Assembly: GCF_000938305.1 (NCBI RefSeq)
Contig: NZ_JYMT01000003.1
Span: 62,001 to 126,000, forward strand
DNA from: Bradyrhizobium sp. LTSP885
GTDB taxonomy: Bacteria > Pseudomonadota > Alphaproteobacteria > Rhizobiales > Xanthobacteraceae
Length of the DNA: 64,000 bases
Reading direction: 5' to 3'
Positions 1 through 64,000 of this stretch are shown one piece after another. Every line of letters begins with the position of its first letter. Position 1 is the first letter of the stretch. The position numbers were made by a program, and so were the translations under genes. The notes under the pieces are model-generated. The model was not told the origin of the DNA, searched no databases, and saw only the letters and a list, made by a program, of their open reading frames with translations.

Positions 1-46
1 CGCATTGTCCAGTATGCTGCGGCGCAAAACAGGGGTCTGAACGATA

Positions 47-1375
47 ATGCCGATTGGTGAATTTGGCGGTGCCCCGCCACTGGTGGCGGAAGGCAGTCCG
101 GGACTCACGACGCCGCTCTACTGGATGTACGAGATGGGGCATGCGTCGCTCAATCCGGCACGTGCGGTGACCGACGCCACCAAAATCCTGTTTCAGAATC
201 CGCTCAATCCGTGGACCCACACCGAGTTCGGCAAGAACGTCGCGGCGGCTTGCGAATTGTTCGAGCGCACCACCCGCCGTTACGGCAAGCCGGAATGGAA
301 TCTGCCGACGACCGAGGTCAACGGCGTCCGCACGCCGGTCGAGGTACGTTCGATCTGGGAAAAGCCGTTCTGCCGCCTGTTGCATTTCGATCGCAAGCTG
401 ACGCGTCCGCTGCGCAGCCCGCAGCCGCGTGTGCTGATCGTGGCGCCGATGTCGGGCCACTATGCGACGCTGCTGCGCGGCACCGTCGAGGCGTTCCTGC
501 CGACGCATGAGGTTTACATCACCGACTGGGCCGATGCGCGCACGGTGCCGCTCGCGGCCGGCCGTTTCGATCTCGAGGACTATGTCGATTACCTGATCGA
601 GATTCTGCATGCGCTCGGCGGCAACATCCACATCGTTGCGGTGTGCCAGCCCTCGGTGCCGGTGGTTGCGGCGGTCTCGGTGATGGAGGCGAACAACGAT
701 CCGTTCGTGCCGCTTTCGATGACGCTGATGGGCGGCCCGATCGACACCCGCCGCAATCCGACCGCGGTCAACAACCTGGCCGAAGAGCGCGGCATCGACT
801 GGTTCCGCAACAATGTCATCACCAAGGTGCCGTTCCCGCATCCCGGCGTGATGCGCGACGTCTATCCGGGGTTCCTGCAGCTTAACGGCTTCATCAGCAT
901 GAACTTCGATCGGCACATGGACGCGCACAAGTCGCTGTTCGCCAATCTGGTGAAGGGTGACGGCGATCTCGTCGACAAGCACCGCGAATTCTATGACGAG
1001 TATCTCGCGGTGATGGACCTCACTGCGGAGTATTACCTGCAGACCGTCGACCTCGTATTCGTCAAGCATGCGCTGCCGAAGGGCGAGATGACCCATCGCG
1101 GCAAGCCGGTCGAACCCTCGAAGATCCGCCGCGTCGCGCTGATGACGGTGGAGGGCGAGAAGGACGATATCTCCGGCCTCGGCCAGACCGAGGCAACGCA
1201 CGCGCTCTGCACCGCGATCCCCAACGATCGCCGGGTGCATTACGTGCAGAAGGGTGTCGGGCACTACGGCGTGTTCAATGGCTCGCGCTTCCGCTCCGAA
1301 ATCGTGCCGCGGATCTCCGATTTCATGGTTTCGGCGGCCATTACGCGGGTTTCCCTCGCCGCCGCCGCTGAATAG
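47..1375 (+). CDS. phaZ: Intracellular polyhydroxyalkanoate (PHB) depolymerase
   Basis: A cytoplasmic depolymerase that mobilises stored polyhydroxybutyrate granules. The 442-residue length fits the PhaZ/PHB_depo_C family. No signal peptide is seen, as expected for the intracellular type. The alpha/beta-hydrolase nucleophile is the cysteine of VAVCQPSVP (Cys200), as in intracellular PhaZ enzymes that use Cys in place of Ser. A downstream Asp in EGEKDDISG and the His of VGHYGVF complete a plausible triad. The start is the first ATG, and the N-terminal MPIGEFGGAPPL is what I expect for this family. The regulator and synthesis genes (phaR, phaA, phaB) lie in the same window near 48-51 kb but are not in an operon with it. 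Family assignment is firm. Confidence 0.93.
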   Translation: MPIGEFGGAPPLVAEGSPGLTTPLYWMYEMGHASLNPARAVTDATKILFQNPLNPWTHTEFGKNVAAACELFERTTRRYGKPEWNLPTTEVNGVRTPVEVRSIWEKPFCRLLHFDRKLTRPLRSPQPRVLIVAPMSGHYATLLRGTVEAFLPTHEVYITDWADARTVPLAAGRFDLEDYVDYLIEILHALGGNIHIVAVCQPSVPVVAAVSVMEANNDPFVPLSMTLMGGPIDTRRNPTAVNNLAEERGIDWFRNNVITKVPFPHPGVMRDVYPGFLQLNGFISMNFDRHMDAHKSLFANLVKGDGDLVDKHREFYDEYLAVMDLTAEYYLQTVDLVFVKHALPKGEMTHRGKPVEPSKIRRVALMTVEGEKDDISGLGQTEATHALCTAIPNDRRVHYVQKGVGHYGVFNGSRFRSEIVPRISDFMVSAAITRVSLAAAAE

Positions 1376-1452
1376 GTATCGTTCCGGCCTCGATTCCGGC
1401 GGCGGCATAAGTCGCTGAATTGACTAAAGGAATATCGAATCCGGGATCGTTT

Positions 1453-1478
1453 AAGGGGTGAATGTGGCCTCACCCCTT
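1453..1478 (+). terminator. Hairpin downstream of phaZ
   Basis: A perfect 9-bp stem (AAGGGGTGA and TCACCCCTT) with an 8-nt loop lies about 80 bp after the phaZ stop. No clear T-run follows, so termination is only inferred. The rest of the 280-bp gap before the next start shows nothing else I recognise. Confidence 0.4.
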
Positions 1479-1657
1479 GGGCATTGTTTGTGACGATGAT
1501 TCACTTGAAAAATTCCGATCCGAGCCCCTGCAGGTAGAGGTCAAGAACTGGCCAGCCCCTGTATATTGGGCAAATGATTTGTTTTTGCGCCGAGCGATTT
1601 CAATGGCGGCGGTTATGGCAGAATCCGGGCGAACTCCTGCTCCCCGGACTGTCAGAC

Positions 1658-2413
1658 ATGGCTACTCGCGCGCTCCTCTATCGGCGGCCTGCCGAACCCG
1701 CGACTCTTTTGGTCAGGCACGGCTCCCAATTCTTCACGATCAGGCTTCGCCGGCACCGGCGGGCGCGGCGTTATACGTTGAGAATCCATCCGACCGACCG
1801 CGAAGCGATCCTCACGATGCCGCCGCGCGGCACGATCGCGGAAGCCAAGGAGTTCGCCCACCTCCATGGCGGCTGGATCGCCGCTCGTCTTGGCCGTTTG
1901 CCGAAGGCCGCACCATTCCAGCCCGGCACGATGGTGCCGTTCCGTGGCGTTCCGCACCGCCTTGTTCACCGCACCGGCGAGCGCGGCACGGTCTGGATCG
2001 AGACGCGTGACAGCGGCGAGAAGATTCTCTGCGTCGCCGGCGGCGTCGAGCACATGGACCGCCGCGTGCACGACTTCCTCAAGCGCGAGGCGCGCAAGGA
2101 ACTGCAGAAGGCGGCGCTGTTTTATGCGGCGGAACTCGGCGTGCGGGTGAAGCGGATTTCGATCCGCGATCAATCCAGCCGCTGGGGCTCGTGCACCTCG
2201 GCCGGCTCGCTGTCATTCTCGTGGCGGCTGATCCTGGCGCCGCCCTTCGTACTCGACTATCTTGCGGCGCATGAAGTCGCGCATCTCGTCGAGATGAACC
2301 ACTCGGCGCGGTTCTGGCGGGTGGTCGACAAGGTCTGTTCGTCGGTCGCGCGTGCCAAGAACTGGCTCGACACCCATGGCAACGACCTGCATCGCTACGG
2401 GATCGAGGATTAG
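1658..2413 (+). CDS. YgjP-type zinc metallopeptidase (SprT-like, DUF45)
   Basis: A predicted zinc-dependent metalloprotease of the DUF45/YgjP family (M48-related). The zinc site HEVAH lies in a segment AAHEVAHLVEMNHSARFW near the C-terminus, with the characteristic downstream NHSxxFW motif. The preceding RWGSCTSxGxxSFSWRL stretch is also diagnostic. The frame is open back to 1574, but the ATG at 1658 (MATRALLYRR) gives the usual family length of about 250 residues, and the upstream residues look like translated intergenic DNA. The physiological substrate is unknown. The gene stands alone between phaZ and a palindromic repeat. Confidence 0.85.
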   Translation: MATRALLYRRPAEPATLLVRHGSQFFTIRLRRHRRARRYTLRIHPTDREAILTMPPRGTIAEAKEFAHLHGGWIAARLGRLPKAAPFQPGTMVPFRGVPHRLVHRTGERGTVWIETRDSGEKILCVAGGVEHMDRRVHDFLKREARKELQKAALFYAAELGVRVKRISIRDQSSRWGSCTSAGSLSFSWRLILAPPFVLDYLAAHEVAHLVEMNHSARFWRVVDKVCSSVARAKNWLDTHGNDLHRYGIED

Positions 2414-2432
2414 GCGTCGTCAGCGCTTAGTG

Positions 2433-2519
2433 CGTAGGATGGGTAGAGCGGAGCGAAACCCATCATCTCGCCGCGCAGATGAAGACTGATGGGTATCGCT
2501 GCGCTCCACCCATCCTACG
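2433..2519. repeat. Intergenic palindromic repeat, GTAGGATGGGT family
   Basis: Two inverted arms (GTAGGATGGGTAGAGCG and the complementary CGCTCCACCCATCCTAC) make a long imperfect hairpin between two convergent genes. Related copies are at 35534-35616 and, degenerate, at 52015-52050. Confidence 0.8.
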
Positions 2520-2536
2520 CATTGAAGCAAGAGCGC

Positions 2537-4819
2537 TTAGCGACGCCCGCCGAACAGCCGGTCCGTCAGCCAGCCATCTAGTCCGGCCGCCGCTTCGGGC
2601 CGCGCGTTCGGGTTCGCTTGCGCCGAGGTGCGCGTCGGTGGCGGTGGGCGATAATAGCTGCCGGCGGCTGGCGTGACGGGTGCAGGCGGTTGCGACGGTG
2701 GCTGCATCTGAGGCTGCATCTGAGTCTGCATCTGTCCCGTCGGCGCCGACGGCGCGCTGACCTGCGTCGACACCTGGATCAGGTTCGCCGGTCCCCAATT
2801 GCCTTGCGAATTCGGAATGGTCGCCACAGGCACGCCTTGATGCGCGGCCTTCATGAAACGCGTCCATACCTCGACCGGCAGCCCGCCGCCGGTCGCCTTC
2901 TTGGTCGGCGAATTGTCGTCATTGCCGAGCCAGACGCCGGTGACGAGGTTGGCGGTGTAGCCGATGAACCAGGCGTCGCGATAATCCTGGCTGGTGCCGG
3001 TCTTGCCCGCGGCGGTCCAGCCGGGGATCTCGGCCTTGCGCGCGGTGCCCGAGATCAGCGTCTCGCGCATCATGCTGTTCATCATCGAATCGTAGCGCGG
3101 CTCGATCACTTGATTGGGCTGATCGGAGGGCCTGACGTAGAGCACCTTGCCCGAGCTGGTGCGGATACTGGTCACGACATGCGGTGAGACGCCGAACCCG
3201 CCATTGGCGAAGGGTGCATAGGCGCCGACCATCTCGATGACAGAGACTTCGGAGGTGCCGAGCGCGATCGAGACGTTGGGCTCGAGTTTCGACGAGATGC
3301 CGAGCCGGTGGGCGGTGCGCACCACGTTCTTCGGCCCGACCTCGAGGCCGAGCCGCACCGCGACCGTGTTCAGCGACATCGCCAGCGCCTGGGTCAACGT
3401 CACCGAACCGAAATATTCGTGGGTGTAGTTTTCCGGCTTCCAGCCCTTGATGTCGAGCGGCGCGTCCTGCCGGATCGTATCCGGCGTCAGCCCCGATTCC
3501 ACCGCGGTGAGATAGACGAACGGCTTGAACGACGAACCCGGCTGGCGCTTCGCCGTCACTGCGCGATTGTACTGGCTCTCGGCGTAATTCCGTCCCCCCA
3601 CCATGGCGCGGACCGCGCCGTCGGGCGTCATCGCCACCAGCGCGCCCTGGCTGACATTGAACTTCACGCTCTTGGCGGCGAGCTCGTCTATAACAGCGGC
3701 TTCCGCAATGTTCTGCAGCTTCGGATCGATCGTGGTCTGCACCGTAATGTCCTGGTCGATCTGGCCGACCAGATCGTCGAGCACTTCGCCGATCCAGTCG
3801 GCGACATAGTTCACGGTGCCGGCACCGGCCGGCTTCACATTGATCGAAGGCTGGCCGATCGAGGCTTTTGCCTGGGCTTCGGTGATGAAACCGGCGTCCG
3901 CCATTGCAGTGAGCACGAGTTGCGCGCGCTGCTCGGCGCCCTCCGGATTGCGGTTCGGCGCCAGCCGCGACGGCGATTTGACGAGACCCGCCAGCATCGC
4001 GGCTTCCGCCACCGTCACATTCTTCGCCGACTTGCCGAAATAGCGCTGCGCCGCGGCTTCGACGCCATAGGCGCCGGAACCGAAATAGACGCGATTGAGA
4101 TAGAGTTCGAGGATCTCGGTCTTGGAATGCTTGCGTTCCAGCCACAGCGCGAGCTCGGCCTCCTGCAGCTTGCGCTGCATAGTGCGCTCCTGGGTCAGGA
4201 ACAGGTTCTTGGCGAGCTGCTGGGTCAGTGTCGAGCCGCCCTGCGAGACGCCCCGATGCAGCACGTTGGTGACTGCTGCGCGTAAAATGCCGATCGGGTC
4301 GACGCCGTAATGCGAATAGAAGCGGCGGTCCTCAATGGCGATGAACGCCTTCGGCAGATACGGCGGCAGATCCTTCAGCGCGACATTGGCGCCGGCCATT
4401 TCGCCACGCTGCGCCAGCACGCTGCCGTCGAGACCGACGATCTGGATGGTCGGCGGCCGCTTCGGTATCTCCAGCGACTGGATCGGCGGCAGATGCGCGC
4501 CGACATAGACCACGACGCCAATCACCGCGATACCGGCCCACAGGCCGAGCACCGCGGTCCAATAGAACAGCCGGCCGATGACGGTGCCGCGTGATTTGGC
4601 GCGGCGCTTGCTGCCGCTGCGCGATGGACGCGGCCTCTCACCGCCGGAATCGCCGCCAGAGGTGTTGTTCCTATTGTTCGTGGGCTTGGATTTGGCCGGC
4701 GTGTCGTCGCCACCGCCGGGAATGCGGTCGGCGATCGACAGCCGCAGGTCGGAAAGCGCGGCCGGAAGCCCGAACAGCGGCTCCTTGCGCCCACCGCTTT
4801 TTTTCTGTCCCCACGCCAT
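2537..4819 (-). CDS. Penicillin-binding protein 1A (class A, bifunctional)
   Basis: Bifunctional peptidoglycan glycosyltransferase/transpeptidase anchored in the inner membrane. A basic cytoplasmic N-terminus of about 85 residues precedes one membrane segment. The GT51 domain follows with the EDRRFYSHYGVD and GGSTLTQQLAKNLFL motifs. The transpeptidase domain carries SSFK (active-site Ser), SLN and KTGTS. The C-terminus is Pro/Gln-rich and contains a short nucleotide tandem repeat. The ATG at 4819 (MAWGQKK) is preferred over the codon at 4825, two residues upstream. The gene is monocistronic in this view and convergent with the metallopeptidase gene. Confidence 0.93.
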   Translation of the reverse strand: MAWGQKKSGGRKEPLFGLPAALSDLRLSIADRIPGGGDDTPAKSKPTNNRNNTSGGDSGGERPRPSRSGSKRRAKSRGTVIGRLFYWTAVLGLWAGIAVIGVVVYVGAHLPPIQSLEIPKRPPTIQIVGLDGSVLAQRGEMAGANVALKDLPPYLPKAFIAIEDRRFYSHYGVDPIGILRAAVTNVLHRGVSQGGSTLTQQLAKNLFLTQERTMQRKLQEAELALWLERKHSKTEILELYLNRVYFGSGAYGVEAAAQRYFGKSAKNVTVAEAAMLAGLVKSPSRLAPNRNPEGAEQRAQLVLTAMADAGFITEAQAKASIGQPSINVKPAGAGTVNYVADWIGEVLDDLVGQIDQDITVQTTIDPKLQNIAEAAVIDELAAKSVKFNVSQGALVAMTPDGAVRAMVGGRNYAESQYNRAVTAKRQPGSSFKPFVYLTAVESGLTPDTIRQDAPLDIKGWKPENYTHEYFGSVTLTQALAMSLNTVAVRLGLEVGPKNVVRTAHRLGISSKLEPNVSIALGTSEVSVIEMVGAYAPFANGGFGVSPHVVTSIRTSSGKVLYVRPSDQPNQVIEPRYDSMMNSMMRETLISGTARKAEIPGWTAAGKTGTSQDYRDAWFIGYTANLVTGVWLGNDDNSPTKKATGGGLPVEVWTRFMKAAHQGVPVATIPNSQGNWGPANLIQVSTQVSAPSAPTGQMQTQMQPQMQPPSQPPAPVTPAAGSYYRPPPPTRTSAQANPNARPEAAAGLDGWLTDRLFGGRR
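2701..2736. repeat. 12-bp tandem repeat inside the PBP1A gene
   Basis: Three consecutive 12-bp units (GCTGCATCTGAG twice, then a variant) encode alternating Gln-Met in the C-terminal tail of PBP1A on the minus strand. The units are in frame, so changes in copy number would only alter tail length. Confidence 0.75.
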
Positions 4820-4930
4820 CCGCAACGCTCACACCCTTACGGGGGCGCAAGCTAGCGTTCCCGGTTTAAGGGGCGGTTACGCAAAGCTTAACGCCGGATT
4901 AGGAGGTTGGGCGGTGCGTGCTTAAATGTT

Positions 4931-4980
4931 GGAGCACGATCCGGAAAAGTGGGCACCGGTTTTCCGAAAAGATCATGCTC
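4931..4980. repeat. Rhizobial intergenic repeat (GATCCGGAAAAGTGG type)
   Basis: Contains ATCCGGAAAAGTGG, ACCGGTTTTCCG and AAAAGATCATGCTC, a palindromic intergenic element I recognise as common across rhizobia. It occupies the divergent spacer between the PBP1A gene and the DUF1330 gene. Confidence 0.75.
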
Positions 4981-4992
4981 AAACAGAGAGAT

Positions 4993-5018
4993 GGAGCGCG
5001 ACCGAATGATCGCGCTCC
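4993..5018 (+). other. Hairpin just upstream of the DUF1330 gene
   Basis: A perfect 9-bp stem (GGAGCGCGA and TCGCGCTCC) with an 8-nt loop ends about 10 bp before the ribosome binding site AAGGAG of the gene starting at 5041. It would sit in the 5' leader if transcription starts upstream. Any regulatory role is inference. Confidence 0.5.
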
Positions 5019-5040
5019 AGGGAACAACAAGGAGCACCGC

Positions 5041-5466
5041 ATGGGCCACATCGATCCGACCAAGGACGTTTTCGCACAGTTCCGGGACAGCGACCGGCCA
5101 GGCCCGATCCACATGCTCAATCTGGTCCGGCTGCGCGAGCACGCCGCCTATCCCGACGGCCGCAAAGCGACCGGCGCCGAAGCCTATGCCGCCTATGGCC
5201 GCGACAGCGGCCCGGTGTTCGAGCGGCTCGGCGGACGCATCGTCTGGCAGGGAAAGTTCGAGCTGATGCTGATCGGCCCCGAGGCCGAGCGCTGGGACCA
5301 TTGCTTCATCGCCGAGTATCCCAGCGTCGGCGCCTTCGTCGAGATGATCCGCGATCCCGTCTACCGCGAGGCGGTGAAGCACCGTCAGGCCGCGGTGGAA
5401 GATTCGCGGCTGATCCGGCACGCCGTGCTGCCGGTGGGGAAGAATTTCGGCGAGGTGCCGAAGTAG
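5041..5466 (+). CDS. DUF1330 family protein
   Basis: A small cytoplasmic protein of 141 residues with the dimeric alpha/beta-barrel fold expected for DUF1330. Diagnostic stretches are PIHMLNLVRLREHAAYPDG, the repeated EAYAAYG pattern, and DPVYREAVKHRQAAVEDSRL near the C-terminus. No biochemical function is established for the family. The frame stays open 41 codons upstream, but the ATG at 5041 has a good AAGGAG site, and the extension would be translated repeat DNA. The gene stands alone. Confidence 0.82.
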   Translation: MGHIDPTKDVFAQFRDSDRPGPIHMLNLVRLREHAAYPDGRKATGAEAYAAYGRDSGPVFERLGGRIVWQGKFELMLIGPEAERWDHCFIAEYPSVGAFVEMIRDPVYREAVKHRQAAVEDSRLIRHAVLPVGKNFGEVPK

Positions 5467-5515
5467 GCTACGCAGGAATCGATTGGACGCGACGATCTCC
5501 ATCCCCGTCATCCTG

Positions 5516-5610
5516 AGGTGCGAGCCCTTGCGAGCCTCGAAGGGTGCGCGGCCACAGTCGGGCCGCCGCCCTTCGAGGGCCGCTGAAGAAGCGACCACCT
5601 CAGGGTGACG
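5516..5610. repeat. Intergenic palindromic repeat, CGTCATCCTGAGG family
   Basis: Starts CGTCATCCTGAGGTGCGAGC and ends with the inverted CACCTCAGGGTGACG, with an internal CTTCGAGG inverted pair. It lies between convergent genes. Confidence 0.75.
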
Positions 5611-5646
5611 GTGAGAGATTGATTGTGACGAGCCCAAAAAACAAAC

Positions 5647-5668
5647 CGGCGGCCCGTTGAGGCCGCCG
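5647..5668 (-). terminator. Rho-independent terminator of the binding-protein gene ending at 5694
   Basis: Read on the minus strand, a perfect 8-bp GC stem (CGGCGGCC and GGCCGCCG) with a 6-nt loop is followed directly by GTTTGTTTTTTGG. It begins 26 bp after the stop codon, a textbook intrinsic terminator layout. Confidence 0.85.
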
Positions 5669-5693
5669 ATCGTCTGTCAAATCTGCAATCCCA

Positions 5694-6920
5694 CTAGCCC
5701 GCCGGACCTGCGTCCTCGAGGATCGGGCCGAACAGCTCCCAGCGCTCGCCGTTGAACTTCATCATCTGCAGCTGCTTGTTGACGCGATAGTCGGTCGCCG
5801 ACGTGTTGGCCTTGATGCCCGGCAGCGCGATGTCGGTCGTGACATCCTTCATCGATGAAGCCTGCTTCATCACGTTCTCGCGCGTCAGGTCGTCGCCGCA
5901 CGCCTTCAGCACGGTCACCAGCATCTGCGCGGTGGCGTAGCCGTAGGTGTTAAAGTTCGAGTCCTTGTCGCCATCGGGATAGTACTTGGCCATGAAGTCG
6001 AAATAGCGCTTCAGGCCGGCATCGTCCTTCCAGGTCGGATCGAGCGGGTCTTTGCCGTAGTTGACGCTGATCACGCCCTTGGCGGCGTCGAGCCCCGCCG
6101 GCTTCATCACCGCGCCGACCGAGGTGGCGTTGATGTCGACGATCTGGACCGGATGCCAGCCGATCTCGGCAATCTTCTTGATCGCCTGCGCCGCCTGCTT
6201 CGGCGTCGTGGCCGAGAAGAACAGGTCCGCGCCGGAATCCTTGATCTTGAGGATCTGCGAATCGATGGTCGGATCGGAGACCTCGTAGGACGCTTCCGAC
6301 ACCACCGTGGTCGCGGCCTTGTCGCCGAGCCCGGCCTTGAAGCCGTTCAGGTAGTCCTTGCCGAGGTCGTCATTCTGATAGAGCACGCCGACCTTGGCGT
6401 TGGGATATTCTTTCACGATGTACTGGCCGTAGATACGCCCTTCCGTGAAGTAGTTGGGGTTGAAGCCCATCGTCCAGGGGAAGTTCTTCGGATCGGTGAA
6501 CTTCGAGGCGCCGGTCGCCGCAAACAGTTGCGGCACCTTCTTGCCGTTGAGATATTTCTGCACGGCGGCATTTGACGGCGTGCCGACGATCTGGAACGTC
6601 AGCAGCACCTCGTCGCTCTCAACGAGCTTGCGGACCTGCTCGACGGCTTTCGGCGGCGAATAGGCGTCGTCATACTGGATCAAATTGACCTTGCGGCCGT
6701 TCACGCCGCCCGCATCGTTGATCATCTTGAAATAGGCCGCCTGGGTCTTGCCGATGCTGGCATAGGCGGAGGCTGGTCCACTGAAAGGGACGGTCTGGCC
6801 GATCTTGATCTCGGTGTCGCTGGCGCCGGAATCGTACTTCTTTTGCGCCGAGGCCGCCGTTGTCGACAGCGCGATTGCGAGCGCCGTTGCCGTGACCAGG
6901 TGGAAAATCCCGTTCCTCAT
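5694..6920 (-). CDS. ABC transporter periplasmic binding protein, branched-chain amino acid type (paralogue 1)
   Basis: A 408-residue secreted solute-binding protein of the Leu/Ile/Val-type receptor family (Peripla_BP_6). A Sec signal peptide (MRNGIFHL... to AASAQ, about 26 residues) precedes the mature start KKYDSGASDTEIKIGQ. The ligand-binding core TVPFSGPASAY is clear. The start was placed at the ATG preceding this signal peptide, because the frame is open 108 codons further into repeat DNA. No permease or ATPase gene is adjacent, so the partner transporter must be elsewhere. A close paralogue follows at 7326-8546. The ligand is unknown; aromatic acids and amino acids are both plausible for this family. 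Confidence 0.88.
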   Translation of the reverse strand: MRNGIFHLVTATALAIALSTTAASAQKKYDSGASDTEIKIGQTVPFSGPASAYASIGKTQAAYFKMINDAGGVNGRKVNLIQYDDAYSPPKAVEQVRKLVESDEVLLTFQIVGTPSNAAVQKYLNGKKVPQLFAATGASKFTDPKNFPWTMGFNPNYFTEGRIYGQYIVKEYPNAKVGVLYQNDDLGKDYLNGFKAGLGDKAATTVVSEASYEVSDPTIDSQILKIKDSGADLFFSATTPKQAAQAIKKIAEIGWHPVQIVDINATSVGAVMKPAGLDAAKGVISVNYGKDPLDPTWKDDAGLKRYFDFMAKYYPDGDKDSNFNTYGYATAQMLVTVLKACGDDLTRENVMKQASSMKDVTTDIALPGIKANTSATDYRVNKQLQMMKFNGERWELFGPILEDAGPAG

Positions 6921-7130
6921 AATGCTGCGTTCCTCACGTGATTGATGTTGGGCCGATGATCTCGTCCGCGGGTCCAAATTCCCGCAGATCGCCATCGCTT
7001 GCGCCGGATACTGGAGGAACCCCTGTTGCAACGCAAGACGAGCGATGCCGAAAAGGTGAGCGATTTCAGTCAACGAAAGTAGGGGGCGGCGCAAAAGGAA
7101 AGCGGCGCAGCGGAGGATGCGCCGGCTTTG

Positions 7131-7310
7131 CCTAACCTCGCCCCGCGTGCGGGGAGAGGTCGCATCGCATCGAAGATGCGATGCGGGTGAGGGGGAGTCT
7201 CCGCGAATTCGTCTGTCACCGTCTGTGCGGTAACAGCCCCTCACCCCAACCCTCTAAGAGCGAGCTACGCTCGTCTCGGCCCCGTAAGAACGGGGCGAGG
7301 GAGCGCGGTC
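7131..7310. repeat. Intergenic repeat with CCCCGCGTGCGGGGAGAGG and related arms
   Basis: Composite palindromic element in the 405-bp gap between the two binding-protein genes. It contains CTCGCCCCGCGTGCGGGGAG, an inner perfect hairpin (CGCATC...GATGCG), and a distal inverted GCCCCTCACCCC arm. The remainder of the gap (6921-7130) would hold the promoter of the upstream gene, but I see no convincing motif there. Confidence 0.65.
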
Positions 7311-7325
7311 CCATCGCGGCTCGAT

Positions 7326-8546
7326 CTAACCCGCCGGTCCGGTGTCCTCGATGATCGGGCCGAATAGCTCCCAGCGCTCGCCGTTGAATTTCATCATCTG
7401 CATCTGCTTGTTGATGCGATAGTCGTTCGGTCCTGTCGTGATCGACATGCCGGGTAGCGCGAGGCTCGGCACGAACTTCTTCAGGCTGGTCACCTGCTTC
7501 ATCAGGTTCTCGCGGGTGAGGTCGTCGCCGCACTGCTTGAGCACCTGGATCAGCAGCTCCGCCGTCGAATAGCCGTAGGTGTTGACGGTGTTGAGCTTGT
7601 CGCCTTCAGGGTAATATTTGTCCATGAAGGTGAAGTAGGCCTTCAGGCCGGCATCGTCCTTCCACTGCGGATCGGCCGGGTCCTTGCCGTAGTTGGTCGA
7701 GATGATGCCCTTGGAGATGTCGAGACCGGCCGGCTTCAGTGTCGCCGATACCGGGCTCGCATTGATGTCGAGGATGTGCACCGGGTTCCAGCCGAGGTCG
7801 GCGACCTTGCGGATCGCCTGTGCCGCGAATTTCGGCGTCGACGCATCATAGAGCAGATCGACGCCGGCGGATCTCAGCTTGACGATCTGGGAATCGACCG
7901 TGGGGTCGGTCAGTTCGTAGGACACTTCGGCCACGATCATGCTCGCAGCCTTGTCGCCGAGCCCGCCCTTGAGACCTGCGATGTAATCGCGGCCGAGATC
8001 GTCGTTCTGGTAGAAGATGCCGATCTTGGCGTTGGGGTAATTGGCCAGGATGTATTTGGCGTAGATGCGTCCCTCGGACTGGTAGTTCGGATTGTACGAG
8101 ATGGTCCAGGGCGCTGCCACCGGATCGGAGAAGCGCGACGCCCCGGTGGAGGCGAGCAGCTGCGGCACCTTCTTGGTATTGAGATATTTCTGCACGGCGG
8201 CGTTCGATGGCGTGCCGATGATCTGGAAGGTGAACAGCACCTCATCGCTTTCGACCAGCTTGCGCACCTGCTCGACCGCCTTCGGCGGCGAATAGGCGTC
8301 GTCATACTGGATCAGGTTCAGCTTGCGGCCGTTGATGCCGCCCTGATCGTTGATCATCTTGAGGTAGGCGGCCTGGGTCTTGCCGATGCCGGCATAGGCC
8401 GACGCAGGGCCGGAGAACGGCACGGTCTGGCCGATCTTGATCTCGGTGTCGGTCGCGCCGATGTCGTATTTCTTCTGCGCGGCGGCTGACGTAACGGACA
8501 ACGCGATGGCAACCGCAGTCGCAGCGAGCAATTGCACGCTTCTCAT
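7326..8546 (-). CDS. ABC transporter periplasmic binding protein, branched-chain amino acid type (paralogue 2)
   Basis: A 406-residue secreted binding protein closely related to its neighbour at 5694-6920. The two share long near-identical stretches such as the DDAYSPPKAVEQVRKLVESD segment and the C-terminal MMKFNGERWELFGPI. The signal peptide is MRSVQLLAATAVAIALSVTS followed by AAAQ. The ATG at 8546 has a strong GGGAGG site 5-6 bp upstream, which decides the start over the longer open frame. Like its paralogue it lacks a neighbouring permease or ATPase. The pair looks like a tandem duplication separated by repeat DNA. Confidence 0.88.
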   Translation of the reverse strand: MRSVQLLAATAVAIALSVTSAAAQKKYDIGATDTEIKIGQTVPFSGPASAYAGIGKTQAAYLKMINDQGGINGRKLNLIQYDDAYSPPKAVEQVRKLVESDEVLFTFQIIGTPSNAAVQKYLNTKKVPQLLASTGASRFSDPVAAPWTISYNPNYQSEGRIYAKYILANYPNAKIGIFYQNDDLGRDYIAGLKGGLGDKAASMIVAEVSYELTDPTVDSQIVKLRSAGVDLLYDASTPKFAAQAIRKVADLGWNPVHILDINASPVSATLKPAGLDISKGIISTNYGKDPADPQWKDDAGLKAYFTFMDKYYPEGDKLNTVNTYGYSTAELLIQVLKQCGDDLTRENLMKQVTSLKKFVPSLALPGMSITTGPNDYRINKQMQMMKFNGERWELFGPIIEDTGPAG

Positions 8547-8684
8547 GTCGTGACCTCCCATGTTGCCGATGATCTTGTCCGCGAGCCGTCGGCCGCCGGA
8601 TGTCACCGTTGTGAAGATGATGGAGGAACGATGGGGGCATTGCAAGGCAATGCCAGCCGCGCGCAATGTCGCGCTATGCGCCTC

Positions 8685-9047
8685 TCAAGCCAGCCAGAGC
8701 AGGATCAGCGCCAGCGCCGCGGGCGCGGCCTGCACATACAGGATGCGCTTGCTGACGGTCGCAGCGCCGTAGACGCCGGCAATGATGACGCAGAGCAGGA
8801 AGAATATCTTGATCTGGAACGCGAAGGCGGGATTGCCGTGGATCAGGCCCCAGATCAGCCCTGCGGCCAGGAAGCCGTTATAGAGCCCCTGATTGGCGGC
8901 GAGCACTGCTGACTCGGTGGCCTTCTCGATCGAGTTGCGAAAGGTCTTGAGCCCGAGCGGCTTGGTCCAGAGAAACATCTCCAGGACCAGGAAATAGATG
9001 TGCAGTGCGGCCACCACCGCGACCAGGACATTGGCGAGCAAGAGCAT
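8685..9047 (-). CDS. DUF1304 family inner-membrane protein
   Basis: A 120-residue integral membrane protein with about four hydrophobic segments. The N-terminal MLLLANVLVAVVAALHIYF and LEMFLWTKPLGLKTF are hallmarks of DUF1304, as is the NQGLYNGFLAAGL motif. Function is unknown. The ATG at 9047 was chosen. A TTG five codons upstream extends the frame, but 9047 matches the family N-terminus. The next gene, divergent, is a DNA-alkylation repair methyltransferase. Confidence 0.85.
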   Translation of the reverse strand: MLLLANVLVAVVAALHIYFLVLEMFLWTKPLGLKTFRNSIEKATESAVLAANQGLYNGFLAAGLIWGLIHGNPAFAFQIKIFFLLCVIIAGVYGAATVSKRILYVQAAPAALALILLWLA

Positions 9048-9131
9048 GATGCGGTCCCCCAACCGGAATTCGGGTGGACGCTAGCACAGCCGTGGTGAAA
9101 AGTGCGATCCACCGATGCTGATTTCCGTGAG

Positions 9132-9662
9132 ATGACGATGGCCGACCGCAAAACGCCTCAAACCTTCAACCTCGATCACTTGCCGACGCCGATCGGCGTG
9201 GCGCTCTTGGTGACCGATGACGACGGTGCGTTGCGCGCGCTTGATTGGGACGATTACGAAGGACGAATGCGCGATCTGCTGCGGCTGCAACACGGCGCGG
9301 TGACATTGCGGGACGGCCGCGCGCCGCGCGATCTATCGCGCGCGCTCAGCGGTTACTTCAAGGGTGACCTCGATCGGCTCACCGAGATCAGATGGCGCGT
9401 TTCCGGCACGCCGTTCCAGCAGAAGGTTTGGCACGCGCTGCCGAAGATTCCTTGCGGCTCCACCATGAGCTACGGCGCATTGGCGGCGAGACTGAAGGCG
9501 CCGAACGCGATGCGCGCGGTCGGCCACGCCAACGGCTCCAACCCGATTAGCGTCGTGCTGCCCTGCCACCGCCTGATCGGCGCCAACGGCTCGCTGGTGA
9601 AATATGGCGGCGGGCTGGAACGCAAGCGGTGGCTGCTGCGGCACGAGGGGGTGGAGGTTTAG
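9132..9662 (+). CDS. ogt: Methylated-DNA--[protein]-cysteine S-methyltransferase
   Basis: A suicide DNA repair protein that transfers the O6-alkyl group from guanine to its own cysteine. The C-terminal DNA-binding domain begins at TPFQQKVWHALPKIPCGST. The acceptor site is VLPCHRLIGANGSL, with the invariant PCHR. The domain order (N-terminal mixed alpha/beta domain, then the methyltransferase domain) and length of about 176 residues fit Ogt-type proteins. No Ada regulatory domain is present. Start choice is uncertain between ATG 9132 and ATG 9138, and a GTG at 9102 is also open. The gene stands alone. Confidence 0.9.
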   Translation: MTMADRKTPQTFNLDHLPTPIGVALLVTDDDGALRALDWDDYEGRMRDLLRLQHGAVTLRDGRAPRDLSRALSGYFKGDLDRLTEIRWRVSGTPFQQKVWHALPKIPCGSTMSYGALAARLKAPNAMRAVGHANGSNPISVVLPCHRLIGANGSLVKYGGGLERKRWLLRHEGVEV

Positions 9663-9677
9663 CTCCACCTTCTCCGT

Positions 9678-9782
9678 CGTCATTCCGGGGCTCGCGAAGC
9701 GAGAGCCCGGAATCCATCGCGCCGCTGAACATGTGGGCCAATGGATTCCGGGCTCAGCCCTGCGGGCTGCCCCGGAATGACG
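9678..9782. repeat. Intergenic palindromic repeat, CGTCATTCCGGGG family
   Basis: Two inverted arms, CGTCATTCCGGGG...GCCCGGAATCCAT and ATGGATTCCGGGC...CCCCGGAATGACG, sit between convergent ogt and glnD. Further copies of this family are at 26448-26550, 31749-31886 and 60026-60153. Confidence 0.82.
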
Positions 9783-9803
9783 GGTGGAGAGAGTGCGAGC
9801 CCT

Positions 9804-12599
9804 CTACGCCGCTGGCTTCGCCGCCTGATCCTCGCTCGACAACAAATGCAGCAGCGCGCTCTTGATCGCGGCCTGCCGGGTTGGGGCGTTGATCTGGGCG
9901 CCGAGCAGGTCGGTGACATAGAACACGTCGCGGGCGCGTTCGCCGAAGGTCGCGACATGGGCGGAGGCGATGTTGAGGTTGAGCTTCGAGATCGCCGTGG
10001 TGAGCTGGTACAAGAGGCCCGGCCGGTCGAGGCCGGAAACCTCGATCACGGTGTAGCGGTCCGACCACTGGTTGTTGATGATGACCTCGGGCTCGACGAA
10101 GAAGGGGCGCGCCTTGCTGCGCACGGTGCGCTTCGCCACCGCATCGGGCAGCCGCAGCTTGCCTTCCAGCACGTCCTCGATCATCTCGCCGATCCGGGTC
10201 GCGCGGCGGCCCTCGTCCTCGTCGCGGTCGTATTCGCGCGAAATCGAGATGGTATCGAGTGCGCGGCCGTCGGTCGTGGTGTAGATCTGCGCGTCGACGA
10301 TGTTGGCGCCGGCGGACGCACAGGCGCCGGCGATGATCGACAACAGCCAGGGATGGTCGGTTGCGAGGATCGTCAGCTCGGTGACGCCGCGCATTTCGTC
10401 GAAGCCGACATTGATCGCGAGCTTATGCGCGGCCTGCTCGCTGGCGCGGATGAAGCGCGCCTGGCGGATCTTGCGCGGCAGCTCGACCTTGAGCCAGTAG
10501 GCCGGATAGTGCCGGCCGATATAGGCGTTGAGCTCGGCTTCCGGCCATTCGGTGAAGGCCTGACGGAATTCGGCCTGCGCCACCGCGATGCGCTGGGCGC
10601 GGTTCACCTCCGAGAAGCCGCCGGTCAGCACTGGCTCAGTCTCGTAGTACAGCGTGCGCAAGAGCTGCGCCTTCCAGCCGTTCCAGACGCCGGGGCCGAC
10701 GCCTCTGATATCGGCGGTTGTCAGGATGGTCAGCAGCTTCATCTGCTCGACCGACTGCACCACGGCAGCGAAATTCTCGATCGTCTTGCGGTCCGACAGG
10801 TCGCGCGACTGCGCCACCGTCGACATCGTCAAGTGATCCTCGATCAGCCAGGCCACGAGTTCAGTGTCGGCGGCGGAGAAGCCGAGCCGCGGACACAGCC
10901 GTCGCGCCACCTTGGCGCCGGCGATCGAGTGATCCTCGGGGCGGCCCTTGGCGATGTCGTGCAACAGCGTCGCGATGTAGATCACTGGGCGGTGCTCGGG
11001 GCGGATCTTGCGGAACAGGTCGCTCGCGACCACGAACTCGTCGCTGTTGCCGCGCTCGATCTCCTGCAGGAAGCCGATGCAGCGGATCAGATGCTCGTCC
11101 ACCGTGTAGTGGTGGTACATGTTGAACTGCATCATCGACACGATCTTGCCGAAGGCGCGGATGAAATGGCCGAGCACGCCGGTTTCGTTCATCCGCCGCA
11201 GCACAATCTCGGCGTTGTCGGAGGTCAGGATCTCCATGAACAGGCGGTTGGCGTTCGCGTCGTCGCGGAGCTGGGTGTTGATCAGCTTCAGCGAGCGCGT
11301 CACCGTGCGCATCGCGTCGGGATGGAAGGCGAGGTTGTTCTTCTGTGCGAGGCGGAATATCCGGATCAGGTTGACCGGATCCTGCTTGAAGACGTCGGGC
11401 GCGGCGAGGTTGATGCGGTTGTTGTCGACGATGAAGTCGTCGCTCTCGGGCACTCGCCGCCGCTTGGTGCCGCCGGGGCGGAAGCGCGCCACCATGCGGC
11501 TCAGCACCGGCGCCGGCTTCTTCTGCTCTTCCTCCAGCCTCGCGCACAAGATCGCGGTGAGATCGCCGACGTCTTTCGCGATCAGGAAGTAGTGCTTCAT
11601 GAAGCGCTCGACGTCCTGCATGCCGGGATGCGAGGTGTAGCCGAGACGAATCGCGATCTCGCGCTGCATGTCGAACGACAGTCGCTCCTCCGCGCGTCCG
11701 GCGAGGAAGTGCAGGTTGCAGCGGACCGACCACAGGAAATCGGCGCAGCGGCGGAAGATGCGATACTCCTGGGCGTCGAACACGCCGCGCTCGAGGAGTT
11801 CGTCGGTCTTGCGCACGCGGTAGACGTATTTGGCGATCCAGAACAACGTGTGCAGGTCGCGCAGGCCGCCCTTGCCGTCCTTCACATTCGGCTCGACCAG
11901 ATAGCGCGACTGGCCGGCGCGACGGTGTCGTTCTTCGCGCTCGGCGAGCTTGGCGGTGACGAATTCGGACGCAGTACCCTGCACGACCTCCTTGTCGAAG
12001 CGCCCGACCAGTTCGTCATAGAGCGGCTGATCGCCGGTCAGGAATCTCGTTTCCAGGATCGCGGTGCGGATCGTCATGTCGCCGCGCGCCTGCCGGATCG
12101 ATTCATCGACCGAACGGGTGGCGTGGCCGACCTTCAGTCCCATGTCCCAGAGGCAGTAGAGGATCGCTTCGGCGACCTGCTCGCCCCAAGCGGTCTGCTT
12201 GTAGGGCAGGATAAACAGCAGATCGATGTCGGACTCCGGCGCCATCAGGCCGCGGCCATAGCCGCCGGTCGCGACCACGGCCATGCGCTCGGCGCCCGAG
12301 GGGATCGGCGAGTGATAGAGATGCCTGGTGGCCGCCGCGTAGAGGATGCGGATGATCTCGTCCTGCACGAAGCAGAGCCGCTCGGCGCAGCGGCGGCCGT
12401 GACGGTCCTTCAAGAGCAGCGCCTGCGCCTTGGCGCGCGCCGCGATCATCTCGGCCTTGAGCAGCTGTGCCATCGCGGCACGGAACTGGTCCTCACGGCC
12501 GGAATGCTTCTCGGCGAGGGCATTGAGCGCAGCGGTGATCCGCGCGGTCTCGAAACGATCATCCGCGTAAGGGCGGCTCTCGGCTACGACGCTGTCCAT
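9804..12599 (-). CDS. glnD: [Protein-PII] uridylyltransferase / uridylyl-removing enzyme
   Basis: The cytoplasmic nitrogen sensor that uridylylates PII proteins (GlnB/GlnK) at low glutamine and removes UMP at high glutamine. At 931 residues it has the full architecture. The nucleotidyltransferase site is GGYGRG (residues 112-117) with the metal-binding SDIDLLF (Asp124 and Asp126). The HD hydrolase domain holds LLHDIAKGRPEDHS. Two C-terminal ACT domains follow (around TELTILATDHPWLLS and TVIEVSGLDRPGLLYQL). The start MDSVVAESRP is the only sensible ATG. A very long open frame on the opposite strand is a high-GC shadow. Confidence 0.97.
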   Translation of the reverse strand: MDSVVAESRPYADDRFETARITAALNALAEKHSGREDQFRAAMAQLLKAEMIAARAKAQALLLKDRHGRRCAERLCFVQDEIIRILYAAATRHLYHSPIPSGAERMAVVATGGYGRGLMAPESDIDLLFILPYKQTAWGEQVAEAILYCLWDMGLKVGHATRSVDESIRQARGDMTIRTAILETRFLTGDQPLYDELVGRFDKEVVQGTASEFVTAKLAEREERHRRAGQSRYLVEPNVKDGKGGLRDLHTLFWIAKYVYRVRKTDELLERGVFDAQEYRIFRRCADFLWSVRCNLHFLAGRAEERLSFDMQREIAIRLGYTSHPGMQDVERFMKHYFLIAKDVGDLTAILCARLEEEQKKPAPVLSRMVARFRPGGTKRRRVPESDDFIVDNNRINLAAPDVFKQDPVNLIRIFRLAQKNNLAFHPDAMRTVTRSLKLINTQLRDDANANRLFMEILTSDNAEIVLRRMNETGVLGHFIRAFGKIVSMMQFNMYHHYTVDEHLIRCIGFLQEIERGNSDEFVVASDLFRKIRPEHRPVIYIATLLHDIAKGRPEDHSIAGAKVARRLCPRLGFSAADTELVAWLIEDHLTMSTVAQSRDLSDRKTIENFAAVVQSVEQMKLLTILTTADIRGVGPGVWNGWKAQLLRTLYYETEPVLTGGFSEVNRAQRIAVAQAEFRQAFTEWPEAELNAYIGRHYPAYWLKVELPRKIRQARFIRASEQAAHKLAINVGFDEMRGVTELTILATDHPWLLSIIAGACASAGANIVDAQIYTTTDGRALDTISISREYDRDEDEGRRATRIGEMIEDVLEGKLRLPDAVAKRTVRSKARPFFVEPEVIINNQWSDRYTVIEVSGLDRPGLLYQLTTAISKLNLNIASAHVATFGERARDVFYVTDLLGAQINAPTRQAAIKSALLHLLSSEDQAAKPAA

Positions 12600-12732
12600 C
12601 TTTCAATCCGATAACGGACGGAGCCTTTGCTGTCACGGACCAAAGTATGAGGACAGCAGGCCCATCCTGTTTCAGCGCCGCTTCGAGCAAGAGTGTTCTA
12701 GCGCCGCCTCGCAAAGGGTATGCATTTTCTGG

Positions 12733-12761
12733 TTGACCGCAAGCCTAACTCATTGAAATAA
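12733..12761 (+). promoter_or_regulatory. Possible promoter of the sulfonate-type ABC operon
   Basis: TTGACC at 12733-12738, a 17-bp spacer, then the weak AAATAA at 12756-12761, about 37 bp before the start of the binding-protein gene. The surrounding AT-rich stretch stands out in this GC-rich DNA. The -10 match is poor, so this is tentative. Confidence 0.3.
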
Positions 12762-12797
12762 AAGATTGTTTCTTAAGCACCTCAAGGAGATCGACGA

Positions 12798-13772
12798 ATG
12801 CAGATATTTTCCCGGCGCGCGTTGGCCGCGCTGCTCGCGGTCTCGGCGTTGTTTCCCGGTGCGGCCTTCGCCGCCGATGCGCTGAAGGAGATCCGGATCG
12901 ACTGGGCGACCTATAATCCGGTGTCGCTGGTGCTGAAGCAGAAGGGCCTGCTGGAGAAAGAGTTCGCCAAGGACGGCATCAGCATCGTCTGGGTGCAGTC
13001 GGCCGGTTCCAACAAGGCGCTCGAATTCCTCAATGCCGGCTCGATCGATTTCGGCTCGACCGCGGGCTCGGCCGCTTTGGTGGCCAAGATCAACGGCAAC
13101 CCGATCAAGTCGATCTATGTCTATTCGCGCCCCGAATGGACCGCGCTGGTGACATCAAAGGATTCCAAGATCGCCTCGGTCGCCGACCTCAAGGGCAAGC
13201 GCGTCGCCGTCACCCGCGGCACCGACCCGCACATCTTCCTGGTCCGCGCGCTGCTCGGCGCCGGCTTGAGCGAGAAGGACATCACGCCGGTGCTGTTGCA
13301 GCACGCCGACGGCAAGACCGCGCTGATCCGCGGTGACGTCGACGCCTGGGCCGGCCTCGATCCGATGATGGCACAGGCCGAAGTCGAGGACGGCGCAAAG
13401 CTGTTCTATCGCAAGGCCGACGCCAACACCTGGGGCATCCTCAATGTGCGCGAGGAGTTTTTGAAGGATCATCCTGACGTCGTCCGCCGCGTGCTCGCGA
13501 CCTATGAAGAGGCGCGCAAATATTCGCTGGCGAATTACGACGAACTGAAGAAGACCTTCATCGCGGTGACCAAGTTGCCGGACGCCGTGGTCGACAAGCA
13601 GCTCAAGGAGCGCACCGAGCTGACCCACAGCAGGATCGGCAGCCCGCAGCGCGAATCGATCCTCGCCGCCGGCCTCGCGCTGCAGCAGGCCGGCGTCGTC
13701 GATGCCAAGGTCGATGTGAAGGCTGTGCTGGATACCCTGATCGACGATCAGGTGCCGCTGCCCACCAACTAA
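12798..13772 (+). CDS. ssuA: Aliphatic sulfonate-type ABC transporter binding protein
   Basis: A 324-residue periplasmic binding protein of the SsuA/TauA/NrtA family, the first gene of a three-gene ABC operon. A cleavable signal peptide ends at AAFAADA. The mature protein opens with LKEIRIDWATYNPVSLVLKQ, the usual entry to this fold. The motifs GSNKALEFLNAGSIDFGSTAG and GKRVAVTRGTDPHIFLVRAL match sulfonate-binding homologues. RBS AAGGAG is present. The ligand is inferred as an alkanesulfonate; nitrate, taurine or a related sulfur compound cannot be excluded. No FMN monooxygenase (SsuD) gene is adjacent. Confidence 0.85.
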   Translation: MQIFSRRALAALLAVSALFPGAAFAADALKEIRIDWATYNPVSLVLKQKGLLEKEFAKDGISIVWVQSAGSNKALEFLNAGSIDFGSTAGSAALVAKINGNPIKSIYVYSRPEWTALVTSKDSKIASVADLKGKRVAVTRGTDPHIFLVRALLGAGLSEKDITPVLLQHADGKTALIRGDVDAWAGLDPMMAQAEVEDGAKLFYRKADANTWGILNVREEFLKDHPDVVRRVLATYEEARKYSLANYDELKKTFIAVTKLPDAVVDKQLKERTELTHSRIGSPQRESILAAGLALQQAGVVDAKVDVKAVLDTLIDDQVPLPTN

Positions 13773-13777
13773 CAGCT

Positions 13778-13908
13778 GTCGTCCCGGACAAGCGAAGCGC
13801 GATCCGGGACCCATAACCACAGGGCGTGGTGATGGAGCAAGCTGGGGCCACAGCGTTGTTCAACAATGCAGTCCTGTGGTTATGGGTCCCGGCTTTCGCC
13901 GGGACGAC
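13778..13908. repeat. Inverted pair of the GTCGTCCCGG...CCATAACCAC palindrome (empty form)
   Basis: Left copy 13778-13820 reads GTCGTCCCGG... and ends GGGACCCATAACCAC; it carries a longer internal loop. Right copy 13876-13908 is the 33-bp inverted form, GTGGTTATGGGTCCCGG...GGGACGAC. They enclose 55 bp without a gene. This is the same family that flanks the GIY-YIG gene near 63 kb. It sits within the ssu operon between the binding-protein and permease genes. Confidence 0.85.
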
Positions 13909-13966
13909 GTGGGGATGGAGCGGGCCATCCCCACCTTGCAATCCCGCCCGAGGAGTCGTTTTTGCT

Positions 13967-14806
13967 ATGGCCATGACCGTTGACCTGCCCGCGCTGGAAC
14001 AGACGGCCGCGCCGCGTGCGGTGTCGGCGCGGTGGCGCCATGCGCGGCCGGCGCTCGGGCTGTTGCTGCCGGTCGCGGTTGCGCTCGGCTGGGAGCTTGT
14101 CGTCCATCTCGGTTGGTCCAACGGCCGCCTGGTGCCGCCGCCGTCAAAGATCTTCGCCACCATCGTCGAGCTGGCGCGAACCGGCGAGCTGTCGCGTCAC
14201 ATCCTTGCGACGTTGTGGCGGGTCGGCGCGGGCTTCGCGCTCGGCGTCGTCGCCGGCACCATCCTGGGTGCGATCTCCGGCTATTGGGGCCTGGCGCGGC
14301 GGCTGCTCGATCCGACCGTGCAGGCGCTGCGCGCAATTCCCTCGATCGCCTGGGTGCCGCTGTTCATCCTGTGGCTCGGCATCTTCGAGACCTCCAAGGT
14401 CGCGCTGATTGCGGTCGGCGTATTCTTCCCGGTCTATCTCGGCGTGATGGGCGCGATCGCATCGGTCGATCGCAAGATCGTCGAGGTCGGCCGCATCTTC
14501 CGCCTCTCTGGCCCCGCGATGATCCGCCGCATCCTGCTGCCCGCGGTGCTGCCGGCCTACGTCGTGGCGCTGCGGGTTGGCCTCGGCCTGGGCTGGATGT
14601 TCGTGGTCGCCGCCGAATTCATGGGGGCGTCCGAGGGGCTCGGCTACCTCCTGATCGACGGCCAGCAGCTCGGCAAGCCGGCGCAGATCCTCGCCGCGAT
14701 CGTGATCTTCGCGATCCTCGGCAAGACCACCGACTGGCTGATCGAGATCGCAAGCGCGCCGCTGTTGCGCTGGCAGGATGCGTTCGGCGCGCGAGGAGGG
14801 GCCTGA
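13967..14806 (+). CDS. ssuC: Sulfonate-type ABC transporter permease
   Basis: A 279-residue inner-membrane permease with about six transmembrane segments and the EAA loop typical of BPD transporters (near VEVGRIFRLSGPAMIRRILLP). The start was set at the ATG at 13967 with AGGAG upstream. The longer frame would translate the flanking palindromic repeat (it encodes VPAFAGTT) and is rejected. Its stop overlaps the ATPase start (TGATG), which implies translational coupling. It should form the membrane channel for the SsuA-like receptor 190 bp upstream. Confidence 0.88.
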   Translation: MAMTVDLPALEQTAAPRAVSARWRHARPALGLLLPVAVALGWELVVHLGWSNGRLVPPPSKIFATIVELARTGELSRHILATLWRVGAGFALGVVAGTILGAISGYWGLARRLLDPTVQALRAIPSIAWVPLFILWLGIFETSKVALIAVGVFFPVYLGVMGAIASVDRKIVEVGRIFRLSGPAMIRRILLPAVLPAYVVALRVGLGLGWMFVVAAEFMGASEGLGYLLIDGQQLGKPAQILAAIVIFAILGKTTDWLIEIASAPLLRWQDAFGARGGA

Positions 14807-15591
14807 TGCTCGCGCTCAAGGATGTCGGCAAAACCTATCCCAACGGCGTCCATGCGCTGGAACGCTTTTCGGCCGAAATCCAGCCGGGCGAGATCCTTGC
14901 CATCATCGGCGGCTCCGGTTGCGGCAAGTCGACGCTGCTGCGCGCCATCGCAGGCCTCGATCCCGCCACCACGGGCGCCGTGACGCTCGACGGTGCCGTG
15001 ATCACCTCACCGCATGCCAAGATCGGCATCGTCTTCCAGGAGCCGCGGCTGTTGCCCTGGCTCAGCGTCGCCGACAATATCGGCTTCGGCCTCGCCGACC
15101 TTCCCGCCGATGTCCGGCGCGCGAGGGTCGCTGCCGCGCTGACCCGCGTCGGTCTCGCTGACAAGGCCAATGCCTGGCCACGTGAGCTCTCCGGCGGACA
15201 AGCACAGCGGGTCGCGATTGCGCGCGCGCTGGTGCCGCAGCCCGAAGTGCTGCTGCTCGACGAGCCGTTCTCCGCGCTCGACGCCTTCACGCGACGCGAC
15301 CTGCAGGACCATCTGCTCGATCTCTGGGCCGACACCCGGCCGACCCTGATCCTGGTCACCCATGACGTCGATGAGGCCGTGGTGCTGGCCGATCGCGTGC
15401 TGGTGATGCGGCCGCGGCCGGGCCGGCTGTTCGAGGCGATCACCATCAATCTGGCGCGGCCGCGCGACCGCAATTCCGAGCTGTTCGACACCTTCAAGCG
15501 CCGCGTGCTGACCGCGCTCGACCGTTCGCTGGACCGTTCCGTGCGCGACGTCACGGACAAATCCAGCGCCGGCGAGGCGATGTGGTGGTGA
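14806..15591 (+). CDS. ssuB: Sulfonate-type ABC transporter ATP-binding protein
   Basis: A 261-residue ABC ATPase that energises the SsuA/SsuC importer. Walker A is GGSGCGKSTLL, the signature is LSGGQAQRVAIARAL, Walker B is VLLLDEPFSALD, and the switch histidine is in VTHDVDEAVVLADR. The ATG at 14806 shares one base with the permease TGA. The frame runs open far upstream in an antisense-like reading of ssuC, which is rejected. The C-terminal extension after the ATPase core is Asp/Arg-rich, as often seen in SsuB. Confidence 0.9.
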   Translation: MLALKDVGKTYPNGVHALERFSAEIQPGEILAIIGGSGCGKSTLLRAIAGLDPATTGAVTLDGAVITSPHAKIGIVFQEPRLLPWLSVADNIGFGLADLPADVRRARVAAALTRVGLADKANAWPRELSGGQAQRVAIARALVPQPEVLLLDEPFSALDAFTRRDLQDHLLDLWADTRPTLILVTHDVDEAVVLADRVLVMRPRPGRLFEAITINLARPRDRNSELFDTFKRRVLTALDRSLDRSVRDVTDKSSAGEAMWW

Positions 15592-15648
15592 CATCGGCCC
15601 CATAAGGCCTTACATCGGCGGATAACAAGAACAGCCGGGAGCAGAACC

Positions 15649-16158
15649 ATGGACTCCGCCGAACTCCGCGCAATGCAGGCCCCGATCAAGGAACGCTACA
15701 AGGCCGATCCCTCGGCCGCCGTGATCACGCTGAAAGCCAAGGGCACGATCGACAACGAAAGCCTGTCCTGCAAGGTCGAGACCGGCCGCGCCCTCGCGGT
15801 CGCCGGCCTCCACCCCGCCACCGGCGGTTCCGGGCTTGAGCTCTGCTCCGGCGACATGCTGCTGGAGGCGCTGGTCGCCTGCGCCGGCGTCACGCTGAAA
15901 TCGGTCGCGACCGCCGTCGAGGTGCCGCTGAAGACCGGTAAGGTCTTCGCCGAGGGCGATTTGGATTTCCGCGGCACGCTCGGCGTCGACAAGGAGGCGC
16001 CGGTCGGCTTCGCCGAGATTCGGCTGCGCTTCGAGGTCGGCACCGACGCGCCGCAGGACAAGCTCGATCTGCTGCTGAAACTCACCGAGCGCTATTGCGT
16101 GGTCTATCAGACCATCAAGAACGGCCCGAAGGTGTCGGTGTCGATGAAGCGGGTGTAG
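15649..16158 (+). CDS. OsmC family protein
   Basis: A 169-residue cytoplasmic protein of the OsmC/Ohr superfamily, generally thiol-dependent peroxidases that reduce organic hydroperoxides. The segment CSGDMLLEALVACAGVTL holds the first conserved cysteine region, and the C-terminal ERYCVVYQTIKNGPKV holds the second. It lies 57 bp after ssuB on the same strand and may be cotranscribed. A link between sulfur uptake and thiol chemistry is possible but only inferred. This subgroup has no assigned substrate. Confidence 0.85.
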   Translation: MDSAELRAMQAPIKERYKADPSAAVITLKAKGTIDNESLSCKVETGRALAVAGLHPATGGSGLELCSGDMLLEALVACAGVTLKSVATAVEVPLKTGKVFAEGDLDFRGTLGVDKEAPVGFAEIRLRFEVGTDAPQDKLDLLLKLTERYCVVYQTIKNGPKVSVSMKRV

Positions 16159-16161
16159 CTC

Positions 16162-16309
16162 GTCGCCCCGGCGAAGGCCGGGGCCCCGGCGTGAGCGCAA
16201 TTGCGCTCATCGCCATCGCCGTGCCTCATCGTTTGAAACTCCAATATTCGACGTCTTTCGTTCCCCACGAACAGTCGTGGTTATGGGTCCCGGCCTTCGC
16301 CGGGACAAC
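16162..16309. repeat. Inverted pair of the GTCGTCCCGG palindrome family (diverged)
   Basis: The left arm, 16162-16190, is degenerate (GTCGCCCCGGCGAAGGCCGG). The right arm, 16277-16309, is a near-canonical 33-bp copy (GTGGTTATGGGTCCCGG...). The roughly 85 bp between them contain no gene but include the perfect palindrome GAGCGCAATTGCGCTC. Confidence 0.75.
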
Positions 16310-16316
16310 TCAAGAC

Positions 16317-17114
16317 ATGCCCCCCGAACTCCATTTCCTCCTCACGCTTGTGCTGCGAATGGCCATCACGGCCGCGTTCGTGGTCAGCGCCTCCATCATC
16401 ACGGAGCGCTCGGGACCGGTGATCGGTGCGCTGGTCGCAACATTGCCGATCTCGGCGGGGCCCTCCTATACCTTCCTCGCGCTCGACCATGACGCGGCCT
16501 TCATCGCCGCCGGCGCGCTGGCGAGCCTGCCGGTCAACGCGGCGACGATTCTGATGGGCCTCGTCTATGCGGTGCTGGCGCAGCGCTTCAGCATGTGGAT
16601 CAGCGCCGGCACGGCGATTGCGGTGTGGCTGGTGCTGGCCACCATCATGCGCCAGTTCGAATGGACGCTGGCCGGCGGCCTGATCGTCAACATCATCACC
16701 TTCGCGGCCTGCGTTCCGCTGCTCAAGCCCTATCAGCACGTCGCCAGGATGCCGCTGATCACGCGGCGCTGGTACGACATCCCGCTCCGCGCCGCGCTGG
16801 TCGCGACCCTGGTTGCAACCGTGGTCACGACGTCGGGCTGGGTCGGTCCGCGTGTCACCGGCGTGATGGCGCTGTTTCCGATCGTGTTCTCCTCGATGAT
16901 GCTGATCCTGCACCCGCGCATCGGAGGGCAGGCGACCGCCGCCGTGCTCGCCAACAGCGCCTGGGGCCTGCTGGGTTTCGGGCTAGGTGTCGCGGTGCTG
17001 CATATCGCCGTGCTGCAATTCGGTTCGGCGATCGGGCTCAGCATCGCGCTCGCCACCTGCATCGCCTGGAATCTGACGCTGTGGTGGAATGGACGACGGA
17101 AGCGGGTGGCATGA
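16317..17114 (+). CDS. Multi-pass inner-membrane protein of unknown function
   Basis: A 265-residue hydrophobic protein with roughly eight predicted membrane segments, beginning MPPELHFLLTLVLRMAITAA. A conserved-looking SIITERSGPVIGALVATLPIS stretch near the N-terminus and RWYDIPLRAAL in the middle suggest a transporter-like integral membrane family, but I cannot name it. The start at ATG 16317 lies just past the palindromic repeat; longer frames translate the repeat and are rejected. The gene is convergent with mutS. Confidence 0.7.
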   Translation: MPPELHFLLTLVLRMAITAAFVVSASIITERSGPVIGALVATLPISAGPSYTFLALDHDAAFIAAGALASLPVNAATILMGLVYAVLAQRFSMWISAGTAIAVWLVLATIMRQFEWTLAGGLIVNIITFAACVPLLKPYQHVARMPLITRRWYDIPLRAALVATLVATVVTTSGWVGPRVTGVMALFPIVFSSMMLILHPRIGGQATAAVLANSAWGLLGFGLGVAVLHIAVLQFGSAIGLSIALATCIAWNLTLWWNGRRKRVA

Positions 17115-17124
17115 ACCTAACCCC

Positions 17125-17210
17125 CGTCATTGCGAGGAGCGTAGCGACGAAGCAATCCATCCCTCCGCGTATGGGGAAGGATGGATTGCTTCGCTTCGCT
17201 CGCAATGACG
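17125..17210. repeat. Intergenic palindromic repeat, CGTCATTGCGAGG family
   Basis: Inverted arms CGTCATTGCGAGG...GAAGCAATCCAT and ATGGATTGCTTCG...CGCAATGACG between convergent genes. A second copy is at 30619-30722. Confidence 0.82.
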
Positions 17211-17220
17211 GCGGAGAGAG

Positions 17221-19947
17221 CTACTTCGGCAGTTTCGCCTTCAGCGCATAGAGCGCATCCAGCGCCTCGCGCGGCGACATTTCGTCGGGATGCAGCGCCT
17301 TCACGGCTGCCATCAGCAACTCTGCCTCGCTCGGCGGCACATCTTCCGCAGCAGCACGCGATGGCACGGCGAACAGCGGCAGGTCATCCGCCAGCGCACG
17401 TGCGGTCTGGCCGCGGTCTTGTGCTTCCAATTTCGCCAGCACCGATTTGGCGCGCGCGATCACCGCCGGCGGCAGGCCGGCAAGCTTCGCGACCTGGATA
17501 CCGTAGGAGCGGTCGGCCGAGCCCGGCAGCACCTCGTGCAGGAACACGACGTCGCCCTGCCATTCCTTGACCCGCACCGTGGCGTTGAACATCCGCGGCA
17601 GCCTGGCCGAGAGCGCGGTCAGCTCGTGATAATGCGTCGCGAACAGCGTGCGGCAGCGGTTGCTCTCGTGCAGATGCTCGATTGCGGCCCAGGCGATCGA
17701 CAGTCCGTCGAAGGTCGCAGTCCCACGGCCGATCTCGTCGAGAATAACAAGCGACCGTTCGCTCGCCTGGTTGAGGATCACCGCGGTCTCGACCATCTCG
17801 ACCATGAAGGTCGAGCGCCCGCGCGCCAGATCGTCGGCGGCGCCGACGCGCGAGAACAGCCGGTCGACGATGCCGAGCCGCGCCCGCGAGGCCGGCACGT
17901 AAGAGCCGATCTGCGCCAACAGTGCGATCAGCGCGTTCTGGCGCAGGAAGGTCGATTTACCCGCCATGTTGGGGCCGGTGATCAACCAGAGCTGGCCGGA
18001 TTTTTGCGCGGGGGTGGGCGAGAGATCGCAGGCATTGGCGATGAACGGCTGGCCGTCGCGCTTCAGCGCTTGCTCGACCACCGGATGGCGGCCGCCCTCG
18101 ATCGCAAAGCCGAGCGAGCCGTCGACCTCGGGCCGCACGTAATTGTCGTCGATCGCGAGCTTGGCCAGCGCGGTTGCGACGTCGAGCATCGCAAAGGCAT
18201 GCGCGGCGTTGCGCAGATCGTCGCTCACGGCAAGCGCCATCGCGCTCAGCCGCTCGAAGATCTCAAGCTCGAGGTTGAGTGACCGCTCGCCGGCGTTGGC
18301 AATCTTGGCCTCGATCTCGCCGAGCTCCGACGTGGTGAAGCGAACCTGACCTGCCAGCGTCTGGCGATGGATGAAGGTCGCGTTCAACGGCGCCGCCATC
18401 AGCTTGTCGCCATGCTGCGCGGTCACCTCGACAAAGTAGCCCAGCACGTTGTTGTGCCGGATCTTCAGCGTCTTGATGCCGGTGTCCTCGGCGTAACGCG
18501 CCTGCATCGCGGCCACGACGAGGCGCGAAGCGTCGCGCAGATTGCGGCTCTCGTCGAGCGCGGCTTCATAGCCCTCGCGAACGAAGCCGCCGTCGCGCTT
18601 GATCAGCGGCAGTTGCTCGGACAGCGCGCGGGAGAATTCCTGCGCCAGATCGCGCGAGGGGCGGCGCAACGCCGCCATCACGGTCGCGAGCTCGGGCGGC
18701 GGATTTTCAAGCTGCGCCAGTAGCTCCAGCGCCTGGTCGGCGGCGAGGATGCCGTCGCGCAAACCTGCGAGGTCGCGCGGGCCGCCGCGACCGACCGATA
18801 GCCGCGCCAGCGCGCGCGACATGTCGGGCGCCGCCTTCAGCACGGTCCTGATATCTTCGCGCGCCGCGCTGTCTGCGACGAAGGCCGCGATCGCATCGAG
18901 CCGCCGCGCGATCGCAGCAGCATCGGTGAGCGGCGCGGCGAGGCGCTGTGCGAGGAGCCGCGAGCCCGCAGCAGTGACGGTGCAGTCGATCGCATCCAAG
19001 AGCGAGCCGCGGCGCTCGCCGGCGAGTGTGCGCGTCAGTTCGAGATTGGCGCGCGTGGCGGGATCGATCGCCATCGTGGTGCCGGCGGCCTCGCGCGTCG
19101 GCGGCGACAGCGGCGGCCGCTTCCCCACTTGCGTGCGGTCGATATAGGTGACGGCCGCGGCAGCAGCCGTCGCCTCCAGTCGCGACATCGCCGACAGGCC
19201 GTCCATGGTCGCGACCGCGAAATAATCGCACAGCCGCCGCTCGGCGGTGGCGCCATCGAAGACGTCGCGGGTCAGCGGCGTCACCGCCGGCAGTTCGCGT
19301 AAGGTCGGCGCAAGCTCGGTGTCGCCATAGAGCGCGTCAGTGACGATGACTTCGTTCGGATTGATGCGCGCCAGCGTCGCCGCGAGTTCCGCCGTCGCGC
19401 ACTCCGTCACCATGAATTCGGAGGTCGAGATGTCGATCCAGGCGAGCCCGAGCCGGTCGGCGCCGGACGAGCCCCGGGCGCGGGCGATCGCGATCAGGTA
19501 ATTGTTAGTGCGGGCATCGAGCAGCGTGTCTTCGGTCAGCGTGCCCGGCGTCACCAGCCGCACCACGCCGCGGCTCACCACGCTCTTGTTGCCACGGGCA
19601 CGGGCGGCTGCCGGATTCTCGGTCTGCTCGCACACCGCGACGCGGTGACCGGCGCCGATCAGACGATGCAAATAATCCTCGGAGCGCTCCACCGGCACGC
19701 CGCACATCGGGATGTCCATGCCCTGATGCTTGCCGCGCTTGGTCAGCACGATGCCGAGCGTCTTCGAGGCGATCTCGGCATCCTCGAAGAACAGCTCGTA
19801 GAAATCGCCCATCCGGTAGAACAGCAGCAGGCCGGGATGGGCCGCCTTGATCTCCAGATACTGTTCCATCATCGGGGTGACGCGCGACGATGTGTCTGCG
19901 GCGGTTGCGGCCTCGGGCGGAACAGGGATGGGCTGTTGAATGGTCAT
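17221..19947 (-). CDS. mutS: DNA mismatch repair protein MutS
   Basis: Mismatch recognition ATPase of 908 residues. The N-terminal mismatch-binding domain has the diagnostic [15 protein letters not shown] (Phe-x-Glu region). Connector, lever and clamp domains follow. The ATPase carries Walker [18 protein letters not shown] and Walker B/signature [18 protein letters not shown], with THYHELTAL nearby. The C-terminal helix-turn-helix dimerisation segment ends [18 protein letters not shown]. In many rhizobia mutS and glnD are neighbours. Here a 4-kb plus-strand block (ssu operon, osmC, membrane protein) lies between them. Confidence 0.97.
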
Positions 19948-20049
19948 GAGGGGGCGGAAACTACAGAATTTCGTCTGCCGGTCCTACCAGTGAAGGTGGG
20001 GTTTTCCACCCTGTCCACGGCATTGGGCATAACAGACCTAACGGCAATG

Positions 20050-20070
20050 CGCCGATGACGCGCATCGGCG
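20050..20070. promoter_or_regulatory. Palindrome just upstream of the pcaF promoter
   Basis: A perfect 8-bp inverted repeat, CGCCGATG and CATCGGCG, spaced by 5 bp. It ends 4 bp before the TTGACC -35 box. Its position is right for an activator of the IclR type that controls pca genes in other bacteria, but no regulator gene is adjacent, so the assignment is inferred. Confidence 0.4.
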
Positions 20071-20074
20071 TCAA

Positions 20075-20103
20075 TTGACCTGCCGCGGGCACGCTCCTAA
20101 AAC
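20075..20103 (+). promoter_or_regulatory. Candidate sigma-70 promoter of pcaF
   Basis: TTGACC at 20075-20080, a 17-bp spacer, then TAAAAC at 20098-20103. This places the transcription start near 20110, about 50 bp before the pcaF ATG. Confidence 0.5.
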
Positions 20104-20159
20104 TCGCCCCAAGTTCCAGCGATCCAGCGCCTAAACCACGGCATTCAGGGAGAAATTCA

Positions 20160-21368
<1,209 letters not shown>

Positions 21369-21369
21369 A

Positions 21370-21412
21370 CCAATGGCTTGGAGGGGCTGAAAACAGCCCT
21401 TCCAAGGATTGG
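21370..21412 (+). terminator. Hairpin between pcaF and pcaH
   Basis: Nested inverted repeat: the inner stem GGAGGGGCTG with CAGCCCTTCC around an AAAA loop, and the outer CCAAT...ATTGG. It follows the pcaF stop immediately but lacks a T-run, so it may attenuate or stabilise rather than terminate. A TATAAT hexamer at 21421-21426 could serve a separate pcaHG promoter, but no good -35 is seen. Confidence 0.5.
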
Positions 21413-21473
21413 TTATGTTCTATAATGATCGGCGGCAGGGCTCACCGGCATCTCACCTGCGGAGGTATCAGCC

Positions 21474-22175
21474 ATGACCTTACAGTATCCGCTGCAGTCG
21501 CTTGCGGCGCATCCGGCGCGGCTGTCGCCGGCCTATCGCTCCACGGTGAAGCGTTCGCCGCAAAAGCCGCTGATCCCGATGCGGCACACGCTCTCCGAAC
21601 TCACCGGTCCTGTCTACGGCCATGAGACCGTCCGCGAGCACGACAACGATCTCACCATTCAGGCGAAGGGCGAGCCGCTCGGTGAGCGCATCATCGTGCA
21701 TGGTCACGTGCTGGATGAAAACGGCCGCGGCGTGCCCAACACGCTGGTCGAGCTGTGGCAGGCGAATGCCTGCGGCCGCTACGTCCACGTCGTCGACCAG
21801 CATCCCGCGCCGCTCGATCCGAATTTTACCGGCGCCGGCCGCACGCAGAGCGACGCCAGCGGTTACTACAAGTTCATCACTATCAAGCCCGGCGCTTACC
21901 CCTGGGGCAATCACCACAACGCCTGGCGGCCCGCGCATATCCACTTCTCGGTGTTCGGGCATTCATTCATCTCGCGTCTCGTGACCCAGATGTACTTCCC
22001 GGGCGATCCGCTGTTCCCGTTCGATCCGATCTTCAATTCGGTGACCGACGAGAAGGCGCGGACGCGGATGATCTCGTCGTTCGATCTCGACAACACCAAG
22101 CCGGAATGGGCGCTGTGCTACCGCTTCGATATCGTTCTGCGCGGGCAGAGCGCCACGCCGATGGAGACCAAATAG
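21474..22175 (+). CDS. pcaH: Protocatechuate 3,4-dioxygenase beta subunit
   Basis: The iron-carrying subunit of the intradiol dioxygenase that opens protocatechuate to 3-carboxy-cis,cis-muconate. All four Fe(III) ligands can be placed: Tyr103 (GRYVHVV), Tyr142 (GAYPWGN), His155 and His157 (RPAHIHF). The spacing of 39 residues between the tyrosines matches the known enzyme. The length of 233 residues is standard. RBS GGAGGT lies 8 bp before the ATG. pcaG starts on the base after its stop. Confidence 0.95.
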   Translation: MTLQYPLQSLAAHPARLSPAYRSTVKRSPQKPLIPMRHTLSELTGPVYGHETVREHDNDLTIQAKGEPLGERIIVHGHVLDENGRGVPNTLVELWQANACGRYVHVVDQHPAPLDPNFTGAGRTQSDASGYYKFITIKPGAYPWGNHHNAWRPAHIHFSVFGHSFISRLVTQMYFPGDPLFPFDPIFNSVTDEKARTRMISSFDLDNTKPEWALCYRFDIVLRGQSATPMETK

Positions 22176-22775
22176 GTGTCGAATCAGCGTCCTGATGGCG
22201 TCACGCCGTCGCAAACCGTCGGTCCTTATTTCAAGTACGGCCTGACGCCGAACGGCGCCTATGAATGGAACGACGCCTTCACCAACAATTTGCTCACGCC
22301 TGACACTTCGGGCGAGCGTATCCGCGTCGAGGGCAAGGTCTATGACGGCGACGGCGCGGTGGTGCCGGACGCGATGCTGGAGATCTGGCAGGCAGACGCG
22401 CAAGGCCGCTTCTCCGATCCGCAGGACAAGCGCGCGCTGCCGAATTCTTCGTTCAAGGGCTTTGGCCGCTGCGGCACCGACGCGGGCGGCGGCTACGCCT
22501 TCGACACCATCAAGCCGGGCTCCGTCCCCGATCCCGACGGCAAGCCGCAGGCGCCGCACATCGTGCTGGCGGTGTTCGGGCGCGGCATGCTGCTGCATCT
22601 CTACACGCGGATTTATTTTGACGATGAAGCCGGCAACGCCGCCGATCCCGTGCTGGCCCTGGTGCCGGCCGATCGCCGCGCCACGCTGATTGCGAAGAAG
22701 GCGGGGTCAAGCAACGTCTACACGCTCGACATCCACCTGCAGGGCGACAACGAGACGGTGTTCTTCGACGTCTGA
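22176..22775 (+). CDS. pcaG: Protocatechuate 3,4-dioxygenase alpha subunit
   Basis: A 199-residue partner of PcaH. It has the same fold (LEIWQADAQGRFSDPQD, GGGYAFDTIKPGSVPD, PHIVLAVFGRGML) without the iron ligands, as expected for alpha subunits. It starts with GTG directly abutting the pcaH TAG with zero intergenic bases, so translation is almost certainly coupled and gives equimolar subunits. The next gene starts 18 bp downstream. Confidence 0.95.
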   Translation: MSNQRPDGVTPSQTVGPYFKYGLTPNGAYEWNDAFTNNLLTPDTSGERIRVEGKVYDGDGAVVPDAMLEIWQADAQGRFSDPQDKRALPNSSFKGFGRCGTDAGGGYAFDTIKPGSVPDPDGKPQAPHIVLAVFGRGMLLHLYTRIYFDDEAGNAADPVLALVPADRRATLIAKKAGSSNVYTLDIHLQGDNETVFFDV

Positions 22776-22793
22776 TCTCGGGTTTGAGGATTG

Positions 22794-23648
22794 ATGCGCG
22801 ACCGCTTCCTCACTGGCCTGATTGGATACCCGATCGCGCAATCGGCCGCGCCTGCGATGCATGAGCAGGCCGCCGCGGCGCTCGGCGTTCACTGTCACTA
22901 CCAGCTGATCGAGGTCGCGGGCGCCGGACGCGAGGATCTTCGCGCCATGCTCGAGGGCGTCAGGCGGCTTGGTTTCGCCGGCGTCAACGTCACCTTTCCC
23001 TACAAGGAAGCCGTCGTCGATTGGCTCGACGACCTCGCGCCGGACGCCCGCGCGATCGGCGCGGTCAACACCATTGTCGTCGATGGCGCACGGCTGGTCG
23101 GGCACAACACCGATGCGTCAGGCTTCAAGCGCGCGATCGAACCATTGCTTGCCACCACGCCAAGCCGCGCCATCGCATTGGTCGGTGCCGGCGGCGTCGG
23201 CAAGGCGATCGCATTTGCGCTCGCGGGTCTCGGTGTCGGCGAGATCAGGATTTTCGACGCCGATGGTGCCAAGGCCGCGCAGCTCGCGGGACAGTTGGAA
23301 GGCCGCGTGACGGCGCGCAGCGTCACCAGCATCGCGGCCGCACTCGAGGGCGCGGCGGGCCTGGTCAACGCAACGCCGGTCGGCATGCTGCCGAACCGCG
23401 AGAGTCCGGTGCCGGAAGCCCTGCTGCGTCAGGCGATGTGGGTCGCCGATGCCGTCTATACGCCGCTGTGGACGCCGTTGCTGACATCGGCAAAGGCCGC
23501 GGGCGCCACGGTCCTGACCGGACGTGACCTTGCGATCAATGCCGCGGCGGATGCGTTCGCGCTGTTCACGGCACTGACGCCGCCGACTGACGTGATGGGA
23601 AATGCATTCGACGCCGTGATGGCTGCACGCTACGCTCTGCCGGCCTGA
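22794..23648 (+). CDS. Shikimate/quinate dehydrogenase, probably NAD-dependent and catabolic
   Basis: A 284-residue AroE-superfamily enzyme oxidising or reducing shikimate or quinate. Catalytic residues Lys71 (NVTFPYKE), Asn92 (GAVNTIV) and Asp107 (HNTDASGF) are present. The substrate motif that reads S-x-S in E. coli AroE is S-A-A here (Ser17, Ala19). The nucleotide site has GAGGVG followed by IFDADGAKAAQLA. The acidic residue there replaces the Asn-Arg-Thr of NADP-specific AroE and is typical of NAD-dependent quinate/shikimate dehydrogenases. Position 18 bp after pcaG supports a role feeding quinate or shikimate toward protocatechuate. The dehydratase needed for that route is not in the window. 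ATG 22794 was chosen over TTG 22791. Confidence 0.82.
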   Translation: MRDRFLTGLIGYPIAQSAAPAMHEQAAAALGVHCHYQLIEVAGAGREDLRAMLEGVRRLGFAGVNVTFPYKEAVVDWLDDLAPDARAIGAVNTIVVDGARLVGHNTDASGFKRAIEPLLATTPSRAIALVGAGGVGKAIAFALAGLGVGEIRIFDADGAKAAQLAGQLEGRVTARSVTSIAAALEGAAGLVNATPVGMLPNRESPVPEALLRQAMWVADAVYTPLWTPLLTSAKAAGATVLTGRDLAINAAADAFALFTALTPPTDVMGNAFDAVMAARYALPA

Positions 23649-23663
23649 AGCACGGAGCATCCC

Positions 23664-24833
23664 ATGGCGAAACTCAGGATCGGTCTGGCCGGCTGCGGCT
23701 TCGTGTCGGAGCTGCATATGGTCGCGTACCGGCGCGTCTACGGCGTCGATGTCGAGGTCAGGGCGGTCGCGGCGCGTGGCGACCATGTTGTGGACTTTGC
23801 TCGCAAGCACGCCATCCCGAATGCCTATCGCAGTTTTGCGGAGCTGGTCGCGGACCGCGATCTCGACGTCATCGACATCTGCACGCCGCCCAATCTGCAT
23901 GCCGCGATGATCGTCGACGCCATGCAGGCCGGCAAGCACGTGATCTGCGAAAAGCCGTTCAGCGGCTATTTCGGCCGTGACGGCGACCAGCAGCCGATCG
24001 GCAAGCATGTGCCGAAGGCGCTGATGTACCAGCGTGTGATGGAGGAGATGGAGACGACGCGCGCTGCGATCGAAAAGACTGGCAAACTGTTCATGTATGC
24101 CGAGGACTGGATCTACGCGCCGGCGGTGACCAAGACCGCGGAGATCATCCGCGCGACCCGCGACAAGATCCTGTTCATGAAGGGCGAGGAGAGCCATTCC
24201 GGTTCGCACGCCGCGCATGCCGCGCAATGGGCGATGACTGGCGGCGGCTCGCTGATCCGGATGGGGTGCCATCCGCTCTCGGCGGTGCTCTGGCTCAAGC
24301 AGGTCGAGGCCCGCGCGCGAGGAGAGAGCATCCATGTCGCCAGCGTGACCTGCGACGTCGGCAACGTCACCGCTGGTCTCAAGCCGGAGGAACGCACCTA
24401 CATCAAGGCCAATCCGGTCGATGTCGAGGATTGGGGCACGTTGACCGCGACCTTCTCCGACGGCACCAAGGCCACGGTGTTCTCCGGCGACATGATCATG
24501 GGCGGCGTGCGCAATCTGATCGAGACCTACACCTCAGGCGGCTCGCTGTTAGCCAACATCACGCCGAACACCCATCTGACCAGCTACCAGACCTCCGAGG
24601 AGAAGCTCGCGAGCGTCTACATCACCGAGAAGGTCGACCGCAAAACCGGCTGGCAATATGTCTGCCTCGAGGAGGAATGGACTCGCGGGTACTTGCAGGA
24701 GATCCAGGATTTCATGGAGTGCGTCGCGACGGGGAGGCAACCGCTCGCCAATCTCGCGCTGGCGTTCGAGACGACGAAGGTGAATTACGCGGGGTATTGG
24801 GCAGCGGATGAGGGACGGCGGGTGATGCTCTAA
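23664..24833 (+). CDS. Gfo/Idh/MocA family NAD(P)-dependent oxidoreductase
   Basis: A 389-residue predicted dehydrogenase. The N-terminal Rossmann site is RIGLAGCGFVSELHM. The family motif CEKPFSGYFG carries the catalytic-type Lys (EKP). The C-terminal half is the Gfo/Idh/MocA beta-sheet domain. An insertion after EKPFSG (about residues 102-125) is longer than in simple sugar dehydrogenases. It lies 15 bp after the quinate/shikimate-type dehydrogenase gene with its own GGAGC site, so it is probably in the pcaHG transcript. The substrate is unknown; a cyclic polyol or dihydrodiol would fit the context. Confidence 0.82.
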   Translation: MAKLRIGLAGCGFVSELHMVAYRRVYGVDVEVRAVAARGDHVVDFARKHAIPNAYRSFAELVADRDLDVIDICTPPNLHAAMIVDAMQAGKHVICEKPFSGYFGRDGDQQPIGKHVPKALMYQRVMEEMETTRAAIEKTGKLFMYAEDWIYAPAVTKTAEIIRATRDKILFMKGEESHSGSHAAHAAQWAMTGGGSLIRMGCHPLSAVLWLKQVEARARGESIHVASVTCDVGNVTAGLKPEERTYIKANPVDVEDWGTLTATFSDGTKATVFSGDMIMGGVRNLIETYTSGGSLLANITPNTHLTSYQTSEEKLASVYITEKVDRKTGWQYVCLEEEWTRGYLQEIQDFMECVATGRQPLANLALAFETTKVNYAGYWAADEGRRVML

Positions 24834-24845
24834 CCGCGCGCGCAC

Positions 24846-25005
24846 TTCCCTTCTCCCCTTGTGGGAGAAGGTGGCGCGCAGCGCCGGATGAGGGGTTGTC
24901 GCCGCGAGTTCAGGTCGCGAGAGAGGCGTCTGCGGAGAGAGACCCCTCACCCGGCTTCGATGCGCTGCATCGAAGCCACCCTCTCCCACAAGGGGAGAGG
25001 GTGAA
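24846..25005. repeat. Intergenic palindromic repeat, CTCCCCTTGTGGGAGAAGG family
   Basis: Long inverted repeat with arms TTCTCCCCTTGTGGGAGAAGG and CCCTCTCCCACAAGGGGAG, plus an inner GCTTCGATGC...GCATCGAAGC hairpin. It fills the convergent spacer. Confidence 0.8.
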
Positions 25006-25012
25006 AGACACG

Positions 25013-26323
25013 CTACGCCGCGTAGATCGAGCTCTTCGGCAGCGGGAACACCGGGTCCTGCGTCCTGATATTCGTCGGCCACACCACGGTGATGCGCTCG
25101 CCGGCGTTTTGCATCACGACCGGGGTCGAGCGCTCGTTCTGGCCGGACATCGGGGTGCCTGGCGGATAAAATTTCACGCCATAGCCCTGGATGGTGCCGC
25201 CTGCGGGGATGTCGACGTCGAGCGCGGCTTTGCGGACGGCTTCCGGATCGAAACCGCCATACTTCTCCTTGGCGACCGGCAGCACGTTGTTGAGCAGGAC
25301 CCAGGTCTGGTTGAAGCCCATCGAGCAATGCGGCGGGACTTCGGTCGCCTTGGTCTTCTCCAGGTAGCGGGCGACCATGGTCTTGGTGAGGTCGCCGACC
25401 CCCGGTGCGAGCTTGGCGGGATCGAGCAGTTGCGCCGGCACTGGATCAATGTTGCAGAAATTCTCGATGTCGGTACCGAACGTCGCGCGCAGCTTGTCGA
25501 GCTGGCTGTAACCCGCGCCGGCGCCGAACAGCATCTTGAACTTCAACCCGCTCTCGCGCGCCTGGCGCAGGAACAGCGTGATGTCGGGGTTGTAGCCGGC
25601 GTGTGAGATGATGTCGGCCTTGGCGCGCTTCAGCTTGGTCACCAGCACCGAGAGATCAGGCGCGGAGGCTGAATAGCCTTCCTTCAGCACGATTTGCAGC
25701 CCGGCTTCTTTCGCGAACATCTCGTCCGCGGCAGCGACGCCGACGCCATAGGGACCGTCCTCATGGATCAGCGCGACCTTGACGTCCTTTGGCTCCATGC
25801 CGAGCCTGGCCTGGGCGTGCTCGGCGAGGAAGCCGCCAAAGGCCTGACCGTATTGGTCGGAATGGATCTGCGCGCGGAAGACATATTGCAGGTTCTTGTC
25901 CTTGAACACGGCGGTCGAAACCGCGGTCGTGATCCAGAGGATCCGCTTCTGCTGCTCGACCTTGGCGGCAAGCGGGACCGCGTGCGAACTGGCGAAGACG
26001 CCCTCGAGGATGTCGACCTTCTCCTGGTCGATCAGGCGACTGGCCTCGTTGATCGCAACATCGGGCTTGCTCTGGGAATCGACGTTGACGGGGGCGATCT
26101 TGTGCTTGCCGCCGATACCGCCCTTCTCGTTGACGAGATCGATCGCGATCTGGGTGCCGATCGAGGAGGCCACCGAGCCGCCGGCGGCAAACGGGCCGGT
26201 CAGGTCGTAGATCACGCCGATGCGTACCGTTTCGGCCTGCGCCTGCGCGCGTGTCCAATCGAAGCTGAATGCAGCGGCGGCGGCCGCGGAGGTCTTCAGC
26301 AGCGTCCTGCGTGACGTCGGCAT
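25013..26323 (-). CDS. ABC transporter binding protein, branched-chain amino acid type (Tat signal)
   Basis: A 436-residue Peripla_BP_6 receptor. The N-terminus MPTSRRTLLKTSAAAAAAF has a twin-arginine signal (SRRTLLK), so export is probably by Tat. The mature region begins ETVRIGVIYDLTGPFAAGG, with NEKGGIGGKH and the LEGVFASSHAVPLA hinge region. RBS GGGGAGGA is strong. No permease or ATPase is adjacent. It faces the aromatic catabolic genes convergently, which makes an aromatic or hydroaromatic ligand possible but unproven. Confidence 0.87.
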   Translation of the reverse strand: MPTSRRTLLKTSAAAAAAFSFDWTRAQAQAETVRIGVIYDLTGPFAAGGSVASSIGTQIAIDLVNEKGGIGGKHKIAPVNVDSQSKPDVAINEASRLIDQEKVDILEGVFASSHAVPLAAKVEQQKRILWITTAVSTAVFKDKNLQYVFRAQIHSDQYGQAFGGFLAEHAQARLGMEPKDVKVALIHEDGPYGVGVAAADEMFAKEAGLQIVLKEGYSASAPDLSVLVTKLKRAKADIISHAGYNPDITLFLRQARESGLKFKMLFGAGAGYSQLDKLRATFGTDIENFCNIDPVPAQLLDPAKLAPGVGDLTKTMVARYLEKTKATEVPPHCSMGFNQTWVLLNNVLPVAKEKYGGFDPEAVRKAALDVDIPAGGTIQGYGVKFYPPGTPMSGQNERSTPVVMQNAGERITVVWPTNIRTQDPVFPLPKSSIYAA

Positions 26324-26340
26324 CGCGTCCTCCCCATTGA

Positions 26341-26380
26341 TCGGCTTTTTTGACCGGCTTTTTCGCCGTTTTGCCGAGTA
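26341..26380 (-). other. Iterated AAAAAGCCG leader upstream of the Tat-exported binding protein
   Basis: On the minus strand the leader reads CGGCAAAACGGCG, AAAAAGCCGG, TCAAAAAAGCCG, three imperfect iterations pairing CGGC/GCCG across A-tracts. It ends 17 bp before the start codon. It could form small hairpins or simply be a curved A-tract region. The function is unknown. Confidence 0.4.
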
Positions 26381-26447
26381 TTGGGAGCAGGGGCCGGAAA
26401 GTCAACGCGATTGCGGCTGCCGCGCCTCGCTCGTTGGTAGGGGGAGC

Positions 26448-26550
26448 CGTCATTCCGGGGCTCGCGAAGCGAGAGCCCGGAATCCATTCCTCCACGAAAC
26501 ATGCGGCCTGATGGATTCCGGGCTCGTGCTTCGCACGCCCCGGAATGACG
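26448..26550. repeat. Intergenic palindromic repeat, CGTCATTCCGGGG family
   Basis: Inverted arms CGTCATTCCGGGGCTCG and CCCCGGAATGACG with inner GGAATCCAT...ATGGATTCC. Same family as 9678-9782. Confidence 0.82.
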
Positions 26551-26558
26551 GGCGAGAT

Positions 26559-28115
26559 TTACTCCATCACCGCAGCATGATCCGCCGGCGCCGACTGCTT
26601 GCGGAGCGCGGCCTTGGTCGAGCCGATCATGATCGCGAGCGGGATCGAGACCAGGATGAACACCATCACCAGCTGGTAGTCGTGCGAGAATGCGATGATC
26701 TGCGACTGCGCCGCCACCATCCGGTCGGCGAGCGCGCGGCCGGCATCGCTGTTGAGATTGATCATGCCTGCGACGTCGGGCATCTGCAGCGCGTGGTTGA
26801 ACGGATTGATCTGCTCCGACAGCTTTGAGTAGATGCGCCGCCCGCCCTCGGTGAGCTGCGCGATCACGATCGAGATGCCGACCGAGCTCGCGACGTTGCG
26901 GAACAGCGTCAGCATCGATGTGCCGTCGGTGCGCAGATTGCCCGGCAATGTGAGGAACGCCACCGTCGACAACGGCACAAAGACGAGCCCGAAGCCGAAG
27001 CCCTGGACCACGCTGACGATGATGATCTCCCTAGCCTGGGTCATGTCGGTCCAGCCCGTCATCTGGAACAGCGACGCGGCGGTCAGCGAGAGACCGGAGA
27101 TGATCAGCGTGCGCGCCTCGATGTAGCGCATCAGGCGGCCGACCAGCATCATCGCGACAAAGGTGCCGGCGCCGCGGGTCGCCAGCAGCAGGCCGGCGGT
27201 GATGATCGGATAGCCGACCACGTTCTGCAAATACGGTGAGGACAGCGCCATGGTCGAATACAGCACGAGGCCCATCACCGTCATGAATACGACGCCGCCA
27301 AGGAAATTCCGGTCCTTGAAGATCGAGAACTGGATGAACGGCTTGTCGGTCGTCAGCGAATGGGCAAAGAAGAAATAGCAGCCGACCGCTGCGGCGATGA
27401 ATTCGATCAGGATCTCGTTGGATTCCAGCCAGCCGAGCTGCTCGCCGCGGTCGAGCGCCAACTGTAACGCGCCGATCGAGACCGCGAGTGCCGCGAAGCC
27501 GAACCAGTCGAAGCGCAGATTGTGGTCCTGCTTGGTCTCGTCCATGAAGACGGCGAGGCCGAGCACGGTGAAGGCGCCAAACGGCAGATTGACGAAAAAC
27601 ACCCAGTGCCAGGAATAGGTCTCGGTCAGCCAGGCGCCGAGCGAGGGGCCCATGATCGGGCCCATCATCACGCCCATGCCCCAGATCGACATCGCCTTGG
27701 CGCGCTCATGCAGCGCGTAGGAATCGAGCATCACGGCCTGCGACAGCGGCACCAGAGCCGCGCCGAACACGCCCTGCAGCAGGCGGAACAGCACCATCTG
27801 GGTGATGTCCTGGGCGAGGCCGCACATGACAGAGGCGATGGTGAAGCCGGCCGAGCAGATGATGAAGATGCGCTTGCGGCCGAAGCGGTTGGCGATCCAG
27901 CCCACCGGCGCAGTCATGATCGCGGCAGCGACGATGTAGGAGGTCAGCACCCAGTTGATCTGGTCCTGCGAGGCCGACAGCGTGCCCTGCATGTAGGGCA
28001 GCGCGACATTGGCAATCGTGGTGTCCAGCGCCTGCATGATCGTCGCCGTCATGGCGCAGATCGTCACCATGTTCCGGCGCAGGCCGGGGACGGCGGATGG
28101 CGACGATGCATTCAT
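26559..28115 (-). CDS. emrB: DHA2-family multidrug efflux MFS transporter (EmrB/QacA type)
   Basis: A 518-residue inner-membrane drug:proton antiporter with about 14 hydrophobic segments. Motifs include LDTTIANVALPYMQGTLSAS (motif D1), GWIANRFGRKRIF (motif A) and LQGVFGAALVPLSQAVMLD (motif C region). It is the last gene of the marR-emrA-emrB set on the minus strand, and together with the membrane-fusion protein would expel hydrophobic compounds. A 220-bp gap holding a palindromic repeat separates it from emrA, so expression may be uncoupled from emrA. The drug range is unknown. Confidence 0.9.
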   Translation of the reverse strand: MNASSPSAVPGLRRNMVTICAMTATIMQALDTTIANVALPYMQGTLSASQDQINWVLTSYIVAAAIMTAPVGWIANRFGRKRIFIICSAGFTIASVMCGLAQDITQMVLFRLLQGVFGAALVPLSQAVMLDSYALHERAKAMSIWGMGVMMGPIMGPSLGAWLTETYSWHWVFFVNLPFGAFTVLGLAVFMDETKQDHNLRFDWFGFAALAVSIGALQLALDRGEQLGWLESNEILIEFIAAAVGCYFFFAHSLTTDKPFIQFSIFKDRNFLGGVVFMTVMGLVLYSTMALSSPYLQNVVGYPIITAGLLLATRGAGTFVAMMLVGRLMRYIEARTLIISGLSLTAASLFQMTGWTDMTQAREIIIVSVVQGFGFGLVFVPLSTVAFLTLPGNLRTDGTSMLTLFRNVASSVGISIVIAQLTEGGRRIYSKLSEQINPFNHALQMPDVAGMINLNSDAGRALADRMVAAQSQIIAFSHDYQLVMVFILVSIPLAIMIGSTKAALRKQSAPADHAAVME

Positions 28116-28191
28116 TCAGGTCGTCTCGCTTTGTCGAATGTGCCGGGAACCACCTCTCCCGCTTGCGGGGGCGCAATCACACATCGCAGCT

Positions 28192-28309
28192 GTCGTCCCC
28201 GCGAATGCGGGGACCCAGTATTCCAGAGGCCCTGCCGTAAACCGCAAGGCCGCGGCGTACTGGGTCGCCCGGTCCATGTGCGCAATTGCGCACAGGCCGG
28301 GCGATGACA
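28192..28309. repeat. Intergenic palindromic repeat, GTCGTCCCCGCG...GGGACCCAGTA family
   Basis: Starts GTCGTCCCCGCGAATGCGGG and carries inverted ACCCAGTA...TACTGGGT, then GTGCGCAATTGCGCAC. It is related to, but distinct from, the CCATAACCAC family. It lies between emrA and emrB. Confidence 0.75.
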
Positions 28310-28335
28310 GACGAATGTGTATCGGCATCCCGTCG

Positions 28336-29502
28336 TCAGTCCTGATGCGCGGACGCCGGCGCGAGGCCGAGCAGGCCGGCCAGCGAGCGGCGGTGGTTGG
28401 TGTCGATCGTGACATAGACGCTCATGCCGGCCTTCAGCCTCGTGACGAACTTGTCGTCCGGATCGAAATAGATCCGGACCGGCACGCGCTGCACCACCTT
28501 GACGAAGTTTCCGGTGGCGTTCTGCGGCGGCAGGATCGAAAACTGCGCGCCGGTGCCCGGCGACAGCGAGCCGATCGTGCCCTTGAAGGCGTGGTTGGGG
28601 AATGCGTCGACGTCGAGTTCGACCGGCTGGCCGACCGCGACATAGGTGAAGTCGCTTTCCTTCGGATTGGCGTCGACCCAGGGATGCTCGACGTCGATCA
28701 CGGAAAACACCGGCGCGCCCGCGGCGACGAAGCGGCCGAGCTGGATCTGGTCGACCTGGGTCGCGACCCCGTCCATCGGGGCGCGTAGCGTGGTGTGATC
28801 GAGGTTGCGTTGCGCGTCGTCGAGCTTCGCCTTGGCCTGGGCGTAGGGCGGGAACTGCTCGATCGGCAGGTCGACATTGCCGAGCAGCTGCGTCTTGGCG
28901 TTGGAGACCTGCTGCTTGATGTACTGCGCGAGACTCGCGGCCGTGACTTGTGCGTTCGCCGCGTTGTCGAGGTCGAGCTGCGAGCCGAAATTCTGCTTGG
29001 CGAGCGTCGTCTTGCGCTCGACGTCGCGCTGCTTCAGCTCGACGCTCTGCTCCGCGTATTCGAGCATCTTGGTGTTGATCTTGATGTTGGCGACCAGATT
29101 GTCATAGGTGGTCTGGGTCTGGTCGAGCGCCGCCTTGGCCTGAGCGACCGCCAGCTGGTAGGGGACCGGATCGATCTCGAACATCACGTCGCCGCGCTTG
29201 ACGTGCTGGCCCTCCTTCACGACTATCTTGTCGATCTTGCCGGAGATCTCCGGCGTGATCAGCACCTTCTGCGCACCGACATAGGCGTCGTCGGTGCCGA
29301 CATAGCGGCCGCCATTAAGATAGAACACGATGCCGCCGATCGCGGCCACGATCGGCAGCACGACGAGCAGCAGGGTACGGCGATAGCGCCGCAGGCCAGC
29401 CATCAGGCGGCGGCGCGGCGCGCGGCTGGCCTTGCCCGCCGGTGTGGGCGAGGCCGGATTGCCCTTCTGCTCGGGCGCGAGTTTGAGGATGGGTTCAGCC
29501 AT
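28336..29502 (-). CDS. emrA: HlyD/EmrA-type membrane fusion protein
   Basis: A 388-residue periplasmic adaptor linking the EmrB pump to an outer-membrane channel. A cytoplasmic Arg-rich stretch is followed by one membrane segment (RRTLLLVVLPIVAAIGGIVF). Then come the first half-lipoyl motif (YVGAQKVLITPEISGKIDKI), a coiled-coil hairpin (about residues 90-200) and the second half-lipoyl motif (LRAPMDGVATQVDQIQLGRF). The ATG at 29502 overlaps the marR stop (ATGGCTGA), which implies coupling. A codon at 29550 extends the frame by 16 residues and is less likely. Confidence 0.9.
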   Translation of the reverse strand: MAEPILKLAPEQKGNPASPTPAGKASRAPRRRLMAGLRRYRRTLLLVVLPIVAAIGGIVFYLNGGRYVGTDDAYVGAQKVLITPEISGKIDKIVVKEGQHVKRGDVMFEIDPVPYQLAVAQAKAALDQTQTTYDNLVANIKINTKMLEYAEQSVELKQRDVERKTTLAKQNFGSQLDLDNAANAQVTAASLAQYIKQQVSNAKTQLLGNVDLPIEQFPPYAQAKAKLDDAQRNLDHTTLRAPMDGVATQVDQIQLGRFVAAGAPVFSVIDVEHPWVDANPKESDFTYVAVGQPVELDVDAFPNHAFKGTIGSLSPGTGAQFSILPPQNATGNFVKVVQRVPVRIYFDPDDKFVTRLKAGMSVYVTIDTNHRRSLAGLLGLAPASAHQD

Positions 29503-29989
29503 AGCGCTGCTCTTTTCGGGAGGGCTCGCCGGCTGGGCTTTGGATGGCATTGCGAACGTTTTCCTTGATCTGGTCCAGTTGGGTGAGCAGGCGATGCGCG
29601 TCAGCGGGGCTGATGCCCTCGAGCGCGGTCGCGGTGAGTTCGGAGCGCAGGCCGGCGAGCTTGCCGAGCAGCGGGCGCGCGGCCTTCTTCAAATAAAGCC
29701 GGTTGACGCGGCGGTCGGTCTGGTCGCTGCGGCGCTCGATCCAGCCGGCGTTGCTGAGCTTGTCGATCAGGCGAGTCAGCGTGATCGGCTGCATCTCGAG
29801 CAGCTCGGCAAGCTCGGTCTGTTTCATTCCTTCGCTGCGCTCGACCTTGGACAACACAGCCCATTGCGCGCGGGTGATGCCGTAGCGCGAGGCCTCCTTG
29901 TCGGCATAGACGCGGATCAGCCGGAACACCTCGCCCAGCGTAAACAAAAAGTTCGCGTCCACGGGACCGCGCATGTGGCCTGCCTCCAT
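29495..29989 (-). CDS. MarR family transcriptional regulator
   Basis: A 164-residue winged-helix repressor, first gene of the emrA-emrB cluster. The helix-turn-helix is LSKVERSEGMKQTELAELLEM followed by recognition helix QPITLTRLIDKLSNAGWIERR, then the wing SDQTDRRVNRLYL. It likely represses its own operon and is released by phenolic ligands, as for EmrR/MarR. A palindrome begins 15 bp upstream of its ATG (30004-30017). The ATG at 29989 was used; an internal ATG at 29974 is possible. Confidence 0.88.
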   Translation of the reverse strand: MEAGHMRGPVDANFLFTLGEVFRLIRVYADKEASRYGITRAQWAVLSKVERSEGMKQTELAELLEMQPITLTRLIDKLSNAGWIERRSDQTDRRVNRLYLKKAARPLLGKLAGLRSELTATALEGISPADAHRLLTQLDQIKENVRNAIQSPAGEPSRKEQRYG

Positions 29990-30017
29990 AAGCTTTGGCT
30001 ATAATAAGCTTGCTTAT
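29988..30017. promoter_or_regulatory. Candidate MarR operator between marR and zur
   Basis: ATAAGC-TT-GCTTAT at 30004-30017 is a perfect 6-2-6 palindrome. A further ATAAGC half-site at 29988-29993 lies 16 bp away in the same orientation and overlaps the marR start codon. This AT-rich patch lies at the divergent promoter. Autoregulation is inferred from MarR family behaviour. Confidence 0.5.
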
Positions 30018-30129
30018 GAATTCTGCATGCCGGGTTAACGGAAGGCTGCCCCGCACTGCGCACATGGCTTTCGGGGAAGGCCGCAGGAGGGCTTTGGGAA
30101 CCGGCGCAAAAATGCTACATACGGGCCAC

Positions 30130-30615
30130 ATGAGCCTCGCAAAACCAACATTTCCTGCTCCCGACCACGATCACGGCCGCTGCGCCGCGGACGCGATGGC
30201 GCATGCCGAGCAGGTTTGTACGCGCCGGGGACAGAAATTCACCCCGATCAGGCGCCACGTGCTGCAGGCGCTGCTGTCCAGCCACCGTCCGCTCGGCGCC
30301 TATGAGGTGATCGACGAACTGGCCAAGTCGATGCCGCGCCCGGCACCGATTACCGTCTACCGCGCGCTCGACTTCCTGATGGAGAACGGCCTCGTCCACC
30401 GCATCGAGAGCCGCAATTCCTTCCTCGCCTGCGCGCATGACCACGACGAGACCTCGATGGTGGCGTTCCTGATCTGCGACCATTGCGGCTCGGTCGGCGA
30501 GATCCCGGCCGCGCCTGTCGCGCAGAGCCTGACCGCGGCAGCGCGGGCGTCCGGCTTCCTGCCAAAACTCTCCGTCGTCGAGATCGCCGGCACCTGCGCG
30601 CATTGCCAGAAATGA
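30130..30615 (+). CDS. zur: Fur family transcriptional regulator, probably the zinc regulator Zur
   Basis: A 161-residue metal-dependent repressor. The winged helix is TPIRRHVLQALLSSHRPLGAYEVIDEL with recognition helix APITVYRALDFLMENGLVHRI. The structural zinc motifs CDHCGSVGE and CAHCQK are present, and the CAHDHDETSM stretch supplies sensor ligands. The YRALDFLMENGLVHRIES form resembles Zur more than Fur, Irr or PerR. No zinc transporter gene is adjacent. The start at ATG 30130 was chosen because upstream codons in the open frame lack family similarity. Confidence 0.82.
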   Translation: MSLAKPTFPAPDHDHGRCAADAMAHAEQVCTRRGQKFTPIRRHVLQALLSSHRPLGAYEVIDELAKSMPRPAPITVYRALDFLMENGLVHRIESRNSFLACAHDHDETSMVAFLICDHCGSVGEIPAAPVAQSLTAAARASGFLPKLSVVEIAGTCAHCQK

Positions 30616-30618
30616 CCT

Positions 30619-30722
30619 CGTCATTGCGAGGTCTCACCCGTCATTGCGAGGAGCGAAGCGACGAAGCAATCCATGCTTCCGCAAGTGGCGATATGGATTG
30701 CTTCGCTTCGCTCGCAATGACG
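30619..30722. repeat. Intergenic palindromic repeat, CGTCATTGCGAGG family, with an extra half copy
   Basis: The full inverted element is at 30639-30722. A separate CGTCATTGCGAGG fragment at 30619-30631 repeats its first 13 bases, spaced 20 bp. Confidence 0.8.
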
Positions 30723-30780
30723 GACTGAACGATGCGCAAGTCATAACAACAACACGGCGCCAAGCCGGCCGCGAGGAAAC

Positions 30781-31737
30781 ATGTCGACGCAAGCGATTTC
30801 CACCAATGCTGCAAGGTCCGTCAGCGTTGGGCACGGACTGCCGCCAGGCGCCATCGCATTGATGCTGATGCTGTGCGTGAGCTGGGGTTTCAATCAGCTT
30901 GCGGTCAAGCTGGCGCTGCCCGACGTGCCGCCGATGCTGCAGGCGATGATCCGTTCCGCCGGCGCCTTGCCGGTCATGCTGATCGTCGGCTGGCTGCGCG
31001 GTGCAAAGTTCTTCGTGCGCGACGGCACGCTGCTGCCCGGTCTCGTCGCCGGGCTGATGTTCGGCTGCGAATTCGTGCTGATCTTCTCCGGGCTGGTCCT
31101 GACCTCGGCGTCGCGAGCGTCGGTGTTCCTCTACACCGCGCCGTTCTTCGTCGCCCTCGGCTCGCATCAGTTCCTTGGCGAGCGCTTGAGCGTGATGCAG
31201 TGGAGCGGGCTGGCGCTGAGCTTTGCCGGCGTAGCCCTCGCAATCGGCGTGCCGCAGCCGAATGTCGATGCAAAAGTGCTGCTCGGCGATCTGCTGGTGG
31301 TCGGCGGGGGCGCGCTGTGGGCCGCGACCACGCTGGTTGCCAAGGGCACCAATCTGCGCCGGGCCGCGCCGGAGAAAGCACTCGGCTACCAGGTCGCGGT
31401 ATCGATCCCGATCCTCGGCTTCGCCTCCTGGTTCGCCGGCGAACGCATCACGCATTGGCCAAGCGCGCTGTCGGTCTCGCTGCTGGCCTATCAGGCGGTG
31501 TGGGTGGTGGGCTGCACCTTCGTGATCTGGTTTGCAATGGTGAAGACCTATTCGGCAAGCAAGCTGTCGGCCTTCACCTTCATCACGCCGCTGTTCGGCG
31601 TGGTCGCAGCCTATTTCGTCATGCACGACACGCTGACGCCGGTGTTCGGTGTCGCCGCTCTGCTGGTGATCGCCGGGCTCTATCTCGTCAACAAGCCTGA
31701 TCCGAAGGTGACGCGGGATCCGAATGTGCCGGCGTGA
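30781..31737 (+). CDS. EamA/DMT family transporter
   Basis: A 318-residue inner-membrane transporter of the drug/metabolite superfamily with ten predicted helices arranged as two EamA repeats. The first begins CVSWGFNQLAVKLALPDVPP and the second around GDLLVVGGGALWAATTLVAK. RBS GAGGA precedes ATG 30781. The substrate is unknown; amino acid or metabolite export is usual in this family. The gene stands alone between palindromic repeats. Confidence 0.87.
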   Translation: MSTQAISTNAARSVSVGHGLPPGAIALMLMLCVSWGFNQLAVKLALPDVPPMLQAMIRSAGALPVMLIVGWLRGAKFFVRDGTLLPGLVAGLMFGCEFVLIFSGLVLTSASRASVFLYTAPFFVALGSHQFLGERLSVMQWSGLALSFAGVALAIGVPQPNVDAKVLLGDLLVVGGGALWAATTLVAKGTNLRRAAPEKALGYQVAVSIPILGFASWFAGERITHWPSALSVSLLAYQAVWVVGCTFVIWFAMVKTYSASKLSAFTFITPLFGVVAAYFVMHDTLTPVFGVAALLVIAGLYLVNKPDPKVTRDPNVPA

Positions 31738-31748
31738 TGTTTTCTTCT

Positions 31749-31886
31749 CGTCATTCCGGGGCGCGCCAACGGGTCGCGCGAATGCGCGCCCGATGACAGG
31801 CTCCGCGCGAGCCCGGAATCCATTTCACCACGCGTGATGTGGCCCAATGGATTCCGGGTTCTCGCTTCGCGAGCCCCGGAACGACG
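31749..31886. repeat. Intergenic palindromic repeat, CGTCATTCCGGGG family (long variant)
   Basis: The same arms as 9678-9782 but with extra sequence in the left arm (GGCGCGCCAACGGGTCGCGC). With the following element it fills the 344-bp gap 31738-32081. Confidence 0.8.
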
Positions 31887-31932
31887 GCAGGTGGCGATGC
31901 GTTTTGAAATTGAAGCGCGCAACACACTCAGT

Positions 31933-32054
31933 GTCGTCCCGGCGTAGGCCGGGACCCATAACCACAAATGCAGATTGTCTTGCAACGCTGGAACGACGAG
32001 TTCCGCCTACAACATCCGCTGCGGCGTATGGGTCCCGGCCTTCGCCGGGACGAC
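31933..32054. repeat. Inverted pair of the GTCGTCCCGG...CCATAACCAC palindrome (empty form)
   Basis: Left copy 31933-31965 is canonical (33 bp). Right copy 32021-32054 is the inverted form with a GCGGCGTATGGG tail in place of GTGGTTATGGG. They enclose 55 bp and no gene. Confidence 0.83.
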
Positions 32055-32081
32055 GCGAGGATTGAGTGGTGCGCGTTACTG

Positions 32082-32957
32082 CTACCCCACCTCGATCGGG
32101 AGCGACGCATCCTTGGCCCATTCGCCCATCGAAGCGTCGTAGAGCGTGAGGTTGTCGTAGCCGAGCCGATGCAACTGGAACAGGTCGATGGTCGCGGAGA
32201 TGCCACCGCCGCAATAGGCGATGACGCGCTTGCTCCGGTCGATGCCCTGGGCGGCGAAGGTCGCTTCGGCTTCCGCCAGCGGCACGAAGGCCTTGCTCTT
32301 GGGATCGATCAGACTTGCCGCAGGCACGCTGACGCTGCCGGGGATGCGGCCGGGCCTTCCATAGCGACTCGGCTCAAGGCCCTTGTAGAATTGCGGGCCG
32401 AGCGCGTTGACGATCACGGTGTTGGCTTCCGCAGTTGCGGCGAGCACGTCGTGCTTGCCGACGAACAGGCCGGGCTTCGGCCGTGCCGTGAACGTCGCCT
32501 GCGGATAATGGCCGGCAAGCCCGGTCTCGATATCGCGGCCCTCGGCGGTCCATTTGTCGATGCCGCCGTCGAGCACAGCGGCGCCGTCGAAGCCGATCGA
32601 ATGCAGCATCCACCAGAAGCGCGTCGCCCACATCGCGGTGCCGATCGAATAGAGCACCACGCGACTGTTCGGCGAGATGCCGTGACGGCCGAACGCGGCC
32701 TCGATCTGCGCGACTGGCGGCATCATGAAGCGCAACTCAGTATGGGGATCGGAGAACTCGGCCTGCAAATCCAGGAAATTCGCGCCCGGAATGTGCCCGG
32801 CCTCGAACGTCTGGTGGCCCGAGACGACAATATAAGGAGCGCTGCTGCCGGCCGGCGCCGGCTCCAGATAGGCCGTGCAGTCGAACAGACGCAAATCGGG
32901 CCGCGTGAGGATATCTGCGAGTTCCGCCGTGGTGATCAGCTCGTTGTGGCCAGCCAT
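32082..32957 (-). CDS. sseA: Sulfurtransferase, 3-mercaptopyruvate/thiosulfate type
   Basis: A 291-residue protein with two rhodanese domains that transfers sulfane sulfur. The inactive N-terminal domain is followed by the catalytic one, whose active-site loop is YCGGGISA with the persulfide-forming Cys. The loop differs slightly from the CGSGVTA usual in SseA, so donor preference is uncertain. The ATG at 32957 has GGGAGG 6 bp upstream and is preferred over the GTG at 32963. It is divergent from ispG. Confidence 0.87.
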   Translation of the reverse strand: MAGHNELITTAELADILTRPDLRLFDCTAYLEPAPAGSSAPYIVVSGHQTFEAGHIPGANFLDLQAEFSDPHTELRFMMPPVAQIEAAFGRHGISPNSRVVLYSIGTAMWATRFWWMLHSIGFDGAAVLDGGIDKWTAEGRDIETGLAGHYPQATFTARPKPGLFVGKHDVLAATAEANTVIVNALGPQFYKGLEPSRYGRPGRIPGSVSVPAASLIDPKSKAFVPLAEAEATFAAQGIDRSKRVIAYCGGGISATIDLFQLHRLGYDNLTLYDASMGEWAKDASLPIEVG

Positions 32958-33211
32958 AGTCACCTCCCGACGATGTTAGGCCGATGGTAAGGTGCCCCGG
33001 ATCACATGAAAAGCTGCGACTTTGCCCTTTGAATCACCCGGTTTAGGTCCAATATACCGGCCATGCAGAACGCCGCTGCATGGCCTGCGTTCGGCTCCAT
33101 CAGGCGTAATAAGCTATTGAATTCACACCGGAAACATGTCCTTTCGGCCTGCGGTCGCGCAAAGCCGGTCCCCCTTGGTGAATGTCACCAAAACCTGATA
33201 TTCGAGACACC

Positions 33212-34501
33212 ATGAACAAGCCCGAGATTTTGCCGCAAAACGACGTCGCAGGCCCCAGCGCCCGGCACCACACCACGCAAGTCATGGTCGGCAATGTCGC
33301 CGTCGGCGGCGGTGCCCCGATCGTCGTGCAGTCGATGACCAACACCGACACTGCCGATATCGATGGCACCATCGCCCAGGTCGCCGCGCTCAGCCGCGCC
33401 GGCTCCGAGATGGTGCGCATCACCGTCGACCGCGACGAGGCCGCAGCCGCGGTGCCGCACATCCGTGACGGCCTGCGCAAGCTCGGCATCACCACGCCCT
33501 TGATCGGCGACTTCCATTACATCGGCCACAAGCTGCTCGCCGATTATCCGGCCTGCGCCGAGGCGCTCGACAAATACCGCATCAATCCCGGCAATGTCGG
33601 CTTCAAGAACAAGCGCGATACCCAGTTCGCCGACATCATCGAGATCGCCAACAAGCACAATAAAGCCGTGCGCATCGGCGCCAATTGGGGCTCGCTCGAC
33701 CAGGAGCTGCTGACCAAGCTGATGGACGAGAACATTGCCTTGCCCAATCCGCGCGACGCGCGTGCGGTGACCCGCGAGGCCATGGTGCAGTCGGCGCTGC
33801 TGTCGGCGGCGCGCGCCCAAGAGCTCGGCATGCCCAAGAACAAGATGATCCTGTCGGCGAAGGTCTCCGCCGTGCAGGATCTGATCGCGGTCTATCAGGA
33901 AGTGGCGCGCCGTTCGGATTATGCGATCCATCTCGGCCTCACTGAGGCCGGCATGGGCTCGAAGGGCATCGTCGCCTCTTCGGCCGCGCTCGGCATCCTG
34001 TTGCAGCAGGGCATCGGCGACACCATCCGCATCTCGCTGACGCCGGAGCCCGGCGGCGATCGCACGCTGGAAGTGCAGGTCGCGCAGGAATTGCTGCAGA
34101 CCATGGGCTTCCGCACCTTCGTGCCGCTGGTTGCAGCCTGCCCGGGTTGCGGCCGCACCACCTCGACCACGTTCCAGGAACTGGCGCGCTCGATCCAGGA
34201 CTTCATCCGCGTCGAGATGCCGGGCTGGAAGACGAAGTATCCGGGCGTCGAGGAGCTCAACGTCGCCGTGATGGGCTGCATCGTCAACGGCCCCGGCGAA
34301 TCCAAACACGCCAATATCGGCATCTCGCTGCCCGGCACCGGCGAAGCACCGGCAGCGCCCGTGTTCGTCGACGGCAAGAAGTTCCGCACTCTGCGCGGCC
34401 CGGGTATCGCCACCGATTTCAAGGCGCTGGTGATCGACTATATCGACCAGAAGTACGGCAGCGGCGCCAAGCTGCCGGAGACGGCGGGCGCCGCGGAGTA
34501 A
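33212..34501 (+). CDS. ispG: 4-hydroxy-3-methylbut-2-en-1-yl diphosphate synthase
   Basis: An iron-sulfur enzyme of the MEP isoprenoid pathway, converting MEcPP to HMBPP. N-terminal TIM barrel with [20 protein letters not shown] and [17 protein letters not shown]. The C-terminal [4Fe-4S] ligands are the two Cys of [11 protein letters not shown] and the Cys of [11 protein letters not shown]. The length of 429 residues is normal. ATG 33182 would add ten residues; 33212 (MNKPEIL) was chosen by family similarity. The pathway's product feeds the prenyl synthase encoded at 42.6 kb. Confidence 0.95.
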
Positions 34502-34507
34502 GGCGGT

Positions 34508-34597
34508 CGTAGCCCGGATGGAGCGTCAGCGAAATCCGGGGCACTGCTGCCATGCATGAACGGCTCCCGGATTGCGCTTCGCTCCATCCGGGCTACG
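34508..34597. repeat. Intergenic palindromic repeat, CGTAGCCCGGATGGAGCG family
   Basis: Inverted arms CGTAGCCCGGATGGAGCG and CGCTCCATCCGGGCTACG (the second via GCTTCGCTCC), with an inner ATCCGGG/CCCGGAT pair. Confidence 0.8.
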
Positions 34598-34631
34598 ATG
34601 GCCAAAACAATAAGCCATCGGGAGACCGTCC

Positions 34632-35525
34632 ATGAGTTCACTGTCCGGCAAGCAGGGCCCGCGCTACCGGCACACGGCGGCCGAGTCCGAACCCTATGAG
34701 ACCATCGGCGTCGAAAAACTGACGCCGATCATTGGCGCGGAAATCTCCGGGGTCGATATCGGCAGACTGGTCTCCGACGACGCGCGCTCCAACCGCCAGA
34801 TGGACGAGATTCATCGCGCGCTGGCCGAAAACCTCGTCATCTTCTTCCGCGACCAGCACATCAGCCCCGAGCAGCACCTCGCCTTCGGCCGCAAGTTCGG
34901 CGAATTGCATGTGCATCCGGCAGCGCCCAACGAGGGCGATCCGGCGTTGATGAAGATCTATGCCGACAAGGATTCTCCACGCGCCAATGGCGAGGGCTGG
35001 CATACTGACGTGTCCTGCGATCAGGAGCCACCGATGGGCTCGATCCTCTACATCAAGCAGTGCCCGCCGCGCGGCGGCGATACGCTGTTCGCCAACATGT
35101 ACGCCGCCTATGAGGCGCTGTCGGACCGTATGAAGGCCTATCTCGACGGGCTGACCGCGCTGCATGATGGCGAGCAGACCTATCGCGGGCTCTATGCCAA
35201 TTACGGCGTCGCCGACAAACGGGAATATCCCCGCGCCGAGCATCCGATCGTGCGCACCCATCCGGTGACCGGCAACAAGGCGCTCTACGTTAACCGCGGC
35301 TTCACCCGCTTCATCGTGGGCATCCCGCGCGACGAGAGCGATGCCGTGCTGGCCTATCTCTACCAGCACGCCGAAAATCCGCTGTTCCAGTGCCGCTTCC
35401 GCTGGAGCGAGAACGCGATCGCATTCTGGGACAACCGTTGTGCGCAGCATCGCGCGATGTGGGATTACTGGCCGCATACGCGCTCGGGAACGCGCGTGAC
35501 GGTGAAGGGGGAGCGGCCGGTGTAA
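34632..35525 (+). CDS. TauD/TfdA family Fe(II)/2-oxoglutarate dioxygenase
   Basis: A 297-residue predicted oxygenase that couples 2-oxoglutarate decarboxylation to substrate hydroxylation. The iron triad can be assigned to GWHTDVSC (His and Asp) and the distal His in WDNRCAQHRAMWDY, with the 2-oxoglutarate Arg in HTRSGTRVTVKG. It is closer to TauD/TfdA than to clavaminate synthase types. The substrate is unknown (sulfonate or aryloxy acid are family precedents). RBS GGGAGA. A Rieske oxygenase gene follows on the same strand after a palindromic repeat. Confidence 0.87.
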   Translation: MSSLSGKQGPRYRHTAAESEPYETIGVEKLTPIIGAEISGVDIGRLVSDDARSNRQMDEIHRALAENLVIFFRDQHISPEQHLAFGRKFGELHVHPAAPNEGDPALMKIYADKDSPRANGEGWHTDVSCDQEPPMGSILYIKQCPPRGGDTLFANMYAAYEALSDRMKAYLDGLTALHDGEQTYRGLYANYGVADKREYPRAEHPIVRTHPVTGNKALYVNRGFTRFIVGIPRDESDAVLAYLYQHAENPLFQCRFRWSENAIAFWDNRCAQHRAMWDYWPHTRSGTRVTVKGERPV

Positions 35526-35533
35526 AGACACTG

Positions 35534-35616
35534 CGTAGGATGGGTAGAAGCGAAACCCATCCTCTCACCGCGCGGACAAGAGTTGATGGGTATCGCTTCG
35601 CTCCACCCATCCTACG
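35534..35616. repeat. Intergenic palindromic repeat, GTAGGATGGGT family
   Basis: Same arms as 2433-2519 (GTAGGATGGGTAGAAGCG and CGCTCCACCCATCCTACG), located between the TauD-like and Rieske genes. Confidence 0.8.
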
Positions 35617-35640
35617 AAAATAAAAATCGGGAGGTCGTCC

Positions 35641-36981
35641 ATGCTTCGCGCCGAAGACAACAAATTCCTCACCGAGTCGGGTGCGGGAACAGGGATGGGC
35701 GAGTTGCTGCGCCGGTTCTGGATCCCGGTACTGCTGTCGGAAGAATTGCCCGAACCGGATAGCGATCCTAAGAAGATCACGGTGCTCGGCGAGGAGCTGC
35801 TCGCCTTCCGCGATTCGCGGGGCGTGGTCGGCCTCATCGATCAATACTGCCCGCATCGCGGCGCCAATCTGTGGCTCGGCCGCAACGAGGAATGCGGCAT
35901 CCGCTGCGTCTATCATGGCTGGAAGTTCGACACCGACGGCCGCTGCGTCGACATGCCGACCTCGTATCCGGACCTGAATGCAAAAGACCTGATCCGCATC
36001 AAGTCCTATCCGGTGCGCGAATGGGGCGAGATGATCTGGGCCTATATGGGACCGGCCGAGGCGATGCCGGAACTGCCGGCGCTGGAAATGGCGCTGCTGC
36101 CGCCGTCACATCGCTTCGTCACCAAGAAGTGGCAGGACTGCAATTGGGTGCAGGCGGTGGAGGGCTCGATCGACACCGCGCATTTCACCTTCGCGCATCT
36201 CTCCTTCGAGAAGGAGGAGAACGAGATCCTCGACATCAAGCGGCATTTCGTCAATCCGCTGACGCGGGTCGCGACCGATCACATGCGCTGGATCGCCGAA
36301 GATCCGCGCCCGGTGATCAAGATCAATCCACATGAAGCCGGCCTCACGGTCGCAGGCGGGCGCTTGACCGGGAGCGATAACATCTACTGGCGCATCGCCC
36401 AGTTCCTGATGCCGTTCCACAGCTACGCGCCGAGTTCGATGCCGGGCGAGAACATGTTCGGCCAGACCTTCGTGCCGGTCACCGACACCGGTTGCTGGAT
36501 CTACACTTATGCGTGGAATCCGGACCGTCCGCTGACCGAGGCCGAGCGCGACGGTTACGCCAATGGCAATGGCGTGATGGCAGTGGTCGACGAAAATTAT
36601 ATCCCGCTGCGCAACCGGGCGAACGACTACCTGATCGACCGCAAGCTGCAGCGGACCAAGAGCTACACCGGCATCAAGGGCGTCTCCGAACAGGACGCCG
36701 CCGTGCAGGACAGCCAGGGGCCGATCGCCGACCGCACCCGCGAGCATCTCGGCCCGACCGATCTCGGCATCATGCATTTTCGCAAGCTGGTGATGGAGGC
36801 CGCGCGCGCCCTTCAGAAGGGCGAAGCGCCGCCGCACGTCAAGCACCAGGACCGCTACACCGTGCGTTCAGGTGCCTGCGTGACGAACAAGGCCAAGGAT
36901 CTCACCGCGGTGATGATCGAACGGTTCGGCGATCCGGCCGGGTTCGTGGGTGGTCCCGGGCAGAACGCGGCGGCGGAGTAA
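35641..36981 (+). CDS. Rieske 2Fe-2S aromatic ring-hydroxylating oxygenase, alpha subunit
   Basis: A 446-residue catalytic oxygenase resembling phthalate 4,5-dioxygenase and related monocomponent-type alpha subunits. The Rieske cluster ligands are CPHRGAN and CVYHGWKFD (C-x-H and C-x2-H). The mononuclear iron motif is SIDTAHFTFAHLSFE (D-x2-H-x4-H). No beta subunit or reductase gene is adjacent, so electron delivery must come from elsewhere. RBS GGGAGGT. The substrate is not predictable. It shares orientation and near-identical ribosome binding context with the TauD-like gene upstream, which suggests they may act together. Confidence 0.87.
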   Translation: MLRAEDNKFLTESGAGTGMGELLRRFWIPVLLSEELPEPDSDPKKITVLGEELLAFRDSRGVVGLIDQYCPHRGANLWLGRNEECGIRCVYHGWKFDTDGRCVDMPTSYPDLNAKDLIRIKSYPVREWGEMIWAYMGPAEAMPELPALEMALLPPSHRFVTKKWQDCNWVQAVEGSIDTAHFTFAHLSFEKEENEILDIKRHFVNPLTRVATDHMRWIAEDPRPVIKINPHEAGLTVAGGRLTGSDNIYWRIAQFLMPFHSYAPSSMPGENMFGQTFVPVTDTGCWIYTYAWNPDRPLTEAERDGYANGNGVMAVVDENYIPLRNRANDYLIDRKLQRTKSYTGIKGVSEQDAAVQDSQGPIADRTREHLGPTDLGIMHFRKLVMEAARALQKGEAPPHVKHQDRYTVRSGACVTNKAKDLTAVMIERFGDPAGFVGGPGQNAAAE

Positions 36982-36984
36982 GCT

Positions 36985-37113
36985 GTCGTCCCGGCGAAGG
37001 CCGGGACCCATAACGACCGAACGTTGTTGGAGAAGAAAGGTAACGCCGCTTGTGCCCTTTCCACGGGCCGCGGCGTATGGGTCCCGGGTCGCGCTTCGCT
37101 TGCCCGGGACGAC
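36985..37113. repeat. Inverted pair of the GTCGTCCCGG...CCCATAAC palindrome (empty form)
   Basis: Left copy 36985-37017 (tail CCCATAACGACC). Right copy about 37070-37113 has a CGGCGTATGGG tail and a longer internal loop (GTCGCGCTTCGCTTGC). About 52 bp lie between, without a gene. Confidence 0.8.
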
Positions 37114-37119
37114 AGCGGA

Positions 37120-38727
37120 CTACAGCGGAGTCCTGCGATACTCCCGATTGCTCAGGCTCGCTTCCTCGAGGTCAAGATCGCGCTCGATGCGGCGCCTTGT
37201 TTCGTCGGTGATCTTGCCGTCGCGCAGCAGCGCATGGATGAACTTGCGCTCGGAGGCAATCAGCTCGCGGGTCAGCTCGGTGCCGGTTGCCGAGACGTCG
37301 TGCTTGTCGGGGTCGAGCGTATCAGGCAATTGGTTGGCGCGGATTTCGTGCCGCGAGCGCAGCAGCCTCACCACCTCGTCGGACAGTTCGCGGTCGTCGG
37401 TGATGGCGTCGAGCGATTTCAGCGCGGCGTCCAGCGCTTCGCGCCGCGCCGCGATTTCCGATTCATGCTCCGCGACATACTCGCTGCGCCCGTCCTTGGC
37501 GAGGCCGAGCCAGCGCACCACCGGCGGCAGTCCGAGGCCGAGCCCGACCAGCGTTACGAAGATCACGCCGAAGGCGACGAACAGGATCAGGTCGCGATAG
37601 GGAAAGGCATCGCCGTTCGGCAGCGTCAGAGGCAGCGCCAGTGCCGCGGCGAGCGAGACCGCGCCGCGGACGCCGGTGAAGGCCACCACGAACACGGCGC
37701 GCCAGGACGGCAGCGGATCGCGGTCGCGCACCTGCTTGGAGATCCAGCGCGGCAAATACGTGCCGGGAAATACCCAGAGGAAGCGCGCGACGATCACGAT
37801 GATCGCGACCAGCACGGTGGCCGCGAGGATGTCGTGCAGCGGGAACGCCTTCGATTTCTCGTACAGCGACCGCATCTGGAACCCGGTCAGCAGGAACAGC
37901 AGACCCTCGATCAAATAGATGATCAGGTCCCAGAAGAAGATGCCCTGCAGACGGGTCGCGGCCGAGATCATCAGCGGGCCGTTCCAACTCATATAGAGCC
38001 CGCAGGCGACGGTTGCGATCACGCCGGAACCGCCGAAATGCTCGGGGATCCAGTAGGCGAGATAGGGCGTGATCAGCGACAGTGTGATCTCGACCTGGGA
38101 ATCGCGGGCGCGGCGGCGTGCGCGCAGGCTGAGCCAGCCTATGGCCGTGCCGAACAGGACCTCGGCGGCGACGATGACGAAAAAGGTGCCGGTCGCCTTC
38201 GGCAGCGAGAACAGCCCGGTCGAGATCGCCACCACCGCGAAGCGATAGAGGATCAGCGCGGTCGCGTCATTGGCGAGACCTTCGCCCTCGAGCACCACCA
38301 GGATGCGCCTGGGCATGCCGAGCTTGCGCGCGATCGCCAGCGGCGCGACTACGTCGGGCGGGGCGACGATGGCGCCGAGCAGGAAGCCGACGTTCCAGGG
38401 CAGGCCGATCAGATAGTGGGTCGCAGCCGCGACCATGAAGGCGGTGAAGATCACGCAGCCGACCGACAGCAGGATGATCGGCCGCAGATTGGCCTTGAAC
38501 TCGCGCCAGCTCATCGCGACGCTCGCCGAATAGATCAGCGGCGGCAGCACGACCAGCAGCACCAGTTCCGGCGGCAGTTCCAGCAATGGCATGCCCGGCA
38601 CGAAGGCGAGCACGATGCCGACAAGCAGGAGCAGGATCGCCGGGGCGACATTGACCCGCCGAGCCACGAGCGCGGTTCCCGCCAGTACGCCGAGCAGGAT
38701 GAGAAAGATCTGAAATCTGGCTTCCAT
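37120..38727 (-). CDS. Na+/H+ antiporter, CPA1 family
   Basis: A 535-residue inner-membrane cation:proton antiporter with about 12 hydrophobic segments. The family motifs LLGAIVAPPDVVAPLAIARKL (ion-binding PPDVV region; the usual Asp pair is here PPD) and GEGLANDATALILYRFAV (NDA motif) are present. A cytoplasmic C-terminal tail of about 120 residues includes charged helices that may regulate activity. Likely role: sodium and pH homeostasis. The gene stands alone. Confidence 0.88.
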   Translation of the reverse strand: MEARFQIFLILLGVLAGTALVARRVNVAPAILLLLVGIVLAFVPGMPLLELPPELVLLVVLPPLIYSASVAMSWREFKANLRPIILLSVGCVIFTAFMVAAATHYLIGLPWNVGFLLGAIVAPPDVVAPLAIARKLGMPRRILVVLEGEGLANDATALILYRFAVVAISTGLFSLPKATGTFFVIVAAEVLFGTAIGWLSLRARRRARDSQVEITLSLITPYLAYWIPEHFGGSGVIATVACGLYMSWNGPLMISAATRLQGIFFWDLIIYLIEGLLFLLTGFQMRSLYEKSKAFPLHDILAATVLVAIIVIVARFLWVFPGTYLPRWISKQVRDRDPLPSWRAVFVVAFTGVRGAVSLAAALALPLTLPNGDAFPYRDLILFVAFGVIFVTLVGLGLGLPPVVRWLGLAKDGRSEYVAEHESEIAARREALDAALKSLDAITDDRELSDEVVRLLRSRHEIRANQLPDTLDPDKHDVSATGTELTRELIASERKFIHALLRDGKITDETRRRIERDLDLEEASLSNREYRRTPL

Positions 38728-38838
38728 GACGGCTCAATTCGCCCGGAAAGCAGCGCCAGTCAATGCGGGCGGGCCATCGCCGGCCCGCCCGATCATGTCA
38801 TGGAGTTGTCGTCCGGGAAGTTCGGAAGTAGCGCTCGA

Positions 38839-39225
38839 TCAGTCCCGCAGGTCGTAGCGATAGGATTTCGAGACGATCTGCCAGCCGTCCGCGAGCTTCA
38901 TCGCCACCAGATAGTCGGTGAAGAAGCGCGGCGGCAGCTGGCAGCGCACTTTGATGAAGGCGGTGTTGTCGTCGGAGCGGTCGATGGTAACGATGAAGTC
39001 CTCGCGTTGCTTACCCTCTGCCTTCCCCGACGGACGCTTGCGCACCCAGGCGAGCCAGTCAGGCACGGTCAGGACCTTCAATTCGCCTTTCTCGACCCAG
39101 CGCAGGTCGGCACTGGGATGGAAGGCCGCGGCGAGCTTGTCGGCGTCGCCCTCATAAAGGCCGTCGAAATAGGTCTGCACGACGCTTTCGACGCTGGATC
39201 GGTCTTGCGAAGGTTCTTGGCTCAA
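38839..39225 (-). CDS. NTF2-like protein (putative lumazine-binding, nuclear transport factor 2 family)
   Basis: A 128-residue cone-shaped NTF2-fold protein. The SSVESVVQTYFDGLYEGDADK stretch and the FHPSADLRW motif match the Lumazine_bd_2/SnoaL-like group. Function is unknown, perhaps ligand binding or a small enzyme. The start is chosen as TTG 39225, because GGGAGGA lies at good distance. An ATG at 39270 in frame gives 143 residues and is the alternative. It is divergent from the GFA gene. Confidence 0.72.
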   Translation of the reverse strand: MSQEPSQDRSSVESVVQTYFDGLYEGDADKLAAAFHPSADLRWVEKGELKVLTVPDWLAWVRKRPSGKAEGKQREDFIVTIDRSDDNTAFIKVRCQLPPRFFTDYLVAMKLADGWQIVSKSYRYDLRD

Positions 39226-39324
39226 CGGTTGGTCCTCCCGGCAGGATCTGGTCTGATAGGATTTAGCCATGAACCGCCTGGCAGCGCCATGGCCGGCAAC
39301 AAAAATCAGCGTGAGGGATCAGCC

Positions 39325-39759
39325 GTGACCGCACATGCAAATCAGAACGAACGCATCCTTGCCGGCGAATGCCTCTGCCGCGCCGTGCGCTACGAGGTCG
39401 CCGATGCATTTGCCTATGCGCTCAATTGCCATTGCTCGAACTGCCGGCGTGCCACGGGTTCGGCGTTCAAGCCGTTCGCCGGGATCGCGCGGGAGAAATT
39501 GACCGTCGTCGACGGCGCCGACGACCTGATGACTTACGGTGGTACCGCGGCGCATGACGCGCATTGTCGCCGTTGCGGCTCGCTGCTCTATTCGGTCGTG
39601 CGCGACGGCGCCTTCGTCCACGTCACGATGGGAACGCTGGGCGATGCGCCCGCGATCCGGCCGAGCGCGCATATCTTCGTCGGTTCCAAGGCGCCGTGGT
39701 ACACGATCTCGGACGACCTGCCGCAATATCAGGAGCACGTCACGCGCGGGGCGGAATAA
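39325..39759 (+). CDS. GFA (CENP-V/glutathione-dependent formaldehyde-activating) family protein
   Basis: A 144-residue zinc-binding protein. The zinc ligands form the pattern GECLCRAV, NCHCSNCRRATGSAF and HCRRCGSLLY, diagnostic of the GFA domain. True formaldehyde activation is shown for few members, so function is open. GTG 39325 with GAGGGA upstream is chosen; an in-frame ATG at 39289 would add 12 residues. The open frame extends far upstream antisense to the antiporter gene and is rejected there. Confidence 0.83.
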   Translation: MTAHANQNERILAGECLCRAVRYEVADAFAYALNCHCSNCRRATGSAFKPFAGIAREKLTVVDGADDLMTYGGTAAHDAHCRRCGSLLYSVVRDGAFVHVTMGTLGDAPAIRPSAHIFVGSKAPWYTISDDLPQYQEHVTRGAE

Positions 39760-39949
39760 ATCCGCGTCCGGGCCGTTAGTGCCCAATGGCTGGCCAGCAA
39801 AATCCGAACCGAGCGTCCATTTCGCCGACTAACAGTCAGGACGGCCCGCTCCACACTGGCGTCGATCGTGAGGTACCTCACAAAGGCCGGGGGGCGCTTC
39901 TGGTAGTCGGATAGGCGTGCTAGAAATGCTAAATTCTGGGACGGTCACC

Positions 39950-41824
39950 ATGAACAGGCCCGGGTTCCTCAAATTGAATCGATTGGTTCTCGCCATTGCA
40001 GCCTTCCTGCTGCTCGTGTGCCAGCCGGCTTTCGCCGAAAAGCGCGTGGCGCTGGTGCTCGGGAATTCCGCCTACAGGAACACCGCGCCGCTGGCGAACC
40101 CGGGCAACGATGCCGCCGTGATGGCCGCGACGCTAAAGGCTGCCGGCTTCGATTCCGTGGACTTCCGCCGCGATCTGCCCGCCGCCGAAACCCGCCGCGC
40201 GCTGCGTGACTTCGGCGACCGCGCCCGCGATGCCGATATCGCCGTGGTCTATTACGCCGGCCATGGCATCGAGGTGGACGGTGCCAATTATCTGATCCCG
40301 GTCGATGCCAAGCTGGAACGCGATACCGACATTTACGACGAAGGGCTTTCGCTCGACCGCGTCCTGGTCGCGATCGAGCCAGCGCGGAAATTGCGGCTGG
40401 TGATCCTCGATGCCTGCCGCGACAACCCGTTTGCCAAGACCATGAAGCGGACGCTGGCGACCCGGGCGATCGGGCAGGGGCTGGCCAAGGTCGAGCCGAC
40501 CAGCCCGAATGTACTGATCGCCTATTCGGCGAAGGCGGGCTCCACGGCGGCCGATGGCGACGGCAAGAACAGTCCCTTTACCACCGCCCTGTCAAAGTAC
40601 CTGCCGACGCCGGGCCTCGATATCCGCCGTGCGTTCGGCTATGTGCGCGACGAAGTTCTGAAGACCACCAACAACCGCCAGGAACCGTTCGTCTATGGCT
40701 CGCTCGGCGGCGAAGACGTTGCCTTGGTTCCTGCGGCTGCCAAGCCTGCACCGCCACCGGTTGCCGCCGCACCGGCTGCGCCGGCGCCCACGGCGCAGTC
40801 CGAGACCCGTCGCGATTACGAGCTCGCGCTGCAGATCGGCAACAAGAGCGCGATGAACGCCTTCCTCGCGCAGCATCCCGACGGTTACTACGCGAACCTC
40901 GCCAAGCTGCAGGTCGAGAAGTTCTCGGCGGAGGATACCCGCGTTGCCGCCACCGAGAAGGCACGGCTTGCCGAGCAGGAGCGTGCGCGGCTGGTCGCCG
41001 AGGGGGCACAGAAGACGCAGCAAACCAAGGCCGAGGCCGATGCGAAAGCCGCTGAGCAGGCGCGCCTTGCCGCCGAGCAGGCCAAGCAGATCGCCCAGGA
41101 CCAGGCTGCCGCCGCCGAACAGAAGCGGCTTGCCGCGGACAAGGCTGCCGCCGATCAGGCCGCGGCCCAGCCGCCCGTGGCCGCGGCTCCCGCGCCTGCT
41201 GAGAAGACGACGACAGTGGCCGCGCTGACCGCCGGGTCGCCCCAGGTCGACGTCACCAAAGCCGACGTCACCAAATCGGTGCAGTCCGAACTGCGCCGCG
41301 TCGGCTGCCTGACGGGCGCCGCCGATGGCGATTGGAACGCGGCTTCGCAGCGCTCGCTGACGCTGTTCAATCGCTTCGCCGGCACCAAGCTCGACGCCAA
41401 GACCGCGAGCCTCGACACGCTCGATGCCGTCAAGCTGAAGCAGTCCCGTGTCTGCCCGCTGGCCTGCGAGCATGGCTACAAGGCCGACGGCGACCACTGC
41501 ACCAGGATCGTCTGCGCCGAGGGCTCGTTCCTCAACGACGACAATGAATGCGAAAAGCAACGCGGGCGGAAGCCGGTCGCCAAGCGTGATAGCGACGACC
41601 GTCCGTCGCGGCGTGAACGCGCTTATCTGCCGCAGCGGGAGCCGCCGGAGCCGTCCGCGGCTATTCCGCACCCGCAGGCGAGCGCGAGTGACCGCGACCG
41701 CGGCAAGATCGTCTGCGACAATACCGGCTGCAAGCCGCTCCTGCACGGCTGTCATATCGAATACCGCGGCGGCGGGGGTGTTCCGACCTATGCCGGCGTT
41801 GGCAATGTGCAGGTCTGCAATTGA
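39950..41824 (+). CDS. Secreted caspase-like (peptidase C14/metacaspase family) protein
   Basis: A 624-residue protein with a signal peptide (cleavage after CQPAFA, about residue 29), so periplasmic or surface-exposed. The caspase p20-like domain follows: RVALVLGNSAYRN, then the catalytic His105 in VVYYAGHGIE and Cys156 in VILDACRDNPF. An Ala/Pro linker leads to a charged Ala/Gln/Glu-rich coiled coil (about 330-420). A peptidoglycan-binding-like segment (SVQSELRRVGCLTGAADGDW) is next. The C-terminal tail has several Cys pairs (CPLACEHGYKADGDHC, IVCDNTGCKP, GCHIEYRG). The substrate is unknown. Start ATG 39950 gives the signal peptide directly. Confidence 0.85.
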   Translation: MNRPGFLKLNRLVLAIAAFLLLVCQPAFAEKRVALVLGNSAYRNTAPLANPGNDAAVMAATLKAAGFDSVDFRRDLPAAETRRALRDFGDRARDADIAVVYYAGHGIEVDGANYLIPVDAKLERDTDIYDEGLSLDRVLVAIEPARKLRLVILDACRDNPFAKTMKRTLATRAIGQGLAKVEPTSPNVLIAYSAKAGSTAADGDGKNSPFTTALSKYLPTPGLDIRRAFGYVRDEVLKTTNNRQEPFVYGSLGGEDVALVPAAAKPAPPPVAAAPAAPAPTAQSETRRDYELALQIGNKSAMNAFLAQHPDGYYANLAKLQVEKFSAEDTRVAATEKARLAEQERARLVAEGAQKTQQTKAEADAKAAEQARLAAEQAKQIAQDQAAAAEQKRLAADKAAADQAAAQPPVAAAPAPAEKTTTVAALTAGSPQVDVTKADVTKSVQSELRRVGCLTGAADGDWNAASQRSLTLFNRFAGTKLDAKTASLDTLDAVKLKQSRVCPLACEHGYKADGDHCTRIVCAEGSFLNDDNECEKQRGRKPVAKRDSDDRPSRRERAYLPQREPPEPSAAIPHPQASASDRDRGKIVCDNTGCKPLLHGCHIEYRGGGGVPTYAGVGNVQVCN

Positions 41825-41869
41825 AGCGGCTGCAACTGAAAGGTCTGCAACTGAAGCGGCTGCGACGGA
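41810..41869. repeat. 15-bp tandem repeat spanning the stop codon of the caspase-like gene
   Basis: Four 15-bp units from 41810. The first is the gene's last five codons (cag gtc tgc aat tga). Units two and three (agc ggc tgc aac tga, aag gtc tgc aac tga) repeat the pattern with their own in-frame TGA. The fourth has lost the stop (gac gga). The array ends 4 bp before the stop of the convergent DUF1345 gene. Confidence 0.85.
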
Positions 41870-41872
41870 AGG

Positions 41873-42553
41873 TTAAATCGCGCTCGCCGCGATATTGACC
41901 ATCAACGCCAGCAGCGCCGTGTTGAACACGAACGAGATGATGCCGTGTACGGTCGCGGTGCGGCGGATGATCTTGTCGGTGATGCCGACATCGGAGACCT
42001 GCGCGGTCATGCCGATCACGAACGAGAAGTAGACGAAGTCCCAGTAATCGGCATCGGTGTGCTCGTCGCCGCTCGGAAACTGCAGGCCGCCGGGCTTCTT
42101 GCCACGATAGAATTCATGGGCGTAGTGCAGCGAGAATGCGGTGTGAACCACAACCCATGACAGGGCGATGGTCGCGACCGCGACCGCCAGGGCAAATGGA
42201 TTGTCCTTCGCAGCGCCGAGCTCGGATATGATCGCAGCCAAACTCGCAAACGCGCCAAGCGCTGTCAGCACCAGGATCAGAAAGCGACCGTCGTCCTGCA
42301 CGACCGCGCTGCGTTTGATATGGGCGACGCCACAGCGCAGCATCATCACATAGGCGAGCACGAGATAGAGCAGGGCGAAGGCATCCCAGCCCGCGAGCAG
42401 ACGGGTCACCATCCGCGGTGAGCCCGGTACCAGCAGCGCCACCACGATGCCGAAGGCGATCGAGCCGAACATGCGCGGCCGGCCCACGACCACGCGGACC
42501 GGCATCGGCAGCTTCCTGAAACGAACAAGGTGGTCGGCGAAATCCTTGTCCAT
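41873..42553 (-). CDS. DUF1345 family inner-membrane protein
   Basis: A 226-residue integral membrane protein with about six hydrophobic segments. Family features include the HTAFSLHYAHEFY motif and DYWDFVYFSFVIGMTAQVSDV. The YWDFVYFSF stretch resembles the selectivity region of two-pore channels in appearance, but no function is established. It lies 18 bp after the prenyl synthase gene on the same strand, so cotranscription is likely. Confidence 0.87.
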   Translation of the reverse strand: MDKDFADHLVRFRKLPMPVRVVVGRPRMFGSIAFGIVVALLVPGSPRMVTRLLAGWDAFALLYLVLAYVMMLRCGVAHIKRSAVVQDDGRFLILVLTALGAFASLAAIISELGAAKDNPFALAVAVATIALSWVVVHTAFSLHYAHEFYRGKKPGGLQFPSGDEHTDADYWDFVYFSFVIGMTAQVSDVGITDKIIRRTATVHGIISFVFNTALLALMVNIAASAI

Positions 42554-42571
42554 TGGCTGCCGCTGTCCGCG

Positions 42572-43492
42572 CTAGTTCTTGCGCTCGGCGACGAAGCGCG
42601 CGGCTGCGCGCAGCACATCGCCCCGCGCGCCGAACACCGACAGCGCGGCATCGGCGCGCGCCAGCAGGTCGCGCACGCGCTGCTTGGCGCCCTCGATGCC
42701 GAGCTGGGTGACGAAGGTGGTCTTGCCGAGCGCCGCATCCGCCCCGGCCGGCTTGCCGAGTGCCGCCGCGTCGCCCTCGACGTCGAGCAAATCGTCGGCG
42801 ATCTGGAAGGCCTCGCCGAGCGCTTTGCCGTAATCGTCGAGCGCCTGATATTCGCTCAGTGAGGACTGGCCGAGGATCGCGCCGGCGATGCAGCCGAAGC
42901 GTAACAGCGCGCCGGTCTTCATCTGCTGCAGGCGGGCGACGTCGACCGGCTCGCGGTCGCCGAAGCGGCCTTCGCCGGCGAGGTCGAGGATTTGGCCGCC
43001 GGCCATGCCGCCGATGCCGGAGGCACGCGCCAGCGCGCGGGTCAAGAGCAAGCGGACATTGGCGTCGTTGTGGATCTCGTCGCGGGTGATGATATCGAAG
43101 GCGATCGTCAGCAGCGCGTCACCGGCGAGGATCGCGGTGGCGTCGTCATAGGCCTTGTGCAGGGTCGGGCGGCCGCGGCGCAGGTCGGAATTGTCCATCG
43201 CCGGCAGATCGTCGTGGATCAGCGAATAGCAGTGGATGCATTCGAGCGCCGCCCCCGCCATCAGCGCGGCCTCGCGCGGCACGCCGAACACCGCCGCACT
43301 CTCGACCACCAGAAACGGCCGCAGCCGCTTGCCGCCGCCGAGGCTGGAATAGCGCATCGCCTCGATCAGCCGCTTCGGGCGCACGATCTCATCTGTTACG
43401 GTCGCATCGGACAGCAATTTCGCAAGCAGGGCTTCGGTATCCTCCGCGGTCTGGTCCAGCCGCTTGGAAAACTCTGCAGTACCGGTCGTCAT
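42572..43492 (-). CDS. ispA: Short-chain (2E,6E)-farnesyl/geranyl diphosphate synthase
   Basis: A 306-residue trans-prenyltransferase elongating IPP and DMAPP. First Asp-rich motif HDDLPAMDNSDLRRG (DDxxxxD form, bacterial FPP synthase type) and second DDLLD are present, with GGKRLRPFL near the N-terminus. The residues before the first motif (CIHCYSLIHDD) fit a C15 product. The ATG at 43492 has GGAGC upstream; the longer frame is less likely. Product length is inferred. The DUF1345 gene follows closely. Confidence 0.9.
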   Translation of the reverse strand: MTTGTAEFSKRLDQTAEDTEALLAKLLSDATVTDEIVRPKRLIEAMRYSSLGGGKRLRPFLVVESAAVFGVPREAALMAGAALECIHCYSLIHDDLPAMDNSDLRRGRPTLHKAYDDATAILAGDALLTIAFDIITRDEIHNDANVRLLLTRALARASGIGGMAGGQILDLAGEGRFGDREPVDVARLQQMKTGALLRFGCIAGAILGQSSLSEYQALDDYGKALGEAFQIADDLLDVEGDAAALGKPAGADAALGKTTFVTQLGIEGAKQRVRDLLARADAALSVFGARGDVLRAAARFVAERKN

Positions 43493-43634
43493 TAAGAATT
43501 GCTCCAGATCGATTTTCGGCCGGACAATCGTTGATGGCACCGGCTTCGTCAATTCCACCCTGCGACGGATCGCGCCTTAAAAGTGCTGGAAAAACCGTGA
43601 ATTATCATACAGACGTCAAGCGGCGCCGGCCATT

Positions 43635-44348
43635 TTGGGGCTGACGCGGACCGCGTCCGAGCCGGAAACCGCCGTTTTGCGCATCGTCCGAATTTCATTG
43701 CTGCTTTTGCTGGCCCCGCTGTTGCTGCCTTATTTGGTGACGCCGCTCTACCGCGCCGGCCACCCGGTCTCGGCCTTGATGGCGTGGCGGACCCTGACCG
43801 GTGCCCCGGTGACGCGGCATTGGGTCGATTTCGGCGCGATTTCGCCATATCTGCCCCGTTCCGTGGTCGGCTCGGAGGACGCCAAATTCTGCAGCCATCG
43901 CGGCGTCGATTGGGGGGCGCTGCGCGAGGTGATGGATGACGCCGAGGATGGCGAGGTGGCGCGCGGCGGCTCGACCATCACCCAGCAGGTCGCCAAGAAC
44001 CTGTTCCTGTGGCCGGGCCGCAGCGTGATCCGCAAAGGCCTGGAACTGCCGCTGGCACTCTGGATCGATTTCGTGCTGCCCAAGCAGCGGATCCTGGAAA
44101 TCTACCTCAACATCGCCGAAATGGGCCCCTCCGGGCAATTCGGCGCCGAAGCGGGGGCCCAATTTGCCTTCGGTCGTTCCGCTGCCGCGCTGTCACCGCG
44201 CGAGGCGGCGCTGTTGGCGGCGATCCTGCCGAATCCGGTCAAACGGAGCGCCCACAGCCCCGGCCCGGGGGTCCGCCGGCTGTCCGGGACCTATATGGCC
44301 CGGGCCAATGCGGTCGAGCGCTGCTGGCGCGAAAATCGAGGATCTTGA
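43635..44348 (+). CDS. mtgA: Monofunctional biosynthetic peptidoglycan transglycosylase
   Basis: A GT51 glycosyltransferase that polymerises lipid II without a transpeptidase domain. One N-terminal membrane anchor ([19 protein letters not shown]) is followed by [14 protein letters not shown] (catalytic Glu region) and [20 protein letters not shown]. About 237 residues is normal for MtgA. No ATG is available at the right place. The TTG at 43635 is used, with TTG 43677 as alternative. rpmF follows after 155 bp. Confidence 0.88.
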
Positions 44349-44503
44349 GCCGATTTCTGGCGCTTTTTGCTCAATCCCACCCTAGATTTACGTGGTCCCT
44401 TCCTCTATAAGCGCGGCCTTACCGGCATCGCACCCTGCGCTCTCAGCGCTGTGCCCGTCCGCCTTTCGGACGATGCCTCCGCAACACCCCTAGAGGACCT
44501 GTT

Positions 44504-44689
44504 ATGGCCGTTCCCAGAAGAAAAACCTCGCCGTCGCGCCGTGGCATGCGCCGTTCGGCCGATGCGCTGAAGACCCCGACCTATGTCGAGGACAAGGACT
44601 CCGGCGAACTGCGCCGCCCGCACCATCTCGACCTGAAGACCGGCATGTACAAGGGCCGCCAGGTCCTGAAGGCCAAGAAAGAGTCCTGA
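44504..44689 (+). CDS. rpmF: 50S ribosomal protein L32
   Basis: A 61-residue basic ribosomal protein. The N-terminus [20 protein letters not shown] is the conserved L32 signature, and [17 protein letters not shown] matches alphaproteobacterial L32. The zinc-binding Cys pairs found in some L32 proteins are absent here, as is usual in this group. RBS GAGGAC. Confidence 0.96.
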
Positions 44690-44810
44690 TCGAACGGTCG
44701 GCCTGCGCGCCGCAATGTTGCGGCGTCGCAGCTGAATTCGGCCAACGCGTGCGATCAAGACGCGCGTATCAGCGGCGAAGCCGGTGCATCGCCGCCTTGC
44801 TCGGTTCTCC

Positions 44811-44855
44811 CTGATTAAGGTCTCTCTGATTAAGGCCACCCTGATTAAGGCTCTG
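44811..44855. repeat. 15-bp tandem repeat upstream of a membrane protein gene
   Basis: Three 15-bp units each starting CTGATTAAGG (44811, 44826, 44841). The array ends 4 bp before the ATG at 44860 and overlaps the expected ribosome-binding position, so the AAGG of the last unit (44847-44850) may act as the Shine-Dalgarno. Confidence 0.8.
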
Positions 44856-44859
44856 CCCG

Positions 44860-45486
44860 ATGGTCGGTTTTCCGCTGCTGCTGGTTCCGCTCGCGGTCTA
44901 CAACATCATCGCCTTCCTGATGCCCGGCGTGTCCTTCACGGACCCGCTGATCAAGCTGACATTGATGTCGGGCGAGGTATGGCCGGTCACGCTGGGCGAT
45001 ATGCTGCTTGCCGCTGGCATGCTGCTGTTGATGCTCGAGGTGATCAAGGGCGCGCGGCCGGGCGCGAAATATCTCACCGACCATCTGCTGTCGCTGATCG
45101 TGTTCGGCGCGGCGGCGGCCGAATTCCTGCTCTGGCCGAAATTCGGCAACTCGATCTATTGCCTGCTGACGCTGCTTGCGCTGGTCGATTTCATCTCCGG
45201 AATTGCGCTGCGCACGCGCCGCCGCGCCGTTGCGGTGGCGGCGGCGCCGGCGCCGCAGCAGCGCGCAGAGAAGTTCGAGCCCGCGCCGGCGCCAGTGCAC
45301 GTCGCGCCCGCGCCCGCAGCTTCACCAGCGCCCGTTGCTGCGCCTTCGCCAACGCCAGCTCCGGCCGCAGCTTCGGTGGCTGAATCGGTGTTGCTGGATA
45401 AGGATGGGCCGAAGCCAGTGCAGCCCGCGGTCACTTCGCCGGAGCTTCAGCCAGGCGACCAGCTATCCCCCGACGCGCCGCGGTAG
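44860..45486 (+). CDS. Inner-membrane protein with Ala/Pro-rich C-terminal tail
   Basis: A 208-residue protein. The first 120 residues hold about four hydrophobic segments (MVGFPLLLVPLAVYNIIAF, TLGDMLLAAGMLLLML, LLSLIVFGAAAAEFLL, LLTLLALVDFISGIAL). The C-terminal 85 residues are an Ala/Pro-rich low-complexity tail. The NIIAFLMPG and HLLSLIVFGAA segments look like a conserved alphaproteobacterial hypothetical family, but I cannot name it. The start sits directly after the 15-bp tandem repeat. Confidence 0.75.
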   Translation: MVGFPLLLVPLAVYNIIAFLMPGVSFTDPLIKLTLMSGEVWPVTLGDMLLAAGMLLLMLEVIKGARPGAKYLTDHLLSLIVFGAAAAEFLLWPKFGNSIYCLLTLLALVDFISGIALRTRRRAVAVAAAPAPQQRAEKFEPAPAPVHVAPAPAASPAPVAAPSPTPAPAAASVAESVLLDKDGPKPVQPAVTSPELQPGDQLSPDAPR

Positions 45487-45498
45487 AAACAACCGTCG

Positions 45499-45606
45499 CT
45501 AGAGCGTTTTCGAGCGAAGTGGATACCGGTTCGCGTGAAGAAAACGCGTCAACACAAGAATCTAGAGCCCCGTTCCGATTCCATCGGAACGGAAAAGGCT
45601 CTAGAT
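45499..45606. repeat. Rhizobial intergenic repeat (TAGAGCGTTTTCGAGCGAAG type)
   Basis: Begins CTAGAGCGTTTTCGAGCGAA, contains GTGGATACCGGTTCGCGTGA, and ends with the nested palindrome AGAGCC-CCGTTCCGAT...ATCGGAACGG-GGCTCT. I recognise it as a frequent element in this bacterial family. It supplies the stop codon of the small gene at 45601-45885. Confidence 0.8.
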
Positions 45607-45885
45607 AATTTGCTTTGTCCGCCGTGTGACGCTGCGGCGTTCGCGGGCTTCCGGTTCGTACGCATGCTGTGCGTCGGCCGGCGATCCGCGCCGCAACTCG
45701 CGGGTCTGCGCTTCATGCGCGGCGGTTGCGATCAGTTGTGTGACGAAGGACGGATCGGGATGGGGCAGCGGGATCTTGGGTGCCCACTGGGTCGTCGTGG
45801 CCAGCGGCACCAAAGCCGTGCTGGTGGCACCGCGATCTCCGTCGACTTCACCGTCCCGGTCTTCTGATTGATCGATATCCGGCAT
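45601..45885 (-). CDS. Small conserved-looking hypothetical protein
   Basis: A 94-residue soluble protein (MPDIDQSEDRDGEVDGD...). The acidic N-terminus is followed by HPDPSFVTQLIATAAHEAQT, LRRGSPADAQHAY and an Arg-rich C-terminus. The pattern F-V-x-x-L-I-A-T-A...R-x-L-R-R-x-x-P-A-D-A resembles a small Rhizobiales family from memory, with no known function. The frame stays open to a GTG at 45912; ATG 45885 is preferred. No clear ribosome binding site was identified. Confidence 0.5.
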   Translation of the reverse strand: MPDIDQSEDRDGEVDGDRGATSTALVPLATTTQWAPKIPLPHPDPSFVTQLIATAAHEAQTRELRRGSPADAQHAYEPEARERRSVTRRTKQII

Positions 45886-45925
45886 TGTGGTCAGACCCGG
45901 CTGAACCGTCACGTGTTGAGACGAT

Positions 45926-45961
45926 GCCTCTCTTAGTAACGTGGCGTCTCTTAGTAACGTG
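45926..45961. repeat. 18-bp direct repeat upstream of the GGDEF-EAL gene
   Basis: Two adjacent 18-bp units, GCCTCTCTTAGTAACGTG and GCGTCTCTTAGTAACGTG, differing at one base. They lie 135 bp before the GGDEF-EAL start and 41 bp upstream of the small divergent gene. They could be a pair of regulator half-sites. Confidence 0.7.
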
Positions 45962-46095
45962 CCAACCGCAAAGATTGTGCCGACCGTGCCCGGTCTGTTC
46001 CGGAGGCTTCGTCAAATGTGGTTTCCAAATTATTTATCAACTTCACCTAGCGTTCGATTCGCCGGAACCACTATCTCTGGGCGTAGAATCACCCG

Positions 46096-47817
46096 ATGAT
46101 GGTGTCCCAAATCGAGGCAAGCTTGATGCCCTCTGTCCCGCCAGCTGCCAGCATCCTCGCCTCGCTTGGGCAGGCGACGTTTGCCTGGGATCTCGCGACC
46201 GATGCGATCGCCTGGAGCGACAATGCCGCGGCGGTGTTTCCCGACATTCCGGCCGGGTCGCTCGCGAGCGGCGCCGAGTTTGCCAAGCTGATCGAGCCGT
46301 CGCGCGCGGTGCGATCGGAGGCGCTCGGGCAGGGTGCGCCGGCGCGGAGCGGCGAGGCCGTTCCCTACCGCATCGAATACGGCGCTCGTGCCGCGAGCTC
46401 GGCCCCGCTGCTCTGGATCGAGGAGACCGGCTGCTGGTTTGCCGGCGTCGACGGCAAGCCGGCCCGGGTGCAGGGCATCATCCGCGTCAACAACGAGCGT
46501 CATGCCCGCGACGAGCAATTGCTGAAATTGTCGCGGCACGATCCGCTCACCAACGAACTCAACCGCACCCATCTGATCGCCTCGCTCGCCGAGACGATCG
46601 AGGAATGCGCGCGCTTCCGCTCGTCCTGCGCCTTCATGCTGATCGGCATCGATCATCTGGCGCGGGTCAACGATGCGTTCGGCTTCGATGTCGCCGACGC
46701 CGTGATCGCCGAGGTCGCGAAGCGGATCCGCGCGCGGTTGCGCAGCGGCGACATGCTCGGCCGCTTCTCCGGCAACAAGTTCGGCCTGATCCTGCGCAAC
46801 TGCACCGTCGACGACACCAATGTCGCGGCCGAGCGTTTCCTGGCCGCGGTGCGCGATGACGTAGTGCCGACCCGATCCGGTCCGGTATCGGTGACGGCCT
46901 CGATCGGCACCGTCACCATCCCGCGCTACGCCAGATCCGCGGAGGAGGCGATCAACCGCGCTCAGGAGACGCTGGACGCCGCCAAGAGCCGCCGTGCCGG
47001 ATCGTTCGCGCTGTGGAGGCCGAATGTCGAGCGCGACGCCCAGCGCCGCGTCAACATCCGCGTCACCGACGAGATCGTCACCGCGCTGAACGAGCGGCGG
47101 ATCGTGGTCGGGTTCGAGCCCGTCGTCGACGCGCGCTCGCGGCAGCCAGCATTCTACGAATGCCTGGTCCGCATGGAGCAGGACGACGGCCAGGCATTGC
47201 TTGCGCCCGATATCGTGCCGGTTGCCGAGCGACTCGGCCTGATCCGGATGGTTGATCACCGCGTGCTCGAGCTCGCCGTCGCCGAGCTTGCGGCCGCGCC
47301 GGAGGTGCAGCTCAGCCTCAACATCTCGCCGGATACCACGATGGATCCGGACTGGTGGACCACGATCGAATCGCTGATGCGCGCCCATCCCGGCGTCGGC
47401 GAGCGGCTGATCGTCGAGATCACGGAGACGGTCGCGATCCAGGACATCGACGACGTCCGCGGCTTTGTCACGCGGCTGAAGAATTTCGGCAGCCGGATCG
47501 CAATCGACGATTTTGGCGCCGGCTACACCTCGTTCCGCAATCTGCGCAAGCTCGGCGTCGACATCGTGAAGATCGACGGCGCCTTCGTGCAGAACATCGC
47601 GCGCTCGGCGGACGACCGCGCCTTTGTGCAGACGCTGATCGATCTCGCGCGGCGCTTGCAGATCAAGACGGTCGCCGAATGGGTGCAGGACGAAGAGGCG
47701 GCTGCGATGTTGCGCGAATGGGGCTGCGATTTCATCCAGGGCCGCCTGATCGGCCTCGCATCGCCGGACCGGCCGTGGAGCCCGTCGGCCGAGAAGGTGC
47801 TGCCGGCGGCGGGGTGA
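46096..47817 (+). CDS. GGDEF-EAL protein, cyclic-di-GMP phosphodiesterase with degenerate cyclase domain
   Basis: A 573-residue cytoplasmic signalling protein. An N-terminal PAS-like region (about 20-135) is followed by a GGDEF domain (about 145-305), whose active-site motif is SGNKF (225-229), so cyclase activity is very unlikely. The EAL domain (about 335-565) has ECL at 355-357 instead of EAL, but retains the metal and catalytic residues: Glu355, Asn409 (LSLNISP), Glu441 (VEITET), Asp471-Asp472 (IDDFG) and Lys492 (VKIDGAF). Phosphodiesterase activity is therefore likely. No membrane segment. It lies next to phaR (convergent) after a palindromic repeat. Confidence 0.88.
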   Translation: MMVSQIEASLMPSVPPAASILASLGQATFAWDLATDAIAWSDNAAAVFPDIPAGSLASGAEFAKLIEPSRAVRSEALGQGAPARSGEAVPYRIEYGARAASSAPLLWIEETGCWFAGVDGKPARVQGIIRVNNERHARDEQLLKLSRHDPLTNELNRTHLIASLAETIEECARFRSSCAFMLIGIDHLARVNDAFGFDVADAVIAEVAKRIRARLRSGDMLGRFSGNKFGLILRNCTVDDTNVAAERFLAAVRDDVVPTRSGPVSVTASIGTVTIPRYARSAEEAINRAQETLDAAKSRRAGSFALWRPNVERDAQRRVNIRVTDEIVTALNERRIVVGFEPVVDARSRQPAFYECLVRMEQDDGQALLAPDIVPVAERLGLIRMVDHRVLELAVAELAAAPEVQLSLNISPDTTMDPDWWTTIESLMRAHPGVGERLIVEITETVAIQDIDDVRGFVTRLKNFGSRIAIDDFGAGYTSFRNLRKLGVDIVKIDGAFVQNIARSADDRAFVQTLIDLARRLQIKTVAEWVQDEEAAAMLREWGCDFIQGRLIGLASPDRPWSPSAEKVLPAAG

Positions 47818-47844
47818 TTCACATTCGCCAGCCAAACTAACGGT

Positions 47845-47964
47845 GTCGTCCCGGCGGAAGGCCGGGACCCATACGCCGCGGCTTTTCAATGAGGCGATCT
47901 GGCAGACGCCTCGTTCAAACAACGATCATCGGTGGTTATGGGTCCCGGCCTTCGCCGGGACGAC
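47845..47964. repeat. Inverted pair of the GTCGTCCCGG...GGGACCCATA palindrome (empty form)
   Basis: Left copy 47845-47882 with a CCCATACGCCGCGGC tail. Right copy 47932-47964 is the canonical inverted 33-mer. About 49 bp lie between and contain no gene. Confidence 0.83.
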
Positions 47965-47988
47965 GATGGGGTGAGCAGCGCGACGAGC

Positions 47989-48579
47989 CTACTCGTCCTT
48001 CTTGACCGGCTGCGACATGCGTTCGAGGCGTTCCTGCATGTCCTTCATCTGGCGGCGCAGATCGTCGATCTTGTCGTCCTCCGCTGCGGGCTCCGCCACC
48101 TTCTCCAGCTCGGTGCCGACGCGCTGCGGCACGAACGGCTTGAACATCGAGAAGGTCTGCTGGAACAGCTCCATGTTGCGGCGAACCTGTTCTTCCAGCG
48201 GCGCAAACGGCGTTCCGCTCAGTGCGCCCGCGATCTGCTTGCGAAACTTCTCCTGCTCACTGGTCAGCGTCGCGATCGATTGTTCGAGAAACTTCGGCAC
48301 CACCATCTGCATGCTGTCGCCATAGAAGCGGATCAGCTGCCTCAGGAACGTGGTCGGCAGCAGATTCTGCCCCGCCTTGTTTTCCTGTTCGAAGATGATC
48401 TGCGCCAGCACCGATCGGGTGATGTCGTCGCCGGTCTTGGCGTCGTAAACGAGGAAATCCTCGCCTTCCTTCACCATCGCCGCGAGATCCTCGAGCGTCA
48501 CGTACGTGCTCGTACCGGTATTATAGAGCCGCCGGTTCGCGTATTTCTTGATCGTGGTCGGTTGGTCAGATTTTGCCAT
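47989..48579 (-). CDS. phaR: Polyhydroxyalkanoate synthesis repressor
   Basis: A 196-residue DNA-binding repressor of PHA genes. It also binds PHB polymer, linking storage state to phasin and synthesis gene expression. The N-terminal PHB_acc_N domain is KKYANRRLYNTGTSTYVTLEDL. Two PHB_acc segments follow (QLIRFYGDSMQMVVPKFLEQS). The C-terminus is a charged coiled coil. It is divergent from phaA-phaB across a 315-bp spacer, where it would be expected to bind. No phasin gene is seen here. Confidence 0.94.
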   Translation of the reverse strand: MAKSDQPTTIKKYANRRLYNTGTSTYVTLEDLAAMVKEGEDFLVYDAKTGDDITRSVLAQIIFEQENKAGQNLLPTTFLRQLIRFYGDSMQMVVPKFLEQSIATLTSEQEKFRKQIAGALSGTPFAPLEEQVRRNMELFQQTFSMFKPFVPQRVGTELEKVAEPAAEDDKIDDLRRQMKDMQERLERMSQPVKKDE

Positions 48580-48638
48580 GGGCTCTCACTTCAACACCGA
48601 AGGACCTGGAACCCGACGGCATCGCCGCAGGGCTAAAT

Positions 48639-48647
48639 GCAACGCAT
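48639..48647. promoter_or_regulatory. Possible PhaR-type site, TGCAACGCA, in the phaR-phaA spacer
   Basis: A TGC-N3-GCA motif 60 bp upstream of phaR. PhaR proteins are known to favour TGC-rich sequences. The match is short and could be chance. Confidence 0.25.
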
Positions 48648-48788
48648 CGCAACAAAGGTAAGCATTTTCAAAGCGGCTCGGCTACCGTTTTGTGCGCCAC
48701 GGTTAATTCCAAAGCATAGGTATTGCTCAGGAAACTGCCAATAGCGTCATTTTGAGTGCGTCGCGTCGCGATTTGCAGCACAGTTCGA

Positions 48789-50073
<1,285 letters not shown>

Positions 50074-50144
50074 ACAAAAGGCAGCGAGGCGGGTTAGGTG
50101 ATGAAAAGATCATCTGTCAACCGCGGCGCGAGCTGATAAATAAG

Positions 50145-50177
50145 ATGCCCGGCTTCGCGCCGGGCATTTTTGTTTTG
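50145..50177 (+). terminator. Rho-independent terminator after phaA
   Basis: A perfect 9-bp stem ATGCCCGGC and GCCGGGCAT with a 5-nt loop is followed by TTTTTGTTTT. It lies about 70 bp after the phaA stop and about 75 bp before phaB. Its strength implies that phaB transcription is partly separate. Confidence 0.9.
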
Positions 50178-50253
50178 CAAGTGCGAGTGACTGCAGTGAG
50201 TGCAAAGACCGGAGCTATTCCGGTCATAAAAGACGGCCAAGGAGGAGACGGAC

Positions 50254-50979
50254 ATGGCACGTGTTGCATTGGTGACGGGCGGAACGCGGGGCATCGGGGC
50301 GGCGATCAGCAAGGCGCTGAAAGCGGCGGGCTACAAGGTGGCGGCGAGCTACGCCGGCAATGACACCGCGGCGGAGAAGTTCAAGGCGGAGACCGGCATT
50401 CCCGTCTACAAATGGGATGTCTCCTCGTTCGACGCCTGTGCGGCCGGCGTCAAGCAGGTCGAGGCCGATCTCGGCCCGGTCGACGTGCTCGTCAACAATG
50501 CCGGCATTACCAAGGATGGCGCCTTCCACAAGATGACGCTCGAGCAGTGGACTTCGGTGATCAACACCAATCTCGGCTCGCTGTTCAACATGACGCGCCA
50601 GGTGATCGAGGGCATGCGCGCCCGCAAGTTCGGCCGCGTCGTCTCGATCTCCTCGATCAACGGCCAGAAGGGCCAGTTCGGCCAGGTCAACTATTCCGCG
50701 GCGAAGGCCGGCGATATCGGCTTCACCAAGGCGCTCGCGCTCGAGAACGCCAAGGCCGGCATCACCGTGAACGTGATCTGCCCGGGCTACATCAACACCG
50801 AAATGGTGCAGGCGGTGCCGAAGGACGTGCTCGAGAAAAACGTGATCCCGCAGATTCCGGTCAACCGCCTCGGCGAGCCCGAGGAGATCGCGCGCGCGGT
50901 GGTCTTCCTCGCGGCCGACGATGCCGGCTTCATCACCGGCTCGACGCTGACCATCAATGGCGGCCAGTATCACGCGTGA
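50254..50979 (+). CDS. phaB: Acetoacetyl-CoA reductase
   Basis: An NADPH-dependent short-chain dehydrogenase making (R)-3-hydroxybutyryl-CoA for PHB synthesis. 241 residues. Cofactor motif VTGGTRGIGAAISKAL, then NNAGITKDGAFHKM, the catalytic Ser in VSISSINGQKGQFGQ and Y-x3-K in NYSAAKAGDIGF. The GQKGQFGQVNYSAAKAG stretch is specific to PhaB within the SDR family. RBS AAGGAGGA is excellent. phaC (synthase) is absent from the window. Confidence 0.95.
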   Translation: MARVALVTGGTRGIGAAISKALKAAGYKVAASYAGNDTAAEKFKAETGIPVYKWDVSSFDACAAGVKQVEADLGPVDVLVNNAGITKDGAFHKMTLEQWTSVINTNLGSLFNMTRQVIEGMRARKFGRVVSISSINGQKGQFGQVNYSAAKAGDIGFTKALALENAKAGITVNVICPGYINTEMVQAVPKDVLEKNVIPQIPVNRLGEPEEIARAVVFLAADDAGFITGSTLTINGGQYHA

Positions 50980-51008
50980 CGTGATCTGAACTCGGTTATT
51001 TGAGAGAT

Positions 51009-51133
51009 CGTCATGCCCGGCCTTGTGCCGGGCATCCACGTCTTATAACTCGGGCGCGAGAAGACGTGGATGGCCGGGACATAGGCGAGCGGAAGCGACG
51101 CCGTCCTTCGGACGGCTGCGCCCGGCCATGACG
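51009..51133. repeat. Intergenic palindromic repeat, CGTCATGCCCGGCC family
   Basis: Left arm CGTCATGCCCGGCCTTGTGC, inner CCACGTCTT...AAGACGTGG, right arm GGCCATGACG. It fills the gap between phaB and the next gene. Confidence 0.8.
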
Positions 51134-51145
51134 GAATAATTTCAA

Positions 51146-52012
51146 ATGACCTCTCGCACCGCCACCCTCGTTGGACTGACCGCTATCCTGATGTGGTCGC
51201 TGCTGTCTGTCATGACGGTTGCGACCGGCAAGATCCCGGCGTTTCAGCTTGCCGCCATGACATTCGCGATCGCCGCCGCGGTTGCGTTTGCGAGCTTCCT
51301 GTTTCGTCCGTCCGCTTTTGCCGCGTTGAAGCAGCCGCCCATCGCCTGGGCCGTCGGAGTCGGCGGGCTGTTCGGCTATCACGCGCTGTATTTCCTCTCG
51401 CTGCGCTATGCGCCGCCGGCGGAAGCCGGGCTACTGAACTATCTTTGGCCGCTGTTGATCGTGCTGTTCTCCTCGCTGCTGCCGGGCGAGCGGCTCGCCG
51501 CGCATCACATCATCGGCGCCGTGCTCGGCCTTGTCGGAACGGTGTTGCTGCTCGCCGGTAACACCGGCAGCTTCACGCAGGGCCAGATCCCAGGGTTCGC
51601 CGCGGCCTTCGTCGCCGCCTTTATCTGGGCGGCCTACTCGGTGATGTCACGCCGGCTCAAGGCGGTACCAACCGATGCGGTGGCGGGCTTCTGTCTGGCG
51701 ACTGCGGTGCTCGCCGCGCTCGTACACATGCTGGTGGAGAGCACGGTCTGGCCGGCGACGCCGCTGCAATGGCTTGCGGTGATCGCGCTCGGCATCGGTC
51801 CGGTCGGTGCCGCGTTCTTCGCCTGGGACATCGGCATGAAGCGCGGCGACATCCGCGTGCTCGGTGCCGCGTCCTATGCCACGCCGCTGCTGTCGACCGC
51901 GTTCCTGATTCTCGCAGGCTTCGCCAAACCCAGCGCCAACATCGCGATTGCCGCGATCCTGATCGCCGGCGGCGGCCTGATCGCGGCAAAAGACATGGTG
52001 TTGCGAAAATGA
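51146..52012 (+). CDS. EamA/DMT family transporter
   Basis: A 288-residue inner-membrane transporter with ten predicted helices in two EamA repeats. It resembles the aromatic amino acid exporter YddG group. Motifs include VGLTAILMWSLLSVMTVATG, RYAPPAEAGLLNYLWPLLIV (the NYLWPLLIV pattern is typical) and LAGNTGSFTQGQIPGFAAAF. The substrate is not established. The start is ATG 51146, about 13 bp after the palindromic repeat, without a strong ribosome binding site. Confidence 0.85.
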   Translation: MTSRTATLVGLTAILMWSLLSVMTVATGKIPAFQLAAMTFAIAAAVAFASFLFRPSAFAALKQPPIAWAVGVGGLFGYHALYFLSLRYAPPAEAGLLNYLWPLLIVLFSSLLPGERLAAHHIIGAVLGLVGTVLLLAGNTGSFTQGQIPGFAAAFVAAFIWAAYSVMSRRLKAVPTDAVAGFCLATAVLAALVHMLVESTVWPATPLQWLAVIALGIGPVGAAFFAWDIGMKRGDIRVLGAASYATPLLSTAFLILAGFAKPSANIAIAAILIAGGGLIAAKDMVLRK

Positions 52013-52014
52013 AT

Positions 52015-52050
52015 GTAGGATAGGTATCGCTTCGCTCCACCCATCCTACG
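52015..52050. repeat. Degenerate half copy of the GTAGGATGGGT palindrome
   Basis: GTAGGATAGGTATCGCTTCG continuing to CTCCACCCATCCTACG. It lacks the long spacer of the full copies. It lies between a stop codon and the convergent DUF985 gene and overlaps the latter's last codons. Confidence 0.6.
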
Positions 52051-52477
52051 AAGAGGGCTCCCAGCCCTTCGGTGCCAGCTCGAAATTCGCGAACTCGAAT
52101 CCCGGCGCCACCGTGCAGCCGACCAGCGTCCAGTCGCCGGTGCTCTCGGCGGATTGCCATGTATCCGCGGGCACGACCGCCTGCGGCAACTCGCCCGCAG
52201 CGATGTCGGCGCCGAGTATGAATTTCCACTGCCCGTCGTCATCCGCAATCCTGAGCGTGAGCGGCGCGCCGGCATAGAAATGCCAGACCTCGACTGCATC
52301 GATACGGTGCCAGTGCGAACGCTCGCCGCATGCCAGCAGGAAATAGATCGCGGTCGAGCGCGCCCGCCCGTTGGCGTCGCAGCTTTTGTCGCGAAACGTC
52401 TCGCGATAGTGCCCGCCTTCGGGATGCGGCTTCAGTTCGAGCCGCGCGATGATCTCGGCAGCGGAGGGCTGAGACAT
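52046..52477 (-). CDS. DUF985 cupin family protein
   Basis: A 143-residue beta-barrel cupin. The pattern LKPHPEGGHYRETFRD, HWHRIDAVEVWHFYAGAPL and LVGCTVAPGFEFANFEL is diagnostic of DUF985. The His residues could bind metal. Function is unknown. Its ATG shares one base with the gloB stop (TGATG on the minus strand), so the two genes form a coupled operon. Confidence 0.88.
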   Translation of the reverse strand: MSQPSAAEIIARLELKPHPEGGHYRETFRDKSCDANGRARSTAIYFLLACGERSHWHRIDAVEVWHFYAGAPLTLRIADDDGQWKFILGADIAAGELPQAVVPADTWQSAESTGDWTLVGCTVAPGFEFANFELAPKGWEPSS

Positions 52478-53244
52478 CAGGACTTGTTCTTGCGCTCGCG
52501 CAGTTCGCCGAACACCGCGGCCGGGTCGGCGCCCTTCATGTGCAGCTTGGCCGCGACGGAGGGTTCGTCGGCGCGCAGGAACACGTTGGCCTTCTTCTCA
52601 TCACCGAGCAGCACGGGGATCGTCGGCTTGTTCTCGGCACGCAGTTTTGTCACTTCCTCCGCGCGCGCCTGCAATGCCGGATTGTCTGCTTCGACTGACA
52701 GCGCGAACTTGACGTTGGAGGCGGTGTACTCGTGGCCGCAATAGAGTCGGAAGTCGTCCGGCAGCGCGCGCAGCTTCAACAGCGAATCCCACATCATGGG
52801 ATAATTGCCTTCGAACACCCGGCCGCATCCGATCGAGAACAGTGTGTCGGCGGCAAACACCGCCTTCTCGCCATCGAACACGTAGGAGATGTGATCGAGG
52901 GTGTGGCCGGGCGTCTCCACCACCCGCGCCAAAAGACTGCCGACCTTGATCACGTCGGCATTGGCGGCGCGCAGGTCGACATTGGCGATCTTGGCCGATT
53001 TGTCGTGCGGTGCGACGACGCGGCAGCCGTATTTCTGCTTCAGCTCGGCGACGCCGCCGACATGGTCACCATGGTGATGCGTGATCAGGATATCGGTCAG
53101 CGTCCAACCCTCGCGCTCCAGCGCCTTGATGATCGGGCCTGCCTCGGGTGCGTCGATCGATGCCGTCGCCTTGGTCGCGGGATCGTGGATCAGGTAACCG
53201 AAATTGTCGGTCAGGCAGGTGAAGGTGCGAATTTCGGCGGCCAT
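52477..53244 (-). CDS. gloB: Hydroxyacylglutathione hydrolase (glyoxalase II)
   Basis: A 255-residue binuclear zinc hydrolase that converts S-lactoylglutathione to lactate in methylglyoxal detoxification. The metallo-beta-lactamase motif is THHHGDHVGG. Further ligands are in ETPGHTLDHI, FAADTLFSIGCGR and LYCGHEYTASN (the HEYT motif is specific to GloB). The ATG at 53244 was chosen; the open frame continues nearly 300 codons upstream through non-coding and opposite-strand DNA and is rejected. The downstream cupin gene overlaps by one base. Confidence 0.94.
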   Translation of the reverse strand: MAAEIRTFTCLTDNFGYLIHDPATKATASIDAPEAGPIIKALEREGWTLTDILITHHHGDHVGGVAELKQKYGCRVVAPHDKSAKIANVDLRAANADVIKVGSLLARVVETPGHTLDHISYVFDGEKAVFAADTLFSIGCGRVFEGNYPMMWDSLLKLRALPDDFRLYCGHEYTASNVKFALSVEADNPALQARAEEVTKLRAENKPTIPVLLGDEKKANVFLRADEPSVAAKLHMKGADPAAVFGELRERKNKS

Positions 53245-53373
53245 GTTATCTCCACGAACAAAAGGACGGGCGTTAACGCGCCCAATATAGGTGTGAAATA
53301 TGGCGTTAACGCTCATGCGGCAACGCAATTTTCCGCGCGCCGTGGCCGTGAGCGGCATGTTAGATTGGGATTT

Positions 53374-54102
53374 ATGGACGTCATCGACCTCCGGGACTTC
53401 TATTCGCAGCGCCTCGGCATCGTGGCCCGGCAGCTGATCAACCGTGGCATCCGTGCGCGATGGCCCAATGCGGAGGGCCTGCGGGTGCTTGGGCTCGGCT
53501 ATCCGACGCCCTATCTCGGCCTGTTCCGCGAGTCCTGCGAGCGCTGCATCGCCTTCATGCCGGCGGCCCAGGGGGTGCTGAAATGGCCGACCGGCCGACC
53601 GGCGCTGGCGACCCTGATCGATGAATTCTCGATGCCGCTGCAGGATGCCGCGGTCGACCGCGTGCTGCTGGTGCATGCGCTGGAAATGTCCGACGATCCG
53701 GAGCGGCTGTTGCGCGAGGTCTGGCGCGTGCTGGCGCCGTCGGGGCGGCTGATCGCGGTGATCCCGAACAGGCGTGGCGTGTGGACGCGCACCGATGCCA
53801 CGCCGTTCGGTCACGGCCGGCCCTATTCGCGCGGGCAGATCACGCAATTGCTGCGGCAGACCTGGTTCACGCCGACCTCGTGGAGCGAGGCGCTGTTCGT
53901 GCCACCGGTCGCCGGCGGCTGGTTCCTGCGTTCGGCGATGGCGTGGGAGCGGGTCGGTGCGGCGCTGTCGCTGCCGTTCGCCGGCGTGCATATCGTCGAA
54001 GCGAGCAAGCAGGTCTACCGCGCGATCCCGGCGCATCGCGAGCGCACGCCGCTGATCCCGTCGCTGCAGCCGGTGCTGGTGCCGTCGTCGCGACGCGGAT
54101 AA
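53374..54102 (+). CDS. Class I SAM-dependent methyltransferase
   Basis: A 242-residue methyltransferase. The SAM-binding motif I is relaxed (LRVLGLGYPTPYL). Motif II/III region is VDRVLLVHALEMSDDPERLLREVWRVLAPSGRLIAVIPN, typical of Methyltransf_11 proteins. It is divergent from gloB, a pairing I recall from other rhizobia. The substrate is unknown. The ATG at 53374 starts MDVIDLRDFYSQRLG. A terminator follows. Confidence 0.83.
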   Translation: MDVIDLRDFYSQRLGIVARQLINRGIRARWPNAEGLRVLGLGYPTPYLGLFRESCERCIAFMPAAQGVLKWPTGRPALATLIDEFSMPLQDAAVDRVLLVHALEMSDDPERLLREVWRVLAPSGRLIAVIPNRRGVWTRTDATPFGHGRPYSRGQITQLLRQTWFTPTSWSEALFVPPVAGGWFLRSAMAWERVGAALSLPFAGVHIVEASKQVYRAIPAHRERTPLIPSLQPVLVPSSRRG

Positions 54103-54115
54103 CAGAATCAAAAGA

Positions 54116-54145
54116 GCGGGTCGCCTGCGGCGCCCGCCCTTTTCT
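54116..54145 (+). terminator. Terminator after the methyltransferase gene
   Basis: Stem GCGGG-T-CGCC with GGCG-CCCGC around a TGC loop (one bulged T), followed by CCTTTTCTT. It is 14 bp past the stop codon and lies in a convergent spacer. Confidence 0.75.
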
Positions 54146-54164
54146 TCAGGATTGATCCGAAGCC

Positions 54165-54974
54165 TTATTCGTTGCCGGGATTGAAGTCCTCGCTCGGCGC
54201 AGGCTGCGTGGCCAGTTCTGGACGCGGGCCGTTTGGACGGCGGCGACGGCGCGGGAAGCGCTCACCACGCTCGCTGCGTTCAGCGCCGCCAGTGCCTTCA
54301 AAGGCGCCACTGACCGGGGGCTGCGCGCCGCCGGTGATGAAGGACGGCAGGCGATCGACACCGCCGGCATCGGCCAGCACCGGCTGCGGCTGATTCGGCG
54401 GCTGCGGCGCCTGATACTGCGGCTGCGGACGATGCTCGCGTTCGCGGTGCTCGCGCGGCTGCTGCTCACGCGGTTGGTGATCACGCGGCTGGTGCTCGCG
54501 CGGCGGCTGTTGGTCGCGCTGGTAGAGCTGCTGGCCGTTTTCGCGCACGTAGGGCTGCGGCTGCTGCGGCACGAAGCCCGGCTCCTGGCCGAAGTTCGAA
54601 TAGCCGTCGCTATCGTCATCGCCGTCGTCGGACTGTGTCACCTCGCCGTCGGGACGCGGCGGTTGCTGATTCTGTCGGAATTGCTCCTGAGCGGTGGCAA
54701 TGATCCGGTAATAATGTTCGGCGTGCTGGTAGTAGTTCTCGGCGGCGACCGGATCGCCGGAGGAGCGCGCATCGCGAGCGAGCTGAACGTATTTTTCGGC
54801 AACGTGCGAGGCAGTGCCGCGGATCTTGATATCGGGTCCGTTCGATTCGTACACCCGTGTCAGGGGATTCTGGCCGCGCCGGTTATTATTATTGTTATTA
54901 TTATTGTTACTGCTGTTGTTATTGTTATTGTTATTGCGGTTGCGCATGCGCTTGTTGTTCTGACCGTTTCTCAT
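54165..54974 (-). CDS. DUF4167 domain protein with N-terminal poly-Asn tract
   Basis: A 269-residue protein with an unusual composition. Residues 12-31 are almost all Asn with a few Arg and Ser. The conserved DUF4167 domain follows (TRVYESNGPDIKIRGTASHV and AENYYQHAEHYYRI). The C-terminal half is low-complexity, rich in Gln, Arg, Pro, with QPREHQPRDHQPRE repeats. The family is alphaproteobacterial and often lies near prfA/prmC, as here, but function is unknown. RNA binding is plausible from the basic, disordered character; this is inference. Confidence 0.88.
   Translation of the reverse strand: MRNGQNNKRMRNRNNNNNNNSSNNNNNNNNNRRGQNPLTRVYESNGPDIKIRGTASHVAEKYVQLARDARSSGDPVAAENYYQHAEHYYRIIATAQEQFRQNQQPPRPDGEVTQSDDGDDDSDGYSNFGQEPGFVPQQPQPYVRENGQQLYQRDQQPPREHQPRDHQPREQQPREHREREHRPQPQYQAPQPPNQPQPVLADAGGVDRLPSFITGGAQPPVSGAFEGTGGAERSERGERFPRRRRRPNGPRPELATQPAPSEDFNPGNE
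54882..54941. repeat. AAT/AAC triplet tract encoding poly-Asn in the DUF4167 gene
   Basis: A run of GTT and ATT triplets on the plus strand, AAC and AAT codons for the DUF4167 protein, is strikingly AT-rich against the surrounding GC-rich coding DNA. Length variation by slippage would keep the frame. Confidence 0.85.
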
Positions 54975-55428
54975 ATGTCGCCTTTATTCCAGCCCTGAAG
55001 TTATCAGTTCATAGCCTCGTTCGCTTCGGCGCGCAGTTATGCGTGCGGAATCGTCGTACCGTCCAAATTGGCTTCAATGTCGCCGACCATCTCGTTCAGC
55101 AAAGTCGCGTTCAACAATGACGCGTTCCCCAACCGCCAGCGGGTCTCGCCGGCGACCAAATCATTCCGCCCGTCGAGACAGGCCCAGTTCTCTCGCATAA
55201 GTCTTCAAGCGCAATTACAGGCTTTCGTTCGCTTGGCGGTCGAGAGCAGCACAGCTCCGGCTATTGCGCTCAATGTGACCTGCGGTTTGGAACCTTTTGA
55301 TCGGCGGGCTCTCGCTCGAGAACCCTGGACACCACCCGTTCGCTACGGGGCCAGCACCGATGTTGTGGCCGGAACGTAGTCGTTCCCGGGGGATATTCCA
55401 AGAGGTTTTTTTGCGTTCCAATAGGACT
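54975..55428. other. 454-bp intergenic gap between the DUF4167 gene and prmC
   Basis: No gene is convincingly supported. Two open frames (68 codons minus strand, 103 codons plus strand) lack family similarity and good ribosome sites. The stretch should hold the DUF4167 promoter and a long 5' leader. It contains inverted bits such as CTCTCGCTCGAGA, but no known RNA motif was recognised. Confidence 0.5.
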
Positions 55429-56298
55429 TTATCGGGGCAACCGTCGGGCGGAAACCGCCCGCGGGATGCCCGCCAGGTCGGCTTTTGGCAGCCCGGTTGT
55501 GGTTAACCCGGCTGCCGTCATCAAGGCGTCAATGTCCCCGCTCTGGCCCTGGCCGGCCTCCACGACGAGGACGCCGTTGGGGGCCAGCAGGCCCGCGGAT
55601 TGCGCGATCAGCGCCCGGTAAGCATCGAGTCCGTCGGCGCCGCCGTCGAGCGCCGCGCGTGGGTCATGGACGCGCACCTCGGTGGCGAGACCGGCGATGT
55701 CGGCGGAGCGGATATAGGGTGGATTCGAGACGATCAGGTCCAGGGAGCCGGACAGGCCAGCGGCGTAATCGCAAGCGATGAACGTCGCACGATCGGCGAG
55801 CCCGAGCCGCGCGGCGTTCTCGCGTGCCATCGCAAGGGCGTCCGTCGAAATGTCGGTGCCGAAGCCCCGTGCGTTGGGCAGTTCGGACAGCAGCGCCAGC
55901 AGGATCGCGCCAGAGCCGGTGCCGAGATCGGCCAACCGCAGCGGACGATCGATCGCGCGGTCGGCGCGCAATAGCTCCAGCGCGCGCTCGACCACCGTCT
56001 CGGTATCGGGCCGCGGCACCAGCGTCGCGGCGGAGAGTTTCAGCGGCAGCCCCCAAAACTCACTGACGCCGAGAATGCGCGCCACCGGCTCGCCGGCGAG
56101 ACGGCGTTGCGCCAGGGCTTCCAGGTGGTCCGATTCGGCTGCGGTCAGGGTGCGATTCGCCGAAATGATCATGCCTGTCAGGTCAAGGCCGAGGGCGGTG
56201 CCGACCAGAAGCCGCGCATCGAGTTCGGCGGAGTCGTTGCCGGCGGCCTTGAGACGCACGGCGAGCGCGCGCCTGATGGCTTCGACCGTTTGGCTCAC
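55429..56298 (-). CDS. prmC: Peptide chain release factor N5-glutamine methyltransferase
   Basis: Methylates the Gln of the GGQ motif of release factors, raising termination efficiency. 289 residues. An N-terminal helical domain (about 1-85) is followed by the SAM domain with [19 protein letters not shown] and the catalytic NPPY in [13 protein letters not shown]. Its ATG overlaps the prfA stop by 4 bases, and RF1 is its substrate, a classic coupled pair. Confidence 0.95.
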
Positions 56299-57374
56299 GC
56301 CGCCGCACCTTGCGCCGCAAGCTGCGCGGCCTGGTGCTCGGTGGTGAGCGCGTCGATCAGTTCGCCGATCGCCTCGCCCGCGATCACCTGCGGCAATTTG
56401 TAAAGCGTCAGATTGATGCGGTGGTCGGTGACGCGGCCTTGCGGGAAGTTATAGGTGCGGATCCGCTCGCTGCGGTCGCCGGAGCCGACCTTCTCCTTGC
56501 GGTCGGCCGAACGCACGGCGTCGATGCGTTGCTGCTCGGCGTCATAGATGCGCGAGCGCAGGATGTTCATCGCCGACGCCCGATTCTTGTGCTGCGAGCG
56601 GCTGTCCTGCATCATCACGACGATGCCGGTCGGGATGTGGGTGATGCGGATCGCCGATTCGGTCTTGTTGACGTGCTGGCCGCCGGCGCCCTGCGCCCGC
56701 ATGGTCTCGATCCGCAAATCATCGCTCTTGATGTCGACGTCGACGTCCTCGACCTCCGGCAGCACCGCGACCGTTGCCGCCGAGGTGTGGATGCGGCCCT
56801 GCGTCTCGGTGTCGGGCACGCGCTGCACGCGGTGCACGCCGGATTCGAATTTCAGCTTGGCGAAGGCGCCGCGGCCCTGCACCTCGGCGATGATTTCCTT
56901 GTAGCCGCCGACGCTACCTTCGCTGGCCGAGATCACCTCGACCTTCCAGCCCTGCAAGGCCGCGAAGCGCTCATACATCCGGAACAGGTCGCCGGCGAAC
57001 AGCGAGGCCTCGTCGCCGCCAGTGCCGGCGCGGATTTCCAGCACCACGTTGCGGTCGTCCATGGCGTCCTTGGGCAACAGCGCGACGCGGATCTTCTGTC
57101 CGAGCTCGTCGATACGCGCCTGCAGGGTTTCGAGCTCGGCTTCCGCCATGCTGCGCATTTCGGGATCGACGGCCGGATCCGTCAGTAGCGCCTCGGTGTC
57201 GGCAAGCTCGCTGCGCGCAGCGCGATAAGCCTTCACCGCATCGATCAGCGGATTGAGCTCGGCAAGCTCGCGCGTGATCGCAACGTAGCGCTCGGAGTTC
57301 ACCTGGCCGAGCAGCTCGGCCTCCAGCGAGGCATGGTGGGCGAGCAGGATGTCGAGTTTGGCTTCGGGTAGCAT
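56295..57374 (-). CDS. prfA: Peptide chain release factor 1
   Basis: A 359-residue class I release factor recognising UAA and UAG. The peptidyl-tRNA hydrolysis motif is [17 protein letters not shown] with GGQ. The codon-recognition loop lies in [18 protein letters not shown], with the P-x-T tripeptide read as PDT. Domain order (N-terminal helical domain, then the superdomain) is complete. prmC follows with a 4-base overlap, and ptsP lies 54 bp upstream on the same strand, so a ptsP-prfA-prmC transcript is likely. Confidence 0.96.
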
Positions 57375-57428
57375 GGCAGGTTCTCGAGTTGCAGAGGACG
57401 CAAGGTGGCTGAGGCGACGAGAGCGTCG

Positions 57429-59696
57429 CTACAAGGCCAGACCTTCGGCTTCTGCAAATTTCGTCAGTTGCTCGCGAATCGACACGCTGCCGGACGGCGC
57501 ATCGAGCAGCGGCTCGATCATCGTCGCGGCTTTTTTGGCGTCGAGGTCGAGGATCATCGCCTTGACCGGGCCGTGCGCGGTGGCCGACAGCGACAGCGAG
57601 CGATAGCCGAGCGCGATCAGCGCCAGCGCGCCGATCGGCTTCGACGCCATCTCGCCGCACAGCGACGCGCTCTTCTTCGCGGCCTGCGCCTTGCGCACGA
57701 TGTCGCGCAGCGCGCGCATGATCGGGGCCGACATGATGTCGAACCGTTCAGAGACCTTGGCGTTACCGCGGTCGACCGCGAACAGGAACTGGAACAGATC
57801 GTTGGAGCCGACCGAGACGAAGTCGACCTTCTTGAGGAGCTCGTCGAGCTGGTACAGCAGCGCCGGCACTTCCACCATGGTGCCGACGTCGATGCGCTCG
57901 GGCAGCGCGTGGCCATGCTGGCGCAGATAGGTCAGCTCGCGCTCGACGATCGCCTTGGCCTGGTCGAATTCGGCGACCTCGGAGATCATCGGGAACATGA
58001 TCTTCAGCGCGCGGCCGCCGCCGGCGCGCAGCAGCGCGCGGATCTGGCCGCGCAGCAGGCCGGGACGGTCGAGGCCGAGGCGGATCGCGCGCCAGCCGAG
58101 CGCGGGATTTTCCTCGACCACGGTCTCCATATAGGGCAGCGCCTTGTCGCCGCCGATATCAAGCGTGCGGAAGGTGACGGGCTTTGCGCCGGCCGCGTCG
58201 AGCACGGTGCGGTAGAGCTGAAGCTGGTCGCTACTGCGCGGCAGGCTAGGGCTCACCATGAACTGCAATTCGGTGCGGAACAGGCCGATGCCGGCGCTGC
58301 CGGTGTCGTCGATATGCGGCAGGTCGATGGTCAGGCCGGCATTGATCAGAAGCTCGATCGGCTGGCCGTCCTTGGTCACGCAGGGCTTGTCGCGCAGCTC
58401 CGAATATTGCGCCTGCCGCCGCGCCCGGAAACGGACGCGCTCGGCATAGGCCGATTCGATCTCGGCCGAGGGGCGGATATAAATCTCGCCCGAGGTGCCG
58501 TCGACGATGATGGCATCGCCGGGATCCGCGATACCAGGCGCATTCGGTATCTCGCCGACCGCGGGGATGCCGAGCGCACGCGCGACGATCGAGACGTGGG
58601 AATTCGCGGTGCCTTCCTCGAGCACGAGGCCGCGCAGCCGCGTGCGGTCGTAGTCGAGCAGCGCCGCGGGACCCATCGCGCGGGCGATCAGGATGGCATT
58701 GTCGGGCAACTGCTCGCGCGACGGCGCGTGATTCTGGCCGACCAGCTGCCGCATCAGGCGATGGCCGAGATCCTCGAGATCGTGCAGGCGGTCGCGCAGA
58801 TATGGATCGGTCGAGCGCAGCATGCGCGCGCGGGTGTCGGACTGCACGCGTTCGACGGCGGCCTCCGCGGTGAGGCCGGTGGCGACCGCCTCGTGCAGCT
58901 TGTGCGACCAGCCCTGGTCGTTGGCGAACATGCGGTAGGCTTCCAGCACCTCACGGTGCTCGCCGCCTTCGGCGACGTCGCCGCGCTCCAGCATGCGGTC
59001 GAGATCGGCGCGGAGGTTCGCCAGCGCGGTGTCGAGCCGCTTGATCTCCTTCGGCAGGTCCTCGGCGATGTAATTGGTGATGACGACGCGCGGCTCGTGC
59101 AGCACGACATGGCCGAGCGCGATGCCGTCGGAGAGGACTGCGCCGGTTTTGTGCAGCGAGTGCCGTGCCGCCGGCTCCGCGCCGGGCTGCGCCAGCGCGG
59201 CGAGCTCGCCCGAGGCGATCATCTCCGCCAGCACCATGGCGGTGGTCTGCAGCGCCTCGACCTCTTCCTCGACATAGGTGCGCTTGGCGCGATTCTGCAC
59301 CACCAGCACGCCGAGCGTGTTGCCGGCGCGCAGGATCGGCACGCCGAGGAACGAGTGGTAGATTTCTTCGCCGGTCTCCGGGCGGTACGAGAACGCCGGA
59401 TGGCTCTGCGCGTCGGACAGGTTCAGCGGCGTCGCCTCGCTGGCGACGAGGCCGACAAGGCCTTCATGCGCGCTCAGCACGGTGCGGTGCACGGCGTCGC
59501 GGTTCAGGCCCTCGGTGGCATATAATTCGAGCGTGGTGTCGACCCGCAGCACATAAGTCGAGCAGACCTCGGCCACCATGTTGGCCGCGATCAGCACCAC
59601 GATCTTGTCGAGGCGTTCCTGGGCGGAGACTTGCTCCGCCATGGTTTCGCGGAGCCGTCTCAACAGGACGCGGGGGCCTCCCGACGCGCTCCGCAT
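57429..59696 (-). CDS. ptsP: Phosphoenolpyruvate-protein phosphotransferase PtsP (enzyme I-Ntr)
   Basis: The first enzyme of the regulatory nitrogen PTS, phosphorylating NPr from PEP. 755 residues from the ATG at 59696, the family's usual size. Domains in order: GAF (about 20-165; ANMVAEVCSTYVL, SFLGVPILRAGNTLGVLVVQ), the EI N-terminal domain, the phosphohistidine swivel with EEGTANSHVSIVARALGIPAV (active His), and the PEP-binding barrel (GIGLFRTELQFM, VSVGSNDLFQFLFAVDR, SLCGEMAS with catalytic Cys). GAF domains of PtsP can sense glutamine. Longer open frames upstream are non-coding. glnD in the same window is another nitrogen sensor. Confidence 0.95.
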   Translation of the reverse strand: MRSASGGPRVLLRRLRETMAEQVSAQERLDKIVVLIAANMVAEVCSTYVLRVDTTLELYATEGLNRDAVHRTVLSAHEGLVGLVASEATPLNLSDAQSHPAFSYRPETGEEIYHSFLGVPILRAGNTLGVLVVQNRAKRTYVEEEVEALQTTAMVLAEMIASGELAALAQPGAEPAARHSLHKTGAVLSDGIALGHVVLHEPRVVITNYIAEDLPKEIKRLDTALANLRADLDRMLERGDVAEGGEHREVLEAYRMFANDQGWSHKLHEAVATGLTAEAAVERVQSDTRARMLRSTDPYLRDRLHDLEDLGHRLMRQLVGQNHAPSREQLPDNAILIARAMGPAALLDYDRTRLRGLVLEEGTANSHVSIVARALGIPAVGEIPNAPGIADPGDAIIVDGTSGEIYIRPSAEIESAYAERVRFRARRQAQYSELRDKPCVTKDGQPIELLINAGLTIDLPHIDDTGSAGIGLFRTELQFMVSPSLPRSSDQLQLYRTVLDAAGAKPVTFRTLDIGGDKALPYMETVVEENPALGWRAIRLGLDRPGLLRGQIRALLRAGGGRALKIMFPMISEVAEFDQAKAIVERELTYLRQHGHALPERIDVGTMVEVPALLYQLDELLKKVDFVSVGSNDLFQFLFAVDRGNAKVSERFDIMSAPIMRALRDIVRKAQAAKKSASLCGEMASKPIGALALIALGYRSLSLSATAHGPVKAMILDLDAKKAATMIEPLLDAPSGSVSIREQLTKFAEAEGLAL

Positions 59697-60025
59697 GTGC
59701 CTAAATCCTCCCCCGCAAGGCCGGCGTACCGAGGAACCGGCCGCTGGCGCAAAACGCGTCAAACCCGACAATTTTAGTGATTCGGCGTTGCCGCAAGCGC
59801 CGTTCTCCGCCGAATCAGGATCGCCAAAACTGTGGCACAGTTTGCGGCAGCCCACCTGACTGGCCGTATAGCCAATCGAGACTTGCTTTGCCAAGCAAAA
59901 CGCCTGCCAGTAGCAAATAACGTCTGCGTCAGCGCAATGCTGCGACCGCTAAGAGAAATTCTAACTCTGGGCTGCGGTTGCTGGAGACCGCTTGTTCCGA
60001 GTGTGAGGGGCCGGGGCCTTCTCCT

Positions 60026-60153
60026 CGTCATTCCGGGGCGCGCCTTTTGGCGCGAGCCCGGAATCCATCGGACCACAAGTCAGTCGGTGGAACGGATTCC
60101 GGGTTCTCGCTTCGCGAGCCCTCAGGTGCGCAATTGCGCACCGGGGAATGACG
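60026..60153. repeat. Intergenic palindromic repeat, CGTCATTCCGGGG family
   Basis: Arms CGTCATTCCGGGGCGCGCC and CCGGGGAATGACG, with an inserted GGTGCGCAATTGCGCACC palindrome. It occupies most of the 469-bp gap 59697-60165 between lysC and ptsP. The remaining 59697-60025 would hold the ptsP promoter, but no clear motif was identified there. Confidence 0.8.
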
Positions 60154-60165
60154 AGGGAGAGATAC

Positions 60166-61422
60166 CTACGCCTGATCGAGCCCGTACAGCGTGTGCAGCG
60201 TCCGCACCGCGAGTTCGGTGTAGGCGGCGTCGATCAGCACCGAGAACTTGATCTCGGAGGTGGTGATGGCGCGGATATTGATATTGCGCTCCGACAGTGC
60301 CTTGAAGGCCTTGGCCGCGACGCCGGCATGGCTGCGCATGCCGCTGCCGATCACCGAGACCTTGGCGACATCGGTCGCGGTGTCGAGCCGCTGATAGCCG
60401 ATCTTCGCCTTGGAGGAGGTAATGGTATCCTTGGCGCGGTTGTAGTCGGTGGCCGGAACGGTGAAGGTGAGGTCGGTGGTCTTGCCGTCCTCCGACACGT
60501 TCTGCACGATCATGTCGACATTGATATTGGCATCCGCGAGCGGCCCAAAGATCGAGGCGGCGACGCCCGGCTTGTCTTCGATCTGGCGCACGGAGATCTG
60601 GGCTTCGTCCTTGGAGAAGGCGATGCCGGTGACGACGTGGCTTTCCATGATTTCCTCCTCGCTGCAGATCAGCGTGCCCGGCGGCTGGTTGGCGTGCGGG
60701 TCGATATCCTCGGGCTTGTCGAAGCTGGAGCGAACGAAGATCGGCATGTTGTGCACCATGCCGAGTTCCACCGAACGGACCTGCAGCACCTTGGCGCCCT
60801 GCGAGGCCAGTTCCAGCATGTCTTCGAACGCGATCCGGTCGAGCCGGCGCGCCTTCGGCACCACCCGCGGGTCGGTGGTGTAGACGCCGTCGACGTCGGT
60901 ATAGATGTCGCAGCGGTCGGCATGCAGCGCGGCTGCGATCGCGACCGCCGAGGTGTCGGAGCCGCCGCGGCCGAGCGTGGTGATGCGGCCGGTCTGCGGG
61001 TTGATGCCCTGGAAGCCGGCGATCACGGCGACTTCCTTGCGGTCCTTGAATCGGCCGATGATCTCGGTGCCGTCGATGTCGAGGATGCGCGCCGAGGCGT
61101 GGGCGTCGGAGGTCTTGATCGGGATCTGCCAGCCCTGCCAGGAGCGCGCCTGGATGCCGATGCCCTGCAGCACAATCGCGAGCAGCCCGGAGGTGACCTG
61201 TTCGCCGGAGGCGACGATCGCGTCATATTCGCGCGCATCATGCATCGGCGAGGCGTCGGTGCACCAGGCCACCAGCTCGTTGGTCTTGCCGGACATCGCC
61301 GACACCACGACGGCGACCTCATGGCCGGCGTCGACCTCGCGCTTCACATGCTGCGCGACGTTGCGGATGCGATCGATATTGGCGACGGACGTACCGCCGA
61401 ATTTCATCACGAGGCGGCCCAT
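60166..61422 (-). CDS. lysC: Aspartate kinase
   Basis: Phosphorylates aspartate at the entry to lysine, threonine and methionine synthesis. 418 residues. The kinase domain opens with VMKFGGTSVANIDRI and has the GRGGSDTSAVAIAAAL motif. Two C-terminal ACT domains (around VTGIAFSKDEAQISVRQI and KVSVIGSGMRSHAGVAAK) provide feedback regulation by lysine/threonine. The length and layout fit the single-polypeptide or alpha-beta-overlapping type. It is upstream of ptsP on the same strand, separated by a 469-bp gap. Confidence 0.95.
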   Translation of the reverse strand: MGRLVMKFGGTSVANIDRIRNVAQHVKREVDAGHEVAVVVSAMSGKTNELVAWCTDASPMHDAREYDAIVASGEQVTSGLLAIVLQGIGIQARSWQGWQIPIKTSDAHASARILDIDGTEIIGRFKDRKEVAVIAGFQGINPQTGRITTLGRGGSDTSAVAIAAALHADRCDIYTDVDGVYTTDPRVVPKARRLDRIAFEDMLELASQGAKVLQVRSVELGMVHNMPIFVRSSFDKPEDIDPHANQPPGTLICSEEEIMESHVVTGIAFSKDEAQISVRQIEDKPGVAASIFGPLADANINVDMIVQNVSEDGKTTDLTFTVPATDYNRAKDTITSSKAKIGYQRLDTATDVAKVSVIGSGMRSHAGVAAKAFKALSERNINIRAITTSEIKFSVLIDAAYTELAVRTLHTLYGLDQA

Positions 61423-61541
61423 GACGACGCGTCTGTTCCCTTAAGAGGATAAGTAGGGTAACCCGCGCCGAAAACCGCAAGCGCAGGCACCGAAACGCGC
61501 GTATACATAGCGCCGCGCCCGGGGGCAAGCCGGTTCCTGCA

Positions 61542-61596
61542 GGTCTCTTATAGGTCTCCTGGGGGTCTCTTGTGGGGCTTTCGGGGGTCTTCCGGC
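61542..61596. repeat. Five-unit, 11-bp direct repeat in the lysC / PH-domain gene spacer
   Basis: Units start at 61542, 61553, 61564, 61575 and 61586: GGTCTCTTATA, GGTCTCCTGGG, GGTCTCTTGTG, GGGCTTTCGGG, GGTCTTCCGGC. The spacing is exactly 11 bp, close to one helical turn, so the GGTCTC cores would face nearly the same side of DNA. The array lies between divergent lysC and the gene at 61643. Confidence 0.8.
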
Positions 61597-61642
61597 CAGT
61601 TATGGGCGGGCTGTGGCGCGGCGGTAACTCGAGGCGGATGGT

Positions 61643-62110
61643 ATGGGGCGTTATATCGACGATATCCTGCAGCCTGGCGAAAAGGTGCTGTATTCGACCA
61701 ATGCGCACTGGGTGTTCTATTGGCCGGCGATCGTGGCCTGGATCGTGGCGGTGGCGCTTTTGATCGCCTCGCGCATAGTGACGGTGGACAGCCTCACGCT
61801 GGCGTGCCTTGCCTCTGCCGCGGTGGTGGCCATCGCAGCCCTGTACTGGTCCGCCACGGCCTGGTTCCACCGCTGGACCACCGAGACCGACGTGACCAAT
61901 CTTCGCGTCGTGCACAAAACCGGATTCATCAAGCGGCGGACCTTCGAGATGAGTCTCGACAAGGTCGAGAGCGTCGACGTCAACCAGAGCATTTTAGGGC
62001 GCATCCTGAACTACGGCGACGTCACCATCCGCGGCGTCGGCGAGGGCTTCGAGAATATCCGCACCATCGCCTCGCCGCTAGCGTTCCGCAGTTCGATCAC
62101 CGCGCGATAG
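61643..62110 (+). CDS. PH-domain (bacterial pleckstrin homology) membrane protein
   Basis: A 155-residue protein with two adjacent membrane segments (FYWPAIVAWIVAVALLIASR, and LTLACLASAAVVAIAALYW) and a C-terminal bPH_2 domain. That domain includes TETDVTNLRVVHKTGFIKRRTFEM and SVDVNQSILGRILNYGDVTIRG, the YdbS/bPH_2 pattern. Function is unknown; membrane-stress roles have been suggested for relatives. RBS GAGGCGG. ubiG follows 14 bp downstream. Confidence 0.85.
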   Translation: MGRYIDDILQPGEKVLYSTNAHWVFYWPAIVAWIVAVALLIASRIVTVDSLTLACLASAAVVAIAALYWSATAWFHRWTTETDVTNLRVVHKTGFIKRRTFEMSLDKVESVDVNQSILGRILNYGDVTIRGVGEGFENIRTIASPLAFRSSITAR

Positions 62111-62124
62111 GGGTGCGCGTAACC

Positions 62125-62895
62125 ATGGCCATGCAGACAAGTCTTTCCAATTCCTCCGCCAATTCCTCGGCCAGCTCGGTCGATCCGGCCGAAATCGCGA
62201 AATTCTCGAAACTGTCGGACGAGTGGTGGGATCCGCGCGGCAAGATGGCGCCGCTGCACAAGATCAATCCGCTGCGGCTGACCTATATCCGCGATGCCGC
62301 CTGCCGCAAGTTCGAGCGCAACGCCAAGAGCCTGAGCTGCCTGTCGGGTTTGCGCATACTCGACATCGGCTGCGGCGCCGGGCTGTTGTGCGAACCGTTC
62401 ACGCGGTTAGGGGCCCAGGTGATCGGAATCGATCCCTCCGTCAGCAACATCGCCGCAGCGAAACTGCATGCCGACAAGGGGCATCTGTCGATCGACTACC
62501 GCTGCACGACGCTGGAAGAGATGGACGTGCGCGAGCGCTTCGACATCGTGCTGGCGATGGAGGTGGTCGAGCACGTCGTCGACGTCGGCGCCTTCCTCAA
62601 GCGCTGCGCGGCGATGCTCAAGCCCGGCGGGCTGATGGTGGTCTCGACGCTGAACCGCAACTGGAAAAGCTTTGCGCTGGCGATCGTCGGCGCCGAATAT
62701 GTGCTGCGCTGGCTGCCCCGCGGCACCCATGAGTGGAGCAAGTTCGTCACCCCCGCCGAGCTCGAGCGCTATCTCGCCGATGTCAGCCTGACCATCACCG
62801 AGCAGGCCGGCGTGGTCTACAATCCGCTCGCCGACAAATGGAGCATCTCGTCCGACATGGACGTGAATTACATGGTGGTGGCGGAGGACGTGTAA
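62125..62895 (+). CDS. ubiG: Ubiquinone biosynthesis O-methyltransferase UbiG
   Basis: Carries out the O-methylation steps of ubiquinone synthesis. 256 residues. SAM motif I is LRILDIGCGAGLLCEPFTRLG, followed by ASVIGIDPS-like AQVIGIDPSVSNI. DEWWDPRGKMAPLHKINPLR at the N-terminus is diagnostic of UbiG, and GTHEWSKFVTPAEL near the C-terminus supports it. ATG 62125 is used; ATG 62131 is close. The Ser/Asn-rich first 20 residues are probably disordered. It is probably cotranscribed with the PH-domain gene. Confidence 0.94.
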   Translation: MAMQTSLSNSSANSSASSVDPAEIAKFSKLSDEWWDPRGKMAPLHKINPLRLTYIRDAACRKFERNAKSLSCLSGLRILDIGCGAGLLCEPFTRLGAQVIGIDPSVSNIAAAKLHADKGHLSIDYRCTTLEEMDVRERFDIVLAMEVVEHVVDVGAFLKRCAAMLKPGGLMVVSTLNRNWKSFALAIVGAEYVLRWLPRGTHEWSKFVTPAELERYLADVSLTITEQAGVVYNPLADKWSISSDMDVNYMVVAEDV

Positions 62896-62928
62896 CGTTG
62901 GCTTGCCAGCCCTGGCCACATAATCAGC

Positions 62929-62961
62929 GTCGTCCCTGCGAAAGCAGGGACCCATAACCAC
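62929..62961. repeat. Left inverted repeat flanking the GIY-YIG gene
   Basis: 33-bp palindromic element: hairpin GTCCCTGC-GAAA-GCAGGGAC preceded by GTC and followed by the tail CCATAACCAC. Compared with the inverted copy at 63304-63336 it differs at a single position. Confidence 0.9.
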
Positions 62962-62997
62962 CGGCCCATGTGATTGGGCAAGGTCCGCGTTCCGAGC

Positions 62998-63279
62998 ATG
63001 TATTACGTCTACATCCTCGCAAGCCGGCGCCATGGCACGCTATATATCGGCGTGACGAATTCCGTGCAGAAGAGGCTTGAGCAGCACAAGGCCGGCAAAG
63101 GTTCGTCATTTGTCAAAACCTACAGCGTCTATCGTCTCGTGCATGTAGAATCATATCAGCGCGCCGATGAAGCCATCGCGCGCGAGAAGCAGCTCACGAA
63201 GTGGAAGCGTGACTGGAAGATCGAATTGATCGAGCGCGATAATCCAGAGTGGCGTGATCTCAGCGATCTGCTTGTCTAG
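62998..63279 (+). CDS. GIY-YIG nuclease superfamily protein within a palindrome-flanked element
   Basis: A 93-residue, single-domain GIY-YIG endonuclease-like protein. The signature is YYVYILASRRHGTLYIGVTNSV (the GIY and YIG strands read as YVY and YIG). Next come the Arg of KRLEQHKAGKGSSF, the catalytic Glu candidate in DEAIAREKQLTKWKRDWK, and a basic C-terminus. It belongs to the short UPF0213/YhbQ-like group, which lacks a DNA-binding domain. ATG 62998 was chosen; an open TTG at 62974 would extend it by 8 residues. It sits 36 bp inside the left and 24 bp inside the right repeat copy, all within a 408-bp unit downstream of ubiG. Confidence 0.88.
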   Translation: MYYVYILASRRHGTLYIGVTNSVQKRLEQHKAGKGSSFVKTYSVYRLVHVESYQRADEAIAREKQLTKWKRDWKIELIERDNPEWRDLSDLLV

Positions 63280-63303
63280 CCAGCCCGCCACAAACCACTC
63301 CCT

Positions 63304-63336
63304 GTGGTTATGGGTCCCTGCGTTCGCAGGGACGAC
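63304..63336. repeat. Right inverted repeat flanking the GIY-YIG gene
   Basis: 33-bp inverted copy of 62929-62961 (GTGGTTATGGGTCCCTGCG and the complementary end), 32 of 33 positions identical. The CCCTGCG core of both flanking copies is a variant shared by the two and differs from the CCCGGCG core at the empty loci. Confidence 0.9.
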
Positions 63337-63448
63337 ACCGCCTTTGTTGATGCCGCGCAATCCTGTCATGCGCCGCGTCGGTTGACCGCATCGCCTGCAA
63401 TCGGCACGGTGCGTCTTTAGTCCCGCCCCGCCGGCTCTCCTTTCGCAC

Positions 63449-64000
63449 ATGCTCACGATCGCCTCGCTCTGGATTCCCTTCACTATCGTTGCCGCGTTCG
63501 GGCAGGTGGCGCGCAATGCGATGCAGCGGTCGCTAACGGGGCCGCTCGGGACCTGGGGCGCGACCAACATCCGTTTCCTGTTCGGTCTGCCGTTCGCGGT
63601 GGTGTTCTTCGCGCTTGCCGTGATCGCCACCGGCGATCACGTGCCGTGGCCGTCACAGTCGTTCTGGCCGTGGCTCGTGCTCGGCGCACTGAGCCAGATC
63701 GTCGGCACCGGGTTCATGTTGCTGGCGATGAACGACCGCTCCTTCGTGGTGACCACGGCCTACATGAAGACCGAGGCGATCCAGACCGCGATCTTCGGTT
63801 TCATCTTCCTTGGCGATCACCTGACCACGGCCAAGGTGATCGCGATCGTGATCGCAACCGTCGGCGTCGTCGTCACGGCGCTGCGGCCCGGCGGCAATAA
63901 AAGCTACGCCGATTTGCGCCCGACGGTGCTCGGCCTCGGCGCCGCCGCGGTGTTCGCGCTGTCGGCGGTGAGTTTCCGTGGCGCGATCATTGCCGTGCCT
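63449..64000 (+). CDS. EamA/DMT family transporter, cut by the window end
   Basis: The first 184 residues of an inner-membrane transporter, continuing beyond the window. Translation starts MLTIASLWIPFTIVAAFGQV with further hydrophobic segments (FLFGLPFAVVFFALAVIA, LVLGALSQIVGTGFMLLAM, VIAIVIATVGVVVTAL) and the EAIQTAIFGFIFLGDH motif typical of the EamA repeat end. A third EamA-type gene in the window. The substrate is unknown. Confidence 0.78.
   Translation, partial: MLTIASLWIPFTIVAAFGQVARNAMQRSLTGPLGTWGATNIRFLFGLPFAVVFFALAVIATGDHVPWPSQSFWPWLVLGALSQIVGTGFMLLAMNDRSFVVTTAYMKTEAIQTAIFGFIFLGDHLTTAKVIAIVIATVGVVVTALRPGGNKSYADLRPTVLGLGAAAVFALSAVSFRGAIIAVP

Follow-up and report, generated by a model that had tools for sequence, protein, structure and literature searches.

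The 408-bp Unit and Its Surroundings

The stretch of DNA analyzed here (the window) comprises 64,000 nucleotides of Bradyrhizobium sp. LTSP885, whose genome of 7.85 Mb is assembled in 43 contigs. Near its end, two 33-bp inverted copies, 62929-62961 (+) and 63304-63336 (-), are identical at 32 of 33 positions and bound a unit of 408 bp, and the ATG frame between them (62998-63279, +) encodes a protein of 93 aa. A first-pass annotation had described a 93-codon GIY-YIG gene enclosed in this way, with a hairpin of 8-bp stem and tail in each copy, and both descriptions were borne out, the first by re-measurement and the second by DNA folding. Folded as single-stranded DNA, each copy forms an 8-bp stem with a 4-nt loop, with GTC 5' of the stem and a 10-nt tail 3' of it, and none of 200 shuffles was as stable as the copies (-9.4 and -8.4 kcal/mol). 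The GTC tag is on the outside of the unit and the tail, CCATAACCAC, is directed toward the gene. The unit lies 3' of a gene that we take to be a ubiG-like methyltransferase gene (62125..62895, +) and is followed by a presumably transporter-like gene (63449..64000, +) that continues past the end of the window.

These hairpins resemble a repeat class that has been surveyed before. Di Nocera (2013; PMC3733652) has described CGTC-tagged REPs as having a CGTC or TGTC tag, a stem of 8–9 bp, a loop of 4–5 nt, and a CCA tail. They are mostly found as dimers, and Bradyrhizobium and the neisserial dRS3 repeats are named there; the superfamily (CGTC-1 to CGTC-4) includes dRS3 and the rickettsial RPE-4 and RPE-6 (PMC3733652). 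The copies in the window start with CGTC and TGTC, their stem and loop are within these limits, and the tail CCATAACCAC carries the CCA, so that by sequence the flanking hairpins of the unit are CGTC-tagged REPs. The parts of the unit and the other REP pairs of the window are as follows.

62929..62961 (+): left CGTC-tagged REP hairpin, GTC outward, CCATAACCAC inward (repeat comparison, DNA fold)
62962..62997 (+): left inner arm (5' leader); the arm of the related L229 unit also occurs in a gene-less doublet there
62998..63279 (+): 93-aa GIY-YIG nuclease gene (Pfam, alignment, structure model)
63280..63303 (+): right inner arm; resembles the right inner arm of same-site gene-less doublets in relatives
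63304..63336 (-): right CGTC-tagged REP hairpin, inverted copy (repeat comparison, DNA fold)
31933..32054: gene-less REP doublet (31933/32022), clean, tags outward; candidate non-autonomous unit
47845..47964: gene-less REP doublet (47845/47932), one extra base in the left copy
36985..37103: gene-less REP doublet (36985/37076), right copy clearly degenerate
13788..13908: gene-less REP doublet (13788/13876), left copy clearly degenerate

Four other canonical pairs had been claimed for the window; four pairs do exist, but only one is clean, one has an extra base and two are degenerate. Likewise, the motif CCCTGCG had been said to be absent from the empty copies, which is true within the window but not beyond it, where many empty doublets of the genome carry it; as a mark of the gene-bearing pair CCCTGCG is therefore ruled out at genome scale. 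The hairpin core, GTCCCNGCGNANGCNGGGACCCATA, occurs 124 times in the 7.85-Mb genome versus 0 for the reversed control, and is found away from the gene as well, so the hairpin is not exclusive to the GIY-YIG unit. Among the places listed, 21 inverted (+ -) pairs are spaced 86–93 bp; apart from the gene-bearing pair, whose copies are 377 bp apart, no + - pair under 1 kb exceeds this spacing. Many of the listed copies are single, although the exact pattern would miss degenerate partners. The genome has four GIY-YIG paralogues in four hairpin variants. Type-2 hairpins number exactly two, both flanking the type-2 gene, and type-3 ends number five, two of them at the type-3 gene. The fourth paralogue (L004:1501-1722) is truncated at its N-terminus, with the upstream repeat in the place of the missing part, and is probably a decaying copy.

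The Enzyme

GIY-YIG domains hydrolyse DNA, and we know of no strand transfer by any of them. The Pfam GIY-YIG domain (PF01541) covers residues 1–75 of the 93-aa protein (E 5e-17); GIY-YIG and T5orf172 were the only Pfam matches, and an NCBIfam profile search at E 0.01 gave no match. In an alignment of 24 diverse family members Y5, Y16, G18, R26, H30, E63, and N82 are invariant. With the domain and these residues, to which catalytic roles are ascribed, the protein falls in the GIY-YIG nuclease superfamily. The structure model (pLDDT 89.5) is a bare GIY-YIG domain. Foldseek matched it to UPF0213 protein 1zg2 as the sole match below E 0.001 (E 4e-4) and to Slx1 at rank 2 (E 0.014), and the best solved matches to the protein are the UPF0213 proteins BH0048 and EF2693. 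A review counts Escherichia coli YhbQ and Bacillus subtilis YazA among the structure-selective nucleases of the Slx1 family (PMC7017083).

To judge from substitution rates, the gene is under purifying selection, with a dN/dS of about 0.08 (median 0.078, range 0.03–0.17, 218 pairs with dS of 0.1–1.5 among 28 orthologues). Thirty site-1 loci were chosen for this estimate, leaving out L074, L076, L079, L080, and L104, and two of the 30 were dropped as broken by an internal stop.

Association of the Gene Family with Inverted REPs

Close homologues from named genomes numbered 51, and 50 of them had the core no more than 400 bp away on either side; the sole exception (L056) stops at a contig edge. 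Two further tests were applied to wider sets. The inverted-repeat test, which is ignorant of the REP sequence, takes the best inverted match between the 250 bp upstream and the 250 bp downstream at a score of at least 15; the frame test requires GTC, a stem of at least 7 of 8 pairs and CCA on both sides, with the tags outward. Among the matches listed at E<1e-20 in an even sample of the alphaproteobacterial class, 137 were not from the source genome; 109 of these, mostly the top ones, were fetched and 107 scored, as the flank was shorter than 120 bp in two (and likewise in one of 51 Bradyrhizobium-type loci). The inverted-repeat test was passed by all four paralogues of the source genome, 49 of 50 loci from Bradyrhizobium and allies, 24 of 29 other named loci, and 71 of 108 units of the class sample. 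The annotation had asked if homologues are flanked more often than random genes, and they are: 70 of 107 class units without the own locus (51 of 73 genomes, 40 of 53 families) passed versus 7 of 918 ORFs taken as controls from the loci analysed and 10 of 1164 random placements, while 37 of the 107 failed. The frame test gave 3 of 4, 44 of 50, 13 of 29, and 41 of 108 for the same sets versus 2 of 918 ORFs, and four scrambled tag pairs were found on both sides in none of the sets. Chance or background REP density behind the pairing of gene and hairpin is ruled out by both tests against these controls. A gene flanked by its own inverted REPs, the arrangement known from the REPtrons of REP-RAYT systems, is thus what the GIY-YIG units present. 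The listed flanks contain many unrelated stem sequences, and the frame of GTC, stem, loop, stem, and CCA with outward tags is kept despite the differing stems. Three control ORFs (L084:1567-3280, L080:10045-11008, and L099:10555-11278) themselves lie between strong inverted repeats.

The family and the REPs also go together in numbers. Among the matches listed, 82 of 289 alphaproteobacterial class genomes carry the family at E<1e-20, and at least eight copies of GTCRTYCC..GGRAYCCA were counted in 41 of these 82 versus 11 of 207 others (p 3e-17); here as below, the Fisher and Wilcoxon tests ignore relatedness, shared ancestry being handled only by the even sampling of families. Outside the class, in the phylum sample, at least five copies of a fixed pattern were present in 15 of 30 family genomes versus 15 of 183 other genomes (p 2e-7); these counts were tallied by hand, and the reversed control pattern matched nowhere there. 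Genomes with a member of the GIY-YIG family are enriched in REPs. Thirty-one family genomes (among the matches listed) have fewer than three copies of GTCRTYCC..GGRAYCCA, which is expected in part because the stems vary. Conversely, 18 class genomes have at least five REPs and no family member among the matches listed, with 110 REPs in G277. The REP-rich genomes without a detected member among the matches listed include G277, G268, G175, G105, and G236; they may have lost the enzyme, have an assembly gap, or use another enzyme, and draft genomes can hide genes. A search of two G277 stretches (L293, L294) for GIY-YIG gave no match.

Specificity of the Hairpins

The first-pass annotation had also raised the question of whether flank variant and nuclease lineage co-vary. 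Within genomes the flank variant is mostly specific to the unit: among 59 units, from 22 genomes in which two or more were scored, 46 have left and right flanks that resemble each other more closely than anything around the other units (Wilcoxon p 1.7e-10 for own-flank versus other-unit matching, relatedness ignored). Between genomes the one case tested, that of the type-2 hairpin, follows the rule with exceptions. At least ten type-2 hairpins were found in 6 of 7 genus genomes with a type-2 gene at the site versus 1 of 29 others (p 2.4e-5), carriage being read directly in 30 of the 36 genomes and judged from match extent in the other six. Counter to a simple rule, the source genome has a type-2 gene yet only its two type-2 hairpins. 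In G291 and G292, type-2 hairpins number 69 and 90, but other variants flank the gene at the type-2 site. G305 has 45 and lacks the gene at the site, with a diverged partial match at a distance of about 1.2 kb. The two flanks at the type-2 site belong to the same variant in L295, L297, and L301 and to different ones in L298.

A second pairing was met among weakly matching GIY-YIG genes, which had been chosen as a negative control. None of the 19 scored had GTC..CCA hairpins on both sides, and 6 of the 19 lie between inverted copies of a CATCCTGAG..CTCGAAGGA-type repeat. Sister-family loci with CATCCTGAG..CTCGAAGGA palindromes are L361, L364, L367, L369, L371, L359, and L411. At least five copies of TCCTGAGCNNGTCGAAGGA were found in 5 of 28 genomes with only weak GIY-YIG genes versus 1 of 179 without any match (p 1.8e-4), and four of the 82 family genomes (G012, G032, G056, and G208) also have TCCTGAGCNNGTCGAAGGA repeats. 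In G056, a + - pair of the second repeat 334 bp apart, picked for its spacing, encloses a gene of the weak family (E 3.7e-14); two other stretches examined along with it, which are not pairs of that kind, had no GIY-YIG match. A sister GIY-YIG family thus appears to be paired with a second palindrome class.

Distribution Across Bacteria

The pairing recurs in Aeromonas, Neisseria (dRS3), Bacteroidota, Cyanobacteria, and candidate-phylum bacteria. Outside the Alphaproteobacteria, 8 of 16 units of the phylum sample passed the inverted-repeat test. A first, more strictly scored scan of the named loci showed clear pairs, with scores of 29, 27, 17, and 15 for Flavobacteriaceae or their kin (L091, L095, L092, and L112), 17 for Moranbacteria L110, and 16 for Microgenomates L100. 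In the same scan Wolfebacteria L099 had the frame on both sides but a score of 9, and Dehalococcoidales L108 scored 14 with tags inward. A plasmid collection contained 33 records with the family, of which 10 were fetched, and 7 of the 10 loci passed the inverted-repeat test: Aeromonas L258, Sinorhizobium L261, Novosphingobium L263, Sphingobium L264, and L255, L256, and L259. Spirosoma L260 of this collection scored 14, and no flanking repeat was detected by the test at Photobacterium L257 and Rhizobium tumorigenes L262. In a viral collection (39 loci, 36 entered, 35 scored), 30 of 35 contigs passed, although some of them may be host DNA.

The surroundings of several of these members were recorded. 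The Neisseria gonorrhoeae member (L255:2501-2755) sits among dRS3-type (CGTC-1) copies in a record that is labelled as a plasmid yet is chromosome-sized at 2.17 Mb. The Planktothrix member (L259:2492-2776) lies between a gene for a type IIL restriction enzyme and the DISARM gene drmA. The Azospirillum unit (L256:2489-2782) lies between sufB and sufC of the suf operon with REP doublets on both sides. A Sphingomonas member (L087:6001-6279) adjoins ubiG and lysC, as in Bradyrhizobium, which may reflect an ancient location or a preferred site.

States of the ubiG Site

In 54 Bradyrhizobium genomes the ubiG site had no REP found in 21, a single REP in 8, a doublet in 8, and a gene unit in 17. A tree of the site, built from 54 of 58 loci as four were without the downstream gene, needs 11 changes of gene state, at least eight of them forced by well-supported branches, with gains not distinguishable from losses. 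Units are inverted at the same place in L062, L078, L079, and L237, and stand in arrays with doublets in L229 and L231. In addition, L276 and L282 have at this site a long palindrome whose REP arms lie around a GCGCAATTGCGC centre; it may be a doublet that has collapsed.

The annotation had proposed that the empty pairs are non-autonomous derivatives, and one relative supports this. The 408-bp unit of L229 has a 149-bp doublet next to it that aligns to the unit's first 66 bp and to roughly its last 50 bp and lacks the gene; judged from this alignment, the doublet derives from the unit by internal deletion. Gene-less derivatives that share both ends with the autonomous unit, as in MITE-type elements, are seen in this one clear case. 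The clearest filled and unfilled pair is L291 and L284, which differ by one REP-GIY unit between direct REPs, a difference that fits deletion by REP/REP recombination equally well. The existence of empty orthologous sites in relatives had been asked about too; neither the ubiG site nor the L002 site, whose flanks are too diverged, yielded a clean pre-insertion site with a target duplication, and no near-identical pair of filled and empty sites came to light.

Interpretation and Relation to Known Systems

The reading we prefer, at a probability of roughly 0.6, is that the 408-bp unit is a minimal autonomous REP-nuclease element with inverted CGTC-tagged REP ends, analogous to REP/RAYT with an unrelated enzyme. 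The 93-aa GIY-YIG enzyme is a strong candidate for the spreader of CGTC-tagged REPs; that it cuts and spreads the hairpins is what we infer, and the overall reading of gene and palindromes as a mobilising pair is partly supported. The enzyme would recognise its own hairpin when this is extruded in single-stranded or cruciform DNA and would nick it near the base of the stem, between the GTC tag and the CCA tail. Host replication or repair would then finish the copying of the unit, and gene-less doublets may be copied in trans by the same route. This scheme is likened to that proposed for REPINs and RAYTs (PMC3116915), with a hydrolytic enzyme replacing the transposase. The wider generalization, that small GIY-YIG nucleases are dedicated mobilisers of CGTC REPs across phyla and that different GIY-YIG families go with different palindrome classes, could as easily be wrong as right.

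The main alternative is repair-driven homing into existing REPs, in which the enzyme breaks REPs and homologous repair from one REP to another is the only way for the unit to be copied in, converting REPs already present without insertion at REP-free sites. GIY-YIG domains were first discovered in homing endonucleases (PMC1564403), and homing would suit the single-unit difference between L291 and L284, the same-site inverted units, the doublet arrays, and the one variant on both type-2-site flanks in L295, L297, and L301, though not L298. It is nevertheless unlikely, since 21 of the 54 ubiG sites have no REP found and since the dispersed doublets of the source genome (21 pairs among the places listed) must once have entered REP-free DNA. 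Domestication, that is, an Slx1-like host nuclease that processes REP cruciforms or hairpins at replication and is sited at REPs for autoregulation, without spreading them, would account for the strong purifying selection, the weak fold similarity to Slx1, and the constant location in many Bradyrhizobium genomes. We hold it to be improbable in view of the repeated gain or loss at the ubiG site, the several diverged paralogues per genome that mostly each have their own hairpin, the Azospirillum copy inside an operon, and the 18 REP-bearing class genomes without a family member among the matches listed. That the REPs act as terminators or stabilise mRNA, or owe their movement to some other enzyme, e.g., a RAYT, with the gene as a passenger, is very hard to credit when only 7 of 918 control ORFs are flanked, hairpins are unit-specific in 46 of 59 units and the tyrosine transposase genes of many CGTC-positive species are, according to the survey, never CGTC-flanked, even though most REPs are downstream of coding regions (PMC3733652) and REP-rich genomes without the enzyme exist.

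The preferred reading, a REP-nuclease element, has likenesses to several known systems. The flanking hairpins fit the CGTC-tagged REPs in tag, stem, loop, and tail, and some of the copies in the genome form dimers (PMC3733652). In that survey, CGTC REPs were apparently without a dedicated transposase and no enzyme was associated with them (PMC3733652); the present analysis links a gene family to them. The survey's count of intragenic REPs omitted those in hypothetical proteins of less than 120 aa (PMC3733652), and short genes could thereby have escaped notice. REP/REPIN-RAYT (TnpA-REP) systems, the subject of PMC3116915 and PMC2817692, share high-copy palindromic REPs with inverted doublets as the apparent unit and an enzyme gene beside its own REPs. 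In contrast to them, the enzyme here is a GIY-YIG nuclease by Pfam and Foldseek and not a Y1/HUH tyrosine transposase, the tag is CGTC or TGTC with a CCA tail and not GTAG, and the gene has about 93 codons. The UPF0213/YhbQ/YazA small GIY-YIG proteins are alike in size and fold, and no association of theirs with repeats was found among the matches listed in the openly licensed PMC literature. We know of no link between Slx1 and mobile elements. Slx1 shares the GIY-YIG fold (Foldseek rank 2, E only 0.014) but is eukaryotic and has a partner, Slx4, and a further C-terminal domain (PMC7017083). Homing endonucleases of the I-TevI type share the GIY-YIG catalytic domain, and their spread by host repair is a possible mechanism here; unlike them, the unit has no intron, no separate DNA-binding domain in its 93 aa, and dispersed hairpin repeats in place of one homing site. 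A report tying GIY-YIG to REPs was not found among the matches listed in the openly licensed PMC literature.

If the wider generalization is true, these units would form a class of mobile elements separate from RAYTs: a single hydrolytic nuclease of about 90 residues would cut hairpins and so spread them, while the host did the joining. If cutting is confirmed, the 408-bp unit would be, to our knowledge, among the smallest autonomous elements, and hairpin mobilisation would have evolved on at least two occasions, each from a different and unrelated nuclease fold. CGTC REPs, dRS3 of Neisseria among them, are small repeats of wide distribution, and a specific candidate enzyme makes the question of their missing transposase experimentally testable.
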